A stretch of DNA of 64,000 nt from Gammaproteobacteria bacterium (GTDB taxonomy: Bacteria; Pseudomonadota; Gammaproteobacteria; GRL18), in assembly GCA_026196615.1 (NCBI GenBank), contig JAPHSW010000032.1, positions 1 to 64,000 on the forward strand. Reading direction: 5' to 3'. The notes beneath the pieces are model-generated. The model was not told where the DNA came from. It worked only from the letters and a program-made list of their open reading frames with translations, and did no database searches. Position 1 is the stretch's first letter. Each line of letters opens with the position of its first letter. The translations under genes were made by a program, and so were the position numbers. This document shows positions 1 through 64,000 of this stretch, one piece after another.

Positions 1-409
1 CTGGCAGCGTTGGTTTTTTGCCATTATTGCTTTTGTCGTCAGTGGTATTATTTTTTTCTGGATTAAACGTTTACAATCTCATGAACGGTGGCTTGCCATA
101 GCTCTTGCATTGGTTTTAGGGGGGGCCTTAGGCAATCTTTGGGATAGATTAACTCTTGGTTATGTGGTTGATTTTCTGGATTTCTATTATCAAAGTGATG
201 CTCAAAGCCGTGCTATGCACTGGCCTGCTTTTAATGTTGCTGATATGGCGATCAGTATAGGTGCCTTTATGCTCATTATTGATGCTCTTTTTAGTAAGGA
301 GCCATCGACTGATGAAGAGCCATTAGTTAATGGAGAGCCTTCAGCTAATAAAGAGTCATCAACTGATAAAAAGCCTTCACCTGAAAAAAAGTCACCAACT
401 AAAAAATAA
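1..409 (+). CDS. lspA: Lipoprotein signal peptidase LspA (5'-truncated by window edge)
   Basis: This is the C-terminal part (about 135 residues) of signal peptidase II, the inner-membrane aspartic protease that removes signal peptides from prolipoproteins after diacylglyceryl modification. The frame is open from base 2. The family signatures are visible: GGALGNLWDR and FNVADMAI carry the two catalytic aspartates, separated by VVDFLDFY, and hydrophobic membrane segments lie on both sides. fkpB follows, the usual lspA-fkpB-ispH order. The unusual part is a hydrophilic tail of about 35 residues after the last membrane helix, built from imperfect repeats of the type SxDxxP and ending in a Lys-rich stretch. 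A G7 homopolymer lies in the coding sequence at 119-125. The identification is secure; the start lies outside the window. Confidence 0.95.
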   Translation, partial: WQRWFFAIIAFVVSGIIFFWIKRLQSHERWLAIALALVLGGALGNLWDRLTLGYVVDFLDFYYQSDAQSRAMHWPAFNVADMAISIGAFMLIIDALFSKEPSTDEEPLVNGEPSANKESSTDKKPSPEKKSPTKK

Positions 410-452
410 CCTTCCACTGAATAACACAATACTGAATTAATAAGGCCTAACA

Positions 453-905
453 TTGACAACTTCAAATCCTAACGATAAGAAAAAAGTAGAAAACGACAGT
501 ACGGTGAGTATGCACTTTAGTCTAACTCTAGCCGATGGAACAGCGGTTGATGGTACTGCGGATGGTGAGCCTATGACATTTACCATGGGTGATGGTTCTA
601 TGATTACTGTACTTGAACAAGTTATTCTGGATTTATCAGTGGGGGATAAGCAACAGGTCAGTTTAGATCCTCGTGATACCTTTGGCTTTCCTGAAGAAGA
701 TAATAAACACTGGATGAATAAGTCAGAATTTGACTTAGATGTTGAGCTTGAAGAAGGGCTATTGATAGAGTTCAGTACGCCAGCAGGGGATCAAATACCA
801 GGCATTTTAGTTGAAATGGCTGATGATAAAGTGCTTGTGGATTTTAATCATCCATTAGCAGGCCATGAAGTAGTATTTTCGGTAGAAATTGTCGATATTA
901 AATAA
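453..905 (+). CDS. fkpB: FKBP-type peptidyl-prolyl isomerase, SlpA/FkpB type
   Basis: A 150-residue protein of the SlpA/FkpB subfamily of FK506-binding-type prolyl isomerases, which catalyse cis-trans isomerisation of X-Pro bonds in the cytoplasm. The FKBP core opens with HFSLTLADGTAVDGT and MTFTMGDG, followed by the insert-in-flap region around DTFGFPEE and a C-terminal FNHPLAGHEVVFSVEI, typical of this subfamily; length matches the roughly 149-residue E. coli protein. The start is TTG at 453, supported by a TAAGG ribosome-binding sequence about 7 bases upstream; an in-frame ATG at 510 would cut into the first strand. The gene lies between lspA and ispH, as in many gammaproteobacteria. High confidence for the family, moderate for the start codon. 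Confidence 0.93.
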   Translation: MTTSNPNDKKKVENDSTVSMHFSLTLADGTAVDGTADGEPMTFTMGDGSMITVLEQVILDLSVGDKQQVSLDPRDTFGFPEEDNKHWMNKSEFDLDVELEEGLLIEFSTPAGDQIPGILVEMADDKVLVDFNHPLAGHEVVFSVEIVDIK

Positions 906-923
906 AATTTAACCACATTAAAA

Positions 924-954
924 AATGGATACTATTCATTGAATAGTACCCATT
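924..954 (+). terminator. Hairpin after fkpB
   Basis: A near-perfect inverted repeat follows the fkpB stop. AATGG (924-928) pairs with CCATT (950-954), and TACTATTCA (930-938) pairs with TGAATAGTA (940-948), leaving one A/C mismatch and a very short loop. No strong T-tract follows, so it may be a weak or factor-assisted terminator, an RNA-stabilising hairpin, or a protein-binding palindrome. It is the only structured element I see at the end of the lspA-fkpB unit. Confidence 0.35.
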
Positions 955-1301
955 CATTCAAAAGTGGCGTCCTGCCAAAAAATAATCAGTTCCATCTGCT
1001 TACTGCGATTACAAATCCTTTTCAAGTTATAGCACCCTTAGAACAGAAGTAATACTCACTGTTAATTACAAACCTCCCTGGCCTGCAATTCTCTTTGTTC
1101 GTCAAGAGATAAGGCTTTAACTTGTGCAGTCTATTTCCTTGCTTGAATTGTTCTGTTCCTTCAGACTCTTTCAAGTTGAAAAGAGTATAATATGAAGCAC
1201 TATATTGTACAGCAAGAAACATCTGATAGAATTGTAAGAATTCTCTGATCGATATGTCAGATATTTTTCCCAAAACCAAAAAAGAGAATAAGGATGAATT
1301 T
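955..1301. other. Intergenic region upstream of ispH
   Basis: About 350 bases without a gene I can support. It includes the 11-mer GGCGTCCTGCC at 966-976, which recurs inside the palindromic element at 54910-54920, and a TATAAT hexamer at 1186-1191. An 85-codon open frame on the minus strand (1022-1279) has no ribosome-binding site, no recognisable motif and would cover the ispH promoter, so I do not call it. Confidence 0.5.
1163..1191 (+). promoter_or_regulatory. Candidate sigma-70 promoter for ispH
   Basis: A perfect -10 hexamer TATAAT sits at 1186-1191, about 110 bases before the chosen ispH start. The -35 region at the right spacing (AGACTC, 1163-1168) is poor, so this is only a candidate. 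Its position in the long gap between fkpB and ispH suggests ispH is separately transcribed. Confidence 0.3.
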
Positions 1302-2255
1302 ATGTCTCAACATGATGTGCAACTAAAACTGGCTAATCCAAGAGGATTTTGTGCAGGTGTTGATCGTGCTATTGAAATTGTAGACAGAGCATTAACTTTA
1401 TTTGGTTCACCAATTTATGTTCGTCATGAAGTTGTTCATAACCGAGCTGTGGTTGAATCCTTAAAAAACCGTGGAGCTGTATTTGTTGAAGAACTCAGTG
1501 ACGTACCTGATGGTACGATTGTGATTTTTAGTGCACATGGGGTTTCAAAAAAGGTTAAAGAAGAAGCTGCAAATCGTGAAGTAAAAGTTTTTGATGCGAC
1601 CTGTCCATTAGTGACAAAAGTACATCTTGAAGTGACACGTTTTAGTAAAATAGGAACAGAATGTATTTTGATTGGTCATGCTGGCCACCCAGAAGTAGAA
1701 GGCACGATGGGGCAGTATGAACACCAGTATGGAGGTGATATTTACCTCATTGAAAAACCTGAAGATGTACTGTCTCTCAAGGTTAAAAAACCTGATGAAC
1801 TTGCCTATGTCAGTCAAACAACGTTATCAATGGATGATACTTCAGATATTATTGATGCTTTAAGAGCCCGCTTTCCCAAAATAGCAGGCCCAAAGAAGGA
1901 TGACATCTGCTATGCCACCCAAAGTCGACAAGATGCTGTTAAAAAATTATCCCAAATGGCTGATTTGGTTTTAGTTGTTGGTTCACCCAATAGTTCAAAT
2001 TCAAATCGTTTGAAAGAGGTTGCACAAAAACAAGGAGCTAAAGCTTATCTTATTGATTCAGCAGATGAAATACAGTTAGAGTGGCTGAATGATTGTCAAA
2101 ATGTGGGAGTTACTGCAGGTGCATCAGCACCCGAATATTTAGTTGAAGAAGTTGTTGAATTTCTAAAGAAACAGGGGATTAAAGCCAATAATATTGAGCT
2201 GGGAGAAAAAGAAACGGTGATTTTTTCTTTACCTAAAGAATTGCAAACTAATTGA
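1302..2255 (+). CDS. ispH: 4-hydroxy-3-methylbut-2-enyl diphosphate reductase (IspH/LytB)
   Basis: Last enzyme of the MEP pathway; it reductively dehydroxylates HMBPP to isopentenyl and dimethylallyl diphosphate using a [4Fe-4S] cluster in the cytoplasm. The three cluster cysteines are visible in [11 protein letters not shown] (Cys17), [11 protein letters not shown] and ICYATQSRQ; the substrate motifs [19 protein letters not shown] and SQTTLS are also intact. I start at ATG 1302 (317 residues, matching the 316 of E. coli) because AAGGA lies 7-8 bases upstream; the frame extends to an earlier ATG at 1254 that has no ribosome-binding sequence. dxs and ispA of the same pathway lie 20 kb downstream. 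Confidence 0.96.
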
Positions 2256-2386
2256 GCTTATTTTTGTACTAAACTTTTTGTTAATTGCATCACACTTAGT
2301 GAGCAATATTTACCGTTTATCAGTCAGTATTTAACACTAATCTAAATTAGAGTGACAATTTAACCTAACAGGTCTATAAATTAGCT
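2256..2386 (+). promoter_or_regulatory. Upstream region of the minor-pilin operon
   Basis: A 131-base AT-rich gap that should hold the promoter of the pilus cluster. It contains ACCGTTTATC (2312-2321), which matches 8 of 10 positions of the AlgR box ACCGTTCGTC known upstream of the equivalent Pseudomonas fimU operon, and a TATAAAT at about 2374. No sigma-54 type GG/GC element is evident. The AlgR-box resemblance could be chance. Confidence 0.3.
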
Positions 2387-3007
2387 ATGAAAAAAATAAA
2401 TGGTTTTACATTGATAGAAATGATGATTGTGATTGCAATGGTTGGAATTTTAGTTTCTGTTGCATTACCTTCTTTTCAAAATATGATTCAGAATAATCGA
2501 TTGACTAGTTCTTTGAATGCCATGCAAGGTAGCCTATTGTATGCAAAAGGACTAGCTATTACGGGAGGACAAAGTGTTTCTCTGTGTAGACGAGATGGCT
2601 TAAATGGAGGCACGGTTTGTAATAATGGCATGAACTGGGAAGATGGCTGGATTGTATTCCGAGACGTTAATGGTAATGGAGTAATAGATGCTCCAGTTGA
2701 TACCAATGGCGATGGTGTTTTTGATTGTTTAGGTACTGATATAACCAGTGACTGTCTTTTGAAAATGTCTGATCCTCTTTCACCTCTTTTAACGCTTAGA
2801 AGTAACGGTACTATTGGTAACACTATTACATTTAACTCCCGAAGTTTCGCTCTAAATACAGGAGTGTTTCGTTTATGTGATGATCGGGGAGTTAGAAGAG
2901 CTATTGGTCTTGAAGTGGTTCCACCTGGTAACCTTAAAAGAATGGCTGATACCAATGCTGATGGAATTGTTAATGATGAAAATGGAGTCAATGTCGCATG
3001 CCCATAA
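2387..3007 (+). CDS. fimT: Type IV minor pilin, GspH/FimT family
   Basis: A prepilin of 206 residues. The leader ends in NG, followed by the class-A cleavage and methylation motif FTLIE (residues 7-11) and a hydrophobic helix of about 20 residues, so it should be processed by prepilin peptidase PilD and inserted in the inner membrane. The rest matches the GspH/FimT fold, with GWIVFRDVNGNGVID as the usual C-half hallmark. Minor pilins of this type prime pilus assembly and join the tip complex. Unusually, three acidic DxNxDG-like loops occur (about residues 93-101, 105-113 and near 187), which could bind calcium. The stop overlaps the start of pilV by 10 bases, implying translational coupling. 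Confidence 0.9.
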   Translation: MKKINGFTLIEMMIVIAMVGILVSVALPSFQNMIQNNRLTSSLNAMQGSLLYAKGLAITGGQSVSLCRRDGLNGGTVCNNGMNWEDGWIVFRDVNGNGVIDAPVDTNGDGVFDCLGTDITSDCLLKMSDPLSPLLTLRSNGTIGNTITFNSRSFALNTGVFRLCDDRGVRRAIGLEVVPPGNLKRMADTNADGIVNDENGVNVACP

Positions 3008-3702
3008 ATAAATATTTTAATCATCATGTAGTGAATCAAGGCTTCTCATTAATTGAGGTTCTCATTGCAATACTGATCCTTTCTATTGGTTTATTAGCCA
3101 CTGCGGCAATGCAAATGAATGCCTTACAAAATACCAGTAATAGTGAATATAGAACACAGGCTGTTAATCTTGTAATGGATATGGCGGACAAAATGCAGGC
3201 TAACTACACAGAAGTTTTAAAAGATGCAGCAACGACACCTTATGATACGTCAATTGCTGGAAATCGATGTGGTGGTGATGCAGCTTGTGTAGCAGCCTGG
3301 AATGAATGTTGTAATATAGCTAACCTTCAGAGTTGGATTAATGTGGTTCAAAATGGTATTGATTTTGATGCTGATGGCGTACTTGATATTCTCCCCTTAC
3401 CGGGAGGTAATGCTGTAATTTGTCGTGACTCAAACCACGATCTTTTTAGTAATGATATTGATAGTGATGGTAATGGTGTTATTGATAATAATGATGACCC
3501 CTGTACTGCGGCAGCAAATGTTTGTGATGTATCAGGAACAGCCAATAATTTTGCACCTTATGTTATTAGAGTTTGCTGGACGGAAGCTGGTGCACGTCGT
3601 GATGTGGATGGTGATGGGGATATTGATGACAATGATAGAGATGCCAATCAGATTATTCAAAATACACGTTATGTACGCCAGTTTTCAGCAACATTACAAT
3701 AA
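2998..3702 (+). CDS. pilV: Type IV pilus minor pilin PilV
   Basis: A 234-residue prepilin with leader ending in NQG, the FSLIE motif (residues 20-24) and a hydrophobic N-terminal helix, followed by MQMNALQNTSNSEYRTQAV, a pattern typical of PilV. PilV joins PilW, PilX and FimT/FimU in the minor-pilin priming complex that carries PilY1 at the pilus tip. Three acidic loops, DFDADGVLD, DSDGNGVIDNND and DVDGDGDIDDND, closely resemble EF-hand or dockerin calcium loops. Several cysteine pairs suggest disulfide bonds in the periplasmic domain. It overlaps fimT by 10 bases and pilW follows after 27 bases. Confidence 0.88.
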   Translation: MPINKYFNHHVVNQGFSLIEVLIAILILSIGLLATAAMQMNALQNTSNSEYRTQAVNLVMDMADKMQANYTEVLKDAATTPYDTSIAGNRCGGDAACVAAWNECCNIANLQSWINVVQNGIDFDADGVLDILPLPGGNAVICRDSNHDLFSNDIDSDGNGVIDNNDDPCTAAANVCDVSGTANNFAPYVIRVCWTEAGARRDVDGDGDIDDNDRDANQIIQNTRYVRQFSATLQ

Positions 3703-3729
3703 TTTAATACGGTACTCAGGATAACCATA

Positions 3730-4590
3730 ATGGTTGATAGAAATAATAAAAGCGCCACTGCACTGAAAAAGCAATCGGGTCTGTCTTTGATAGAAATAAT
3801 GGTTGCTTTAGTAATCGGAGCAATTTTAATTGCAGGTATTGCTCAGATATATGTCTCTAATAAGCAGGCATATCGATTACAGGAGTCGGTTTCTTATATC
3901 AATAATAATGCTCGTTTTGCTTTATTCTTTTTGCAAGATGCAGTAACCGCAGCGGGGTATAAAGGTAATCCTGCTGAAGCAGATAAAGATGCATTTCCAG
4001 CTATCACTATGGCAGGTTGTGCTAATTTCAATACAGGCCAATATATTGCTGCAGCAACAAATGTTGGGGCGGATACAGGCTTACTCTGCGTTAAGATGAA
4101 ATCACCTCGTTATAGTGCTGGTATGACAGATATTGCAGTTATGGTTGATTGTATAGGCAATAATATTGCTGAAAAAAATACTGTTATAAGTCGTTTTTTC
4201 ATTTCTGCAAATGGTGAGCTCTCATGTGGAACCTCTCATTTTGATGAAACAACTGCTGTAACACAGGCTCTTACTAGCCAACCTTTGGTCAGTGATGTGA
4301 CTGTTACCCCTACTTATGGTGAAGATGCTGATGATGATAAAGCAGTGGATCCTGATCCAGGAACAGGAGTTCCAGCATATAATGCAGTGCCTACAAATTG
4401 GGACAATGTCATCGCTGTGAATTTTCAGGTGATTGTAAATAGTGATGCAGATTCAACTGGTGAGATGGTAACGGTAAACCAAAACCAAAGTAATATTGCT
4501 AATCCTAATGCTCCAGATAACTTATTAAGACGTGTGATCACTCGAACGATAGCTTTAAGAAGTCGAACAAACCCTGATCCTAATCCTTAA
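3730..4590 (+). CDS. pilW: Type IV pilus minor pilin PilW
   Basis: A 286-residue prepilin. The leader KKQSG precedes the cleavage motif LSLIE and a hydrophobic helix (about residues 22-42), followed by YVSNKQAYRLQESVSYINNN, characteristic of PilW. In Pseudomonas PilW is part of the tip subcomplex that initiates pilus assembly and presents PilY1. The C-terminal half contains an acidic stretch DADDDKAVDPD (about residues 200-210) in keeping with the acidic loops of its neighbours, and conserved cysteines. It lies in the same run of genes as pilV and pilX with short spacers, so it is probably co-transcribed. Confidence 0.88.
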   Translation: MVDRNNKSATALKKQSGLSLIEIMVALVIGAILIAGIAQIYVSNKQAYRLQESVSYINNNARFALFFLQDAVTAAGYKGNPAEADKDAFPAITMAGCANFNTGQYIAAATNVGADTGLLCVKMKSPRYSAGMTDIAVMVDCIGNNIAEKNTVISRFFISANGELSCGTSHFDETTAVTQALTSQPLVSDVTVTPTYGEDADDDKAVDPDPGTGVPAYNAVPTNWDNVIAVNFQVIVNSDADSTGEMVTVNQNQSNIANPNAPDNLLRRVITRTIALRSRTNPDPNP

Positions 4591-4625
4591 TGTTTGTCCT
4601 TTGTTGACATAAATAGGAAAAAAAC

Positions 4626-5351
4626 ATGTATAGATCGAAACATAAATATTCTTTTCAGAGCAGACAAAAAGGCGTTGCACTTTTTATTAGTCTTATCTTT
4701 TTGTTGGTTCTGACCATGATTGCACTAAGTGGTATGAATGATACTTTGCTGGATTCAAAAATTGTAATTAATCAGCAGGATAAATCATATTCAATTTTGA
4801 TGGCGGATGCCACAATGAGAGAACCAGAGGTCTGGCTCCAAAATGTTATTAATCAAAGACTGGCACTTGAGGATGGGCTCTGTAAGACCACGGGTGCTCA
4901 GTGCAACACGTCACCACTTTGGTCAAAAAATATACTGGATTGGGATGAAACAATTGTGACTAATATGTCAGCTGGATGGTGGGGTGATCCTGATAATGCG
5001 GCAGCATGGACTAATAAATTACCAATTGCTTACGGCACCAATGGTACTGATACTTATTGTGCAGGTCGGCCAAATGAAAAACAATATGGTGCAGTTCCAT
5101 CATCAATTGATGATGGAAATAACAATAATGATTGCCTTGCAAATATTGCGGTACCACCCACTTATATTGTTGAAGAGGCATCAGGTGGCGATGGTACTTC
5201 AGAGACTCGTAGCTTAGAGGTCTCTACTGGTGTGGATAGTACATGTGTTTCTAAAGTAAACAATTACTTTTGGCAAACTACAGTACAAGCATCTGGTGCT
5301 CGCAGTACAACAAGAACAATGGTTCGTAGTACCTATGTTAAGAAATGTTGA
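4626..5351 (+). CDS. pilX: Type IV pilus assembly protein PilX
   Basis: A 241-residue protein with a leader ending in QKG, followed by VALFISLIFLLVLTMIAL, a hydrophobic helix without the usual Glu5, as is normal for the PilX family. The sequence then reads MNDTLLDSKIVINQQDKSYS, matching the PilX N-terminal domain. PilX bridges the minor-pilin complex and PilY1. Cysteine pairs in the distal half are consistent with a disulfide-stabilised periplasmic domain. An AAATAGGAAAAAA sequence precedes the ATG, giving a plausible ribosome-binding site. Position between pilW and pilY1 supports the call. Confidence 0.87.
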   Translation: MYRSKHKYSFQSRQKGVALFISLIFLLVLTMIALSGMNDTLLDSKIVINQQDKSYSILMADATMREPEVWLQNVINQRLALEDGLCKTTGAQCNTSPLWSKNILDWDETIVTNMSAGWWGDPDNAAAWTNKLPIAYGTNGTDTYCAGRPNEKQYGAVPSSIDDGNNNNDCLANIAVPPTYIVEEASGGDGTSETRSLEVSTGVDSTCVSKVNNYFWQTTVQASGARSTTRTMVRSTYVKKC

Positions 5352-5405
5352 ATACTAAAAAACAAATTGAGTTGGCTAAAAAAACAGCAGGACGGGGACA
5401 TTAAA

Positions 5406-8400
5406 ATGAAATCATACCCAATGAAAGAAATGAAATTGATAATTAAGACAGGCTTAAGTGGAGTACTTTGTTTATCTCTCAGTTCTGCTATTGCAGCTCC
5501 TTTGAATATTACCAATGATCCACTTTTTATTGCAGATAGTGTTGCTCCGGGCATTTTCTTCATGATGGATGATTCAGGCTCAATGGACTGGGAAATTTTG
5601 ACAAGTCCTTATTATGATTATGAAGATTATTATGAAGATAGTAGTTCTCTACAAACTCATGGACTTTTTTGGGGAAATACTAAAGGTACTGACAATTGTA
5701 GTGATGGCTGGCATACTTTTTATTATATGTATAATAATAGTGATGACTTGTACTCGAATTGTGAAGTATCGAGAAACCTCAGGGCTTACGCAAAGGATTG
5801 GCGCATTAAGTCATCAGATTTTAATGTGATGTTTTATGATCCTTCACAAACCTATGAACCCTGGCAGGCAAAAGTTGATGACAGTTCAAATAGTTCTGCA
5901 GCTGTCTTTCCAAATGCAGATTTTTCCAATGTAAGAAGTAATCCTCAGCCTACTGAATCAGGCTATAGCTCTACCAAGAACCTTGATGGTTTTGTCTGGG
6001 AAGTTTCAGATACCGAGTCTTTTGGCTTTTGTGGATCTCAACCCGATGGCCCTGAGGCTGATAATGATTATGACCGTTGTTCATCTGATGCTGATTGCCC
6101 TGTTGGAACTTGTACTAAATCTAAAGTTGATTTATGGGATTCACACACTAAATACACAGTGAATGGCAATGTGATAGAGGTGGAAGATATTACCTATTCA
6201 TTTGCCAACACTGCGACTCAATGTCCAAATGATGATGATCCGAGTGAAACTCGAATAAATGAATGTTTTGGGCGACAAGTTGTCCGTCGAGCGGATATAA
6301 CTGATTCAGCAGAAGTGACTAAAATTAAGCAAAATATTGCTAACTGGTATCAGTATAACCGTAAACGTTCTATGGTTGCAAAATCTGCAACAGCAGCTGT
6401 TATAGAGAGTGCTCCATTTTATCGTTTTGGTTTTGGCACATTGCATGATGAGTTTTTCACCCCATTGCCTGCTAATAGTGTGACCGATTATATACCTCAT
6501 AATCAGGATTTGTTTAATAAATTTGCTGAGTGGGATTGGCAAGGACAAGGTACACCATTGAGAGATGGTTTAAAAAAAGCAGGTACCTATTTTAAAGGCA
6601 GTCGCTCTGGTTATACGGGATCAAATAAACCGATTACCCATGCCTGTCAACAGAACTTTACCATTTTATTTACTGATGGCTATTATAATGGCTCGGTGTC
6701 AGGTTTTAGTGATAATAATGGTGATGGTGCTTCTTCTTCTCTGGCTGATATTGCCTATTATTACTATGAAACTGATTTGGATGCTTTGGCAAATATTGTT
6801 CCTACGACAACATTTGACACTCAGGATCAACAGCATATGGTTACTTTTTCAGTAGCTTTTGGGGTTTCGGGTAATTTGAATGATACGGATGCTGATGGTT
6901 GGCCTAATCCACTACCAAACCATGTATCACCCAAGTGGTTTGGTGGTACTTCAATTAATACCAACCCAGAAAGAATCGATGATATGTGGCATGCAGCTTA
7001 TGACTCAAAAGGGGCATTTATTTCAGCTAAAACACCTGGTGAGCTTGTACAAGGCTTAAATGATGCATTGTCTGCAATTCAGAATAGAGTAGGTTCCGCA
7101 TCTTCAGCTGCAGCCAGTACGGGGGCATCAGTGTTGACTGATACCAACGTATTCTTTGCATTTTATGATAGCAATGATTGGTCAGGTGATTTATTGGCGT
7201 ATGATATTGAAACTGATTCAACGACTCAGGTAAGTACTTTCAATAACTTTATTAAGGCATCAACTAACTTTAATGCAAATACAAGAACAAAATTTTATTC
7301 CTGGGATCCTATAAGTAACTTAGCAATTGATTTTAATTGGGCTTCACTTAATACTGTACAACAAGCCTATTTGAATGATAATCCTGATACGGTGACAATT
7401 GAAGTACCCGGGGCCTTTGGTGCAGAGCGTTTGGCTTTTATCACCGGTGATACCTCTAATGATGGTTTGGATATTGACTCAACTTCTAATATTGTTCTTT
7501 TCAGGGATCGAAATGGTAACACTATGGGAGATATCCTAAATTCAGCACCTCAATTTGTGGGTGGCACACAAGATCAATTTGGTGAGCCTCTGGCTTTTAT
7601 TAATAGCAATTTTTCAGAGTCAAGTAGCTATACTCTTTTTCAAAAGGCGAATAAAAATCGAGCACATATGATTTATGTGGGTGCAAATGATGGATTGCTA
7701 CATGGTTTGATTGTGGATAGTAACACTGCAACAACTTTAGCAAACAATCCAAGTACAACATTAGACTATTTGGAAGACTATGGTAAAGAAGCTTTTGCTT
7801 ATACTCCATCAGCAGTGATTAAGCGTTTAAATAAACTCACCAGCTCAGACTATCAAACTAGTGGTATTGCCAAACACCGCTATACGGTTGACGGCTCTCC
7901 GACAATAGAAGATGCTTATGTTAATGGTAGTTGGAAAACCACACTTGTGAGTGGTTTAAATGCTGGAGGTCAAGGTGTTTTTGCTCTGGACGTGACAGAT
8001 GGTGCAGCGACAAGCAATAATAACATTGTTCTATGGGAATTTAATGACACAGATGATGCTGACCTAGGTTACACCTATAGCCGTCCAGTGGTTGTTAGAC
8101 TCCATGATGGTAATTGGTATGCCGTTTTTGGCAATGGCTATAATAATAGTGAAGTGAATAATATGGACGGTATACCTGATTTAGCTGTGAGTACGACTGG
8201 TCATGCTGTTTTATTTCTTTTAAAAATGTCTGGTCCTGGACTTGATAAAGTGTGGGATCTTGGTACAGACTACTTCAAGTTAGATACTGGGGTAGGTAGT
8301 ACAGCAACACCAAATGGTCTTGCATCTGTTTCAACTCTGGATCTGGATCGTGACCAAGTGGTTGATGCAATATATGCTGGAGATATTCGGGGTAACTTAT

Positions 8401-9569
8401 GGCGTTTTGACTTGCTAGATGAAAAACCAACATCTAGTGAACTTGATTCTAATATCAATTCAGGTACCTTTCCTAATGCTGTACTAAATGGTGCGACACA
8501 ACCTTCGACAACTTTTAGAATAGCTTATGGGACAACAGCCGCACCAAAACCTGTCTTTACAGCTGCTTCTGGGCAAGCAATTACCAGTCCTCCTGTAGTG
8601 GCCACACATCCGATTGATGGTTTTATGGTTATATTTGGGACCGGTCAATACCTTGAGTCAGGAGATAATCAGACAACTGGGCAACCAACACAGAGCTTTT
8701 ATGGAATATGGGATAGTTGTGTTGTGAATAGTATGGTGGGAAATCAAGGAAAATCTCAAATTAAATATTACAATACTGAGATTCCTGCTACACCTGTGAC
8801 GTGTTCTACTGTTTCTAAGGATTATCTACTACGACAAAATATTGTTAAGGAAGAAATTGAAATATTCACGGAGGATGTTGATAGCAATAATGATGGCGTC
8901 ATTGATGGTAATGATACACCAAAAACTAAGAATACTGAAGAAGTTAGGATTACGACAGGTTATGAACTATTTGAATATAATAAAGTTGATGATACGGGGT
9001 ATTCACATCCTCATCCCTACCCTGGTACGCCTGTTGGAGAACCCAATGAGCAGATCACCAATAGTGGAACTGATCAATTTGGTAATACTATCTCATCCTT
9101 TACCTATAAAAGTGTCACAGGCTGGTTGGATTATACTAAAACAGAAATTCTACATGAAGGATGGTATCTTGATATGACTTTTCAGGGCAATAATAAATCT
9201 GAAAGAAATACTAATAAACCACTGCTCCTTGAAGGTACCGTCTTTTTTAACACCTATACGCCATCTACTTCCTCAAGCTGTGGGTCAGCTGGAGATACAT
9301 GGATTTATGCACTTAATGCCAGCGATGGTCGACAACTATCGCAGTCGGCATTTGACTTAAATGAGGATGGAAAAATTGATCAGCAAGATAACTATAATCA
9401 AGCTGAAGTAGTTGGTGCCAGGAAAGAGGAAGGTTATACTCCCGGTGGTACTGTCATCGGTACGGATAAGAAAAAACATAGCATTACCTATGGAGGAAGT
9501 GGTGGTGGTATCGATGATGCTTATTTTAAAATACAGGAAGGTAGACAAAACTGGAGAGTGGTAAAATAA
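5406..9569 (+). CDS. pilY1: Type IV pilus tip adhesin/assembly factor PilY1
   Basis: A large exported protein (1387 residues from the chosen ATG at 5406, which gives a Sec signal peptide ending near SSAIAAP; an earlier TTG at 5367 would add 13 residues). The N-terminal half is a von Willebrand factor A-like region with a MIDAS-type motif DDSGSM near residues 55-60. The C-terminal half is the PilY1 beta-propeller, with the family hallmark YVGANDGLLHGL near residue 756. Acidic calcium-type loops occur at DVDSNNDGVIDGND (about residue 1157) and DLNEDGKIDQQD (about 1316); a calcium loop in this part of Pseudomonas PilY1 controls pilus extension and retraction. It probably sits on the pilus tip as adhesin and assembly factor. 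Longer than many homologues but intact. Confidence 0.93.
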   Translation: MKSYPMKEMKLIIKTGLSGVLCLSLSSAIAAPLNITNDPLFIADSVAPGIFFMMDDSGSMDWEILTSPYYDYEDYYEDSSSLQTHGLFWGNTKGTDNCSDGWHTFYYMYNNSDDLYSNCEVSRNLRAYAKDWRIKSSDFNVMFYDPSQTYEPWQAKVDDSSNSSAAVFPNADFSNVRSNPQPTESGYSSTKNLDGFVWEVSDTESFGFCGSQPDGPEADNDYDRCSSDADCPVGTCTKSKVDLWDSHTKYTVNGNVIEVEDITYSFANTATQCPNDDDPSETRINECFGRQVVRRADITDSAEVTKIKQNIANWYQYNRKRSMVAKSATAAVIESAPFYRFGFGTLHDEFFTPLPANSVTDYIPHNQDLFNKFAEWDWQGQGTPLRDGLKKAGTYFKGSRSGYTGSNKPITHACQQNFTILFTDGYYNGSVSGFSDNNGDGASSSLADIAYYYYETDLDALANIVPTTTFDTQDQQHMVTFSVAFGVSGNLNDTDADGWPNPLPNHVSPKWFGGTSINTNPERIDDMWHAAYDSKGAFISAKTPGELVQGLNDALSAIQNRVGSASSAAASTGASVLTDTNVFFAFYDSNDWSGDLLAYDIETDSTTQVSTFNNFIKASTNFNANTRTKFYSWDPISNLAIDFNWASLNTVQQAYLNDNPDTVTIEVPGAFGAERLAFITGDTSNDGLDIDSTSNIVLFRDRNGNTMGDILNSAPQFVGGTQDQFGEPLAFINSNFSESSSYTLFQKANKNRAHMIYVGANDGLLHGLIVDSNTATTLANNPSTTLDYLEDYGKEAFAYTPSAVIKRLNKLTSSDYQTSGIAKHRYTVDGSPTIEDAYVNGSWKTTLVSGLNAGGQGVFALDVTDGAATSNNNIVLWEFNDTDDADLGYTYSRPVVVRLHDGNWYAVFGNGYNNSEVNNMDGIPDLAVSTTGHAVLFLLKMSGPGLDKVWDLGTDYFKLDTGVGSTATPNGLASVSTLDLDRDQVVDAIYAGDIRGNLWRFDLLDEKPTSSELDSNINSGTFPNAVLNGATQPSTTFRIAYGTTAAPKPVFTAASGQAITSPPVVATHPIDGFMVIFGTGQYLESGDNQTTGQPTQSFYGIWDSCVVNSMVGNQGKSQIKYYNTEIPATPVTCSTVSKDYLLRQNIVKEEIEIFTEDVDSNNDGVIDGNDTPKTKNTEEVRITTGYELFEYNKVDDTGYSHPHPYPGTPVGEPNEQITNSGTDQFGNTISSFTYKSVTGWLDYTKTEILHEGWYLDMTFQGNNKSERNTNKPLLLEGTVFFNTYTPSTSSSCGSAGDTWIYALNASDGRQLSQSAFDLNEDGKIDQQDNYNQAEVVGARKEEGYTPGGTVIGTDKKKHSITYGGSGGGIDDAYFKIQEGRQNWRVVK

Positions 9570-9590
9570 GGTTGGTGTAACTTAATATTA

Positions 9591-9619
9591 TTTTCAGGGA
9601 GTAATTTACTCCCTGAAAA
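9591..9619 (+). terminator. Strong hairpin between pilY1 and pilY2
   Basis: TTTTCAGGGAGT (9591-9602) and ACTCCCTGAAAA (9608-9619) form a perfect 12-base-pair stem with a five-base loop. No T-run follows the stem, so full termination is uncertain; it may act as an attenuator, a processing site or a 3' stabiliser that lowers expression of pilY2 and pilE relative to pilY1 or allows separate pilE mRNA. The pilY2 start lies 22 bases downstream. Confidence 0.55.
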
Positions 9620-9640
9620 TGAGTAATGGAGTAAATATTA

Positions 9641-9985
9641 ATGAAAAAAATAAATTGTTATTATGTTATCGGTATTGTTCTCTTATTGATGCTATCCTCT
9701 ATAACTTATGCAAATTCAAGTCTGGAGCGGTTTGGGTTTATTGAATCTATTGAAGATAGAGAGAGTAATAAAAATAAGGAAGAAAGTTTTAAAGTAGTGT
9801 CTGTGTCGGGCAAGAAATATATTTTTAATTGGGATACTATCAAGGTTATTTATAAAAATGTTTATGTTAATGTCTCTGGTTTGGAAGAAGGTATGAAAAT
9901 AAAGTTCAATACTTCCAGTACACAATCAGAAAAAATTACATTAATCACTATATTATCTGAACATGATATGTTGATAAATAATTAA
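9641..9985 (+). CDS. pilY2: PilY2-like small exported pilus protein
   Basis: A 114-residue protein with an N-terminal Sec signal peptide (hydrophobic core near residues 7-20, cleavage probable after SSITYA), then a small beta-rich domain with repeated hydrophobic/charged alternation (KVVSVSGKKYIFNWDT, GLEEGMKIKFNTSS). Size, signal peptide and position between pilY1 and pilE match PilY2 of Pseudomonas, a small protein needed for fimbrial biogenesis whose exact role is unknown. I recognise it mainly by context plus its DUF-like KYIF...GLEEGMKIKF pattern. A GGAG ribosome-binding sequence precedes the ATG. Codon use is even more AT-rich than its neighbours. Confidence 0.7.
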   Translation: MKKINCYYVIGIVLLLMLSSITYANSSLERFGFIESIEDRESNKNKEESFKVVSVSGKKYIFNWDTIKVIYKNVYVNVSGLEEGMKIKFNTSSTQSEKITLITILSEHDMLINN

Positions 9986-10051
9986 AATTAATTTGAAGGG
10001 TATATTCAATAATAAGTCTGTTTATTACTTGAATAGTAATAGGTCCATTAA

Positions 10052-10585
10052 ATGAAAAAACACTCTGGTTTTACATTAATAGAAATAATGATAACAGTTG
10101 CAATTGTTGCAATCTTAGCATCGATTGCTATACCAGCATATACTGAATATGTTCAGAGAGCGAAACGTTCTCAAGCTCAAGGGGCTTTGTTAGGCTTATC
10201 TGCTGCCTTGGAACGATCGTTTGTTGATAATAATAATTATTGTGATGCAGGTACAACTGCTGTGGCAAATTGCGGTGGTGCAGCTGGAGATAGTGGTGCA
10301 CCAAGTATTTATTCCACTGTAGTACCTATTGATGGTGGAGAATCATATTACAATTTAACAATTGCGGCAGGTAATATTGCAATGGTAGTCAATGATGCGG
10401 GTGCGATTGCTGTGGTGAATAATGTTGCAGCCAGCCGTATAAGAAATGAGTTTACACTTATTGCAACTCGAACTAATTCAATGGCAAATGATAAATGTGG
10501 TGATTTTGTTATCACAAGTACAGGCTTAAAAGGTTTAGTGAATGGTACAAATTCACAAGTTCACTCTTTTTGCTGGAAAAACTGA
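10052..10585 (+). CDS. pilE: Type IV pilin, PilE family
   Basis: A 177-residue prepilin with very short leader (KKHSG), cleavage/methylation motif FTLIE and a hydrophobic helix IMITVAIVAILASIAIPAY, followed by TEYVQRAKRSQAQGALLGLSAALERSF, the PilE family signature. The C-terminal domain has cysteines at the NNYCD and FCWKN regions, as in minor pilins that close a D-region disulfide. In this cluster PilE is a minor pilin promoting pilus assembly rather than necessarily the major subunit. It is the last gene of the operon and is followed by a strong terminator. Confidence 0.9.
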   Translation: MKKHSGFTLIEIMITVAIVAILASIAIPAYTEYVQRAKRSQAQGALLGLSAALERSFVDNNNYCDAGTTAVANCGGAAGDSGAPSIYSTVVPIDGGESYYNLTIAAGNIAMVVNDAGAIAVVNNVAASRIRNEFTLIATRTNSMANDKCGDFVITSTGLKGLVNGTNSQVHSFCWKN

Positions 10586-10615
10586 TTATTGCGAACTTTT
10601 CTATCTTGTCTTCAT

Positions 10616-10642
10616 AAGCCAGATATTATCTGGCTTTTTTAT
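10616..10642 (+). terminator. Rho-independent terminator after pilE
   Basis: AGCCAGAT (10617-10624) pairs with ATCTGGCT (10628-10635) across a three-base loop, and a run of six T follows directly. This closes the pilus operon and separates it from thiO. Confidence 0.87.
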
Positions 10643-10664
10643 TTTCTAAGCTAACCCATATTAT

Positions 10665-11810
10665 ATGAATAAAATACTTATTATTGGTGCTGGTATTATC
10701 GGTATGCTAACGGCCCGTCTTTTAGCCAGACAAGGTATCTCCGTCACGATAATTGAACAATCGTATGCTGGTCAGGAATCCTCATGGGCAGGAGGAGGTA
10801 TTATTTCTCCTCTATACCCCTGGAGGTACAGCGAACCTGTGACGAATCTGGCAAAATGGGGACAGAAATATTACCCTGATTTATTAGAAGAAATACATTT
10901 GAATTCTGGTGTTGATCCAGAATATATTCAAAGTGGTTTATTATATTTGGATATTGAAGATGAACTATCTCAGGCACTTCAGTGGGAAAATAATCATGAT
11001 TATGAATTTGAAACTTTATCGGGTGAACAATTAAAAAAAGTTGAGCCAGGATTAGGTTTTTCAGCTTTAGAGTCAGATAAAAAAGGTTGGTTCACTCAAT
11101 CCATTGGTCAAGTTCGTAATCCAAGACTTGTGAGAGCCCTAAGAGAAGACTTGCTTACACTTGGAGTGAAGATAGAGCAACAAACCGAGGCTATTTCTTT
11201 GATAAAAGAGGGCGGACGAGTAAAAGGGATTTTGACAGATAAAGGAGCTTTTTATGGTGATAAAATTATTGTCGCTGGAGGTGCATGGAGTGCACGTTTA
11301 TTGGAAAAATGGGTAAAGATTCCAAAAATTGCACCTGTAAAAGGGCAAATGATTGTTTTTAAAGCAAAACCAGGTGTTGTTTCACGTATTGTGTTGAGTA
11401 AGGGGCGTTATGTGATACCTCGCAAAGATGGTCGGGTTGTTGTGGGGAGCACTCTTGAATTTGATGAGTTTGATAAAACAACGACAGATGAGGTTTTGCA
11501 AGAATTAAAACAGGAAGCTTATCGTATTATTCCCGCTTTGGAGAAGTATTCTGTAGAAAAACAGTGGGCAGGATTGCGCCCAGGCTCAATTGATGGTGTG
11601 CCCTATATAGGCGAGCATCCAGAGTTAGAGAATTTATTTCTAAATGCAGGGCATTTTCGTAATGGTGTAGTGATTGGCTTAGGTTCATGTCAGTTACTTG
11701 TGAATCAGTTGTTGGGAGATAAGCCAATTGTTGACCCAAGCCCCTATCTGTTAACTGGGGAGCGTTTGGTTAATGATAGTAAAGAAATTGATCTTCGTAC
11801 GGCAATCTAA
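10665..11810 (+). CDS. thiO: Glycine oxidase ThiO (FAD-dependent)
   Basis: A 381-residue flavoprotein of the DAO family. The N-terminus carries the dinucleotide-binding fingerprint IGAGIIGMLTARLLARQG with the following acidic residue at the end of strand 2 (IIEQ), then SSWAGGGIISPLYPW, characteristic of ThiO glycine oxidase; WAGLRPGSIDGVPYIG and GHFRNGVVIGLGS form the C-terminal FAD-contacting motifs. It oxidises glycine to iminoglycine (dehydroglycine) for the thiazole half of thiamine. thiG and thiS are not in the window. It stands as a single gene after the pilE terminator and converges on nadC. A more general D-amino-acid oxidase role is the alternative. Confidence 0.85.
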   Translation: MNKILIIGAGIIGMLTARLLARQGISVTIIEQSYAGQESSWAGGGIISPLYPWRYSEPVTNLAKWGQKYYPDLLEEIHLNSGVDPEYIQSGLLYLDIEDELSQALQWENNHDYEFETLSGEQLKKVEPGLGFSALESDKKGWFTQSIGQVRNPRLVRALREDLLTLGVKIEQQTEAISLIKEGGRVKGILTDKGAFYGDKIIVAGGAWSARLLEKWVKIPKIAPVKGQMIVFKAKPGVVSRIVLSKGRYVIPRKDGRVVVGSTLEFDEFDKTTTDEVLQELKQEAYRIIPALEKYSVEKQWAGLRPGSIDGVPYIGEHPELENLFLNAGHFRNGVVIGLGSCQLLVNQLLGDKPIVDPSPYLLTGERLVNDSKEIDLRTAI

Positions 11811-11854
11811 AAACTAAAGTGGTCGAAATAGACTTAAACTTCATAAGTTCTGAT

Positions 11855-12712
11855 TTATTTCTTAAAACGCAGTGAAAAATCGGTTGCCGTTAAATGTTTT
11901 GTAATGGCACCTGTTGAAATATAGTCAATGCCAATACTGGCCAGGCTTTCTAATCTCTCATGAGTGATATTACCTGAAACTTCAAGTTTGGCTTGCCCTT
12001 TCTTATTGGACTGGTTAAGAGTCACAGCCTGTTTGAGCATCTCATTATCCATATTATCTAATAATAAAATATCTGCTTTTGCTTCTAATGCTTCCTGTAA
12101 TTCTTCTAGTGTTTCAACTTCAACTTCAATTTTTAGTGTGTGTGGGCTTGTAGCACGAGCTGTTTCAATGGCTTTTGTAATAGAACCAGCAGCCATAATA
12201 TGGTTTTCTTTAATTAAGATGCCATCAAATAAACCATGACGATGATTATAAGCACCACCACAAAATACTGCATATTTTTGGGCTTCCCTTAAACCTGGAA
12301 TGGTTTTACGAGTGTCTAATAGTTTCACTGAACTGTTTTTTAGATATTTAACATAATTTGCTGTTGTGGTGGCAGTGCCAGAAAGAGTTTGTAAAAAATT
12401 CATTGCTGTACGCTCACCAGTTAATATTGTTCTGGCACTTCCTGTTAGACTACAAATGCGTTGATTTTCTGTTATGCTTTCACCATCTTGGAAATTCCAG
12501 TCAATGGTAATGGATTCTTCAGAATTTGATGTGAGTTGTTGAAATACTTCGTCAAACCAGCTTTTACCACAAAGAATGGCATTTTCTCTGCAAATCAGGT
12601 GGGCGGTGGCGTGAAGTTCTTTAGGAATTAAAGCGGCGGTAATATCCCCAGAGCCAATATCTTCGGCAAGAGCCTGAGTGACTTGAGATTGAATAATTGA
12701 ATATGGAAGCAT
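11855..12712 (-). CDS. nadC: Nicotinate-nucleotide pyrophosphorylase (carboxylating)
   Basis: A 285-residue quinolinate phosphoribosyltransferase, which converts quinolinate and PRPP to nicotinate mononucleotide in de novo NAD synthesis. Motifs present include ALAEDIGSGDITA near the N-terminus, LDTRKTIPGLREAQKYAV and GGAYNHRHGLFDGILIKENH in the phosphoribosyl-binding core, and KIEVEVETLEELQEAL followed by ILLDNMDNE and LEVSGNI in the barrel. Length is normal (E. coli 297). It is a single gene convergent with thiO and divergent from the alanine symporter. Confidence 0.96.
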   Translation of the reverse strand: MLPYSIIQSQVTQALAEDIGSGDITAALIPKELHATAHLICRENAILCGKSWFDEVFQQLTSNSEESITIDWNFQDGESITENQRICSLTGSARTILTGERTAMNFLQTLSGTATTTANYVKYLKNSSVKLLDTRKTIPGLREAQKYAVFCGGAYNHRHGLFDGILIKENHIMAAGSITKAIETARATSPHTLKIEVEVETLEELQEALEAKADILLLDNMDNEMLKQAVTLNQSNKKGQAKLEVSGNITHERLESLASIGIDYISTGAITKHLTATDFSLRFKK

Positions 12713-12763
12713 GTAAAATCCCTTGTTGAATCACAGTTGTTCAGCCTTAAACCTAGTTAAAAC

Positions 12764-12792
12764 TTAAATGATTTTATCTGTTTGGTTATAAT
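12764..12792 (+). promoter_or_regulatory. Candidate promoter for the alanine symporter
   Basis: TATAAT at 12787-12792 with TTAAAT 17 bases upstream (12764-12769). The -10 is perfect and the -35 weak. It lies about 43 bases before the ATG of the symporter, in the divergent region shared with nadC. Confidence 0.4.
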
Positions 12793-12834
12793 ATTTCAAA
12801 AAATGACACAAGAAAAAGAATATAAGGATAAAAA

Positions 12835-14238
12835 ATGGAATTAATTACGGGTCTTCTAAATGACTTGAATGGCTTAGTTTGGGGAAAACCGATGCTGGCC
12901 ATGATTTTTGGCACAGGAATATTTTTAATGGTTGGCCTGAGATTTATGCCTCTATTGAACCTGAATCGGGGATTCAAATTACTATGGCAGGGTAGAGATA
13001 ATGTTAGCAAAGATGATATTCCCAAAGGAGATGAAAAAGATAAGGAAGGTGAAATTTCCCCTTTCAATGCCTTAATGACCTCATTATCCGCTACCATTGG
13101 TACTGGAAATATTACGGGAGTAGCGACCGCCATTTTTATTGGAGGACCAGGAGCCTTATTCTGGATGTGGGTTACTGCATTAATTGGAATGGCTACAAAG
13201 TATGCTGAAGCTGTTTGTGCTGTGCACTATCGAGAAGTGGATGAAAAGGGCAGTTATCTGGGTGGCCCTATGTACTACATAAAAAATGGTTTAGGCAAGA
13301 AATGGCTTTGGTTAGGTTTTCTGTTTGCTTTATTTGGTGCTTTAGCTTCTTTTGGAATTGGCAATACTGTACAGGCAAACTCTGTGGCCAATGCACTTGA
13401 AGCTCAATTTAATATACCTCTTTGGGTGACGGGTGTCGCTTTACTACTACTGACAGGTGCTGTTGTATTAGGAGGCATTAAACGAATTGCTCAGGTGGCT
13501 GGAAAATTGGTTCCTTTTATGGCCATTGCTTATGTGAGTGCAGGACTGGTGGTGTTAATTACTCATTTTTCACAGATTCCAGAAGCTCTGATGTTAATTG
13601 TACAAAGTGCATTTAATCCAGTTGCTGCCACAGGTGGTTTTGCTGGTGCAACGATTATTATAGCCATTCAGATGGGAGTCGCACGAGGTATTTTTTCAAA
13701 TGAAGCGGGTTTAGGCAGTGCGCCGATTGCACATGCTGCAGCTAAAACCAATAACCCTGTTCAACAGGGAATGATAGCCATGCTGGGTACATTTATAGAT
13801 ACTATTATTGTTTGTAGTATTACCGGTCTGGCAATTGTACTGACGGGTGTCTGGACGACAGGCGTCAAGGGTGCAGCATTAACCATTGCCGCCTTTGATC
13901 AAGTAATGCCAGAAATGGGAGGGGTTGTTGTGACGCTTGCACAGGCTGTTTTTGCATTTACAACCATATTGGGTTGGAGTGTTTATGGTGAACGTTGTAC
14001 AGAATATTTATTTGGTATTCGTTCAGTTCTTATTTTTAGAGTGTTATGGATTATTGCTGTGCCAGTTGGGGCGGTAGGTGATTTAAGTTTTATCTGGTTA
14101 TTAGCCGACACGTTGAATGCTTTGATGGCATTGCCTAATTTAATAGCTTTACTTTTATTAAGCCCAGTAATATTTAAACTGACTCGTGATTCAATTAATA
14201 AGTCTAGGAGTGAGGAGCTGTCAAAGACAAATAATTAA
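12835..14238 (+). CDS. Sodium:alanine (AGCS family) symporter
   Basis: A 467-residue inner-membrane protein with about ten hydrophobic segments. The family signatures of the alanine or glycine:cation symporters are clear: SATIGTGNITGVATAIFIGGPGALFWMW in parts near residues 83-110, and FSNEAGLGSAPIAHAAAKT near residue 285. Members import alanine or glycine with sodium. AAGGA precedes the ATG by 8 bases. There is no linked metabolic gene to fix the substrate. The stop codon overlaps by a few bases with that of the convergent protease gene. Confidence 0.93.
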   Translation: MELITGLLNDLNGLVWGKPMLAMIFGTGIFLMVGLRFMPLLNLNRGFKLLWQGRDNVSKDDIPKGDEKDKEGEISPFNALMTSLSATIGTGNITGVATAIFIGGPGALFWMWVTALIGMATKYAEAVCAVHYREVDEKGSYLGGPMYYIKNGLGKKWLWLGFLFALFGALASFGIGNTVQANSVANALEAQFNIPLWVTGVALLLLTGAVVLGGIKRIAQVAGKLVPFMAIAYVSAGLVVLITHFSQIPEALMLIVQSAFNPVAATGGFAGATIIIAIQMGVARGIFSNEAGLGSAPIAHAAAKTNNPVQQGMIAMLGTFIDTIIVCSITGLAIVLTGVWTTGVKGAALTIAAFDQVMPEMGGVVVTLAQAVFAFTTILGWSVYGERCTEYLFGIRSVLIFRVLWIIAVPVGAVGDLSFIWLLADTLNALMALPNLIALLLLSPVIFKLTRDSINKSRSEELSKTNN

Positions 14239-14750
14239 AGATATTGGCGTATTGTTAGCATATTGCCACGCTGGGTAAATTCCAATTGTTTCAACACGGA
14301 CATACCCAGCAAAATCTCTTCAAGATTAGGTGTGATAATAGCCTTGATATTATATAAATGAATTTGTCCAATACTCATTTTTTTAATAATGGTTTGATAA
14401 CCTGTGCTTCTGCCATTAGCGGTTGAAATAGGAATTTTACGCCCTTTTTTTAATTCCAATTGTTGGGCAAGATATTCTGGAATTGCGACATACGTTGCCC
14501 CTGTATCCAGAAGAAAAACAGCTTTATGACCATTAATTTTTCCTGTGCCAACGTAGTGACCAGAGCGATTTCGTTTTAGAGTAATTTCAAGGTGTTTATC
14601 ACTTGTGTGAGTGGTGAGAATTTTCTGATTGGGGTTATTTTTAGTGTCGATAACCCCTTGAAATAAATAGGTAAGTAGACCTAAGCCGATTACCATCGAG
14701 GTGACCATCATAACAAGGCCAATTCTACTGGTTTCAGATTTATGATCCAA
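14235..14750 (-). CDS. Retropepsin-like (clan AA) membrane-anchored aspartic protease
   Basis: A 171-residue protein with one N-terminal membrane segment (VMMVTSMVIGLGLLTYLF) and a periplasmic retropepsin-like domain. The active-site motif LLDTGATYVAIP carries the single catalytic Asp of a dimeric enzyme, and the C-terminal ILLGMSVLKQLEF is the second family motif (TIGR02281-type). Substrate unknown. The longest frame starts at a TTG (14750) nine bases after the DUF1631 stop codon, without an obvious ribosome-binding sequence; an internal ATG at about 14711 is a possible start but would remove part of the cytoplasmic N-terminus. Close spacing suggests an operon with the DUF1631 gene upstream. 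Confidence 0.82.
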   Translation of the reverse strand: MDHKSETSRIGLVMMVTSMVIGLGLLTYLFQGVIDTKNNPNQKILTTHTSDKHLEITLKRNRSGHYVGTGKINGHKAVFLLDTGATYVAIPEYLAQQLELKKGRKIPISTANGRSTGYQTIIKKMSIGQIHLYNIKAIITPNLEEILLGMSVLKQLEFTQRGNMLTIRQYL

Positions 14751-14759
14751 TGGGCTGTA

Positions 14760-17306
14760 TTATTCCGTTTTTTCTTGTAAATCTTCCAAAACAGCATCCA
14801 TTGCACGTTCAAACACGGGAGATTCATCAAGAATGTTTGCTTGCTTGTTTCTTAATGCAAAACTTAAACCCTGTAATGATTTTTCTGCAATTTGACCTGT
14901 CTGGGTAACAAAAATGTAGGCGCTGGCATCCTCACTCATCCAGGATATTTTGGCACGATAGCTTTTCCCATCGCCACCATGGAATTCAACCCAGGCGCCT
15001 GATGTTAAGTTACGTGCCTGTTGTGTATAAGCATCTTCAACTAAATCATCTTCACCATTATCGGAAATGGCTTGTTCAGAACCATCTTCAAGAGAAGCAA
15101 GAAGGTGATCTTCCTCAAGGGCATCCAGGTTGGAAAGATTTCCATCCAGCATGATGTCAACCCCGGCATCGATACTTTCTAATTGTTCTGGACTAAGCTC
15201 TGAGTCCAGATCCGAACCCAAGTCATCTGTTTTTATAGCACCTGTATTAGTTAAACTATCAGAACCACTAATATCAGAGTTATTAATATCTGAGCTACGT
15301 CTTTGTTGCATCTGGTTGATTTGATTGCTTGAAACATAAGCATCACCATTTTGTGATAGTTCACTGTCATTGATGCCTTGTCCTTTCATACAGGCAAGGT
15401 GGCAATTTTGCAGATCTTGCAAGAGTTGTTCACGAAGGTCTTTAGGATAATGGATTCTATCCAGGCCAGCATTGAGGGCATTTAAAATGCCAGGAATGAC
15501 TCTGACCAGTTGTTTTTGACTTTGAATATCTGATTTTGGATCAATACTCCAAATTAACGTGTCGACAAATGTCATAGCCATATCCCATTCGTCACTCTCC
15601 ATGCCATCACTAAAGAAAATGTCAAACATGACATCTTTCCAGACTCTTTCAAGTAGCAGGACAATATTATGCGGTAATTCTTTGGTACTCATTCGAGAAC
15701 TAAGTTCAGTGCTTACCAGTTTTAGTGCGGCATCCTTGGATGGCCCTTTTTTAAGAGCAATACCTTGATTGAACTGAGTTAGGAAACGATGTAGATCTTC
15801 TAGTAATTCACCAAAAAATGAGGCATCGCACTCCTGAGTTTGTTCATTTGATATCCGGCTGACCAGGCTTTCTAATTTTAGGTAAAGAGGATTGTCCTGA
15901 GCGGTTACGTTATCAGTAACTCCTAAACCAGCATTGGCTAACTCATTGAGAAGTTTACGAGCTGGATGTGCTTTATTTCTAAAAAAACTTTTATCCTGAA
16001 GAGCAATTTTAATGATTGGTATCTGTAGACGACTGAGTAATGATTTAACGGAATCAACTAGATTTTTATCATCCAGAATAAAATCAAATAACATGCCGAT
16101 GACATCAATGATATCGTCATCACTTTGGTTAATGGCTTGTTTCTGCTGGTTTGATTGTAATGACTGTTTAAGTGCTTCTTTGAGTAAGTTGCTGGTCATG
16201 GCACCACTGCCACCACCTACTTGTGTTACATTACTATAAGTTTCAGGAGATACTTGCATTTGAGTGAGAGTCGACATGACATCTTCAGTTGATGCATATT
16301 GAGCCTGAGGTATTTGCTGTTGACTGGGTTTGTTCTGTGAAATTAACTGTTGAATCAATGCAAAGGCTTGTGCTTCGTCATTGTTCCCTGCCTGTTGTTC
16401 AGGCTGATGCATGAACTGAGAAAGTCCAGAGCCTTCTTGACCTGGCTCTTCTTGGGTATCATTTTGTACAGGTGTGTTGATAAGTCCACCAAGACCTGTT
16501 CCTTGAGAGCTTGGTTGTCTTTTTACTGCATTTTTATAACTGACTTTAAGATCGGGTAGAATACCTTTTTCAACCAGCATATGATTGCTGTGTTCATACA
16601 ATTCGCTTAATTTGGTTATAAAATTAATATCAAAAAGTTTGAAAACCAGTAGTTTAACTTTAATCTCGGCTTCAAGTGTATCAACAGCAAGAGCAAATGA
16701 ATTACACAATGAAGTGGGGCCCATGGGATTATTTTCAGAAGTGATTTTTAAACCTTTATAAAGATAAGAAAGACGTTGATTTAATTGGTTAAGGTTGTCT
16801 TTGTTATCTCTTTCAGCTTTTGCCACCATATTGTGTGTTGCTAAATCTTCTTCAAGATTGTCATCAGCAACTAAAGACAGACTGTCGACATCAGATATGA
16901 CTTGCTCTGACTTTGTCTCACCTTGAATGGTTTCAGTGGAAAAGCCTAGACTCACATTTGAGATAAACTCTTCATAGGCAATGCTTCGACGTAAGCGTAC
17001 AATACGCATTGCGTCAAAATAGGTATTTTGATCGGTTGCATTTTCTGATTTTTCAGCCATTTCAAAGAGCTGTGTGTCAACATTGTCAAATAATGTTGAG
17101 ATAGCATCATTTGTCCATTGACTGGTATATTGAATTAAATCACCTAATGGGCCTTCAGGCGTCATTGAGTTTTGTACCCTTTTTTGTAATAGAGAGTCTT
17201 GTAATAAAGAGTCTTGTGTTAAACTATTTTTACGACGGCGATTGTCTTCAGTAGAAGCACTTTTTCCTTGCCGACTAAACTGTAAGATATTGTTTTTAGG
17301 TTGCAT
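14760..17306 (-). CDS. DUF1631 family protein, large uncharacterised
   Basis: A soluble protein of about 848 residues (ATG at 17306; an in-frame GTG lies 12 bases earlier). I recognise it as the DUF1631 family, found widely in beta- and gammaproteobacteria and of unknown function. The N-terminal region reads ALLF/NVDTQLFEMAEKSEN-like helical sequence, the middle is rich in Gln and Ser (about residues 280-400, probably disordered), a conserved alpha-helical block follows (KAHPARKLLNELANAG near residue 450; ALNAGLDRIHYP near 615), then an acidic linker and a small C-terminal domain (GAWVEFHGGDGKSYRAKISW) that resembles a PilZ-like beta barrel. The PilZ likeness is my inference. No signal peptide. 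Confidence 0.8.
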   Translation of the reverse strand: MQPKNNILQFSRQGKSASTEDNRRRKNSLTQDSLLQDSLLQKRVQNSMTPEGPLGDLIQYTSQWTNDAISTLFDNVDTQLFEMAEKSENATDQNTYFDAMRIVRLRRSIAYEEFISNVSLGFSTETIQGETKSEQVISDVDSLSLVADDNLEEDLATHNMVAKAERDNKDNLNQLNQRLSYLYKGLKITSENNPMGPTSLCNSFALAVDTLEAEIKVKLLVFKLFDINFITKLSELYEHSNHMLVEKGILPDLKVSYKNAVKRQPSSQGTGLGGLINTPVQNDTQEEPGQEGSGLSQFMHQPEQQAGNNDEAQAFALIQQLISQNKPSQQQIPQAQYASTEDVMSTLTQMQVSPETYSNVTQVGGGSGAMTSNLLKEALKQSLQSNQQKQAINQSDDDIIDVIGMLFDFILDDKNLVDSVKSLLSRLQIPIIKIALQDKSFFRNKAHPARKLLNELANAGLGVTDNVTAQDNPLYLKLESLVSRISNEQTQECDASFFGELLEDLHRFLTQFNQGIALKKGPSKDAALKLVSTELSSRMSTKELPHNIVLLLERVWKDVMFDIFFSDGMESDEWDMAMTFVDTLIWSIDPKSDIQSQKQLVRVIPGILNALNAGLDRIHYPKDLREQLLQDLQNCHLACMKGQGINDSELSQNGDAYVSSNQINQMQQRRSSDINNSDISGSDSLTNTGAIKTDDLGSDLDSELSPEQLESIDAGVDIMLDGNLSNLDALEEDHLLASLEDGSEQAISDNGEDDLVEDAYTQQARNLTSGAWVEFHGGDGKSYRAKISWMSEDASAYIFVTQTGQIAEKSLQGLSFALRNKQANILDESPVFERAMDAVLEDLQEKTE

Positions 17307-17622
17307 ATTAGACCACACTATTTCTGTTTTTTTATGGTTAAGTGATTGCTGGAAATCTGAAGCTGTTAGAACCAGAAACAGTTAGAACCATAAACAGCGA
17401 TTAGAACTTCGAGTATAGTTAAATCATAATACTAATTAATCAATATGTCTTTGAGCTAGTCCACAATCACAACAAATTTAGTTTCTTATCTAAAAGTGCT
17501 TGTTGCAGTCAAAGTTTAAGAAAGTTCTATTTTAGTTGCTTAGGTTCAATAATAGAACATTTATAGGATTTTTTCACTCCATTTTTTTGAGTTAAACAAA
17601 ACAAAGGTTATATTTTTTAAAT
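17307..17622. other. Divergent intergenic region with short tandem repeat
   Basis: This AT-rich gap between the DUF1631 gene and ampD holds two tandem copies of the 16-mer GTTAGAACCANAAACA (17365-17396) and a third partial copy (GATTAGAAC) just after. The repeats lie about 60-100 bases upstream of the DUF1631 start and could be an operator. No further gene or terminator is visible. Confidence 0.5.
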
Positions 17623-18180
17623 ATGTATGATATTTCTGATGGCTGGTTCGAACAATCTCATAAAATATGTTCACCAAACTATAATGAAAGGCCTGATAAT
17701 ACGCTGATTAATGCCATTATTATTCACTCTATTTCACTGCCTCCTGGCTGTTATGGTGGAGATGATATCAGTCTTTTTTTTTCTAATAAGCTAGATTGCA
17801 CTAAAGACCCCTTTTATGATGAAATTCGAGGTGTAGAAGTGTCTTCACATTTATTGATTCGCCGTACTGGTGAATTAATTCAGTACGTCAACCTTCATTC
17901 ACGAGCCTGGCATGCAGGACAATCTCGATTAGGTCAACAGGAGAATTGTAATGATTTTTCTATTGGCATTGAGCTTGAAGGTACGGATAATAGTCTCTTT
18001 GAAACAGCCCAATATAATACATTATCGGGTGTGGTTAATTCCTTAATGGAGTATTTCCCTGAAATTACTCAGGAGCGAATTGTTGGTCATAGTGATATTG
18101 CACCAGGTCGTAAAACTGATCCTGGAACTGGCTTTAATTGGACACTTTGGCGAAAGACGATAGAAAATAAGAGCAGTTAA
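17623..18180 (+). CDS. ampD: 1,6-anhydro-N-acetylmuramyl-L-alanine amidase AmpD
   Basis: A 185-residue cytoplasmic zinc amidase of the amidase_2 family that cleaves the lactyl-L-Ala bond of anhydromuropeptides during peptidoglycan recycling and so keeps AmpC-type beta-lactamase induction low. The zinc ligands are in place: His35 in AIIIHSISLPP, His near residue 152 in IVGHSDIAPGRKTDPG and the Asp of KTDPG; the Glu in IGIELEGTDN is the usual catalytic region. SSHLLIRRTGELIQYV and RAWHAGQS are also family hallmarks. No ampR/ampC neighbour is seen. Length matches E. coli AmpD (183). Confidence 0.95.
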   Translation: MYDISDGWFEQSHKICSPNYNERPDNTLINAIIIHSISLPPGCYGGDDISLFFSNKLDCTKDPFYDEIRGVEVSSHLLIRRTGELIQYVNLHSRAWHAGQSRLGQQENCNDFSIGIELEGTDNSLFETAQYNTLSGVVNSLMEYFPEITQERIVGHSDIAPGRKTDPGTGFNWTLWRKTIENKSS

Positions 18181-18234
18181 CAACTGTGATTAGGGCTAGT
18201 ATATTAATCTTAAATAGCGAGAAACAAAGAAAAG

Positions 18235-19077
18235 ATGACAGTTTATAGCGGGCATTTACGTAAAATGCGTTCTCATTATGAAAACTCAGTGATACCAGTT
18301 GAGTATTTTTTAACACTGGATGATGATTTAGAAACAATACCTCTTAATGGAATGTTGGGGAAACACCTCACAATTCGTTTTAAAAATGAAATACATTGCA
18401 TCTCTTGTGGACGTAAAAGTAATAAAAGTTTTAATCAAGGACATTGTTATCCTTGCTTTACTCGTCTGGCATCCTGTGATAAATGCATTATGAGTCCGGA
18501 AAAATGTCATTTTGAACAGGGGACATGCAGAGAACCACAATGGGGACAAGATCATTGTATGCAATCACACTATGTGTATCTGGCAAATTCCTCAGGCCTG
18601 AAGGTGGGTATTACCCGTGGTGATCAGCTGCCTACTCGTTGGATAGATCAGGGTGCTATTCAGGCACTTGCTATTTTTAAAGTCAGTCAACGTTATTACT
18701 CAGGACTGATGGAAATTTTGTATAAGGAGAAAGTGTCTGACCGAACACAATGGCAGAGAATGCTTAAAGGTCAGGCTGAAGAAATGGATTTGCTTCAGCA
18801 GCAGCAAGAATTAAATGAAGTTTTTTCTGAGCAAATTGAGGATATGAAATCTGATTTGCCTGAAGGTTCTATAGAAACAATAAATAATAAGGGAATGACT
18901 GAAATACTTTATCCTGTTGAAACCTATCCGGAAAAAATAAAATCATTTAATTTAGATAAACAGACAGTGGTTGAAGGTACATTGATAGGAATAAAGGGAC
19001 AATATTTAATACTCGATACAGGAGTGATCAATATCCGAAAATTTTCTGGCTATCATATTGATTTTGAAGTGGAATAA
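18235..19077 (+). CDS. DUF2797 family zinc-ribbon protein
   Basis: A 280-residue protein of the DUF2797 family, function unknown. The N-terminal half contains a cysteine-rich, probably zinc-binding region: CISCGRKS, HCYPCF, CDKC, a further Cys and GTCREPQWG with HC (about residues 53-110). It is followed by YVYLANSSGLKVGITRG and TRWIDQGA, which give a GIY-YIG-like look to the middle domain (YVYL...KVGITR); this resemblance is an inference. A basic/acidic helical tail follows. ATG has a weak upstream AAAGA sequence. The gene lies 54 bases after ampD in the same direction and may be co-transcribed. Confidence 0.82.
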   Translation: MTVYSGHLRKMRSHYENSVIPVEYFLTLDDDLETIPLNGMLGKHLTIRFKNEIHCISCGRKSNKSFNQGHCYPCFTRLASCDKCIMSPEKCHFEQGTCREPQWGQDHCMQSHYVYLANSSGLKVGITRGDQLPTRWIDQGAIQALAIFKVSQRYYSGLMEILYKEKVSDRTQWQRMLKGQAEEMDLLQQQQELNEVFSEQIEDMKSDLPEGSIETINNKGMTEILYPVETYPEKIKSFNLDKQTVVEGTLIGIKGQYLILDTGVINIRKFSGYHIDFEVE

Positions 19078-19084
19078 TACTTAA

Positions 19085-19585
19085 CTATTTTGGTTCAAGA
19101 ATGCGCTGGGTTAAATGCAATAGTTTTTCTTTGTCCATAGGTTTGACCATAAAGCAGCAGGCGCCGAGTTTTTTTGCCCAAATTCTGCCTGATGATTGTT
19201 CTTCGCCACTGATCAAAACTATAGGAATATGTTTTGTGGTGGCATGACGCTTTAGATATCGTGTAGCCTGATAACCATTAACATTAGGCATTACAATATC
19301 CATTAAAATCAGATCAGGGTGTTCTTGTTTGGTTTTTAGTATCCCTTCTCGACCATCACCCGCACTTATTGTTTTATAACCCGCGTCACTAAGCCATTTT
19401 CGACAAGCTGCTACTTGAGTTTTTGAGTCATCAACAATTAAAATGGTTGTATCAATATTAAGAGTAAGGTTATCAACCTCAGAATCCAACTTTGGATGTG
19501 AGTGAGTGGATAATTTAGACGGTGTTTTATTGTCGTTTTGCTTTGAAGATGAAAAAAAATTGCTAAGACGTGATAGAAAGCCCAT
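19085..19585 (-). CDS. CheY-like response regulator (PilH/PilG-like receiver)
   Basis: A 166-residue single-domain receiver. After a polar N-terminal stretch of about 45 residues come the acidic pocket VDDS (Asp52, Asp53), the phosphoacceptor LILMDIVMPN (Asp96), the conserved Ser of VLISGEEQ and the Lys of FMVKPMDKEK (Lys148). There is no output domain. The sequence resembles PilH-type twitching-motility regulators, but no chemosensory gene is nearby, so the partner kinase is unknown. The N-terminal extension (MGFLSRLSNFF...) has an amphipathic start and could be a localisation tag. It is a single gene between DUF2797 and dxs. Confidence 0.85.
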   Translation of the reverse strand: MGFLSRLSNFFSSSKQNDNKTPSKLSTHSHPKLDSEVDNLTLNIDTTILIVDDSKTQVAACRKWLSDAGYKTISAGDGREGILKTKQEHPDLILMDIVMPNVNGYQATRYLKRHATTKHIPIVLISGEEQSSGRIWAKKLGACCFMVKPMDKEKLLHLTQRILEPK

Positions 19586-19719
19586 TCATTTCCTTATCGT
19601 GCTAATCGTTTTGTCAGTAATCTAGAATTATAGGCATCCTGAAGAGAGATAACAACTCTTTGCAAGTGTGAGCTCTTTGATGTGCTCTAAAAAGCTAATA
19701 TTTTCTCACTCACAGTCTC

Positions 19720-21726
19720 TTATTGGACAGGTATTTTTTCCTGTATTGTTTTCATAAGGCCAGCACAATCCAATCCATAATCATGGTGGACTTGTTGTTG
19801 AGTGGCGTGCTCAGGATAAGTATCAGGTAGCCCTAGATTGATAATTGGACAGGTAGAAATTTGACTGGCCAAACTTTCATTGACTGCACTTCCTGCACCA
19901 CCAATAATGGTATTATCCTCTAAGGTTAACAGCAAATGACATGTTTTAACCTGTTCGAAGATAAGTGTTGAATCAAGTGGTTTAATAAAACGCATATTGA
20001 TCACTTTAATGTGGTAACTGTTTTTTAACTTTTCTGCAGCCATTAATGCTTCATTGAGCAGACTTCCAAAACTTAAGATGACAATTATTTTTTGTGAGCT
20101 ACTTTTAATAACCGGAGCATTAACAGAGTCATGAGTAGGAGTTTCTTTATGACTGTCAAAAACGAGTTCTCCTTTGCCTGTTTCAAGCTGGAGAACTTGT
20201 TGTTTATTTATAGCCTGTCCGGCTCCCTTGCCTCGTGGATAACGGACAGCAACGGGAGAATTAAGAGAAAAACCATAGTCCAGCATGTGATAGCATTCAT
20301 TTTCATCTGCTGGTGCCATTATTGTCATATTAGGAATACAGCGCATAAAACTTAAATCAAAGCTACCTGAATGTGTTGCGCCATCACCACCTACAATTCC
20401 ACCCCGATCAATGGCGAATAATACGGATAAATTTTGTAATGCAACATCATGGATGAGTTGATCATAAGCTCTTTGTAAAAATGAAGAGTAGATTGCCACC
20501 ACAGGTTTTAAACCTTCACAGGCCATACCAGCCGCTAGTGTAACGCTGTGCTGTTCAGCAATACCCACATCATAATATCGGTCAGAAAATTGTTCTGAAA
20601 AAGCAACTAATCCAGAGCCTTCACGCATTGCGGGTGTAATACCGATCAATTGTTCATTTTTATGTGCAGCATCAACAATCCATTCACTGAATACTTGTGT
20701 ATAAGTCAAACCAACGGGGGGGGTAGAAATTGCGGCGACTTCTTCTGTTTGTTGATTGTCTTGTCCTTGAGCTATCTGTTCTTGTGTGGTTTGAGATTCT
20801 TTATAGTTTTTATAAAATCCTGGGGCGGCTGCATGGTATTGAGTCGGAGCTTGTTCAGCAGGTTCAAAGCCCTTTCCTTTACGTGTGACAACATGCAAAA
20901 ACTGGGGGCCAGATAATTGTTTGATATTTTTTAGAGTTGTTAAAAGTGTAGGGAGATCATGACCATCAACGGGGCCAATATAATTAAAGCCCAGCTCTTC
21001 AAACAAAGTACCAGGAATCACCATTCCTTTCATATGCTCTTCGGCACGACAGGCAAGCTCCCAAACTGAGGGCATAGAACTGAGTACTTTTTTGGAGTTT
21101 GATTTAACAGTGGAATAAAATTTTCCAGAGAGTACTTTGGCAAAATAATTAGATAATCCACCTACATTGGGTGATATTGACATGTCGTTGTCGTTTAGAA
21201 TGACCAATAAATCAGCATCGAGATCACCCGCATGATTTAAAGCTTCAAATGCCATTCCTGCAGTCATGGCGCCATCACCAATAACGGCAATAGATTTTTG
21301 CTTTAAGCCGTTTTTGTTTGCGGCAATTGCCATGCCTAAAGCGGCACTGATGGATGTGCTGGAATGACCAACACCAAAGGCATCATAGGGACTTTCTGAA
21401 CGTTTTGGGAAACCTGAAAGACCATCTTTTATACGAATTGAATCCAGTTGCTGTGCACGACCGGTGAGTATTTTATGTGGGTAAGCCTGGTGACCAACAT
21501 CCCAGATTATTTTATCGTCAGGGGTATCAAATATTCGATGTAAGGCAATTGTTAATTCAACTGCACCTAAATTGGAGGACAAGTGCCCACCCACTTTATC
21601 TAAAGTTTGTAATAAAAATGAACGAAGTTCTGTTGCTAATAATATTAATTGATCTTTATCCAGACATTTCAAATCTTCAGGAGAATTGATGGTCGATAAT
21701 AATGGATAACGCAAAAGATCTGTCAT
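19720..21726 (-). CDS. dxs: 1-deoxy-D-xylulose-5-phosphate synthase
   Basis: First enzyme of the MEP pathway, condensing pyruvate and glyceraldehyde-3-phosphate with thiamine diphosphate. 668 residues, somewhat longer than the E. coli protein (620). The TPP-binding motif GDGAMTAGMAFEALNHAG followed by ILNDNDMSIS is intact, as are DVGIAEQHSVTLAAGMA and DRGGIVGGDGATHSGSFDL of the pyrimidine domain. The extra length is mainly a Gln-rich insert near residues 305-340 between the TPP and pyrimidine domains and a second insert near residue 540. The first insert is encoded next to a C8 homopolymer (G8 at 20716-20723 on the plus strand), a possible slippage site. It lies downstream of xseB-ispA in the same direction. 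Confidence 0.96.
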   Translation of the reverse strand: MTDLLRYPLLSTINSPEDLKCLDKDQLILLATELRSFLLQTLDKVGGHLSSNLGAVELTIALHRIFDTPDDKIIWDVGHQAYPHKILTGRAQQLDSIRIKDGLSGFPKRSESPYDAFGVGHSSTSISAALGMAIAANKNGLKQKSIAVIGDGAMTAGMAFEALNHAGDLDADLLVILNDNDMSISPNVGGLSNYFAKVLSGKFYSTVKSNSKKVLSSMPSVWELACRAEEHMKGMVIPGTLFEELGFNYIGPVDGHDLPTLLTTLKNIKQLSGPQFLHVVTRKGKGFEPAEQAPTQYHAAAPGFYKNYKESQTTQEQIAQGQDNQQTEEVAAISTPPVGLTYTQVFSEWIVDAAHKNEQLIGITPAMREGSGLVAFSEQFSDRYYDVGIAEQHSVTLAAGMACEGLKPVVAIYSSFLQRAYDQLIHDVALQNLSVLFAIDRGGIVGGDGATHSGSFDLSFMRCIPNMTIMAPADENECYHMLDYGFSLNSPVAVRYPRGKGAGQAINKQQVLQLETGKGELVFDSHKETPTHDSVNAPVIKSSSQKIIVILSFGSLLNEALMAAEKLKNSYHIKVINMRFIKPLDSTLIFEQVKTCHLLLTLEDNTIIGGAGSAVNESLASQISTCPIINLGLPDTYPEHATQQQVHHDYGLDCAGLMKTIQEKIPVQ

Positions 21727-21779
21727 ATTTGTATCATCAAGAGATTACTATCAATTTTTCAGATAGTTATTACTACAGG

Positions 21780-21812
21780 AAACTGCAGAGCTTTAATAAC
21801 TGCAGGGCTTTT
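21780..21812. repeat. Short direct repeat between dxs and ispA
   Basis: AACTGCAGAGCTTT and AACTGCAGGGCTTT occur in tandem, three bases apart, differing at one position. The self-complementary CTGCAG in each copy would also allow a hairpin. It lies in the 121-base gap downstream of ispA and upstream of dxs and may affect read-through between them. Confidence 0.55.
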
Positions 21813-21847
21813 AGAATAAGTAGGCTAATTTGGCAGTATACCTTAAT

Positions 21848-22732
21848 TTAATGATCACGGGTAATAATATATTCAGAGAGCCAGCGCAATGGATCAGCAT
21901 TATGATTAAATTGACTCAGACTGTCTAAAGCATTTTGGTGGCATTGATTTGCCATATTTTTTGCACCGTCAAGGCCTAAAAGTGCAGGGTATGTGGCCTT
22001 ATTAAGGCTGATATCTGCACCTTGCTGTTTACCCAGAGTTTGGGTATCTGATTCGATATCTAAAATATCATCTTTGATTTGAAAGGAAAGACCAATATTT
22101 TTAGCGTAGTTTTCTAATGCATCTAATTCAGAGTCTTTCGTATTTTTAGAGCAGAGTGCTCCTAGTTGGACACTAGCACGAATTAATGCACCAGTTTTAT
22201 GTTCATGCATAACTTTTAATTGCTCCAGTGATAAACTTTTTCCAGTTGCCTCCAAATCAATGGCTTGACCTCCAGCCATACCTGCTGCACCACTGGCATG
22301 AGCTAAAGTTTTTATCATGGGTAGAATCAATTTGGCATCCAGGTATTTATTATTACTGAGTGCTTCAAAGGCAAGTGTTTGTAAAGCATCACCTGTTAGC
22401 AGGGCAGTGGCTTCAGAAAACTGCTTATGACATGTAGGTTTGCCGCGACGTAAATTATCATCGTCCATGGCCGGCATATCATCGTGAACCAGAGAATAAC
22501 AATGTATCAGTTCAACAGCACAAGCTGAGGTGTCTTGATGTTCTGTAGGTATATTGAGTGCTTGACCAGTAAGATAAACCAATAGGGGACGGACTCTTTT
22601 TCCACCATTGAATACGCTGTAATGCATTGCCTGGTGCAACTTAGTTGCAATATTTGATGTATTCTTAATGAGCTCTTCGAGAGCATGATCAACTCTTTTT
22701 TGATATTGCCGGGTTAATTGTTTCAAGTGCAC
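21848..22732 (-). CDS. ispA: (2E,6E)-farnesyl diphosphate synthase
   Basis: A 294-residue short-chain polyprenyl synthase that condenses isopentenyl diphosphate with dimethylallyl and geranyl diphosphate. The first aspartate-rich motif is DDMPAMDDDNLRRGKPT and the second is IKDDILDIE; the substrate motif NGGKRVRPLLVY is also present. Length and motifs match IspA (E. coli 299). It starts with GTG at 22732, whose G is shared with the TAG stop of xseB, so the two are translationally coupled. Products feed ubiquinone, undecaprenyl phosphate and other isoprenoids. Confidence 0.95.
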   Translation of the reverse strand: MHLKQLTRQYQKRVDHALEELIKNTSNIATKLHQAMHYSVFNGGKRVRPLLVYLTGQALNIPTEHQDTSACAVELIHCYSLVHDDMPAMDDDNLRRGKPTCHKQFSEATALLTGDALQTLAFEALSNNKYLDAKLILPMIKTLAHASGAAGMAGGQAIDLEATGKSLSLEQLKVMHEHKTGALIRASVQLGALCSKNTKDSELDALENYAKNIGLSFQIKDDILDIESDTQTLGKQQGADISLNKATYPALLGLDGAKNMANQCHQNALDSLSQFNHNADPLRWLSEYIITRDH

Positions 22733-22989
22733 TACAGTGAATCCTTATTATAGTCTTCAAGAGAAGACTTATTCCCTTCTTCCAATTCTTTATCTTCGAG
22801 GAGAATTTGTACTTTTTGCTGTGCATCAGTTAATGCACTTTGACAAGCTCGTGTTAAATGAATACCACGTTCAAAATCCTGAAGTGATTGTTCCAAACTT
22901 AAATCACCATTTTCTAGAGCATCAACCAGTTTTTCTAACTCATTGAGAGATGATTCAAAGTTAAAGCTTTTTTCTTCTTTTTTTGTCAT
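22732..22989 (-). CDS. xseB: Exodeoxyribonuclease VII small subunit
   Basis: An 85-residue protein with the family pattern [27 protein letters not shown] and [15 protein letters not shown], two helices that bind the XseA large subunit. Exonuclease VII degrades single-stranded DNA in both directions. xseB lies immediately before ispA and dxs in many gammaproteobacteria, as here. An acidic tail of about 15 residues follows the core. Confidence 0.93.
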
Positions 22990-23246
22990 ATACTTCGGCT
23001 TATTTCGAGGTTTTAAGTCAGTTAATGTATAATTGGCAGAAAATCATTTAAAATACGTATTGTTTAACAATTATTAAGTATTTTTAATATAGATTTTAGG
23101 GTAATTGTAATCTTGCGTTTACTGATCGTAAAGAGCTTTAGTCAGTTTTTTTGCATAATAAAAAAACATAGTCAAAAATATTTGAATAAAGCCAATATAA
23201 TGTGACCAAAGAGCCTTTCTTTAGATTTAATTTTGAGATTTTGCAT
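22990..23246. other. Divergent gap between xseB and the CNP1-like gene
   Basis: About 257 AT-rich bases that must hold promoters in both directions (xseB-ispA-dxs leftward, the CNP1-like gene rightward). I see no near-consensus promoter pair and no strong hairpin. Confidence 0.4.
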
Positions 23247-23864
23247 ATGAATACTTGTTTAAAAATATCATTTTTAGGTATTTTTCAAATTTTCCGAATA
23301 TTAATGGTTTCTGGAATATTACTCCTTTCCTTTTTTAGTACAGTAGCTTTTGCTGATGTTTGGGATAAATTAGGTAGCCATGCTGAGGAATATCAGGAAA
23401 ATGAAGGGATAGAGGATTATGTTTGGAAAGAAACGGAGAGTAACTTACCTGAATACCCACAAGAAAGTGATCTACTTGAAGTAGCAGGTCCTCCAGCTTA
23501 TAGAAATTATCAATATTTGATTGATGAAAAAAACTTGAATGTGGGCAAGGATGGCGTTGTTCGTTATAGTCTTGTGATCCGCTCTCCAGGAGGAGCGGAT
23601 AATGTTATGTTTGATGGTATTCATTGTATTCAGAATCAGATTAAAAATTATGCATATGGTAGTACCGATATGGACGGTAATAAGAAGTTTACTTTAAAGC
23701 AAACGACTGAATGGAAGAGTTTCCGGCCCTCTGGAGTGACTGCCTATGGGAAAATTTTTGCCACAAATTATTTTTGCAACCATGATGGTATAGTTTTAAC
23801 TCGCCATGAAATTATTCAAAATATGAAATACGGTAAAGGTCCAGTGGATGGACTTTATAATTGA
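23247..23864 (+). CDS. CNP1-like family exported protein
   Basis: A protein of 205 residues from ATG 23247 (the frame runs back to a GTG at 23202, which would put a polar stretch before the signal peptide). A hydrophobic segment near residues 5-33 ends in SFFSTVAFA, a likely Sec signal peptide. The mature part contains YRNYQYLIDEKNLNVGKDGVVRYSL-type sequence and RSPGGADNVMFDGIHC, matching the CNP1-like family of proteobacterial periplasmic proteins of unknown function. It is a single gene between xseB and pcnB. Function not assigned. Confidence 0.78.
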   Translation: MNTCLKISFLGIFQIFRILMVSGILLLSFFSTVAFADVWDKLGSHAEEYQENEGIEDYVWKETESNLPEYPQESDLLEVAGPPAYRNYQYLIDEKNLNVGKDGVVRYSLVIRSPGGADNVMFDGIHCIQNQIKNYAYGSTDMDGNKKFTLKQTTEWKSFRPSGVTAYGKIFATNYFCNHDGIVLTRHEIIQNMKYGKGPVDGLYN

Positions 23865-23963
23865 GTCATCAATATTCTCAATAAATTATCTTACACTATA
23901 AATTCTTAGTTGATACTGACTTGTTAAGAACCAGGGATTTGCTTTTCCAGCGGAAATTCAGGA

Positions 23964-25307
23964 ATGAAAATAAAAAAACAAATTATATCCAGAAAAGAAC
24001 ATTCAGTTTCCAGAGACTCAATTAGTGATAATGCACTAAAAGTACTCTATCGTCTTAAAGATGCAGGGTACCAGGCTTATCTTGTTGGTGGTGGTGTTAG
24101 AGATCTATTATTGGGGCAAAAGCCTAAAGATTTTGATGTGGCAACGGATGCACATCCTGATGAAATTAAAAGTTTGTTTAGAAATTGCCGTCTAATTGGG
24201 CGGCGTTTTCGTTTAGCACATATTCTTTATGGTCGTGATGTCATTGAGGTTGCTACATTTAGAGGGCCTCATGAAGGTAAAAGTCCAAGCCACGCAGATC
24301 AAAATAAAGAAGGCCGTATTATTAGAGACAATGTTTATGGCAGTCTCGAAGAAGATGCTCTGCGTCGGGATTTTTCCATTAATGCTCTCTACTACAATAT
24401 TCGTGATGATTCGATAGTTGATTTTACCGGAGGCATGAATGATTTGGATAATAAAATTATTCGCATGATTGGTGATGCAGATACGCGTTACCGCGAAGAT
24501 CCTGTGAGAATGCTAAGAGCTGTTCGTTTTGCTGCAAAGCTGAATTTTCAAATAGAAGGGAAAACCAGTGATTTGGTTTTTGATCTTGGCCGTCTCTTAG
24601 AAGATATTCCAGTTGCCAGACTTTTTGATGAAACTATTAAACTATTTCAGGGTGGTTATGGACTAAGGTGTTTTCAATTACTCAGAGAATACAATCTGTT
24701 TGAATTATTGTTTCCAATGACTGAGGCATCGATTAACAGCTCTGATCATGGCAGTAGAACTTTAACCATTATTGAACAGGCATTACGAAACACAGATGAA
24801 AGAATTGCTTCTGGTAAATCAGTTAATCCGGCCTTTTTTCTTGCGGTTTTGCTTTGGTATCCTATGCATGAATACAAAAGTCGTTTTGTTGAACGGGGTG
24901 AGCATGAAATGGAAGCGCTGCTTAGTGCAAGTAGGGAGGTTATTACCCGTCAACAGGCATATACTTCTATTCCCAAGCGATTTAGTTTAATGATGCGTGA
25001 AATTTGGCATATGCAACCCCAATTACAACATCCAACACGAAAGAGAGCGATACGTACACTCACCAATAAGCGCTTTCGTGCAGGCTATGATTTTCTATTG
25101 TTAAGAAATACCGTGGGTGAAACAGAATTAGCTTCACTGTGTGAATGGTGGACTGATATTCAGACTAAAAATAAAGCTGAGCAGGAACGAATGTGTGACC
25201 TGCTGGGAAAGAATCAGAAAAAGCCTAAAAGACGAAATAATCGACGTCGTGCAAAAAATAATAGTCAAAATGTAAAGAGTACAATGAGTTCGGTTAACAG
25301 TGAATGA
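23964..25307 (+). CDS. pcnB: Poly(A) polymerase I
   Basis: A 447-residue nucleotidyltransferase that adds 3' poly(A) tails to RNA and so promotes its decay. The catalytic head shows LVGGGVRDLLLG (residues 40-51) and DFDVATDA with the metal-binding Asp56 and Asp58, then RRFRLAHI and LRRDFSINALYY of the family, and VRMLRAVRFAAKL in the neck. The C-terminus is strongly basic (KKPKRRNNRRRAKNN), as in PcnB rather than CCA-adding enzymes. It overlaps folK by four bases, the classical pcnB-folK arrangement, continuing into the pantothenate genes. Confidence 0.94.
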   Translation: MKIKKQIISRKEHSVSRDSISDNALKVLYRLKDAGYQAYLVGGGVRDLLLGQKPKDFDVATDAHPDEIKSLFRNCRLIGRRFRLAHILYGRDVIEVATFRGPHEGKSPSHADQNKEGRIIRDNVYGSLEEDALRRDFSINALYYNIRDDSIVDFTGGMNDLDNKIIRMIGDADTRYREDPVRMLRAVRFAAKLNFQIEGKTSDLVFDLGRLLEDIPVARLFDETIKLFQGGYGLRCFQLLREYNLFELLFPMTEASINSSDHGSRTLTIIEQALRNTDERIASGKSVNPAFFLAVLLWYPMHEYKSRFVERGEHEMEALLSASREVITRQQAYTSIPKRFSLMMREIWHMQPQLQHPTRKRAIRTLTNKRFRAGYDFLLLRNTVGETELASLCEWWTDIQTKNKAEQERMCDLLGKNQKKPKRRNNRRRAKNNSQNVKSTMSSVNSE

Positions 25308-25804
25308 TATGCTATATCAGTTTGGGAAGTAACTTAGATTATCCTATTGTACAATTACAAACAGCTCTGGATGCCTTTAACTCTGATTCCAAAATAATTC
25401 TTTTGCATACGTCCGCTTTTTATCAAAGTAAGGCATTAACTTTATCGAATACTCCACCACAAAATGATTATATTAATGCTGTGGCTAAAGTGGGAACGAC
25501 ATTATCAGCTGAACAATTATTAAAAAAATTAAATGAGATTGAAGCATCACAAGGGCGTGAACGAAATGAAAAGTGGGGAGCCAGAACATTGGATTTAGAT
25601 ATTTTGCTCTATGGTCAGTTACAAATTCAGACTGAAAATTTAGTTATACCTCATTCTCAGATGAAATATAGAAATTTTGTTATTCATCCGCTTTTTGAAA
25701 TTGCTGGTGACATTAACATCCCAGGTTTGGGTGAGCTTAAATCTTTGTCTGAGAAAATGAATTGGGATGGCTTACATAAAATTGAAACTCCTTTGATTCG
25801 CTGA
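25304..25804 (+). CDS. folK: 6-hydroxymethyl-7,8-dihydropterin pyrophosphokinase
   Basis: A 166-residue HPPK, which transfers pyrophosphate from ATP to 6-hydroxymethyl-dihydropterin in folate synthesis. Hallmarks: YISLGSNL at the N-terminus, PPQNDYINAVAKVGT, the ATP motif GRERNEKWGARTLDLDILLYG and IPHSQMKYRNFVIHPL. Length is normal (E. coli 159). The ATGA overlap with pcnB and the 9-base gap to panB indicate one operon, pcnB-folK-panB-panC. Confidence 0.95.
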   Translation: MICYISLGSNLDYPIVQLQTALDAFNSDSKIILLHTSAFYQSKALTLSNTPPQNDYINAVAKVGTTLSAEQLLKKLNEIEASQGRERNEKWGARTLDLDILLYGQLQIQTENLVIPHSQMKYRNFVIHPLFEIAGDINIPGLGELKSLSEKMNWDGLHKIETPLIR

Positions 25805-25813
25805 AGGTTCTAC

Positions 25814-26611
25814 ATGAATAAGATAACAACGACAACACTCAAGAAAATGAAAGTAGCAGGTGAAAAATTTACCTGTCTAACTGCTTATGATGCCAGTTTT
25901 GCAATCGCCCAGGAAGAAGCAGGTGTTGAAGTAATTCTGGTGGGAGACTCTCTGGGGATGGTGGTGAAAGGACAAAATAGTACACTGTCTGTTTCCATGG
26001 ATGAAATGGTTTATCACACATCTAATGTTTCCAGGGTCTGCCAAAAATCCTTAATCATGTCAGACTTGCCTTTTGCTGCGGATATCACCAAAGAGCAGGC
26101 TTATAGTAATTCTGCACGCCTGATTGGTGAAGGTGGTGCACACATGGTCAAAATAGAAGGCGGTGTAACTATGTTGGAAACCATTGAGTTTCTTGCTCAA
26201 AGAGGAGTTGCGGTCTGTTCTCATCTGGGATTATTGCCTCAATCTGTTTATAAAATGGGAGGGTATCGAATTCAAGGACGCACGTCCCAAGAAGCTGAGC
26301 AAATTCTTAATGATGCCCTTGAGCTAGAAAAGGCTGGCGCTGATATTATATTACTGGAATGTGTGCCCACTGAATTGGCGTCACGTATTACTAATAGTGT
26401 CAATATACCGGTTATTGGTATTGGTGCTGGAGCAGATTGTGATGCACAGGTTTTAGTTTGTTATGATATGTTAGGTTTGACAAATGGAACCCCAGCTCGT
26501 TTTGTAAAAAATTTCTTAGCAGAAACTCATTCCATACAAGATGCTTTTAAAACCTATGTAGAGCAGGTAAAAAATAGTCAATTTCCTGCTGATGAACACA
26601 CCTTTAACTAA
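25814..26611 (+). CDS. panB: 3-methyl-2-oxobutanoate hydroxymethyltransferase
   Basis: A 265-residue barrel enzyme making ketopantoate from alpha-ketoisovalerate and methylenetetrahydrofolate, the first step of pantothenate synthesis. Motifs include CLTAYDASFA, VILVGDSLGMVVKGQ with the magnesium-binding Asp, GGAHMVKIEGG, SHLGLLPQSV and GIGAGADCDAQVLVCYDMLGL. AAGGTT lies 8 bases before the ATG. Lies within the pcnB-folK-panB-panC run, 14 bases before panC. Confidence 0.96.
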   Translation: MNKITTTTLKKMKVAGEKFTCLTAYDASFAIAQEEAGVEVILVGDSLGMVVKGQNSTLSVSMDEMVYHTSNVSRVCQKSLIMSDLPFAADITKEQAYSNSARLIGEGGAHMVKIEGGVTMLETIEFLAQRGVAVCSHLGLLPQSVYKMGGYRIQGRTSQEAEQILNDALELEKAGADIILLECVPTELASRITNSVNIPVIGIGAGADCDAQVLVCYDMLGLTNGTPARFVKNFLAETHSIQDAFKTYVEQVKNSQFPADEHTFN

Positions 26612-26625
26612 ATACGACTGTTTTA

Positions 26626-27498
26626 ATGCAAATTATACACACTATCTCTGAGATAAGAGAACGGGTCGCTGCTTATAAACAGGCAGGAAAAACGATTGGT
26701 TTTGTGCCAACGATGGGAAATTTGCATCAGGGGCATATACAACTGGTTCGCATGGCATTATCGTGTTCAGATATTGTTATTTGCAGTATTTTTGTCAATC
26801 CCCTGCAATTTGGTGAAGGTGAAGATTTTGAGCAGTACCCCAGAACTCTGGATGCTGATGCTGAACAATTAGAACAAATTGGATGTGATATTGTTTTTGC
26901 ACCGAGTGTGGATGAGATGTATCCAGATTTATTTGGAGGAGGGTGCGATCAAAGCCAGGTTTTTGTCCCTGATATCAGTAATATTCTTGAAGGAGCTGCA
27001 CGGCCAGGACATTTTATAGGGGTTGCAACAATTGTTGCTAAGCTTTTTAATATGGTGCTGCCTGATAAAGCTGTTTTTGGTGAAAAAGATTATCAACAGC
27101 TACAGGTGATTAAACGTTTTGTTGAAGAGTTGTGCTTTCCTGTTGAAATTTTATCACATCCAATTGTCCGGGAGAGTAATGGTTTAGCCATGAGTTCTCG
27201 AAATGGTTATTTGAGTGAAGAACAGAGACAACAAGCTTCAGCCCTATATAAAACCTTATGTAGCCTCAAAAAGCAGATTACCAATCACTCTCATAGTGAT
27301 AATGAGCTGGAATTTTTTGCCCAAATTGAGCAAGAATCAATAAGACAACTTAATGCTCAGGGGTTTAAAACCGATTATTTGACTATTCGAAACTCCGATT
27401 TATCTATACCAACAAAAAATAATAAACATCTGGTTATTTTAGTAACGGCCTACCTTGGTAGTACACGCCTACTGGATAATATACAAATCTCCCTTTAA
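26626..27498 (+). CDS. panC: Pantothenate synthetase
   Basis: A 290-residue enzyme of the HIGH-motif nucleotidylyltransferase family that joins pantoate and beta-alanine with ATP. The substrate motif FVPTMGNLHQGHIQLV contains the HxGH signature; FVNPLQFGEGEDFEQYPRT, GHFIGVATIVAKLFN, FGEKDYQQLQVIK and SSRNGYLSEEQRQ complete the family pattern. Length is close to E. coli (283). It follows panB by 14 bases; panD, the source of beta-alanine, follows after a 304-base gap rather than directly. Confidence 0.96.
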   Translation: MQIIHTISEIRERVAAYKQAGKTIGFVPTMGNLHQGHIQLVRMALSCSDIVICSIFVNPLQFGEGEDFEQYPRTLDADAEQLEQIGCDIVFAPSVDEMYPDLFGGGCDQSQVFVPDISNILEGAARPGHFIGVATIVAKLFNMVLPDKAVFGEKDYQQLQVIKRFVEELCFPVEILSHPIVRESNGLAMSSRNGYLSEEQRQQASALYKTLCSLKKQITNHSHSDNELEFFAQIEQESIRQLNAQGFKTDYLTIRNSDLSIPTKNNKHLVILVTAYLGSTRLLDNIQISL

Positions 27499-27802
27499 TA
27501 CATAATTTTGACATCTTCAATAGTTGAACAAAAGCATGATAAAATCTTTAGGACTTGCTCAGAAAAATGATATAGAAATGGCAGTTTGGTTTTATTTTGA
27601 CAAAAGTTAAATATGAGTTAACGTATAATTTTGCAAAAAGAGGGTTTCATGATAAAATGTCCGGCCATTTTTAAAGAAATTACGACTCTTTACTTTTAGA
27701 AAGAGGTGTGATGGAAGTGAAAAGTGGGCAAATTCCAGCAAAAGTTTATCTTTAAGCTGATTGTAAATATCGATGACTATATAATGATGGCCAGGAAATC
27801 AA
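27499..27802 (+). promoter_or_regulatory. panC-panD leader region with two tiny open frames
   Basis: This 304-base region has TTGACA at 27597-27602 and TATAAT at 27624-27629, but 21 bases apart, so the promoter is uncertain. Two mini-frames follow, each with a ribosome-binding-like purine stretch: 27649-27699 (16 codons, MIKCPAIFKEITTLYF, after AGAGGG) and 27711-27755 (14 codons, MEVKSGQIPAKVYL, after GAGGTGTG). They could be leader peptides or chance. panD starts at 27803 after AGGAAATCAA. Confidence 0.3.
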
Positions 27803-28186
27803 ATGCAGTGTTCAATGCTTAAATGCAAATTACACCGAGTCACTGTGACTCACTCAGAGCTCGAATACGAAGGTTCTTGTGCCATTGATACTGATTTGAT
27901 GGAAGCTGCTGGTATTCTTGAATATGAGCAAATAGAAATTTATAACATCACCAATGGTGAACGTTTTTCAACCTATGCCATTAAAGCAGAGGCTGGTTCC
28001 AATATTATTTCTGTCAATGGTGCAGCAGCTCATAAAGCGAATCCAAATGATATGATTATTATTGCGGCTTATGCCAGCTTAAATGAAGAAGAACTAAAAA
28101 CCTATAAACCCAAGCTGGTTTATGTTGATAGTCAAAATAATATCACTCATACTAATAATCAAATTCCTGTTCAAGCCGTTAGTTAA
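27803..28186 (+). CDS. panD: Aspartate 1-decarboxylase (pyruvoyl-dependent)
   Basis: A 127-residue proenzyme that self-cleaves to form a pyruvoyl cofactor and makes beta-alanine from aspartate. The cleavage site Gly24-Ser25 in YEGSCAID is intact, and [22 protein letters not shown] and [14 protein letters not shown] match the family. Its product is the second substrate of PanC, encoded just upstream. AGGAAATCAA gives a ribosome-binding site for the ATG at 27803. No panM/panZ maturation factor is seen in the window. Confidence 0.96.
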
Positions 28187-28434
28187 GTTTTGTTGTGTTT
28201 TTAAGTTTATGTTAGGGTATACCAAAATATAAAATTAAAAACATATCAATATCAATGAAAATTCCCTTCATCACTAGAAAATAACAAGAATAGTTCTATA
28301 CTATATATCTACTTTATATAGAATTTTAAATTATTTATTGCCGTTACGATAATTTATGGTTCTCATAACAACAGTTAATAAATTCAAATTTTATCTGAAG
28401 GCTAGTCCTTCTTTAATTCTATTATGGAGATATC
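28187..28434. other. Intergenic region upstream of gnd
   Basis: A 248-base, strongly AT-rich gap. Near its end GAAGG and CCTTC (about 28397-28411) form a five-pair hairpin around CTAGT, about 25 bases before the gnd ATG; TATGGAGATATC supplies the ribosome-binding sequence. I see no near-consensus promoter. Confidence 0.4.
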
Positions 28435-29862
28435 ATGGAAAAGGCTGATATTGGCTTAATTGGTTTGGCCGTCATGGGGCAAAACCTTGCTCTGAATATC
28501 AATGATCATGGCTTTAAACTTTCTGTATTCAATCGCACAACCAGTAAGGTTGATGATTTTATAAATGGCTCTGCCCGTGGAACCAATATTATTGGCACTC
28601 ATTCAATTGAAGAATTTGTGAATACGCTGGAATCTCCCCGTCGAATTTTGCTTATGGTAAAAGCTGGAGAAGTTGTCGATCATTTTATTGATCTCTTACT
28701 TCCACATTTATCAACGGGTGATATTATCATGGATGGTGGTAATTCACTGTATACTGATACCACAAGACGGGTTAGAACACTTGAAGAAGAAGGTATTATT
28801 TATCTGGGAACAGGAATTTCTGGAGGAGAAGAAGGTGCGAGAAATGGCCCTTCTATTATGCCTGGAGGTAACAAAAAAGGTTGGCATCATGTTAAAAATA
28901 TTTTACAGACTATTACTGCTAAAGTTGATGGTGAACCATGTTGTGCCTGGATTGGTGAAGAAGGAGCTGGTCATTATGTAAAGATGGTGCATAACGGGAT
29001 TGAATATGGTGATATGCAGTTGATCTGTGAAGCCTATCAGTTTTTACGTGAAGGTCTATCTTTAAGTGTTGATGAAATTGCAGATATTTTTTCTCAATGG
29101 AATGAAGGTGAGCTTAATTCTTATCTGATTGAAATTACAAGCCATATTTTAAGAGTTAAAGATTCTGATGGAGAGCCTCTGGTTGATAAAATATTGGATA
29201 CAGCTGGTCAAAAAGGTACGGGAAAATGGACTGCTATCAATTCATTAGAATTAGGCATTCCTCTGACATTAATTGGTGAGGCGGTATTTGCTCGTTTTTT
29301 ATCTGCTTTAAAATCAGAGCGTGTTAAAGCATCGAAAGTACTGTCTGGTCCAGATATAAAGTTTGATTACTCAGCAGAGGATAAAGAAAAATATATCTCA
29401 GCAGTTAAAGATGCACTTTACGCATCAAAGATAATCTCTTATACACAGGGCTATATGTTGATGAGAGAAGCTGCAAATGAATATCAATGGAATCTAAATT
29501 ATGGTGGTATTGCATTGATGTGGCGTGGTGGTTGTATTATTCGTAGCCGATTCCTTGATAGTATTAAGCATGCTTATAGCCAAAATCCCGAGTTGGAAAG
29601 TTTATTATTAGATGATTTTTTTCAACAAGCTATAGAGTCAACACAAATGGGCTGGCGTAAAACGATTTCTCGAGCGGTTGAGTCAGGAATTCCAGTTCCA
29701 GGATTTGCTGCAGCGCTTACTTTTTATGATGGTTATAGAATGGCATCTGTCCCAGCTAATTTATTGCAAGCACAGCGTGATTATTTTGGCGCACATACTT
29801 TTGAACGCGTTGATCAGCCTCGCGGTCAGTTTTACCACCATGAATGGAATACTGAGGACTGA
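28435..29862 (+). CDS. gnd: 6-phosphogluconate dehydrogenase (decarboxylating)
   Basis: A 475-residue enzyme converting 6-phosphogluconate to ribulose-5-phosphate with reduction of NADP. The N-terminal Rossmann motif is [16 protein letters not shown] with FNRTTSKVD; the active-site signatures [16 protein letters not shown] and [15 protein letters not shown] contain the catalytic Lys and the substrate-binding residues, and [20 protein letters not shown] lies in the C-terminal helical domain. The length is the long decarboxylating form of E. coli and eukaryotes. It is followed after two bases by zwf, giving an oxidative pentose phosphate operon; pgl is not in the window. Confidence 0.97.
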
Positions 29863-29864
29863 GA

Positions 29865-31361
29865 ATGACTCAAATTAATGAACCTTGTACCGTAATTATT
29901 TTTGGTGTGACAGGTCACCTAAGCAAAAATAAATTATTACCTGCGCTTTACCATCTGGAAGAAGCAAATCGTTTACCTGAAGAAGTGACGATTATTGGTT
30001 TTGGTCGACGCGATTGGACAGATGAACAGTGGGCTGATGAAGTTAAAAGTGAAATTAATGCGCGAGCGCGTGGTGGAATTGATGATGAAGTGTTTAAACG
30101 TTTTACCCAACGATTGCATTTTCAAGAGGGTGATCTAAAAGATGAAACTTCGTTTGAAGCTTTAAAAAAACGATTAGATGATGTTGAGATTTTTCCAACC
30201 AATCATATTTTCTATTTGGCGATACGACCTCAGGATTATAACTTCGTGACTAAAAATTTAGTTGCCAGTAAATTGAATGAAGAACACAATGGTTATAGTC
30301 GTTTAGTTATAGAGAAACCTTTTGGCCATGATCTGGAAAGTTCAGAGGTGCTTAACACGCAACTGCATAAAAATTTTCGTGAAGAACAACTTTATCGTAT
30401 TGATCATTATCTTGGTAAAGATACCGTTCAGAATATTCTTGTCTTTCGTTTTGCAAATTTACTTCTTGAGCCATTATGGAATCGAAACTATATTGATCAT
30501 GTACAAATTACTCATGCCGAAACGGCAGGGGTAGGTGGTCGTTCACATTACTATGATTCAGCTGGTGCCCTGAGAGATATGATTCAAAGTCATTTATTGC
30601 AAATGTTAGCCCTTGTTGCTATGGAGCCTCCTGCTCATCTGGATGCGAATGCTCTGCGTGATGAAAAAGTAAAAGCGCTACGTTCTATTCGTCCTATTAG
30701 TCGAAATTCAGTTAACATGCATGCTTTTCGTGCTCAATACTCGACGGGTACCGTTGATGGTGAATCTGTTCTCGGTTATATGGATGAAGATGATATTGCC
30801 CCGGGTAGTACGACAGAAACATTTGCTGCAATGAAACTTTATGTGGATAACTGGCGTTGGAAAGGCGTACCCTTTTATTTGCGTACTGGTAAACGAATGA
30901 AAGAGAATAACTTTTTAGTCAGTATTCGTTTTAAACGTCCACCACAGCAATTATTTAAAGATACTGCATTGAAACAGATGGAACCAAATTGGATACTTTT
31001 GAATATCCAGCCTGAAGAATGTTTAAGAATTGAAATGCAGGTGAAAAAATCAGGACTTGAATTAGAAACGAATATTACTCAATTAGAAGCCTGCTCCTGT
31101 GATAATAAAGAACAAATTGATGCCTATGAGGCTTTGTTACTAGAAGTTATGGAAGGCGATCAATCTCAATTTTTGCGTTTTGATGAAGTATCATGGGCAT
31201 GGAAAATTGTTGATCCTGTTTTACGTTCATGGATGGAAGAACAGGATTATATTCATACTTATCCTGCTGGCTCATGGGGGCCTGATGTTTCGTCCAGATT
31301 GTTTGATAGTAATGACCAGTTCTGGCGGAATAAATTGGATGCTAAAAACTGTGAATTATAA
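29865..31361 (+). CDS. zwf: Glucose-6-phosphate 1-dehydrogenase
   Basis: A 498-residue enzyme oxidising glucose-6-phosphate to 6-phosphogluconolactone. The N-terminal [18 protein letters not shown] is the dinucleotide motif (the usual GxxGDLxxR appears here as [10 protein letters not shown]), and [13 protein letters not shown] near residue 178 is the substrate-binding and catalytic signature. [11 protein letters not shown] and FYLRTGKRM are also conserved. It directly follows gnd and should be co-translated. The change of the usual Asp-Leu to His-Leu in the cofactor motif is a small oddity that may affect NAD/NADP preference. Confidence 0.96.
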
Positions 31362-31528
31362 ACTTGTCTTTGAATACATATTATTTATTCAGTAATAGAC
31401 TTTATAGTTGTTTCTTTTTCACCCTTTAGTAAATGTAATATGGGTGAGAGGGGATGGTTGTGGTCGTCTTTTCAAGGACTAAAGTACAGCATTGATGTAT
31501 TTGAAACGTCTCGAAAAAATTGACCACA

Positions 31529-31544
31529 CTTTGCATTTGCAAAG
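31529..31544. other. Small palindrome between zwf and glgA
   Basis: CTTTGCA and TGCAAAG form a 7-base-pair inverted repeat with a two-base centre in the convergent gap between zwf and glgA. There is no T-run, so a protein-binding site is as likely as a terminator. Confidence 0.3.
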
Positions 31545-31583
31545 TCTCTGATTTCACTTTGGTAAAATATTTTTATCTATTTC

Positions 31584-33182
31584 TTATAATGCCACTGGTG
31601 CATGTTTCTTATATTTATTTCTATCCTTTATTGCTTGACCGTATAGTTTTAGATATTTTTTAGCACTTTCTTTCCATGAATACTCCTGTTTCATACCTGT
31701 TATCATGAGTTTTTTCCAGACGTCTTTATTTTGGTACAAAAGTGATGACAGAGTAATTGCATCAACGATAGTTGAACCTTTTGACTCATGAAAGACTATT
31801 CCTGTTGCTGTATGATTGTTTAAATTTTTTTTAGATGCATGAATAACAGTGTCACCCAGGCCTCCAGTTTCTCTGACAATAGGAACTGTTCCATAACGTA
31901 AACTATAAAGCTGATTAAGACCACAGGGTTCAAAGCGTGAAGGCATTAAAAAGGCATCGACACCTGCTTCAATTAAATGGGATAGAGATTCATCATATCC
32001 AAGTTGAATTTGAATCTTTTCAGGGTAGTTATTCACCCATTGTCTTAATCTGGATTCCAACTCAAGATCACCGGAACCAAGAACAACGATCTGTACAGGG
32101 AGTTCTAAAATTTCTTCCATATGTTCTAATACAAGATCAATACCTTTTTGATAAACAAGACGGGCAACAATTCCAAGTAATATGGTGTTTTTCTTTTTGG
32201 GTAAGTTAAAATGTTTCTGCACCGCGCTTTTATTTTTTTGTTTGTTGTCCAAAGTTTTTATGGAATAATTTTTTGTGATCATAGTATCTTTTGCTGGATT
32301 CCATTCTTTCATATCAATTCCATTTAATATGCCGGAAAGTCTCTCACTACGATAGGATAATAAACCAGATAAACCATACCCAAATTCTTCATGTTGTATT
32401 TCTTCAGCATATGATGGACTAACTGTATTAACTCGATCGGAAAAAACAAGCCCTCCTTTGATAAAAGAGAAGTCATCATGAAATTCTAACTCATGGTGGT
32501 TCCAAAGATGCTTGGGTAATTCTAATGCATCAAATCGATCCTTTGAATAGACCCCCATATGAGCCATATTATGAATGGTGAATACAGTAGCAGGTCTCAT
32601 ATTTTTTTTGCTTAAATGCTCGTCCTCAAGTAAAGCACCGATTAAACCAGCTTGCCAGTCATTACCATGAACTATATCAGGCTGCCATTCAAGGCCAATA
32701 CGTCCCATGGCTATTTCAACTGCAACGTAGTTTAATAGAGCAAAACGAAAATCATTATCATCCCACTCTCTATTATTATCATCAAAATAAGGGGTTCCAG
32801 GACGATTATAAATCTCAGATTCAACCATCCAGACTTTCACTTTGCTTTCCGGTAATAGAGTTTCAATAATTGAAACGGAATTTTTTTTGCCTTCAATTAT
32901 CGGTAGACCAAGGTGTCCAGGAAATCCTTTTAATGGTAAATTAATTTTAGCAATGTGTTTTATTGTCCCTGCTTTTTGAACAGCAAAAGGATAAGCAGGA
33001 ATAAGTACAATAATGTCTTGATATAAGTTTTTAAGTGCTTTGGGTAGACTATTAGAAACATCACCAAGACCACCTGTTTTTGCAAAAGGATGAAGTTCAC
33101 TGCTGACAAAGAGAATTTTATATTTTGGATTTTTTTGAGGTGTTTTAGTCTTTTTTGAATTCATCTTTTTGGTACCAATCAT
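31584..33182 (-). CDS. glgA: Glycogen synthase (ADP-glucose-dependent)
   Basis: A 532-residue GT5 glycosyltransferase that extends alpha-1,4-glucan from ADP-glucose. The N-terminal motif FAKTGGLGDVSNSLPKAL contains the KTGGL substrate-binding signature; HGNDWQAGLIGALL, TIHNMAHMG, NTVSPSYAEEI, RLVYQKGID and the C-terminal SRFEPCGLNQLYSLRYGT with the EPCGL motif are all present. The N-terminus has a basic extension of about 20 residues before KILFVSSELHPFAK. glgB lies 49 bases upstream in the same direction, so the two form an operon; glgC diverges. Confidence 0.96.
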   Translation of the reverse strand: MIGTKKMNSKKTKTPQKNPKYKILFVSSELHPFAKTGGLGDVSNSLPKALKNLYQDIIVLIPAYPFAVQKAGTIKHIAKINLPLKGFPGHLGLPIIEGKKNSVSIIETLLPESKVKVWMVESEIYNRPGTPYFDDNNREWDDNDFRFALLNYVAVEIAMGRIGLEWQPDIVHGNDWQAGLIGALLEDEHLSKKNMRPATVFTIHNMAHMGVYSKDRFDALELPKHLWNHHELEFHDDFSFIKGGLVFSDRVNTVSPSYAEEIQHEEFGYGLSGLLSYRSERLSGILNGIDMKEWNPAKDTMITKNYSIKTLDNKQKNKSAVQKHFNLPKKKNTILLGIVARLVYQKGIDLVLEHMEEILELPVQIVVLGSGDLELESRLRQWVNNYPEKIQIQLGYDESLSHLIEAGVDAFLMPSRFEPCGLNQLYSLRYGTVPIVRETGGLGDTVIHASKKNLNNHTATGIVFHESKGSTIVDAITLSSLLYQNKDVWKKLMITGMKQEYSWKESAKKYLKLYGQAIKDRNKYKKHAPVAL

Positions 33183-33231
33183 TTAATACAATACTTTAAA
33201 ACAAGTGTTATAGCTCAATAAATTATTTTTA

Positions 33232-35421
33232 CTAGTCAATCTTTCTGATAATAAGTCCAGCCAGTGGCGGAAGTGTAATATTGATCGAATGCTCTCTGTC
33301 CATCCATGGAGTTGGTTCGCTGATTATGGGATGATCATTACCAGTGTTAGAACCATTGTAATAACTGGAATCTGAATTTAATAATTCTTCATAATGTCCA
33401 TCAAAAGGAACTCCGATACGATAATTTTTCCTGATAACAGGTGTAAAGTTAAGTACAATAATGACTGAATCATTAGGGCCATTTCTTTGATAAATTAAAA
33501 TGGATTGTGCTGAATCGTGACAATCGACCCAGTCGAATCCTTGAGGATCAAAGTCATAATAATGTAGTGCGGGTATCTGGGTATAAAGTTTGTTTAATTG
33601 AGTAACCAAATCTTTAACTCCTCTATGAGAGTCTGAACCCAGCTCGTACCATTGAAGCTCCTGGTCAAAATTCCATTCAGCACGTTGAGCAAACTCACTG
33701 CCCATAAAAAGTAATTTTTTTCCCGGATAAGTGAACATAAAAGTATAAAGCAAACGTAAGTTTGCAAATTGCTGCCAGTCGTCTCCTGGCATTTTACCTA
33801 ACATAGAGCCTTTGCCATGTACTACCTCATCATGTGAAAAAGGCAGCATGAAATTCTCTGAAAAACTATATAAAAGTCCGAAAGTTAATTTATCATGATG
33901 ATAGTGTCGATGAATAGGATCCATTTGCATATAATTCAGAATGTCATGCATCCAGCCCATATTCCATTTCATCGTAAACCCTAAACCGCCTAGCCATGAA
34001 GGACGAGTAACTTGGGGCCATGATGTGGATTCTTCTGCAATAACTAAAGTACCAGGATACTCAACATGTGTGTGATGATTTAATTCTTTGATGAAATCAA
34101 TGGCTTCTAAATTTTCATTCCCACCATGTTTGTTCGGTAGCCACTGACCTTCTTCTCTTGAATAATCGAGGTAAAGCATTGAAGCTACTGCATCGACTCT
34201 AAGTCCGTCGATATGGAATTTATCAAGCCAGAACAGAGCACTGGAAAATAAAAAATTTTTAACTTCATTTCGACCCAGATTATAAATCAAGGTTCCCCAA
34301 TCCTGATGTTCACCCAGGCGAGGATCTTCATGCTCGTATAAAGCACTACCATCATATTTAGCTAGTCCATGAGAGTCTTTTGGGAAGTGTGCAGGTACCC
34401 AATCGACCAGAACACCAATGTGATATTGATGACAATAATTAACAAAGTATTTAAAATCATTAATGCTACCAAAACGACTGCTGGGTGCAAAATATCCTGT
34501 TGCTTGATAACCCCAGGAACCATCTAGTGGGTGTTCGGTGATAGGCAATAATTCAATGTGAGTAAAGCCTAATGGTTTTATGTAATCGACCAGACGATGA
34601 GCTAACTCTCGATAGTTTAAAAATTGCCCTTTATCGCTTCTTTGCCATGAACCTAAATGAAGTTCATAAACGGACATCGGTGAATGTTGCCAGTTATCTT
34701 CTTTGCGTGTTGCTAGCCAGTCGTTATCTTGCCATTGAAAATCATCTTTATCAGTTGTGATTGATGCTGTGGCTGGACGGTATTCATATTGATTGGAATA
34801 GGGATCAATTTTTTCCAATAATTCCCCAGTGTTACGGTTTAGTATTTCATATTTATAGACTGAACCTGCCTCAATTCCAGGAATAAATAGCTCCCATACA
34901 CCACTACCCCCACGTGCTCTCATTGGATGAGTTCGGCCATCCCATTGGTTAAAGTCTGCAATGACACTGACTCTTTCAGCATTGGGTGCCCAGGTAGAAA
35001 ATAGAGTACCTTTAATTCCATCGACTTCAATGGCGTGTGAGCCCAAAACGTTATAGCATTGGAGTAGTTTACCTTCAGTAAATAAATGTAAATCAAAATC
35101 ACTGATTTGTGGTTCAAAGGTATACGGGTAATAACCATTATGTTCATAGCCACTTTTGTCCGTCCAGCTTAACTGAAAGTGTGAGTCCAGTTGGCTTATG
35201 TCTCCCTGCCACTCAAAGAAATCACTATCAGGTAGACGTTTAACGGGTTCTTTTTTATTCTCTGATGTAAGTAAAAAAACATCTTCAGCATAGGGGAGGA
35301 ATAATCGGATGAGCTTGTTTTTCTCATCCAGGCCAAGCACTTTAAAAGGATCATGATGTTTGGCTTCAATAATCCGAAACAAATCATTATGAATTGAGGT
35401 TTTCTTGTACTTTTTTACCAT
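33232..35421 (-). CDS. glgB: 1,4-alpha-glucan branching enzyme
   Basis: A 729-residue GH13 enzyme that introduces alpha-1,6 branches into glycogen. The N-terminal domain contains the CBM48-type [23 protein letters not shown]; the barrel carries the catalytic set [10 protein letters not shown] (nucleophile Asp), VIAEESTSW (acid/base Glu) and [10 protein letters not shown] (transition-state Asp), and [16 protein letters not shown] is specific for GlgB. Length matches E. coli (728). AGGAATAACTCC precedes the ATG. It is the first gene of the minus-strand glgBA pair. Confidence 0.96.
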
Positions 35422-35790
35422 GGAGTTATTCCTGCCAGGTGGTTAAGTTATGGTTGCACTAAATTTGACAGGAATGAATTTTAAATTTATTTCTATCAGT
35501 TTTATTCATTATACTGTCATTTGTCCAAATTATAATAGCCTTATTAGCCGGATAGTGATTATTATAAAACTAAGAATAATATTAATTAAACTCTGATCTG
35601 GATTACGATTATTCTGCATGCTTGAATTAATTGATGGTGATCAAAGATTGCTTTTAATTTAGTTTATGTGTGCTAAGTTTATGATATATTAAATACATAG
35701 AATACAAACTGTATTTTGTTTAAAAAATATCCATCTTCTTAATCTGGAATCGATTTATTTTTTAAGCTTAACTTCATCAAGGAGTCATCA
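35422..35790. promoter_or_regulatory. Divergent glgB-glgC control region
   Basis: A 369-base AT-rich region between the two divergent glg units. It must hold promoters for both. TTGACA occurs at 35465-35470 on the plus strand without a good -10 partner at normal spacing, and TATATT-type elements lie near 35685. No convincing operator palindrome is visible. Just before glgC, AAGGAG sits seven bases from the GTG start. Confidence 0.4.
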
Positions 35791-37059
35791 GTGTCAACAA
35801 AAAATTCTCACCGTTATGTCAGTCGAATTACCCGTGATACTTTGGCTATTATTCTTGCCGGAGGGCAGGGTTCCCGTTTAAAAGAATTGACCGCTTGGCG
35901 TGCTAAACCTAGCGTGCCTTTTGGTGGTAAATTCCGAATTATTGATTTTCCTCTGTCCAATTGTGTCAACTCAGGTATTCGACAAATTGCAGTGGCGACT
36001 CAATACAAATCTCATTCTCTAATACGGCATATACAACAGGGATGGGGGCATTTTCGAGGTGAATTTGGTGAGTTTGTTGAATTACTACCAGCGCAACAGC
36101 GTATTAAAGACAATTGGTATCTCGGTACTGCGGATGCTATTTATCAAAATTTAGATATTCTTCGTGCTCATGACCCAGAGTATATTTTGGTCCTGGCTGG
36201 CGATCACATTTACAAAATGGATTATGGAGTCATGTTAGCCAAACATGTAGAAAATGAAGCGGATTTGACGGTGGGCTGTTTTGAAGTACCTGTGGAAGAA
36301 GCCAAGGCTTTTGGTGTAATGGCGGTTGATGAAAAAAATCGTGTGGTTGAATTTGCTGAAAAACCTGAAAACCCAAAACATGTACCCGGAAATCCAGATT
36401 GTGCTTTAGCTTCCATGGGGATTTATATCTTTAATCGAGATTTTTTATTTGAGCAGCTCATCAAAGATGCGGATGAAAAAGGTTCGAGTCGAGATTTTGG
36501 TAAAGATATTATTCCAAATGTTGTTGAAAAGTATCGTGCGTATGCATACTCTTTTAACAATAAAGAAGAACAAACACAGACTTATTGGCGCGATGTTGGA
36601 ACCATTGATGCATTTTGGAAAGCCAATCAGGAGTTAATTGGAGTGTCTCCTGAATTAAACCTTTATGATGATGTCTGGCCAATCTGGACCCATCAGGAAC
36701 AATTACCCCCTGCTAAATTTGTCTTTGATGATGATGAGCGTAGAGGTATGGCTGTTGATTCAATGGTCTCAGGTGGTTGTATTATTTCAGGTTCCAAAGT
36801 TTCTCATTCTTTATTATTTTCCAATGTGAGAGTAAATTCCTATTCATTGGTTGAAGATTCGGTGTTATTACCAGAAGTTCATATTGGCCAACATTGTCAT
36901 ATTAAAAATGCCGTTATTGATAAAGGAACACAGGTTCCAGATGGTACAAATATTGGTATTGATCTGGAAGAAGATAAACAACGTTTTCGTGTCTCAGAAA
37001 AAGGTATCGTATTGGTCACCCCAGATATGATAGGACTCAAAAAACATACGTTTCGATAA
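35791..37059 (+). CDS. glgC: Glucose-1-phosphate adenylyltransferase
   Basis: A 422-residue ADP-glucose pyrophosphorylase, the committed and normally allosteric step of glycogen synthesis. [14 protein letters not shown] (residues 21-34) is the nucleotide-binding motif, [15 protein letters not shown] and [10 protein letters not shown] follow, [11 protein letters not shown] holds the catalytic Asp, and [11 protein letters not shown] the glucose-1-phosphate-binding Lys. The C-terminus is the left-handed beta helix. Start is GTG with AAGGAG seven bases upstream. It heads the plus-strand group with the GH57 enzyme, malQ and ppdK, though 257 bases separate it from the next gene. Confidence 0.97.
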
Positions 37060-37316
37060 GAGAATTACTATTGTGACTATTATGTAGAGCTATTGTAAGT
37101 TGTTACAAGTTCGCTACAATCTATTACAAAAGTAATCATCAAGAATTACACGTTGCTATAGTTACTAATTTTTATTCTATTGCTAAAATATTCTTAGCTA
37201 GTATCCATTTGTCCAATGTTTCTTTGATTCCCTCTTCTTGATATAAGGAAGTCAAAATGGCAGTTGGCATATATCATTATTAACTAAAGAAGTTAATAGC
37301 GTTTAAAGGGGAAAAA

Positions 37317-39035
37317 ATGAGTTCTTCAGTTGAAGATAAGTTGAAAGTGGTTGTTTGCTGGCATATGCATCAACCCGAATACCGTGACTTAAGAAAAAAT
37401 GAATATCAATTACCATGGACTTATCTCCATGTTATAAAAGACTATGTTGATATGGTTGACCATCTGGAATCAATTCCTGGTGCCAGAGCAGTTGTAAACT
37501 TTACCCCTACGTTGTTAGAACAGATTGAAGATTACAAGCAGCAAATTAAAGACTTCTTACGACATAATACGCCACTTAGAGATCCTTTATTAGGAAACTT
37601 GACGTCAAGTAAATTACCTTCAAGTCCACCTCTTAGGTTACAAATAATTAATGACTGTCTCAGAGCCAATAGAGAAAGATTAATTGATCATTATCCCGCC
37701 TATCAAAAATTGGCCAATATGTCACGGTGGTTTCTTGATAATCCGGACACGGTTTTTTATCTGGATGAACAATACCTGTTTGACTTATTGATGTGGCACC
37801 ATCTTGCCTGGATTGGGGAAACGGTTAAACGAAAAGATCAACGAATTAAACGTCTAATTCATAAAGAAAGTGATTACACATTAAATGATCGTTATTTGTT
37901 GCTTGAAGTAATAGGCGAAATTCATAATACAATTATTGAACGATATCGTTGCCTGGCCCAGTCAGGCCAGGTTGAGCTATCGGTAACGCCTTATGCTCAT
38001 CCTATTATTCCATTAATGCTGGATATTAATTCAGCCAGAGAAGCTATGCCTGATGTACCATTACCTGAAAAAACAGCTTATCCTGGAGGTAAAGAAAGAG
38101 TTCATTGGCATATAAAACAAGGCCTGGATATTTTTAAAAACCACTTTGGTTTTAAGCCTGTTGGCTGCTGGCCTTCGGAAGGTGCAGTCAGTGATGCAAC
38201 ACTTGAAATTTTATCGGAATATGATTTCAAGTGGGCTGCAACAGGTGGTAGTGTTTTGAATAACAGCCTGAGTCAGGCTGGTATGATGGATGAAGTTTAT
38301 AATGATATTGGATTGCATCGTGCCTACACCGTTGAACCAGAAGAAAGTAAAATTAATTGCTTCTTTAGAGATGACGGCCTATCTGACTTAATTGGTTTTA
38401 CTTATTCTAAATGGCATGCTGATGATGCCGTTGGTAATTTGATGGAACATCTGGAAACTATTTACCACTATCGAGAAGATCAACGTGGACGTGTGGTTTC
38501 AATTATTCTTGATGGTGAAAATGCATGGGAATATTATCCTGAAAATGGCTATTATTTTTTGACAGCTCTTTATAAGAGCTTAGCAGAGCATCCAAATATC
38601 GAATTAACCACTTTTTCTGATTGTATTGATTTAAAAGTGGAACCAACCAAACTACCTTCTATTGTTGCTGGTAGTTGGGTTTATGGTTCTTTCTCAACCT
38701 GGATTGGTGATAGCGCTAAAAACCGAGGTTGGGATATGTTAATTCAAGCTAAGGAATGCTTTGATAAGGTTGTGGTTAGTGGTGAACTTGATGCTGGAGA
38801 GCTGTCAAGAGCAGAGCAACAACTGGCAGTTTGTGAAGGCTCTGACTGGTTTTGGTGGTTTGGTGATTATAATCCCGCAGATTCAGTAAGTAGTTTTGAA
38901 TCATTGTTTCGTTTGAACCTGTCTATTTTGTATCAATATCTTGGTGTACGACCTCCCAGCTATTTAACTCAGGTCTTTACTCAGGGTAGTGGGGCACCTG
39001 CAGCGGGTGGGACAATGAGACCAGGACAGGAATAA
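37317..39035 (+). CDS. GH57 family glycoside hydrolase
   Basis: A 572-residue cytoplasmic enzyme of family GH57. Family motifs in order: CWHMHQPEYRDL near residue 14 (HQP), a GCWPSEGAVSD motif near residue 282 with the catalytic Glu, and ILDGENAWEYYPENGYYF near residue 400 with the catalytic Asp. GH57 members include alpha-amylases, amylopullulanases, 4-alpha-glucanotransferases and branching enzymes, so the exact reaction is open; context with malQ and glg genes points to glycogen remodelling or breakdown. A GGGG-rich ribosome-binding sequence precedes the ATG. malQ starts one base after its stop codon. Confidence 0.88.
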   Translation: MSSSVEDKLKVVVCWHMHQPEYRDLRKNEYQLPWTYLHVIKDYVDMVDHLESIPGARAVVNFTPTLLEQIEDYKQQIKDFLRHNTPLRDPLLGNLTSSKLPSSPPLRLQIINDCLRANRERLIDHYPAYQKLANMSRWFLDNPDTVFYLDEQYLFDLLMWHHLAWIGETVKRKDQRIKRLIHKESDYTLNDRYLLLEVIGEIHNTIIERYRCLAQSGQVELSVTPYAHPIIPLMLDINSAREAMPDVPLPEKTAYPGGKERVHWHIKQGLDIFKNHFGFKPVGCWPSEGAVSDATLEILSEYDFKWAATGGSVLNNSLSQAGMMDEVYNDIGLHRAYTVEPEESKINCFFRDDGLSDLIGFTYSKWHADDAVGNLMEHLETIYHYREDQRGRVVSIILDGENAWEYYPENGYYFLTALYKSLAEHPNIELTTFSDCIDLKVEPTKLPSIVAGSWVYGSFSTWIGDSAKNRGWDMLIQAKECFDKVVVSGELDAGELSRAEQQLAVCEGSDWFWWFGDYNPADSVSSFESLFRLNLSILYQYLGVRPPSYLTQVFTQGSGAPAAGGTMRPGQE

Positions 39036-39036
39036 A

Positions 39037-40617
39037 ATGACAAAAACGGAAACTTTAAATTGTTATAATCAATCTGCTCCACTGGATCAACGTCGAGCTG
39101 GTGTTTTACTTCATCTGACATCACTCCCAGGGCCGTATGGAAATGGAGTTATTGGTGAAGATGCCTATCGTTTTGTTGATTTTCTTAAAGATGCTGGCTT
39201 TAGTGTCTGGCAAACTCTTCCTTTAGGACCAACTCATGGTGACGGCTCTCCTTATCAATCTCTTTCTGTTCATGCCGGTAATCCACAGTTAATTGATCTG
39301 CAATGGCTGGTTGATCGAGGCTGGTTGGCTGAACATGATATTAATCATTGTTTTACCGATGTGTTTGGCCGTTCAAAATGCATTTCCATTGCTTTTAGTG
39401 CCTTTCGCAGACAATTTGAAGAGTCTCATGATAATAAATTACATAAAAGCAAGTGTTTAGAAGAGTTAGATTCAGATGAGATTAGCCTGGATGAGCAGAC
39501 TGAATGTCATGATTTTCAAAATTTTATCCAGAAGCAGGCTTTCTGGCTTGAAGACTATGCATTATATTGTGCCCTGAAAAAAGAACATCAGCAAAAAAGC
39601 TGGATGGAATGGCCTGAAGCTTTAAAAAACCGTGAAAAAAATGCATTGGCTGAAGCCAGAGATCAATTTAGAAACTCAATTCTATTTTATCAATTTGAAC
39701 AGTATTTATTTTTTAGCCAATGGTTGTCATTAAAAGAATATGCCAATAATCATGGTATTCATCTATTTGGTGATTTGCCTATTTTTGTGGCCCATGATAG
39801 TGCTGATGTCTGGGCTCAGCGTCAATTTTTTAAACTGGATGAAAATGGTCAATCCGATGTTGTAGCCGGTGTACCGCCAGATTATTTTTCTGAAACCGGT
39901 CAGCGTTGGGGCAACCCACACTATCAGTGGGATAAGATTGAAAGTACCCAGTTTAGTTGGTGGGTTGAGCGTATTAAAACTCAGCAAGAACTCTTTGATT
40001 TGATTCGTATTGATCACTTTCGTGGATTTGAATCCAGTTGGGAAATACCTGCAGATGAAGAAACAGCTATCAATGGTCAGTGGGTTAAATCACCCGGTGA
40101 AAACTTACTGGAAACTTTATATCAAACCTATCCGAATTTGGCTTTAGTCGCAGAAGATTTGGGAATTATTACTGAAGAAGTTAATGAATTGCGCGAACAG
40201 TATAATTTACCAGGTATGAAAATTATGCAGTTTGCTTTTTCTGGTGAAAGTAGTAACCCCTATTTGCCTCATAATCACCAACTCAATAGTGTGGTTTATA
40301 CGGGTACTCATGATAATGATACCACCTTGTCCTGGTTGGAATCTTTGAATGAAGATGAAAAGCATTATATTCAACAGTATTTTAGCTTTCCCTATGAACC
40401 ATTAAATCAAGTATTAATGAATATTACGATGGCTTCAGTTGCCAAACTAGCAATTTTACCTATGCAGGATTTAATGAATTTTGGTGTTGGCCATCGAATG
40501 AATACCCCTGGTACCACAGAGGGAAATTGGCAATGGCGATTTTCCTGGGAACAACTAAAAGAAGAAACCAAAATGTTGGCAAGACACATGAATACCTTAT
40601 ACGGTCGGATAGTTTAA
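39037..40617 (+). CDS. malQ: 4-alpha-glucanotransferase (amylomaltase)
   Basis: A 526-residue GH77 enzyme that moves alpha-1,4-glucan segments between maltodextrins. The N-terminal RRAGVLLHLTSLPGPYGNG, VWQTLPLGPTHGDGSPYQS, the catalytic IRIDHFRGFESSWEIP (nucleophile Asp), ALVAEDLGIIT (acid/base Glu) and YTGTHDNDTTLSW (third Asp) are all present. A short insert near residues 135-160 is rich in acidic residues. It is one base downstream of the GH57 gene, so the two are translationally coupled, and ppdK follows after 40 bases. Confidence 0.95.
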   Translation: MTKTETLNCYNQSAPLDQRRAGVLLHLTSLPGPYGNGVIGEDAYRFVDFLKDAGFSVWQTLPLGPTHGDGSPYQSLSVHAGNPQLIDLQWLVDRGWLAEHDINHCFTDVFGRSKCISIAFSAFRRQFEESHDNKLHKSKCLEELDSDEISLDEQTECHDFQNFIQKQAFWLEDYALYCALKKEHQQKSWMEWPEALKNREKNALAEARDQFRNSILFYQFEQYLFFSQWLSLKEYANNHGIHLFGDLPIFVAHDSADVWAQRQFFKLDENGQSDVVAGVPPDYFSETGQRWGNPHYQWDKIESTQFSWWVERIKTQQELFDLIRIDHFRGFESSWEIPADEETAINGQWVKSPGENLLETLYQTYPNLALVAEDLGIITEEVNELREQYNLPGMKIMQFAFSGESSNPYLPHNHQLNSVVYTGTHDNDTTLSWLESLNEDEKHYIQQYFSFPYEPLNQVLMNITMASVAKLAILPMQDLMNFGVGHRMNTPGTTEGNWQWRFSWEQLKEETKMLARHMNTLYGRIV

Positions 40618-40657
40618 CTCTTATCTATAATGCAGCAAGGAAAGAAGGAAACAAATT

Positions 40658-43414
40658 ATGAATAAGCAAGTATTTGCTTTTGAAGAAGGTGATGGAAAAA
40701 ATAAGGCATTATTGGGAGGCAAAGGAGCAAACCTTTGTGAAATGACTCAAATTGGTTTAAATGTACCACCAGGCTTTGTTATTACGACTGAAACTTGTTT
40801 GGACTATCTTGATTCTAAAAGTAAATCATTACCTGAATCTTTAATGGTTGAAGTACAGGAACAGATGACTGCTCTGGAAGAAAAAACAGGCAAAAAGTTT
40901 GGTGATGCCAGTGATCCTCTTCTGGTTTCAGTTCGTTCTGGCTCCGCTATGTCTATGCCAGGAATGATGGATACGATTCTTAACCTGGGGTTGAACCGTG
41001 AAACTCTTGAAGGTGAAATTCAACAAACAGGAGATCGGCGTTTTGCTTACGACTCGTATCGTCGTTTTATTCAGCTTTTTGGAAAAGTGGCTTTAGGGAT
41101 CTCTGATGAGCCTTTTGATGAAACGCTTGCCCAAATAAAGAAGGTTAAGGGTATTGTTGAGGATATTGGTTTGTCCGCTGATGATCTATCAATGATTTGT
41201 GATGAATTTTTAGCTATAGTCCAACAACAAACGGGTCGTGTATTTCCAGAAGATCCATTGGAACAATTAGAACTTGCTATAAAAGCTGTTTTTCGTTCCT
41301 GGATGGGTAAGCGTGCCATTGATTATCGAAGAGAATTTAATATTACACCTGAAATGGCCAATGGTACCGCAGTTAATATTTGTACAATGGTGTTTGGTAA
41401 TCGTGGTGATGATTGTGCAACTGGTGTGGCTTTTACGAGGAATCCAGGAACGGGTGAAAATCGATTATACGGCGAATATTTAACCAATGCTCAAGGTGAA
41501 GATGTTGTTGCAGGAATAAGGACACCAAAGTCCATTGAACAAATGGCTCAGGAAATGCCTGAAATGCACAAACAACTTGAAGAACTTCGCTCTCGATTGG
41601 AGAGTCATTATTGTGAGATTCAAGATTTTGAATTTACCATTGAACGCGGTGTTCTTTATTGCTTGCAAACCAGAAATGGTAAAATGAATGCGATTGCAAT
41701 GGTTAGAACCTCGGTTGAAATGGAGCGAGGAGGCCTGATTAATAAACAATCTGCACTATTACGTATTGATCCTTTACACCTTGAACAAATGCTTTATCCA
41801 CGACTGGATCCCAATATTCGTATTGATGCTCTGGCACAAGGTTTGCCAGCTTCACCTGGTGCGGCCAGTGGCATTGCTATCTTTGATGCTGATAGAGCAG
41901 AATTATTGGGTAAAGAAGGAAATCAGGTGATTCTCATCAGAGAAGAAACTAAACCAGAAGATATCCATGGTTTTTTTGCTTCCCAAGGTATCTTAACCAG
42001 TCGGGGAGGCAAAACTTCTCATGCTGCTGTAGTGGCTCGAGGTATGGGTAAGCCTTGTGTGGCAGGTGCAGAAGGAATTAATGTTGATGTTAATTTACGT
42101 CAAGCGCAAATTGGTGATGTTGTCATCAAAGAAGGTGACTGGATAACACTTGATGGTACTTCAGGCAATGTCTATCAGGGAAAAATTAATACGGTTGAGG
42201 CTGACTACACTCATGAGTTGAATGTCTTATTAGGCTGGGCTGATGAAGTGGCTAAGCTTAAAGTGTTAGCTAATGCGGATACTCCAGCAGACGCAAGTAA
42301 GGCCATTAAATACGGTGCTATGGGGATTGGCCTATGCCGTACTGAACGAATGTTCAATGACCCAGAACGTTTGCCTATGGTTATTGAAATGATTGTGGCA
42401 GATGACAAACTGCAGCGACAGCAGGCACTGGATAAACTGTTACCGATTCAGCGGGCTGATTTTAAAGGTTTGTTTGAAGTCATGTCACCCAGAAATGTGA
42501 CGATTCGTTTGCTTGATCCTCCTATACATGAATTTTTACCGTCAGAGTCACAATTACAGAGTGAAATTGAACAATTAAAACAGCTCCATGGAATGGCTGC
42601 CGGGGCTAGTGTCTTATGTAATACTCTTAATTTATTGGGAGGTAATCATGGCCGACGAACCTCAGATAAATTGCCATTACCACAAATGGTTGATCCCTCT
42701 TTAGTTGAAGCTGCAATCAATAAAAAACAAAGTATGCTCAAAAAAGTACGGGCACTTTATGAAACTAATCCGATGTTGGGGCATCGTGGTGTTAGACTGG
42801 GTATTACTTTCCCTGAAATTTATTCCATGCAGATACGTGCGATTCTAGAGGCGTCAGCCGAATGTGTTGCAAAAGGCATTGATGTCCAACCTCAGATAAT
42901 GATTCCACAGGTTTCTACAGTAGAAGAACTGAAATTTATTAAACAATTTGCTGATTCCATTCATGCTGAAGTGGAAAAAAGTTACAATCTTAAGGTGAAT
43001 TATAAATTTGGCTCAATGTTAGAGGTTGTCAGGGCCTGTATGCGTTCAGAATCTTTAGCTGGTGTTGCGGAATTCTTCTCTTTTGGTACTAATGACCTGA
43101 GTCAGGCCACATTCTCGTTTTCTCGTGAAGATGCTGAGAATAAATTTCTGCCACTTTATAATGAGCGTAATATACTTCAGAATAATCCATTTGAAGTATT
43201 GGATAGAGAAGGGGTTGGTAAATTAATGGAGCTGGCAGTGAACTGGGGCCGAGCGAGTCGAAAAGATATGTCGATTGGTATTTGCGGTGAACATGGTGGT
43301 CATCCTGACTCAATTCATTTTTGTCATCAGATTGGGTTGAATTATGTTTCTTGTTCAGGGCCTAGAGTACCTGTGGCTCGCTTGGCTGCAGCACATGCGG
43401 CTATGAAACATTAG
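40658..43414 (+). CDS. ppdK: Pyruvate, phosphate dikinase
   Basis: A 918-residue enzyme that interconverts pyruvate, ATP and Pi with PEP, AMP and PPi. The N-terminal ATP-grasp region contains LLGGKGANLCEMTQIGLNVPPGF and SVRSGSAMSMPGMMDTILNLG; the swivelling domain carries the phosphohistidine in GGKTSHAAVVARGMGKPCV near residue 454; the C-terminal PEP/pyruvate barrel has GIGLCRTERMF, FGTNDLSQ and GICGEHGGHP with the catalytic Cys. Length fits PPDK rather than PEP synthase (about 790). Its place after malQ suggests it controls carbon flow into or out of glycogen, perhaps a PPi-linked glycolysis; direction is not shown by sequence. Confidence 0.96.
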   Translation: MNKQVFAFEEGDGKNKALLGGKGANLCEMTQIGLNVPPGFVITTETCLDYLDSKSKSLPESLMVEVQEQMTALEEKTGKKFGDASDPLLVSVRSGSAMSMPGMMDTILNLGLNRETLEGEIQQTGDRRFAYDSYRRFIQLFGKVALGISDEPFDETLAQIKKVKGIVEDIGLSADDLSMICDEFLAIVQQQTGRVFPEDPLEQLELAIKAVFRSWMGKRAIDYRREFNITPEMANGTAVNICTMVFGNRGDDCATGVAFTRNPGTGENRLYGEYLTNAQGEDVVAGIRTPKSIEQMAQEMPEMHKQLEELRSRLESHYCEIQDFEFTIERGVLYCLQTRNGKMNAIAMVRTSVEMERGGLINKQSALLRIDPLHLEQMLYPRLDPNIRIDALAQGLPASPGAASGIAIFDADRAELLGKEGNQVILIREETKPEDIHGFFASQGILTSRGGKTSHAAVVARGMGKPCVAGAEGINVDVNLRQAQIGDVVIKEGDWITLDGTSGNVYQGKINTVEADYTHELNVLLGWADEVAKLKVLANADTPADASKAIKYGAMGIGLCRTERMFNDPERLPMVIEMIVADDKLQRQQALDKLLPIQRADFKGLFEVMSPRNVTIRLLDPPIHEFLPSESQLQSEIEQLKQLHGMAAGASVLCNTLNLLGGNHGRRTSDKLPLPQMVDPSLVEAAINKKQSMLKKVRALYETNPMLGHRGVRLGITFPEIYSMQIRAILEASAECVAKGIDVQPQIMIPQVSTVEELKFIKQFADSIHAEVEKSYNLKVNYKFGSMLEVVRACMRSESLAGVAEFFSFGTNDLSQATFSFSREDAENKFLPLYNERNILQNNPFEVLDREGVGKLMELAVNWGRASRKDMSIGICGEHGGHPDSIHFCHQIGLNYVSCSGPRVPVARLAAAHAAMKH

Positions 43415-43440
43415 ACTAACTTTTTGTCTTGCCCTTTATT

Positions 43441-43476
43441 CTTCCTATATCTTTTTTGTTGAAGAAGATTAGGAAG
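43441..43476. terminator. Hairpin between ppdK and fabA
   Basis: CTTCCTA (43441-43447) pairs with TAGGAAG (43470-43476), extended by ATCTT (43449-43453) with AAGAT (43465-43469) after a one-base bulge, giving a 12-pair stem around a U-rich loop. It sits between convergent ppdK and fabA and may end both transcripts, although no T-run follows on the plus strand. Confidence 0.5.
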
Positions 43477-43510
43477 AAGGGGAAATGTTCAGTGTTAAAG
43501 TGCGGGAATC

Positions 43511-44026
43511 TTAAAAATTTTCTGTTGAAGTAAACAAGCCGACACGAAGATCTTTCATTGTGTATATTTCTTTATCATCAACAAACATACTTGCGTCCGC
43601 AATACCCATCACCAAACGACGAGTAATGACTCGTTTCAGATCCAGTTTGTAAGTCACTTTTTTAGCAGTAGGCAATACCTGACCTGTGAACTTCACTTCA
43701 CCAACACCTAAAGCGCGTCCTCGGCCAGGACTGCCTAACCAACCAAGATAAAAGCCAACTAATTGCCAAACGGCATCAAGGCCAAGACAACCAGGCATGA
43801 CAGGATCACCTTTAAAGTGACAGTCAAAAAACCATAAGTCTGGTGTAATATCCAGTTCTGCTACAATGCCACCTTTACCGTGTGCACCACCATCTTCATT
43901 GATGTCGATAATGCGATCAATCATTAACATGTTAGGAAGTGGTAGCTGGGCGTTGCCTGGTCCAAACATTTCACCACGACCACATTGGAGTAATTCATCT
44001 TTGCTGAATGAGCTTTGTTTGTTCAT
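43511..44026 (-). CDS. fabA: 3-hydroxydecanoyl-ACP dehydratase/isomerase
   Basis: A 171-residue hotdog-fold enzyme that dehydrates beta-hydroxydecanoyl-ACP and isomerises the product to cis-3-decenoyl-ACP for unsaturated fatty acid synthesis. Active-site His70 ([15 protein letters not shown]) and Asp84 ([17 protein letters not shown]) fall at the same positions as in E. coli. I chose ATG 44026 because AAAAGG lies six bases upstream; the frame extends to a TTG at 44059. fabB is not adjacent, which differs from Pseudomonas. Convergent with ppdK. Confidence 0.96.
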
Positions 44027-44281
44027 AAAAGCCTTTTGTACTTTTTTAAAAACGTTCAATATTTAAAGTGGCGTCATTTTAACAGATTTTAATCAGCACG
44101 GCATCTTTGTCACTTGAATTGAATCTATAATTTTAGAATATCAGAAATACGTATTAGATAATATTTTATAAATTTTCTAAAGTTTATGTTTGTTTGGACG
44201 CCAAAAGCTATGATACGTATTGTTTTTTTATTTTTGTGTAGCTTTATAGTGCAGTAAAACGGATGTACTACTGAACGTAAA

Positions 44282-45064
44282 ATGAATATAAACCATCTGC
44301 TCAATACAAACCCCTTGAAACCAAGTGTGGTTTTTTCTCAGTTTGCTGTAAAAGCGGGAGAGAATACTGTTGCAGCCAATCAGTCTGCGGATAAGATTAC
44401 TCTTTCTGATGAGGCAAAACGCTTATTATCAGAAGATAAGAGTACGATTGAGATTGAGGGGAATATTTTAGGCTCAAAAGATAAAGCAACATCAGAAAAT
44501 GATTCGGATAGGACAAAAGTACAAGAATCTGATAGCTCTCCTAAAGGTTCATCAACAGAATTGACCGAAGCAGAGTTACAAGAAGTTGAAGAACTAAAGC
44601 GTCGTGATGCTGAAGTAAGAGCTCATGAGCAGGCACATTCCTCTGCCGGGGGAAATTTAACGCAAGGCGGGATTACTTTTGATTATGAAACAGGTCCTGA
44701 TGGTAAGCGTTATGCCGTTGGAGGGGAGGTTAGTATTGATACCTCTGCTGTTGCTGGTGATCCTCAAGCGACATTAAGAAAAGCACAGCAAATTAGGCGA
44801 GCTGCCACTGCACCAGTAGATCCTTCCGCACAAGATCGTTCAGTGGCTGCAGAAGCTTCCAGAATGGAAGCCCAAGCTCGTTCTGAAATTGCCCAGCAGG
44901 GAAGGGCAAAGCAGGTTGCATATATTGATGAAAATACGCCTGAAATTGATTTTTTAGGTCAGCAAAGCGATCAGAATGAAAAGAATGTCCAGAATACCTA
45001 TTCAAAGATTCAAAATGCCAGCGTTCTTCAGGAACAGCAAAATTTCGTTGATTTCTTTATTTAG
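44282..45064 (+). CDS. Putative metalloprotease, CJM1_0395/SprA-related family
   Basis: A 260-residue protein that I recognise as the SprA-related or putative metalloprotease CJM1_0395 family. The core motif is RRDAEVRAHEQAHSSAGG near residues 110-126, in which HEQAH matches an HExxH zinc-protease signature; it is followed by GITFDYETGPDGKRYAVGGEVSID and a stretch with KAQQIRRAATAPVDPSAQD. There is no classical signal peptide, the N-terminal 90 residues are polar and probably disordered, and the C-terminus is Gln-rich. Function is unproven; members are often found as single genes in gammaproteobacteria. Confidence 0.78.
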   Translation: MNINHLLNTNPLKPSVVFSQFAVKAGENTVAANQSADKITLSDEAKRLLSEDKSTIEIEGNILGSKDKATSENDSDRTKVQESDSSPKGSSTELTEAELQEVEELKRRDAEVRAHEQAHSSAGGNLTQGGITFDYETGPDGKRYAVGGEVSIDTSAVAGDPQATLRKAQQIRRAATAPVDPSAQDRSVAAEASRMEAQARSEIAQQGRAKQVAYIDENTPEIDFLGQQSDQNEKNVQNTYSKIQNASVLQEQQNFVDFFI

Positions 45065-45096
45065 TTAGAGAAATTGTATATCACTATATATGTGAC

Positions 45097-45747
45097 TTAA
45101 AGATAATAAGCCCCTTTGGTCATTACTTTAGACATCAAATTCATTGCCAGTTTTACTGCTGTAGGCAAATTGGCTCCTCCAGCTTCTTCCGCAATAACGG
45201 CATGATGTAACTCATCCTCTTTCATCTGTTCAAGAATTGCCCGGCTTTTTTTGTCCTCTGGGGATATTTGAGAGAGATGGCTGTCCAGATGACGAACCAC
45301 CTGATGTTCTGTTTCTGAAACAAAACCTAAACTCCATTTATCGCCGGCCTTACCTGCAATTGCACCAATAGTCAGAGAGCCCATATACCAGAAAGGGCTT
45401 AAATAGCTGACGTGAGTCCCCAATTCCTTACAGCGATTTTCACACCAATCAAGGTGATCATTCTCTTCTTGTGCTGCACGCATCATTTGCTGACGAACGT
45501 CAGGTAATTTAGCAGTAAGAGCTTGTCCTTGATAAAGCCCTTGAGCTGAAACTTCACCTGCATGGTTAATTCGCATGAGACGGCCAGAGAGCTTTTTATC
45601 AGTATCACTCAACTCTGTCTCATGTTGATTCCTGGCAGGGTTTTCTCTTTCTGTTATTTCTGGAGCTCCCAATAATGTACGTACGCCAGTATCAATATTG
45701 AAAAGGAAATGATCTAGCGGTGAGTATTGACGTGGTTGTGATGACAT
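45097..45747 (-). CDS. coq7: 2-polyprenyl-3-methyl-6-methoxy-1,4-benzoquinone monooxygenase (Coq7)
   Basis: A 216-residue di-iron hydroxylase acting late in ubiquinone synthesis. The iron ligands sit in RINHAGEVSAQGLYQGQ, EENDHLDWCENR, ETEHQVVRHLDSHL and KEDELHHAVIAEEAG-type motifs (the last reads MKEDELHHAVIAEEAGG). Its presence indicates aerobic respiration with ubiquinone. It lies 11 bases downstream of the GlcF-like gene in the same direction, so the pair is probably one operon. Confidence 0.94.
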   Translation of the reverse strand: MSSQPRQYSPLDHFLFNIDTGVRTLLGAPEITERENPARNQHETELSDTDKKLSGRLMRINHAGEVSAQGLYQGQALTAKLPDVRQQMMRAAQEENDHLDWCENRCKELGTHVSYLSPFWYMGSLTIGAIAGKAGDKWSLGFVSETEHQVVRHLDSHLSQISPEDKKSRAILEQMKEDELHHAVIAEEAGGANLPTAVKLAMNLMSKVMTKGAYYL

Positions 45748-45758
45748 AATCTTCCTTT

Positions 45759-47153
45759 TTAGTTCTCTAATACGACATTGGTCTTATTTACTTGTGGTGA
45801 TTGAATCAATTGGCGCGCTAATAATTGAATTGGGTGTATTACTTCAATTTTTCGGCCCACTTTCTGTTCATAATTTTTAAGGCCTTGTTTGAAATGTAAA
45901 CTGCATCCAAGGTTTGAAGAAACAATTGTTTGATAATTTTGTTCAATCACATCGTCTATTTTTTCATCAAGCAGTCGGTTGGCAATATCAGGGTATTGGA
46001 GCATATAACTACCTGCTGCACCACAACAATACTGATCATTAATTTTTATTAATTGAATGTTAGGAATATTTTCTAATAAATCAAATAAAATTTGATCTTC
46101 TTTTAAGACATTTTTTAGACTGCATGGTATATGAACCCCTATCCTTTGTGATTTTTCTTCTGTCAAGGGAGCAAATTTAAGGTGACCTATTTTAATCACT
46201 TGAGCCAGGAAGCTAATAATATCAGTTGCTTTTTGACCAAAATCTTCAGCCTCATTAATTAATTCCGCTTCAGAATCTAAACTATTCATTAATTTTGCAT
46301 ATTCTTTTAATTGGCCAGAACAACTGTTTGTTATTGAAATAATAGCCTGGCTTTCCTGGAGTAATGACTTAAATTGCTTGATATTTTCTTTTGCTAATTT
46401 CTTCATGCCGTGAATATCGCCTTGACGGTGATTCATTGCTCCACAACAATGCTGTTTTTCTGGAATATAAACATCGAACAGGCAGGCATTTAAAAGTTTA
46501 ATTGTATCCAGTAATGTTTGTTGCTCAAATAAATCACTGCTACATCCTTTAAATAAAATGACCTGTTTCTTTTTTCCAGGCTTAATTTGAAATGAAGCTT
46601 CAGGAGCGGGGTAAAAATTTTTTATAGGAGAACTGAATGAAGCATCACTGGAAATTTCATGACTGAAGACTCCAATAGAGGCTAATGTGGATTGACTCCC
46701 AGATTCAGTTTGGTTTACATCTTTCAAATTTTTCCCAATAAATGACTGAAAAGGAGCCACCGCTTTTGCTGATAGTTTTATTAAAGGATGTAATGATGGT
46801 GTTACTAGTAGCTTTTCAGCCATTTTTTGCTTGAGAGAACGTTGGTATTCTGGATGTTGAGAGGCAATGAGAGCTCTTCCCAAATTACTGATAGTGGCAT
46901 AATCTACTTGTGATGGGCATATTTTTTCACAAGCGCGACAAGTCAAACAGTGATCCAATGAAGTGAAAAGAGATTCACTTACCTTAATTTGATTTTCAGC
47001 TAAAGCTTTAAATAGTGAAATTCTACCTCGAGGTGACTCATTTTCAGTTTGAAAGAGCTTATAAGTTGGGCAGTGTGGAATACATAATCCACAGAGTACA
47101 CACTGGTTGGCAAGCTGAGAAATGGTTTGCTGAATGCTCAAAAATAATTCCAA
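45759..47153 (-). CDS. GlcF-like (Fe-S)/CCG-domain oxidoreductase subunit
   Basis: A 464-residue protein resembling the glycolate oxidase iron-sulfur subunit. Two [4Fe-4S] motifs: CVLCGLCIPHCP (Cys18, 21, 24, 28) and CLTCRACEKICP (Cys69, 72, 75, 79). Two CCG domains follow with CCGAMNH near residue 238 and CCGAAGSYM near residue 378, each preceded by its distal Cys. It is longer than E. coli GlcF (407) through an insert near residues 150-190. No glcD or glcE lies next to it, so its flavin partner is unknown; the FAD/Fe-S fusion at 50.8 kb is a separate candidate. Located before coq7, it may donate electrons to ubiquinone. Confidence 0.85.
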   Translation of the reverse strand: MELFLSIQQTISQLANQCVLCGLCIPHCPTYKLFQTENESPRGRISLFKALAENQIKVSESLFTSLDHCLTCRACEKICPSQVDYATISNLGRALIASQHPEYQRSLKQKMAEKLLVTPSLHPLIKLSAKAVAPFQSFIGKNLKDVNQTESGSQSTLASIGVFSHEISSDASFSSPIKNFYPAPEASFQIKPGKKKQVILFKGCSSDLFEQQTLLDTIKLLNACLFDVYIPEKQHCCGAMNHRQGDIHGMKKLAKENIKQFKSLLQESQAIISITNSCSGQLKEYAKLMNSLDSEAELINEAEDFGQKATDIISFLAQVIKIGHLKFAPLTEEKSQRIGVHIPCSLKNVLKEDQILFDLLENIPNIQLIKINDQYCCGAAGSYMLQYPDIANRLLDEKIDDVIEQNYQTIVSSNLGCSLHFKQGLKNYEQKVGRKIEVIHPIQLLARQLIQSPQVNKTNVVLEN

Positions 47154-47286
47154 AAACTATTGGTTAAATTCTGATATTATACCACCCAAATTGAAAACAA
47201 TACCTGTTCTTATAACCATACATTTATTTTAATGTTAGTTGAGTCAGATTTTTTATAAATTCATTGAGGGAGATAACCAGCTAATT

Positions 47287-47601
47287 ATGACATATTATTC
47301 AAAACATTTATTTGTCTGTACTAATGATAGAGATGATGGTGGACCATGTTGCCAACGCTTTAATACCCGAAAAATGCGCAAATATGTAAAAAATAAATGT
47401 AAAGAACTTGGAATTCATGGAGAAGGGCAGGTTCGTATCAATAGTGGTGGTTGTATGGGGCGTTGTAATGAAGGTCCTGTTATTGTCATATATCCTGAAG
47501 CAATCTGGTACACATTTGTAGATGAAGAGGATTTGGATGAAATTATCGAACAGCACCTATTAAAAGGGAATGTTGTTAAGCGGCTACAATTGCCTGGCTG
47601 A
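47287..47601 (+). CDS. Thioredoxin-like [2Fe-2S] ferredoxin
   Basis: A 104-residue protein of the thioredoxin-fold [2Fe-2S] ferredoxin family. The cluster cysteines are in HLFVCTNDRDDGGPCC and INSGGCMGRCNEGPVIVIYP; a C-terminal VDEEDLDEIIEQHL helix is typical. I start at ATG 47287, which gives the usual MTYYxKHLFVC family beginning; the frame runs back to a TTG at 47239. GAGGGAG lies about 14 bases upstream, rather far. It diverges from the GlcF-like/coq7 pair, another link to redox chemistry. Confidence 0.88.
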   Translation: MTYYSKHLFVCTNDRDDGGPCCQRFNTRKMRKYVKNKCKELGIHGEGQVRINSGGCMGRCNEGPVIVIYPEAIWYTFVDEEDLDEIIEQHLLKGNVVKRLQLPG

Positions 47602-47727
47602 ACTTCTGGCTGGGCTAAAGACTAATAATTAATGGTACACAGTGACCTTTATTTTATTGGGATATGTGTAAAGTCGGATAAAACTGATAAACAGTTAACA
47701 CTTTCATGGCTAATTTTGAAAATACTA
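47602..47727. other. Gap between the ferredoxin gene and the small RNA promoter
   Basis: About 126 bases without a gene. I see no clear terminator for the ferredoxin gene here. Confidence 0.4.
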
Positions 47728-47756
47728 TTGACAACGTCAGAGTATATCAGTATATT
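47728..47756 (+). promoter_or_regulatory. Near-consensus sigma-70 promoter of the candidate small RNA
   Basis: TTGACA (47728-47733), a 17-base spacer and TATATT (47751-47756). This is the best -35/-10 pair I found in the window, and there is no open reading frame immediately downstream; the transcript would begin near 47762-47764. Confidence 0.72.
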
Positions 47757-47761
47757 ATTAT

Positions 47762-47877
47762 GCAACTGATTACTGTTCACATGAAGTGACAGCAGTTACT
47801 TTATACCTCCATCCTCCTTTGGTGGTTTTTATAATGGCGTAACTCCCCCCCCCCTTGGTTGCGCCTTATTTTTTATT
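47762..47877 (+). ncRNA. Candidate small RNA with C10 terminator loop
   Basis: About 115 bases bounded by a near-consensus promoter and a terminator, without a coding frame. Its 5' hairpin pairs AACTG/CAGTT (47764-47768 with 47793-47797) and CTGTTCAC/GTGACAG (47773-47780 with 47786-47792). A C- and U-rich stretch follows, with CCUCC motifs near 47807 and 47815 that could pair with ribosome-binding sites, then a small hairpin ending in GGTGG and a T-run. The last hairpin is the terminator: GGCGTAAC (47836-47843) with GTTGCGCC (47858-47865), loop containing ten consecutive C (47845-47854), followed by TTATTTTTTATT. This layout resembles trans-acting regulators that expose a C-rich loop to G-rich or Shine-Dalgarno targets. 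I do not recognise it as a known RNA family; expression is inferred. Confidence 0.6.
47836..47877 (+). terminator. Rho-independent terminator with poly-C loop
   Basis: Eight-pair stem (one G-U pair) of GGCGTAAC and GTTGCGCC, a 14-base loop with C10, and a T-rich tail. It ends the candidate small RNA and precedes the rplM promoter. Confidence 0.78.
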
Positions 47878-47954
47878 CCTTTCATTAAATTTATAATCTG
47901 CATGCGTATTGTCTTATTTATCAAAAAGTAATTAATTTATTTTTTTAAAAATGC

Positions 47955-47990
47955 TTTTTTAATTAAAAAAAGTCATGTATAATCTCGGGC
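47955..47990 (+). promoter_or_regulatory. rplM-rpsI promoter with GC-rich discriminator
   Basis: TATAAT at 47978-47983 follows an A/T-rich upstream tract and is followed by CTCGGGC, a GC-rich discriminator of the kind that makes ribosomal promoters sensitive to ppGpp. The -35 at 17-base spacing (TTTTTT) is weak, and the A/T-rich upstream DNA may act as an UP element. It lies 112 bases before rplM. Confidence 0.6.
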
Positions 47991-48094
47991 TCTTTGAAAC
48001 ACAAGTACTTTATTATTTATAAGTTTCTTATTAGCTTAAGTTAATTAGATGCTTGTGTTGAATAAAACAAATTTAATATACAGGCGCTGTAAAA

Positions 48095-48523
48095 ATGAAG
48101 ACATATAGTGCGAAGCCAGAAACTGTTGAACGTGACTGGTATATCGTTGATGCTGAAAACAAAACCCTGGGTCGTCTGTCAACAGAAATTGCTAGACGTC
48201 TTCGTGGTAAACATAAACCAGAATACACTCCACACGTTGACACAGGTGATTACATAGTTGTAATTAATGCTGAAAAAGTTCACGTTACTGGAAACAAAAG
48301 AACTGATAAGATGTATCATCATCATACTGGTTTTGTTGGTAATCTAAAAAGTATCAGTTTCGACAAATTACTTGAAAGAGCACCAGAACGTATTATTGAA
48401 AATGCTGTTAAAGGTATGTTGCCTAAAAACCCTTTAGGTCGTGCTATGTACAGAAAAATGAAAGTCTATGCAGGTAGTGAGCATCCACATACAGCTCAGC
48501 AACCTAAGACTCTAGAAGTTTAA
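48095..48523 (+). CDS. rplM: 50S ribosomal protein L13
   Basis: A 142-residue ribosomal protein, the same length as in E. coli. Family sequence is clear: [55 protein letters not shown] and [20 protein letters not shown]. It assembles early on 23S rRNA. Its sequence is followed after 73 bases by rpsI, the universal rplM-rpsI pair. Codons here are biased towards those of highly expressed genes. Confidence 0.98.
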
Positions 48524-48596
48524 TTGGCGACTTGATTCTTACTCTACTATTTAGTAAGAAAAGAAGTAAGATAAGAAATAAGTAACAGGATAAATT

Positions 48597-48986
48597 ATGA
48601 CTACACAATATTATGCAACAGGTCGCCGTAAAAGCTCATCTGCACGCGTTTATTTACGTCCAGGAAAAGGTGATATTACTATTAATGATCGCCCACTTGA
48701 AGTATTTTTCGGTCGTGAAACTTCAAGAATGGTTGTTCGTCAGCCTCTAGCATTGACTGAACTACTGGAAAAATTTGATGTTAAAGTGAATGTTAATGGC
48801 GGTGGTAACACAGGTCAGGCAGGTGCTATTCGTCATGGTATAACTCGTGCGTTGATTGAATATGATGAAGCGCTTCGTCCATTATTACGTAAAGCTGGGT
48901 TTGTAACACGTGATGCTCGTCAGGTCGAACGTAAGAAAATCGGTCTACATAAAGCACGTAAACGTCCACAGTACTCAAAACGTTAA
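48597..48986 (+). CDS. rpsI: 30S ribosomal protein S9
   Basis: A 129-residue protein with [21 protein letters not shown] at the N-terminus, [21 protein letters not shown] in the middle and the basic C-terminal tail [17 protein letters not shown], which reaches the tRNA in the P site. The final Lys-Arg is intact. Co-transcribed with rplM and followed by a strong terminator. Confidence 0.98.
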
Positions 48987-49026
48987 TTCGTTTTATAGAC
49001 AACTTCTTTTTAAGAACGTTGCAAAA

Positions 49027-49059
49027 AAGCCTGTCGAGAAATCGACAGGCTTTTTTTTT
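49027..49059 (+). terminator. Rho-independent terminator after rpsI
   Basis: AAGCCTGTCGA pairs perfectly with TCGACAGGCTT over a GAAA tetraloop (49038-49041), followed by a run of T. A strong intrinsic terminator for rplM-rpsI. Confidence 0.93.
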
Positions 49060-49501
49060 GTATTTTTAGTGTTGTGTTGTCCTCTATGGAGAAATAAATT
49101 CAATATTTACAATAATTGAAGTGTTTATAATTACCGATTTTTCCCAAACTATATTAGCAATTGATAATTAGTATGATTGCTCAAAATATCAGAAAAGAAA
49201 AGTAATTGTTGTATCAAAACAACATTGAGCCAGGCGAATTTAATTAATTTAAATTCTCATAAAAAATACTAAGTCATTGATTTTTTGTTTTATAAAGTTG
49301 TTTTTTTCTGATTTGATGCAAATAAACAACAAAAAAAAGGCAAAATGTTAAAAAATGTCGTTTTTTTGAAAAATAAGTGTTGCAATATAGATAAAAACGA
49401 TTAGAATAGAATCTGTCAGTGAAACATTGCGACAAAAAAGCGACTTTTTTTGAAGCAAAATACAAAAGATTTACATCTTAAATAATATTAAGGAAATACA
49501 A
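49060..49501. other. Long AT-rich leader/promoter region of the porin gene
   Basis: A 440-base gap of very AT-rich DNA with many A and T tracts, which suggests intrinsic curvature and regulator binding. A GTTGTTT/AAACAAC inverted repeat lies at 49297-49330, and GCGAC occurs twice around an A6 run near 49430. The promoter candidate at 49380-49407 would give a 5' leader of about 90 bases. No gene is visible. Confidence 0.5.
49380..49407 (+). promoter_or_regulatory. Candidate porin promoter
   Basis: TTGCAA (49380-49385), 16-base spacer, TAGAAT (49402-49407). Both hexamers match the sigma-70 consensus at four or five positions. AAGGA lies seven bases before the porin ATG. Confidence 0.5.
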
Positions 49502-50566
49502 ATGAAAAAATTAATTGCTGCTGCTGTAGCTGCTGCCGTTATTGCTCCTGCGAGTGTTATGGCTTCTGGTCCTGTTCTTTACGGTAAGTTACAGATGTCT
49601 CTTAACGTACTTGACAACAATGGTTCTGGTGCTAGTGAGTATAGCGAAACTAGCTTAAACTCTAACCACTCACGTATCGGTGTTAAAGGTTCTGAAGATC
49701 TTGGTAACGGTATGAAAATCGGTTACTTAATCGAGTGGTCAGTTGATATGGACGGTGATGAGAGTTCAGCTGGTGGTAGTGACTTAGGCGAACGTAACCG
49801 TGCTATTACTTTATCTGGTGACTGGGGTACTATGTTAGTAGGTAAGTGGGATACTCCTTTCAAAACTGTTGGTCGTAAAGTTGAACTATTCGCTGAGCGT
49901 TTAGGTGATCAGCGTAACATGAACACATTTGCTACATTAGATCAACGTGCTGATAATGTTATAGCTTATGTTACTCCTAACATGAATGGTTTCAGTGCTA
50001 CTGTTGCATATGTTGTTGATGTTGCTTCTGCAAATGGTGCTGATGATTCTGATCAATCTGCTGTTTCTTTCAACACTATCTATAACAATGGTCCTATGTT
50101 AGTTGCTCTTGGTTATGCAAACTACGATGATGGCGTTTTTGGTGCTAACATGGAAAATCAGAAGACTTGGCGTTTAGCTGGTTCTTACTCTTTTGGTGAT
50201 TTCAAAATTTTAGGTAGCTACACAGATATTACTGATGGTAATGGTGTTAACAATCAAGATTCTGAAATCTGGACTCTTGGTGCTTCTTATAAAATGGGTA
50301 ACAATACTATCAAGTTCCAGTATGGCGATCGTGATGAGTATGACAACACAAATGAAACTGGTGCTAACCAGTGGGCAATCGGTCTTGACCACACAATGTC
50401 TAAGCGTACTACAGTATACGTAGAATATGCTGACCTAAGCAACGATGATGCTAGTACTTCACGCTCATGGAACACAATGGGTAACGGTGCTACTGTTGGT
50501 CAAAACAACTCTGGTGACAACCAAGATACTGATGGTTTCGGTGTTGGTATTATCCACAAATTCTAA
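49502..50566 (+). CDS. Outer-membrane porin (Gram-negative general porin type)
   Basis: A 354-residue outer-membrane protein with a clear Sec signal peptide (MKKLIAAAVAAAVIAPASVMA) and mature start SGPVLYGKLQMSLN, typical of the 16-stranded porin family. Alternating beta-strand pattern runs throughout, with LGNGMKIGYLIEW and GDWGTMLVGKWDTPFK in the usual places, and the chain ends in GVGIIHKF with a C-terminal Phe for recognition by the BAM complex. Loops are Asn- and Asp-rich. Codon use is clearly biased towards preferred codons (Arg CGT, Gly GGT), suggesting very high expression. Solute unknown. Strong terminator follows. Confidence 0.93.
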   Translation: MKKLIAAAVAAAVIAPASVMASGPVLYGKLQMSLNVLDNNGSGASEYSETSLNSNHSRIGVKGSEDLGNGMKIGYLIEWSVDMDGDESSAGGSDLGERNRAITLSGDWGTMLVGKWDTPFKTVGRKVELFAERLGDQRNMNTFATLDQRADNVIAYVTPNMNGFSATVAYVVDVASANGADDSDQSAVSFNTIYNNGPMLVALGYANYDDGVFGANMENQKTWRLAGSYSFGDFKILGSYTDITDGNGVNNQDSEIWTLGASYKMGNNTIKFQYGDRDEYDNTNETGANQWAIGLDHTMSKRTTVYVEYADLSNDDASTSRSWNTMGNGATVGQNNSGDNQDTDGFGVGIIHKF

Positions 50567-50641
50567 ATCTTATTTTGATAAGAACTCTGAGTTAGTTTTT
50601 ATAAGCTAGTCTTTTATTAACTAATTACAGAATTTAGAAAG

Positions 50642-50673
50642 AAAGGGCAGTCACGCAAGTGACTGCCCTTTTT
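50642..50673 (+). terminator. Rho-independent terminator after the porin gene
   Basis: AAAGGGCAGTCAC pairs perfectly with GTGACTGCCCTTT across a GCAA tetraloop (50655-50658), followed by further T. Strong intrinsic terminator. Confidence 0.93.
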
Positions 50674-50800
50674 GTTTATTCATAGGATGAATAAACAAAT
50701 TCTATATTAAAATTTTCTATCCTTTTTCTTTTGCTTATTTAATTGATACAATTAGTCTCCTTTATCAGTTATCCCTTTTTTCTCTAATGATAGTTACCCA

Positions 50801-53800
50801 ATGAATGATTTGAACTCAGTAGTATTAACTAATATTCGTGAAATTCCATATAATTACACCTCTTTTTCTGATCGTGAAATTATTATTCGCTTTCTTGGTG
50901 AAAAATCCTGGAATGTTTTGAATACACTACGCTCTAAACGAGTGACAGGACGCTCGGCAAGAATGTTATTTGAAGTTTTGGGTGATATTTGGGTTGTGTC
51001 TCGAAATCCATTTATTGAAGATGACTTAATTGAGAACCCCAAGCGTCGAGATGCGCTTCTTGAAGCTTTGAATCATCGTTTGAATCAAATCTGTTTACGA
51101 GCAGATGGTAATAAATCTGTTTTGGAACTTTTATCCAGCGCAGAAAAAGCTGTAAATGATTTTAAAGGATGGTTGATAGAATCAGAAATTCAGCGACGTA
51201 AAGTTTATAAAAAATTAGTTAAGATCACTCGCAAAGATAATATTTGTTTTGATGGACTTTCTCGAGTGAGTCACGTAACCGATGCCAGTGACTGGCGGGT
51301 AGAATTTCCTTTTGTGGTATTAACACCTGATACCGAAAATGAAGTCCAAACATTAGTTCAAGGTTGTATTGACTTGGGCTTAGCAATTATCCCGCGTGGT
51401 GGTGGTACAGGGTATACAGGGGGAGCTGTACCATTAACGGCTAATTCTGTTGTGATCAATACAGAAAAACTGGACTCATTAGGCAAAGTCCTTATGCAGA
51501 AAATCATCTGTCAAACGGATGGTCAAAAAGAAAGCAGTGAAGTTATGGTGCCAACCGCTGCAACGGGGGCTGGTGTGGTTACTCGTCGTGTCTCTGATTT
51601 AGCAGAACAGCAGGGGTATGTTTTCGCAGTGGATCCAACCTCCCAGGATGCTTCGTGTATTGGTGGAAATATTTCCATGAATGCTGGAGGTAAAAAAGCA
51701 GTAATGTGGGGTACGACTCTTGATAATCTGCTTTCCTGGAAGATGGTGACTCCTGATGCACATTGGATAACAATTGAGCGTCTTGAGCATAATTTGGGTA
51801 AAATCCATGAAGTTGAGATGGCTCGTTTTAAAGTTACTCGACTGAAGAAAAATAATAAAGATATTGAATCTGAAATCATTCTTGAAATCCCTGGTAAAGA
51901 TTTACGTAAACAGGGCTTAGGTAAAGATGTCACTAATAAATTTTTAGGAGGCTTACCCGGGGTTCAAAAAGAAGGTTGTGATGGCATTATTACTTCTGCA
52001 GTCTTTATTTTACACACAATGCCAAAGCATATTCGTACTGTCTGTATGGAGTTTTTTGGTTCGGACATGGGGAACTCTGTTCCCGCTATTGTTGAAACCA
52101 TTGATTACTTAAAGACCCAAAAAGGGGTTGTTTTAGCTGGTCTTGAACATCTGGATGAGCGTTATATCAAAGCAGTAGGTTATTCTACTAAATCACCCAG
52201 AGCAGAATTACCTAAGATGGTCTTATTGGCGGATATTGCAGCTGATGATGAGCAATTAATTACTCAAGCTGCAACAAAAATTGTTGATTTAGCCAATGCC
52301 CGTGAGGCTGAAGGTTTTATTGCAGTGAGTCCAGAAGCAAGAAAATTTTTCTGGTTAGACAGAGCTCGTACTGCAGCTATTGCCTCACACACAAATGCGT
52401 TTAAAATAAATGAAGATGTGGTAATCCCTCTTGATCGACTGGCTGAATATACGCTTGGAATTGAGCGTATTAATATCATTCACTCAATTAAGAATAAACT
52501 GAAGATTGTAAAAGCGGTTGATAAATACCTACATTCTGATTTGAAAATTACCTCTACAAATCCTGAGTTTGAAGGTTCTGAAGAAGCCTATAATATTGTT
52601 CAGGACAAAAAAAATGCTGCTTTGAAACTCACTGATAATGTCCAGTCGAGATGGAATACTCTGCTTGAAAAGTTAGATATGCCGGCTCATGACTTGAGTG
52701 AACAAATGGCAATTGAACACTTACTCAATGATAATCCAAATGACATAACTTTTTTTGAATTACTTCAAAAGCGCATTCTCCGTGTTTCTTATCGTGATGA
52801 AGTTGAAAAACCATTAAAAGAACTGTTTAGTGGCCTTAATCTATCAGGTGTTAATGAGCATTTGGATCAAATCCATTCTGATATTCGCCCAGGACGTTTA
52901 TTTGTTGCAACGCATATGCATGCGGGTGATGGAAATGTTCATACCAATATCCCTGTGCATTCCAATGATTATGAAATGCTGCACACCGCGGATAAAGTGG
53001 TAGAAGAAATTATGGCTCTGGCTGAATCACTGGGTGGAGTGATTTCAGGTGAGCATGGTATTGGTATTACCAAGCTACAATTTCTTGGCAATGATATTTT
53101 GTCTGCATTTAAAACCTATAAAGAACAAGTTGACCCAGATAATCGTTTTAATCCTGGAAAGCTTATGGCTGATTCAGGACTAGAAAATGCCTATACACCG
53201 TCATTACAATTATTACAGCAGGAAGCATTGATTCTGGAAGCCAGTGAACTGGGCTCATTAAACAATGAAATTAAAGACTGTTTACGATGTGGTAAATGTA
53301 AACCAGTGTGTAATACCCATATTCCAAGAGCAAATTTACTTTATTCACCGAGAAATAAAATTCTTGGTACGGGTTTGATCATGGAGGCTTTTCTCTATGA
53401 AGAACAAACTCGACGGGGTATTTCATTGCGTCACTTTGATGAAATGAATGATGTAGCTGACCATTGTACAGTGTGTCATAAGTGTCTAAACCCTTGTCCG
53501 GTGAATATTGACTTTGGTGATGTCTCCATCCATATGCGTACTATTTTGCGTAATCGAAAGCAAAAACGTTTTTCTCTAATGAGTAAAGTCGCTATGGCTT
53601 TTCTTAATGTGACTGATCCTTCGGTCATTAAAATGATGCGCAAGGTGATGATTGAATGGTCATATAGAGGTCAAAGATTAGGGCATGAATTGGCAAAACG
53701 CACTGGTTTGTTGTTAGGAAATAAAGTCCCTCATTCAACTCAGGGAAAAATGCCTGTTAAAGAGCAGGTGATTAATTTTGTTAAAAAGCCAATGCCGGCT

Positions 53801-54736
53801 GATATTCCATCCCAGCCAATGCGTCAATTACTTGGAGTTGAAGATAGTACTACTATTCCAATTATACGTGATTTAGACAAATTAAATAAAGGTTCGAACT
53901 CGTCTGATGACTCAAATTCAGTTGATGAGTCTGATGCAGTCTTTTATTTCCCAGGTTGTGGCTCAGAGCGTTTATACAGTCAGATAGGTATGGCAACATT
54001 GGCCATGCTTCATCACTCGGGTGCACAAACTATTTTGCCTCCAGGTTATTTATGTTGCGGTTATCCGCAAACAGCAGGTGGTGAAGAGGCAAAAGGGCAA
54101 GCCATTTCGACTGAAAACCAGGTTTTATTTCATCGTATTGCTAATACTTTGAATTATATGGACATTAAAACTGTTCTGGTTTCCTGTGGTACTTGTATGG
54201 ATCAATTACTGCATTATCAGTTCCAGAAAATTTTTCCAGATTGCCGCTTACTTGATATTCATGAATATCTGGCTGAAAAAGGCTATAGCCTGGATTCAGA
54301 TAGTCAGGCGAGTGGTTATATCTATCATGACCCTTGTCATACTCCCATTAAAACTCAGCAACCATTGAGTGTGGCTAAATCAATTTTGGGTGATAATGTT
54401 GTTCTATCGGATCGTTGTTGTGGTGAATCAGGTACTTTGGCAGTTTCTAGGCCTGATATTTCAACACAGTTGAGATACCGTAAGCAGGAGGAATTGAACA
54501 AAAACATTAATGGAATGATTACTTGCGATGAAACGCCTGATGCTAAACCTAAAGAGCTTAAGTTAGTCACAACGTGTCCTGCATGTCAGCAGGGATTAAA
54601 TCGTTATCGTGGAGAAACTGGCATGACGGCAGAATATATTGTCGTGGAGTTATGTCAAAAGACGCTTGGGGATAATTGGCAAAAGGAATTTATTGAGAAT
54701 GTTACCAGAGATGGTATAGAGAAAGTTTTATTGTGA
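50801..54736 (+). CDS. FAD-linked oxidase fused to Fe-S and CCG domains (DUF3683 family)
   Basis: A 1311-residue oxidoreductase. In order: a DUF3683-type N-terminal domain (about 1-160), a PCMH-type FAD-binding domain with [14 protein letters not shown] near residue 197 and [20 protein letters not shown], an FAD-oxidase C-terminal domain ending in [13 protein letters not shown] near residue 750 and the metal-site region [15 protein letters not shown], two [4Fe-4S] motifs [12 protein letters not shown] (about 826) and [12 protein letters not shown] (about 888), and two CCG domains ([10 protein letters not shown] about 1085, CCGESGTLA about 1205). It thus combines GlcD-like and GlcF-like parts in one chain. 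Probable role: oxidation of a D-2-hydroxyacid such as lactate or glycolate with electrons passed on through Fe-S clusters; the substrate is not shown. Single gene. Confidence 0.88.
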
Positions 54737-55136
54737 TGCTTAAGGTAGGTTCTTCACATCGTTATGTATTCTTTGTCGGCATTCCCACCTAAGTGGTGAT
54801 TTGAAAAGAAGGTGGTGCGCTCGAAAGAGGTGTTTAAATTCAGAAGATGTAGAGTTTTCATTGGCTTTGCTGTGGACGCTTCAAGGCCATCCATGGCTCG
54901 CTCATCCTCGGCGTCCTGCCTCGAAAAGCCACTGCAAAGCCAATGAAACCTCCACACCTTCTTAACTACATCACGTTTCTCACTGGGATAGAAAATCAAA
55001 AGCAAGGTCAAGAAGAGCATCGAATCTTTTATTTTTAGCACCAGATTTCTAACATCCCACCATTCTTTTAAATAGACACTTCGGTGATTTTTCTGACATT
55101 TGGAAATTATGTTATTTTATAATGTCTTTTAATTCT
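54737..55136. other. Gap holding a palindromic element
   Basis: 400 bases between the FAD oxidoreductase gene and phoH (convergent). The central part is the palindromic repeat described separately. A minus-strand open frame of 95 codons (54754-55041) spans the palindrome and looks like a by-product of it; it has no ribosome-binding site and no recognisable domain. Confidence 0.6.
54842..54962. repeat. GC-rich imperfect palindrome, possible dispersed repeat or MITE-like element
   Basis: The arms 54842-54875 and 54929-54962 are inverted copies matching at 30 of 34 positions; the best part is CATTGGCTTTGC against GCAAAGCCAATG. The 53-base centre contains a second small palindrome GCCATCCATGGC (54886-54897) and the 11-mer GGCGTCCTGCC also found at 966-976. 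The segment 54859-54945 is about 57% GC by my count, in sharp contrast to the surrounding AT-rich DNA. Weaker pairing may continue outward to about 54822 and 54980. It could fold as a long cruciform or RNA hairpin. Its foreign composition and palindromic form suggest a REP/MITE-like mobile repeat; only one full copy is in the window. Confidence 0.7.
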
Positions 55137-56594
55137 TCACAAAACATCAGCTGCAAAATCAGCTAATCTGGATCGTTCTCCTCGTCTGAGAGTAACATGC
55201 CCACTGTGTTCCCACTTGCGGAAACGATCGACAACAAATGTTAAACCAGATGTTGTTTCTGTTAAATAAGGGGTATCAATCTGGGCAATATTTCCTAGGC
55301 AAATGATCTTGGTTCCTGGGCCGGCGCGAGTGATAAGGGTTTTCATCTGTTTTGATGTCAGATTTTGTGCTTCATCAAGAATAATGTAACGATTTAAAAA
55401 AGTTCGTCCTCTCATGAAGTTTAAAGAGCGGATTTTAATGCGACTGGCGAGTAAATCATTGGTTGCCTGTTTGCCCCATTCTCCAGCGTCGTCATTATGA
55501 GTTAAGACTTCTAAGTTGTCCATCAATGCCCCCATCCAAGGGGCCATTTTTTCTTCTTCAGTTCCCGGTAAAAAGCCAATATCTTCACCAACAGAAATCG
55601 TTGCACGAGTCATGATAATTTCTTGATAGGTTTTCTCATCCATGACTTGAGTTAAACCAGCAGCTAAAGCAAGTAGTGTTTTACCGGTTCCTGCCTGTCC
55701 CACTAAAGAAACAAAATCAACTTCTGGGTCCATTAACAAGTTTAAGGCAAAATTTTGCTCTTTATTTCGAGCAGAAATTCCCCATACGCTTTGCTTTTCT
55801 GAGTAGAAGTGGCGAACTTGCTCAACAATCGCTCCCTCTTTAGAATTCTCTCTGACTATGGCTTCAAAATCTGAATTTTCGCCAATGGTAATGAATTGAT
55901 TAGGCAGCCATTTTTTTACTTCATCGCCACTAATTTTATGATAGGTGTGTCCTTCTTCAGACCAGCTATCAACTTCTTTTTCATTTAAATCCCAGAAACT
56001 TGATGGCAGATTTTGTATACCGCTATATAGAAGGTTAACATCATCAAGGACCTGATCATTGTTATAATCTTCGACTTGAATGCCAATTGCTGAAGCTTTT
56101 ATACGCAGGTTAATGTCTTTACTGACGAGTGATACTTTGGGTAAATCTGGATCGGCTTGTAAAGCAAGAGTGATACCTAAAATGAAGTTATCATTTTTTT
56201 GTCCGGGTAAATCAATTTTGATATCAGTGGATATATTTTCTGTTTGAAGAAAAAGCTTACCAGTGGCAATAAGGGCTTCTTCACTGTCCTCATCAATGCC
56301 TACCCTGAGATTGAGATCTAGCCCCTCTTTTATTTCCTCTGGTGTTGAACCTGAAGTTAAATCATCCAAAAAACGACTGGCCTGGCGAGCACTTCTAGCA
56401 ACTTCAGTGTGACCTTTTTTGTTATTATCTAATTCTTCTAAGACAACCATTGGAAGAAACAAATCATGTTCAGAAAAACGAAAGAGGGCGCTGGGATCAT
56501 GAATTAGTACATTGGTATCAAGAACAAATAAACGCTTTTCATTCTTTTCTTGATGAGAGTTTTTTTCATGTGAGTTCGCTTCGTTTTCTGTCAT
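55137..56594 (-). CDS. PhoH family protein with PIN domain (PhoH2-type)
   Basis: A 485-residue protein. The N-terminus is a PIN ribonuclease domain (KRLFVLDTNVLIHDPSALFRF with the first catalytic Asp, ELDNNKKG, and VSLVSKDINLRIKA with a further Asp). The C-terminal half is the PhoH ATPase/helicase domain with Walker A GQAGTGKTLLALAAG near residue 297 and Walker B IILDEAQNLTSKQMK, then MKTLITRAGPGTKIICLGN. PIN-PhoH fusions unwind and cleave RNA. A 25-residue charged leader precedes the PIN domain. Single gene, convergent with the FAD oxidoreductase gene. Confidence 0.93.
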   Translation of the reverse strand: MTENEANSHEKNSHQEKNEKRLFVLDTNVLIHDPSALFRFSEHDLFLPMVVLEELDNNKKGHTEVARSARQASRFLDDLTSGSTPEEIKEGLDLNLRVGIDEDSEEALIATGKLFLQTENISTDIKIDLPGQKNDNFILGITLALQADPDLPKVSLVSKDINLRIKASAIGIQVEDYNNDQVLDDVNLLYSGIQNLPSSFWDLNEKEVDSWSEEGHTYHKISGDEVKKWLPNQFITIGENSDFEAIVRENSKEGAIVEQVRHFYSEKQSVWGISARNKEQNFALNLLMDPEVDFVSLVGQAGTGKTLLALAAGLTQVMDEKTYQEIIMTRATISVGEDIGFLPGTEEEKMAPWMGALMDNLEVLTHNDDAGEWGKQATNDLLASRIKIRSLNFMRGRTFLNRYIILDEAQNLTSKQMKTLITRAGPGTKIICLGNIAQIDTPYLTETTSGLTFVVDRFRKWEHSGHVTLRRGERSRLADFAADVL

Positions 56595-56700
56595 TTTATA
56601 TTTGTCCTTTCCTTTGTGTTGGAAAAAGTATTATTTGATAAATGTAAATCAATCACTGAGAAAATAGCTTTATGGAAATTAACCTTTCATAAGTCATTGC

Positions 56701-57171
56701 TTATAAATCTGTTTCAATAGCTTCAAGAACCTGAGCAATATGTTCTTTTACTTTAACTTTGCGCCATTCTTTCACTAATTTTCCCTGGCTATTAATTAAA
56801 AAAGTACTGCGTTCAATGCCCATATGAACTTTACCATAGAGTTTTTTCTCTTTTATGACATCAAAAAGCTGACAAATGATTTCTTCTTTATCTGAAATGA
56901 GATCAAATGGAAACTCGTGTTTCGCTTTAAAATTTTCATGAACTTTAACGCTGTCTCTAGAAAGGCCAAAAATGACAATGCCTTTTTTTTCAAAAGCAGC
57001 ATAATTATCACGAAAATCCTTGCCTTCCTGAGTACAGCCCGGTGTATTATCTCGAGGGTAAAAATAGATTAAAACAGGGCTCCCCTTATAATCACTGAGT
57101 TTAAAATTAATATCGCTGGTTGCCTGACCAGAAAAATTTGGTACTTTTTTACCTGTTTCCACCTGGCTCAT
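56701..57171 (-). CDS. bcp: Peroxiredoxin, bacterioferritin comigratory protein type
   Basis: A 156-residue thiol peroxidase of the Bcp/PrxQ family. The peroxidatic Cys46 lies in PRDNTPGCTQEGKDFRD, with the Thr and Arg of the active site conserved. The resolving Cys five residues later, found in E. coli Bcp, is absent here (GKD instead), so the enzyme should work as a 1-Cys type or use another cysteine. It reduces peroxides using thioredoxin or similar donors. It lies downstream of gcvR on the minus strand, the classical gcvR-bcp order. Confidence 0.94.
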   Translation of the reverse strand: MSQVETGKKVPNFSGQATSDINFKLSDYKGSPVLIYFYPRDNTPGCTQEGKDFRDNYAAFEKKGIVIFGLSRDSVKVHENFKAKHEFPFDLISDKEEIICQLFDVIKEKKLYGKVHMGIERSTFLINSQGKLVKEWRKVKVKEHIAQVLEAIETDL

Positions 57172-57267
57172 AAAAATCCTTTAAAATTGTGTTTTTTTAA
57201 ATAAGGTATAAATGAAATTATCTAATGAATCGCATCATGCCGTTTAAGAAAAATAATGACTATCTTC

Positions 57268-57822
57268 TCAAAGTCTTGGAGCTTCTATCGATGCATCAAG
57301 ATTCATATCTTCGCAAATATCCAGAAAATCATCCCGAAGCTCATTAATGATGATAGTTTGTGGCACAGTTATGACCATTTCAATAGCAAACATTTGGGTG
57401 CCTGTATGTGGAGCTGGATAACGATCGGTTTGTAGGCTTTGGATATTAATATCTCTGGAAGAAAAGAAATCGGTTAATTTATAAACAATTCCAGGGTTAT
57501 CCATTGCGAGAACTTCAACGATATAAGGAATTTTTTTATCAAGAGCATTATGTTCAGCGAGGGTATTATTCTCGGTTTGTTTGGTAATAATACTTAATTC
57601 AAGAGAAGCACTTTTTTCATTTAGAATTTGCTCAATGCTTGTTAGTTCATTCTTAGATGCTGAAATTAATAAAATGATGGCAAATTCACCACCTAAAACA
57701 GTCATACGACTGTCATCGATATTACCATTGTTTTGGACAATGAGCTGTGAAAGTTCATTTACGATACCTGGTCGATCACTTCCAATTGCAGAAATAACCA
57801 GTTGACTTAAATTGTTTGGCAT
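57268..57822 (-). CDS. gcvR: Glycine cleavage system transcriptional repressor GcvR-like (two ACT domains)
   Basis: A 184-residue protein with two tandem ACT domains. The first starts LVISAIGSDRPGIVNELSQLI, the second IVEVLAMDNPGIVYKLTDFFSSRDINIQSLQT. In E. coli GcvR binds glycine and antagonises the activator GcvA of the glycine cleavage operon; no gcvA is seen here. Position next to bcp and divergent from dapA matches the E. coli order dapA / gcvR-bcp. The regulator role in this organism is inferred from orthology. Confidence 0.9.
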   Translation of the reverse strand: MPNNLSQLVISAIGSDRPGIVNELSQLIVQNNGNIDDSRMTVLGGEFAIILLISASKNELTSIEQILNEKSASLELSIITKQTENNTLAEHNALDKKIPYIVEVLAMDNPGIVYKLTDFFSSRDINIQSLQTDRYPAPHTGTQMFAIEMVITVPQTIIINELRDDFLDICEDMNLDASIEAPRL

Positions 57823-58210
57823 AGAGTTGTCACCATGACTGTTATTAATACCCTAAATTATTGTCTACATAGATTAATAAATAAAGCTTTTTTATAAGTA
57901 AAAGTAAGTCATTTAGGATTGGATGCTTATTGCTAATCCATTAAAATATTTAAGGGTTTTTATTCTAAAGGGTAATGATGAGCTGATTTTATTATCAGGA
58001 GAAGCCTCGCAATGAAATCAGAATGGCTATAATGCTAAATCCCTAAAATACATCTTTGTCAAGACAATAATTTTCAATTCCTGAGGTGTAAAGGGGTTTT
58101 TAAAATATACAGTGGTTTTCTGTATAGGAATCGAGGATAATAGGCGATTGTTTAATATACTCATATCATCCATAAAACTTGAGGGTGATATTACGATTTG
58201 GAGATTATGA
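57823..58210. promoter_or_regulatory. Divergent gcvR-dapA region
   Basis: 388 bases with no gene. TATACAG (58106-58112) and CTGTATA (58120-58126) form a 7-base-pair inverted repeat with a seven-base loop, about 85 bases upstream of dapA; it could be an operator or RNA hairpin. TATACT at about 58162 may be a -10 element for dapA, with no good -35. I see no lysine riboswitch core. Confidence 0.45.
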
Positions 58211-59080
58211 ATGTTTAGTGGCAGTATGGTTGCTTTGGTGACGCCTATGCATGCGGATGGACGTGTGGATGAAAAGTCCCTGGAAAAACTGGTTGAATTT
58301 CATGTCGAAAATGGCACTGATGCGATTGTTGCAATGGGCACAACAGGTGAGTCAGCCACTTTAAATGAAAAAGAACACTGCAAAGTGATAAAACAGGTTG
58401 TTGATATCTCTAATAACCGCATTCCAATTATTGCTGGTACGGGTGCAAACTCAACATCAGAAGCTATTGAACTGACTCAGTGTGCGATGTCTGCAGGAGC
58501 AGATGCCTGTCTTTTAGTCACGCCGTATTATAATAAGCCAACCCAGGAAGGTTTATATCAACATTATAAGAAAATAGCTGAAACTGTTGCTATTCCACAA
58601 ATTTTATACAATGTACCAGGACGTACAGCAGTTGATATGCTACCTGAAACAGTGGCACGTTTGTCTGGAATTTCTAATATTATTGGTGTCAAAGAAGCAA
58701 CAGGTGACTTACAACGTGGTCAACAAATCATTGAGGAATGTGGTGACAAGCTGGATGTTTATTCTGGAGATGATGCTACGGCAATGGAACTCATTTTATT
58801 AGGTGCAAAAGGTGATATTTCTGTGACAGCCAATGTTGCACCTAAAGCAATGCATGAAATGTGTGCCGCTGCCCTGGCAGGTGATCGTGAAACTGCAACT
58901 AATATCAATAATCGTTTGCTTGCATTACATAGCAAATTATTTGTTGAATCCAATCCTATTCCAGTAAAATGGGCTTTGTATGAAATGAATTTGATTCCAG
59001 AAGGTATTCGTTTGCCACTAACCATTTTAGATGCACAGTATCATGATGTGGTTCGTGATGCGATACAACAAGCGTCTTAA
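58211..59080 (+). CDS. dapA: 4-hydroxy-tetrahydrodipicolinate synthase
   Basis: A 289-residue class I aldolase that condenses pyruvate with aspartate semialdehyde in lysine and diaminopimelate synthesis. [13 protein letters not shown], the catalytic Tyr in [16 protein letters not shown], the Schiff-base Lys in [12 protein letters not shown] and [14 protein letters not shown] are all present. Length is normal (E. coli 292). TTGGAG precedes the ATG at 58211 by eight bases. It is followed after 85 bases by bamC, the standard dapA-bamC order. Confidence 0.97.
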
Positions 59081-59165
59081 AGCACTGGTTTTTAAGTTGT
59101 CAATTGAGTCAACAATATAGAATAAGCTTAGAGTAAATAAGTAAAGTATAATAACAAGGTGTCTG

Positions 59166-60362
59166 ATGAAACAAAACGCTTCGAAGCATAAAAATAAAAA
59201 TCTTATCCAGGATAGAAACCTTGGCCAATTCACAAAATTGGCTCTGGTTGTGACCATTTCTTCAACAATGATCGCCTGTGATTCTATGCCCGATATGAAT
59301 GATACTTTTGCTGGTCGGAAAGTTGACTATAAAAAACAAAGCCGTGATGTTGATTCACTTGAGATTCCCCCTGATCTGACTACAGCAACCTATGATGAAA
59401 TGATGGTTGTTCCTGATATTAACACAGGCGGTAGTGCTTCATATCAGGATTATTCTAATGAACGTCGAGGTGGTCGAGTTGTAATTGATAAAGTGTTACC
59501 TAAGCAAGACGATATTCAGTTGATTCGTGAAGGTGATGATGTTCGACATCTGGTCATTACTGGTACCAAAGCTCAAACATGGGAAAAAATGAGAGAGTTC
59601 TGGCTTAACAGTGGTATGTTAATCAAGCGTGAAAATCCAGCAACAGGTATTTTGGAAACAGAATGGTCTGAAAACCGTGCAGATATTCCTCAGGACTTTA
59701 TTCGTTCTACTTTGAGTTATGTTCTGGAATCATTTTATTCATCAGCAACACGAGATAAATATCGTGTTCGTATTGAAGAAAGTGATCAGAGTGGGCAAAT
59801 GAATCTTTTCTTAACCCACTATGGTATGGAAGAAGTCATTGAAAACGAAGTCACTGAACGAACAATTTGGAAACCAAGACCGAGAGACCCTGAGCTTGAA
59901 GCAGAAATGCTGGGTCGCATGATGGTCTATATGGGAGTCGAAGAACAGAAAGCGAAAGCGCTTCTAGCTCGATCTGCAACGAAGAAAGTAGATAGAGCCA
60001 CTATATCGAGAAATGCTCAGGGTAATTCTCGTCTTGTGGTTAAGGAAACGTTCCCTAGAACTTGGCGTCGTACAGGTGTTGCACTGGATCGTATCAGTTT
60101 TGTTGTGGAAGATCGTAATCGTGATGATGGTGTTTATTTTGTTCAGTACAATGATCCTTTGGCAGAAGAGGAAGATAGTGGTTTCTTCTCTGGCTTGAAA
60201 TTCTGGAAAGATAAAGTTGCTGTTGATCAGAGTAAATATCAAATTAAACTCTTTTCACGTGGCGATGATACTGTCATTATTGTTCTGGACTCTAATGGTA
60301 AGCCTGATACATCCAAAACATCTTATCGTATTCTCAACCTATTGCATGAGCAATTAAAATAA
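59166..60362 (+). CDS. bamC: Outer-membrane assembly lipoprotein BamC (NlpB)
   Basis: A 398-residue lipoprotein of the BAM complex, which inserts beta-barrel proteins such as the porin encoded at 49.5 kb. A polar N-terminal stretch leads to a hydrophobic segment (LALVVTISSTMIACDS) with lipobox MIAC, giving Cys about 38 as the lipidated residue. The mature part begins with a flexible region containing DSLEIPPDLTTATYDE, the BamD-binding type segment, followed by two helix-grip domains (near residues 115-220 and 280-395). Longer than E. coli BamC (344). recQ follows after about 66 bases. Confidence 0.9.
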   Translation: MKQNASKHKNKNLIQDRNLGQFTKLALVVTISSTMIACDSMPDMNDTFAGRKVDYKKQSRDVDSLEIPPDLTTATYDEMMVVPDINTGGSASYQDYSNERRGGRVVIDKVLPKQDDIQLIREGDDVRHLVITGTKAQTWEKMREFWLNSGMLIKRENPATGILETEWSENRADIPQDFIRSTLSYVLESFYSSATRDKYRVRIEESDQSGQMNLFLTHYGMEEVIENEVTERTIWKPRPRDPELEAEMLGRMMVYMGVEEQKAKALLARSATKKVDRATISRNAQGNSRLVVKETFPRTWRRTGVALDRISFVVEDRNRDDGVYFVQYNDPLAEEEDSGFFSGLKFWKDKVAVDQSKYQIKLFSRGDDTVIIVLDSNGKPDTSKTSYRILNLLHEQLK

Positions 60363-60380
60363 ATTTATTTCCTTTCTTTA

Positions 60381-60398
60381 GGGGGCTTTAAGGCCCCC
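60381..60398 (+). terminator. GC-rich hairpin after bamC
   Basis: GGGGGC pairs with GCCCCC over a TTTAAG loop, directly after the bamC stop. The stem is strong but no T-run follows on the plus strand, so it is a weak or partial terminator before recQ. Confidence 0.45.
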
Positions 60399-60427
60399 GT
60401 TCTCATTCCAAAAACCTAAGGATATAG

Positions 60428-62254
60428 ATGCAGTCTGTTCAAAGTATTTCATCTCTTGATGTGCTTAATAGGGTTTTTGGTTATAGTGCCTTCCGTGGAG
60501 AACAAGAATCCATTATTAACCAGGTTATTCAGGGTGAAGATGCGCTGGTCTTAATGCCAACGGGTGGTGGAAAATCGCTGTGTTATCAAATCCCTTCAAT
60601 TATCCGTGATGGTACGGGTATTATTGTATCCCCTCTTATTGCTCTGATGCATGATCAAGTGACAGCTTTAAAACTACAGGGTGTAGCTGTTGCTTTTTTG
60701 AATTCCAGTCTGTCCTTTCAGGACGTCCAGGAGGTTGAAGAGCAGTTAATGCGTGGTGAACTGGATTTGTTGTATATTGCTCCAGAACGCTTATGCCAGC
60801 CTCGTACTTTGAATCTGCTTCATCAAATTAATGTGGCTTTATTTGCAATTGATGAGGCTCATTGCGTATCTCAATGGGGACATGATTTCAGGCCAGAATA
60901 TATTCAATTATCAGTTCTTCATGAACAGTTTCCCCAGGTTCCACGTATCGCGCTGACAGCAACGGCAGATGAAAGTACCCGAAAAGAGATCTCTTTTAGG
61001 CTGGATTTAGATAGTGCACGATTATTTATTAGCAGTTTTGATCGCCCTAATATTCGCTATAGAGTCAGGCAAAAAAATAATGCTCGATCACAGTTATTGC
61101 AGTTTATTAATGCAGAACATCCTCAGGAGTCAGGTATTGTCTACTGTTTGAGTCGAAAAAAAGTTGATGAAACGGCTCAATGGTTAGAGGAGCAGGGTAT
61201 AAAAGCACTGCCATATCATGCAGGTTTATCTGCTTCTGTGCGACAAAAACATCAGGAACGGTTTTTAAGAGAAGAAGAAGTTGTTATTGTTGCCACTGTT
61301 GCATTTGGGATGGGAATAGATAAACCAGATGTACGTTATGTGGCACATATGGACTTACCAAAAAGCCTGGAATCATACTATCAAGAAACTGGACGTGCAG
61401 GGCGAGATGGCTTGCCAGCCGATGCCTGGATGGTATATGGCCTGCAAGATGTCATTATGCTTAGACAGATGTTATCCAGCTCTGAAGCAATGGAAGAAGT
61501 CAAAAGGCTGGAGCAAAGAAAGCTTGAGGCTATGTTGGGCTTTTGTGAAATTACCTCATGTCGTCGTAAAAGCTTATTAGGCTATTTTGGAGAACAGCAA
61601 AAAGAAACTTGTGGTAACTGTGATAATTGTCTTGAACCCGTAGAGAGCTGGGAAGGCACTACAGAGGCTCAAAAAGCGTTGTCTTGTGTCTTTCGCACAG
61701 GACAACGTTTTGGTGTGAACTATTTGATTGATGTTTTACGAGGAAAAATGACACCGCGTATTGAGCAATTTAGACATGATCAGGTTTCTACTTTTGGAAT
61801 TGGTGAAGAGTTGTCAGAAGTTCAGTGGCGTTCAGTTTTTCGTCAACTGATGGCAAGAGGCCTTCTTGCGGTAGATATGGATGGATTTGGTTCACTTAAA
61901 CTAACAAATGAGAGCCGTCCTGTGTTACGTGGTGAAGAAGTCATTCATTTTAGAAAAGATGTGGTGAGAACAAAGAAAACAGGACGGAGAAAAAAATCGG
62001 GCCGTGATGCCTCTAATCATTTTTCTAGCAAGTCAGAAGAGAAAAAAATTTGGGAGGCTTTACGTTCAAAGCGTAATGAACTAGCTCAAGAACAAGGAGT
62101 TCCAGCCTATATCATTTTTCATGATGCAACACTTATGGAAATGGTTGAATATCATCCAACTACATTACATGAATTGAGTCAAATTAGTGGTATAGGAGCA
62201 ATGAAATTAGAAAAATATGGAGATGAATTCTTACTTGTGCTGAATCAGTTTTAA
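60428..62254 (+). CDS. recQ: ATP-dependent DNA helicase RecQ
   Basis: A 608-residue 3'-5' superfamily 2 helicase of recombination and repair. Motif I reads [13 protein letters not shown] near residue 42, the DEAH box [18 protein letters not shown] near residue 142, [11 protein letters not shown] motif III, and [15 protein letters not shown] motif VI. The zinc-binding region [12 protein letters not shown]...CGNCDNC and the C-terminal HRDC domain (residues about 535-608) are intact. Length matches E. coli RecQ (609). Confidence 0.97.
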
Positions 62255-62277
62255 ACTCTTTTAAAATTTGAGGAGAG

Positions 62278-62314
62278 GGTTTACGGCAATATTTCTCTAG
62301 AATTGCCGCAAACC
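62278..62314 (+). terminator. Inverted repeat after recQ
   Basis: GGTTT (62278-62282) pairs with AAACC (62310-62314) and CGGCAAT (62284-62290) with ATTGCCG (62302-62308), with one mismatch and an 11-base loop. No T-run follows. It may end recQ or the convergent small gene. Confidence 0.45.
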
Positions 62315-62347
62315 ACCAACCACCATTAATAACTTGTGTGTTAATCG

Positions 62348-62566
62348 CTAGAGTCGATTTCGCCAGGCGTGCAATTTTTGTTGTGCCGATCGCGTGGCAT
62401 GGACGGAGCTTTTTATATGCTGGGTCCAGGTTTTAAGATTTTTAAACTTATCTTCAGGGTAACTGAAGTCTAAACATATATCCTCTGCTTCCGGTACATA
62501 ACCATCAGCATCAGCATATTTTTTTACGTCATTGCAAAACATATCAAGTTTTGTGTAATGGAACAT
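62348..62566 (-). CDS. Small hypothetical protein (72 aa)
   Basis: A 72-residue soluble protein that I do not recognise. The start at ATG 62566 is favoured by a strong AAGGGAG ribosome-binding sequence six bases upstream; a GTG at 62602 would add 12 residues and overlap that site. The sequence is polar with mixed charge: an N-terminal acidic half (FCNDVKKYADADGYVPEAED) and a basic C-terminus (ARRSAQQ-like HATRSAQQKLHAWRNRL). It contains one Trp-rich segment (LKTWTQHIKS). No membrane segment or signal. Its good ribosome-binding sequence argues that it is real. Confidence 0.6.
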   Translation of the reverse strand: MFHYTKLDMFCNDVKKYADADGYVPEAEDICLDFSYPEDKFKNLKTWTQHIKSSVHATRSAQQKLHAWRNRL

Positions 62567-63000
62567 TCTATACTCCCTTATTGTTATACATAACCGCTCC
62601 ACTTTTTAAAAAAAGGTTAAACAAAACAGTCAAAAACAACATTTGTTAGCTCTTATTAATGCTATTTTTTATGAATTGTTTGTTGCGGACTTCTCTAAAA
62701 ATAGCCTGTTGAATTCAGTAATTATCTTTAGAGCTATTATTAACTATGGGATAGGAATATGAATTGGGCAAGAAAATAAATGAAAAAAAAGGGAGTAATT
62801 TAGAATTGATTTATAATTCATAGTGTTGTTGTAAAGTATTGATTGAAAAATAATCATTTGCGTGTAAGTCTATAAATTTTAAGATTATTTTTCGAGTGTT
62901 ATTGCTAATAAAGACAAAATAGGCTTGTCTCTATTTTAGATTTTTTTATCAACATTATGTTTTTAATATTTTATTTCTTAACCTCTTATTTCTTAACCTC
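62567..63000. other. AT-rich gap before prc with a possible terminator
   Basis: About 434 bases without a gene. AAAATAG (62916-62922) and CTATTTT (62931-62937) form an AT-only hairpin followed by AGA and a T7 run on the plus strand, a weak terminator-like structure with no gene ahead of it. Near the end lies the 15-base tandem repeat that runs into the prc stop codon. Confidence 0.45.
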
Positions 63001-63012
63001 TTATTTCTTAAC
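62971..63012. repeat. 15-base tandem repeat over the prc stop codon
   Basis: TTATTTCTTAACCTC occurs at 62971-62985 and 62986-63000, and its first 12 bases again at 63001-63012, where they form the last codons and TAA of prc (read on the minus strand). The duplication therefore copied the prc terminus downstream of the gene and leaves additional in-frame stop codons. Confidence 0.8.
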
Positions 63013-64000
63013 AAATGAAGAGTTTTGTTTTAACTGTATATAATCTACTAAAATATGTGCAGATTCTAAAAGTAGTGTACGGCTATCTCCATCTTTCTTA
63101 TCATCCTCTTCTTCGTTTTCATGCTCTTTATTTAAACCCAGTACATCATCTTCATCATCGAGTTCTTTTATATTCTTAAAGGGTTTTTCGCCTTTGGCAA
63201 TACGACGTTTATTTTCAATTTCCAATTGCTCCTGACGAGACTCCAGGTATTCTTTTTGTCGTGTTTTATAATTTAGAGAGAGAGTTTTCTGTTCTTTCTT
63301 TTTATCTATTCGGGCAACAGTTTCCTGAATATAGAGAAAATCTGGATCGGTTTTACTCCGATTTATGTGTTTAGATTTAAGAGTGGGGAACAAGTTATTA
63401 AAACTAGAGAATTGTTGAAACTCAGCATTTTCTACTTGATCCCAGGGTAATGCTTCAGGTAGAGAACTTTCACCAATATCATCTTTGTCATAAAGTGCTG
63501 GAAAGATGATGTCAGGAATGACACCTAAATTTTGTGTACTATCACCTGAAATTCGATAAAATTTTGCATGAGTTAATTTTATTTGGCCCTGTTCTAATTG
63601 TTGAAGAGCCTGAACAGTACCTTTACCGAAAGTCTGGTTGCCAATAATGAGGCCTCGATTATAATCCTGAATGGCGCCAGCAAAAATTTCTGAAGCAGAG
63701 GCACTTAATCGATTGACTAAAACACCTAAAGGTCCATGATAGGTTACTTCATCACTTTCATCCTTTAATTGAGCAATTCGACCATCAGCTGCTTTTACCT
63801 GAACGGTTGGTCCTGATTTAATAAACAGGCCAACCAGAGAATTAACTTCCTGAAGTGAGCCACCGCCATTATTACGCAAATCAATCACTAAACCATCAAT
63901 ACCATCTGTTTTGAGCTCATCAATTAGTTTTTTAACATCACGAGTGGTGCTTTTGTAATCTGGATCACCTGCCTGAGCGGCTTTGAAATCAATGTAAAAT
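63001..64000 (-). CDS. prc: Carboxy-terminal (tail-specific) protease Prc, N-terminus outside window
   Basis: The C-terminal part (about 332 residues) of the periplasmic S41 serine protease that degrades ssrA-tagged and other proteins and processes FtsI. The frame is open to the window edge at 64000, beginning with FYIDFKAAQAGDPDYKSTT-type sequence; GLVIDLRNNGGGSLQE, NRLSASASEIFAGAIQDYNR with the catalytic Ser, and IGNQTFGKGTVQALQ with the catalytic Lys are intact. The end is the Prc-specific helical domain (DUF3340) with many charged residues and an acidic insert near DEDDVLG. ATG-like GTG at 63888 is internal, not the true start. Confidence 0.93.
   Translation of the reverse strand, partial: FYIDFKAAQAGDPDYKSTTRDVKKLIDELKTDGIDGLVIDLRNNGGGSLQEVNSLVGLFIKSGPTVQVKAADGRIAQLKDESDEVTYHGPLGVLVNRLSASASEIFAGAIQDYNRGLIIGNQTFGKGTVQALQQLEQGQIKLTHAKFYRISGDSTQNLGVIPDIIFPALYDKDDIGESSLPEALPWDQVENAEFQQFSSFNNLFPTLKSKHINRSKTDPDFLYIQETVARIDKKKEQKTLSLNYKTRQKEYLESRQEQLEIENKRRIAKGEKPFKNIKELDDEDDVLGLNKEHENEEEDDKKDGDSRTLLLESAHILVDYIQLKQNSSFVKK

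Follow-up and report, generated by a model that had tools for sequence, protein, structure and literature searches.

The Rfam family RF02278, "Betaproteobacteria toxic small RNA," is represented in Burkholderia cenocepacia by the small RNA (sRNA) NcS27, or bdhR1, a "double-hairpin RNA" (PMC5688073, PMC10987360). Overexpression of NcS27 slows B. cenocepacia growth, which is accelerated by antisense directed against the CU-rich end of NcS27 (PMC5688073). In Bordetella pertussis, the sRNA S17 is Hfq enhanced and cut by RNase E, and it represses BP2158 by pairing at the 5' untranslated region through its single-stranded Sites 1 and 3 (PMC11722255). Across a range of Betaproteobacteria, Sites 1 and 2 of S17 show 100% conservation, and they match sequences at or near the ribosome binding sites (RBSs) of most genes raised in the deletion (PMC11722255). 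Reports of growth inhibition by overexpression concern Burkholderia members; with S17, the exponential growth of Escherichia coli was unimpaired (PMC11722255).

The RNA described here lies in a window of 64,000 nucleotides, by which we mean the whole stretch of gammaproteobacterial DNA that was analyzed. Like it, NfeR1/ar14 and the CcsR1-4 "cuckoo" RNAs of Alphaproteobacteria carry an ultra-conserved anti-Shine-Dalgarno (anti-SD) CCUCC in unpaired regions and have a broad set of predicted RBS targets (PMC10746234, PMC10253847). They differ in that their motif is CCUCCUCCC, ar14 has three hairpins, and CcsR is processed from an operon; the window falls below the Rfam cutoffs for ar14 and CcsR, and no shared synteny with them was shown. 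The Neisseria siblings NmsR and RcoF, compared with NcS27 in PMC5688073, also have CU-rich unpaired stretches complementary to metabolic-gene RBSs, a likeness of described features, and they form a tandem pair. A literature search, made mostly without subscription papers, found no description of a gammaproteobacterial homologue beside rplM.

Promoter and predicted transcript between the ferredoxin gene and rplM

The features of the locus are as follows.

45097..45747, minus strand: coq7, about 2 kb upstream of the sRNA, a neighbor common to the betaproteobacterial S17/RF02278 copies
47239..47601, plus strand: (2Fe-2S) ferredoxin gene, conserved upstream neighbor, adjoining the sRNA in many class members
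47728..47756, plus strand: sigma-70-type promoter, with −35 TTGACA (47728-47733), a 17-nt spacer, and −10 TATATT (47751-47756)
47762..47874, plus strand: predicted sRNA transcript of about 113 nt, its start placed from the −10 box
about 47764-47797, plus strand: 5' hairpin AACUG...CAGUU (RNAalifold consensus)
47806-47810 and 47813-47817, plus strand: two CCTCC motifs (CCUCC in the RNA), read from the sequence
47806..47828, plus strand: core CCUCCAUCCUCCUUUGGUGGUUU, forming a small stem with the exposed anti-SD loop UCCUCCUU
47836..47865, plus strand: intrinsic terminator, with an 8-bp stem (47836-47843/47858-47865) and a 14-nt loop (47844-47857)
47845..47854, plus strand: C10 homopolymer in the terminator loop, read from the sequence
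47866..47874, plus strand: T-rich tail with T6 at 47869-47874, kept in relatives, a possible Hfq site
48095..48523, plus strand: rplM (ribosomal protein L13), conserved downstream neighbor on the same strand as the sRNA

The promoter, which a sequence-only reading had proposed as TTGACA-N17-TATATT, is present, agrees with the consensus at 11 of 12 positions, and is the best promoter-like match within the 6-kb region scanned. It is kept in 10 of the 11 aligned relatives together with a wider block, TATATNAGTATATTATTAT, the −35 box being absent only in L011, and a TTGACA-spacer-(T/A)ATATTAG block is seen again in many distant members. Shortly 3' of the −10 box, the sequence CTGATT (47766-47771) recurs at the transcript 5' end in many families; members L016, L114, L125, L128, L132, L136, L137, and L158 bear it. 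Farther downstream, a TATAAT box at 47978-47983, between the sRNA terminator and rplM, is likely a separate rplM promoter.

No convincing coding frame covers the locus, as the same reading had held: the only open reading frames (ORFs) are mechanical ones of 45 and 31 amino acids overlapping its ends, and the loops and linkers of the RNA differ in length among relatives, which counts against a coding frame. The sRNA occurs as one copy in its own genome, whereas Burkholderia has three to five.

Structure and conservation of the RNA

The 5' hairpin, the two CCUCC motifs, and the terminator whose 14-base loop holds C10, all claimed in the sequence-only reading, are present at the positions listed above. 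The window RNA has a fold z-score of −3.66, and 0 of 200 shuffled sequences were as stable; together with the conserved promoter, hairpin, and terminator, these values indicate that the element did not arise by chance. Genomes of the same genus and the same family carry it at 85 to 95% identity, and in 14 related species the alignments typically start at or near the −35 box and stop just past the terminator. An alignment of eleven copies keeps the −10 box, the 5' hairpin, the core, and the terminator. Thus, promoter and hairpins proved to be conserved in related species, and compensatory changes, a second check named in advance, were found in the terminator of relatives and at one pair of the 5' hairpin.

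That single pair was detected by RNAalifold in L002; reading the alignment by eye, we also saw the inner 5' stem of L014 swapped for a different sequence that still pairs. In most of the distant members, the leaders are unrelated in sequence yet paired. In other families of the class, the core alone is alignable, and each copy has its own promoter, leader hairpin, and terminator around it. The terminator stem shows two-sided compensatory change at all 8 pairs, with 97.9% of cells paired over 53 distinct sequences. For both helices, 98.0% of cells are paired in the 53 rows, versus 87.7 ± 0.5% in shuffles and 36 to 63% in slid versions, paired-cell figures that are favored because the alignment was fitted to a covariance model; two-sided changes numbered 65, versus 12.4 in shuffles. 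Covariation says little on the core helix because that helix barely varies. In L115, the core stem is kept paired in a slightly different manner.

The core itself, about 22 nt long (CCUCCAUCCUCCUUUGGUGGUU), is nearly invariant well outside the window's family and among 50 distinct members, and five other class families carry it at 100% identity across 21 to 23 nt. Its loop UCCUCCUU is unpaired both in the minimum free energy structure and in the ensemble. Altogether, conservation and compensatory changes support the earlier picture of a structured small RNA with its own transcription and with C-rich, SD-complementary single-stranded regions, and the locus upstream of rplM is, on this comparative evidence, almost certainly a real trans-acting sRNA gene.

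Homology to RF02278, S17, and NcS27

No Rfam model matched anywhere in the window at its gathering threshold, and RF02278, with a gathering score of 50 bits, gave no match at E ≤ 10 in 47600-48110. On gammaproteobacterial copies in general, RF02278 scores mostly 25 to 49 bits, below its cutoff, with a best E of about 1e-8; several copies from other families are found at 25 to 35 bits. At E ≤ 1e-3, it matches 82 of 274 class genomes, with 2 above the cutoff. We built a covariance model, R1, from 21 gammaproteobacterial copies, none of them from the window's own family. R1 finds the window locus at 43.3 bits and, reciprocally, members of RF02278 at 37.8 to 45.9 bits (E of about 1e-8). Since some of its weak hits, scoring as high as 35.5 bits, proved to be PrrF, SorX, or suhB, only scores of at least 42 bits were counted; among the matches listed, 114 of 369 sampled class genomes reach this score, and the 159 of 369 obtained at E ≤ 1e-3 were set aside as overly generous. 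These off-family RNAs, the known sRNAs PrrF, suhB/mmgR, and SorX (L216-L219, L220, and L221), score about 34 to 36 bits with R1, and a common CU-rich element and terminator may be convergent. A search of viral contigs for the exact core found none. In some other Gammaproteobacteria (L206, L207, L208, L211, and L123), two or three CCUCC-core RNAs stand in tandem, each with its own terminator-like hairpin.

By its core and terminator and by the reciprocal profile matches, the window sRNA is homologous to RF02278, S17, and NcS27, so that the "new small RNA" of the sequence-only reading is not new in kind. The core is near identical, CTCCTCCACCTCCTCCTTTGGTGG in RF02278 member L214 versus CTCCTCCATCCTCCTTTGGTGG in most Gammaproteobacteria. 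As in RF02278 and NcS27, there are two hairpins, the second of which is the terminator, and CU-rich unpaired regions complementary to RBSs. The window copy differs in being unmatched by the Rfam model, in having a host outside Betaproteobacteria, in the 5' hairpin that precedes the core, and in a terminator loop expanded to C8-C11. With S17 it shares a promoter (sigma-A in S17) with a 17-bp spacer, a location near coq7, a core with Sites 1 and 2, and the terminator loop, which S17 uses as Site 3; S17, however, is 190 nt long and cut to 67 nt by RNase E, its BvgA regulation is specific to Bordetella, and no poly-C has been reported in it (PMC11722255). The window RNA is therefore almost certainly, as far as comparison of sequences can tell, a gammaproteobacterial relative of the S17/NcS27 "toxic sRNA" described so far only from Betaproteobacteria. 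An RF02278-type sRNA catalogued as betaproteobacterial thus appears to exist in roughly one third of the gammaproteobacterial genomes sampled, its locus, promoter, and structure being conserved, and the Rfam model passes almost none of these copies. Such a distribution would rank the family among the more broadly conserved trans-acting sRNAs of Proteobacteria and would explain the content of the ferredoxin-rplM gap in many genomes.

Gene neighborhood

The gammaproteobacterial gene order is coq7-ferredoxin-sRNA-rplM-rpsI. In 22 of the 30 top class matches, rplM follows on the same strand at a distance of 149 to 462 bp, and the ferredoxin gene and coq7 are often found upstream; the sRNA also precedes rplM in Thiothrix caldifontis and "Candidatus Thiodiazotropha taylori." S17 of Bordetella adjoins coq7 (PMC11722255), and every Burkholderiales-like (f107) RF02278 copy examined with its flanks has coq7 within about 0.75 kb, so the coq7 neighborhood is a further likeness to the RF02278 copies read. 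Published gene listings place B. cenocepacia NcS27 between BCAL3348a and BCAL3349 and give BCAL3348 as a ribosomal protein gene (PMC4603805, PMC5688073), a position that would fit an rplM neighborhood. In two loci of the betaproteobacterial type, the flanks were read for 10 kb to either side; coq7 is there but rplM is not, making synteny with this type one-sided. The near-identical core and the shared neighbor make orthology likely, and we regard the window sRNA as probably orthologous to S17, NcS27 (bdhR1), and RF02278. What this analysis shows directly is the gene with its promoter and structure, together with the evidence of its conservation, covariation, synteny, and homology.

Proposed mode of action

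Our preferred explanation, in which we have good confidence, is that the locus encodes an independently transcribed, probably Hfq-assisted, trans-acting sRNA of about 113 nt, a probable orthologue of S17/NcS27/RF02278, whose exposed anti-SD element represses mRNAs via their G-rich RBSs. It is by analogy with S17 and NcS27 that we propose that the RNA depends on Hfq, masks RBSs, and helps to trim metabolism. The exposed UCCUCCUU in its small hairpin, which we take to match the 3' end of 16S rRNA, would mimic the 16S anti-SD, and the upstream CCUCC of the core could also become free. The sRNA would then pair with G-rich RBSs and mask them, repressing groups of mRNAs, probably with the assistance of Hfq. 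The genome contains hfq (99.1 bits); given this gene and an S17/NcS27-type element exposed in the window RNA, we favor the masking of G-rich RBSs as its mechanism. In the window's genus, the C8-C11 loop would most likely serve as a second SD or G-rich docking site tolerant of register changes.

Potential pairing was examined in a 444-kb sample (9% of the genome) containing 338 genes called by a simple gene finder. An RBS match to the core of at least 6 nt was present in 58 of the 338 genes, versus 6 in the coding control, an enrichment that reflects plain SD strength in part and is in part circular, as the gene finder's choice of start codons included an SD term and so favors starts that have an SD.

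The C-rich terminator loop

Apart from the C10 tract, no C or G run in the 4.96-Mb genome exceeds 8, and a run of 8 occurs at nine other places. Across the closest species, the tract ranges from C8 to C11, and it is C6 in the next genus. The terminator loops of 50 distinct members contain 52% C, 28% U, and 8% G, and hence a C-rich loop looks ancestral; the C8-C11 of the window's family, compared with these sequences, looks like an enlargement of it. In several distant members (L104, L017, L125, L140, and L141), the 5' hairpin loop also has C5-C6 runs, as if C-rich loops had emerged more than once in this RNA.

From these comparisons, the poly-C loop may serve for secondary docking or be nearly neutral. 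In the neutral or structural reading, the run expanded by slippage where its length is irrelevant, and the CCUCC core alone is functional. The run does vary from 8 to 11 among close species, termination should be hardly affected by loop length, and the loop is short in some distant members, for example CCCCACUU. Yet the run is never shorter than 8 in the 14 closest genomes, even though such runs are nearly absent from the genome; the C-richness looks selected, given family loops that are 80% pyrimidine and 8% G; and S17 acts on its target BP2158 through the terminator loop (Site 3) in addition to Site 1 (PMC11722255). We therefore consider neutrality rather unlikely, and it would concern the C run only, being compatible with the explanation preferred above for the RNA as a whole. 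Whether a homopolymer loop can act as an sRNA seed is a question for which this poly-C variant is a natural test case.

The target of Helicobacter RepG has in its leader a G tract of variable length, with which RepG pairs. The sequence-only reading had invoked RepG-like pairing with homopolymeric G, and in the full form of this account the C10 loop would be the main seed for homopolymeric G in mRNA leaders, with variation in tract length tuning control. The two RNAs are alike in their C-rich terminator loop (C10 in a 14-nt loop in the window), the C8-C11 run persists throughout the family and has no equal in the genome, and C/U-rich terminator loops extend over the wider family. The targets speak otherwise. 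The nine other G8/C8 places in the genome lie in coding sequence or away from a start codon, none of them at an RBS, so long G tracts are not targets of the poly-C loop. GGGGG preceded ATG at 246 places, versus 142 for the reversed pattern, but few of those examined are real starts: with a spacing of 4 to 10 nt, 2 of 30 sites looked like one. In the 338-gene sample, the RBSs of 7 genes matched poly-C at the 6-nt minimum and none went beyond it, far fewer than matched the core, and the deeply conserved part of the RNA is the CCUCC core and not the C run. The G7 run noted earlier in lspA (119-125) exists, but it sits inside the coding sequence and is an unlikely target. We also noted a G8 run on the plus strand at 20716-20723 that the earlier reading had missed; it is antisense within a long minus-strand ORF, off any RBS. 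Considering that no homopolymeric-G leader target was found among G8 runs genome-wide, that the shorter runs sampled seldom precede real starts, and that no sequence relation to RepG was shown, the comparison is a resemblance and not a demonstrated mechanism, and G-tract targeting as the main function is improbable.

Alternative accounts of the whole RNA

The position of the gene raises the question of whether the RNA acts in cis on rplM, as a leader or attenuator serving autoregulation of a ribosomal protein, and not in trans as an sRNA. Most gammaproteobacterial copies are indeed followed on the same strand by rplM at a distance of 150 to 460 bp, with an intrinsic terminator in between. Against this stand the separate TATAAT box between that terminator and rplM; the existence of copies without a nearby rplM, namely, betaproteobacterial-type, tandem, and second copies; the homologues S17 and NcS27, which act in trans (PMC11722255, PMC5688073); and a conserved part that mimics the anti-SD, with no match to an Rfam L13 leader. 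A cis-acting role is hard to reconcile with these observations, and we think it quite improbable. Membership in an alphaproteobacterial anti-SD family instead of the RF02278 group is highly improbable, as the window matches CcsR1 (RF02791) at 22.8 bits (E of 0.0027) and ar14 (RF02344) at 18.3 bits, weak scores against gathering scores of 65.3 and 58.8, ar14 has a different structure of three hairpins that each carry the motif given above (PMC10746234), and synteny and reciprocal profile matches favor RF02278.

Candidate targets

Returning to the trans-acting sRNA that we favor, we ranked 372 ORF starts in the 444-kb sample by their duplex energy with the core, ignoring accessibility; because the core mimics the anti-SD, such a list is biased by ordinary SD strength. 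hybO ranked first, hybB third, and hybA fourth, and the duplex of hybO with the core reached −23.4 kcal/mol with 11 contiguous pairs. These are three neighboring genes of a hydrogenase-2-type operon (L237:16062-19344, corresponding to C9:56062-59344 of the own genome). The chance of three adjacent genes appearing in the top four is about 2e-4, a rough estimate for an operon that was picked after looking and from 9% of the genome. This ranking suggests the hybO-hybA-hybB operon as a predicted target of the sRNA. As a broader and tentative proposal, which we would not yet expect to hold in all its parts, an ancient anti-SD regulator beside coq7/rplM may predate the split of Beta- and Gammaproteobacteria, with the genus-specific C8-C11 acting as a second, register-free seed, such that two classes of RBS, including those of hybOAB, would be controlled. 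Two relatives that have the hyb operon keep strong pairing at all three genes, with hybO at −23.4 and −18.8 kcal/mol.
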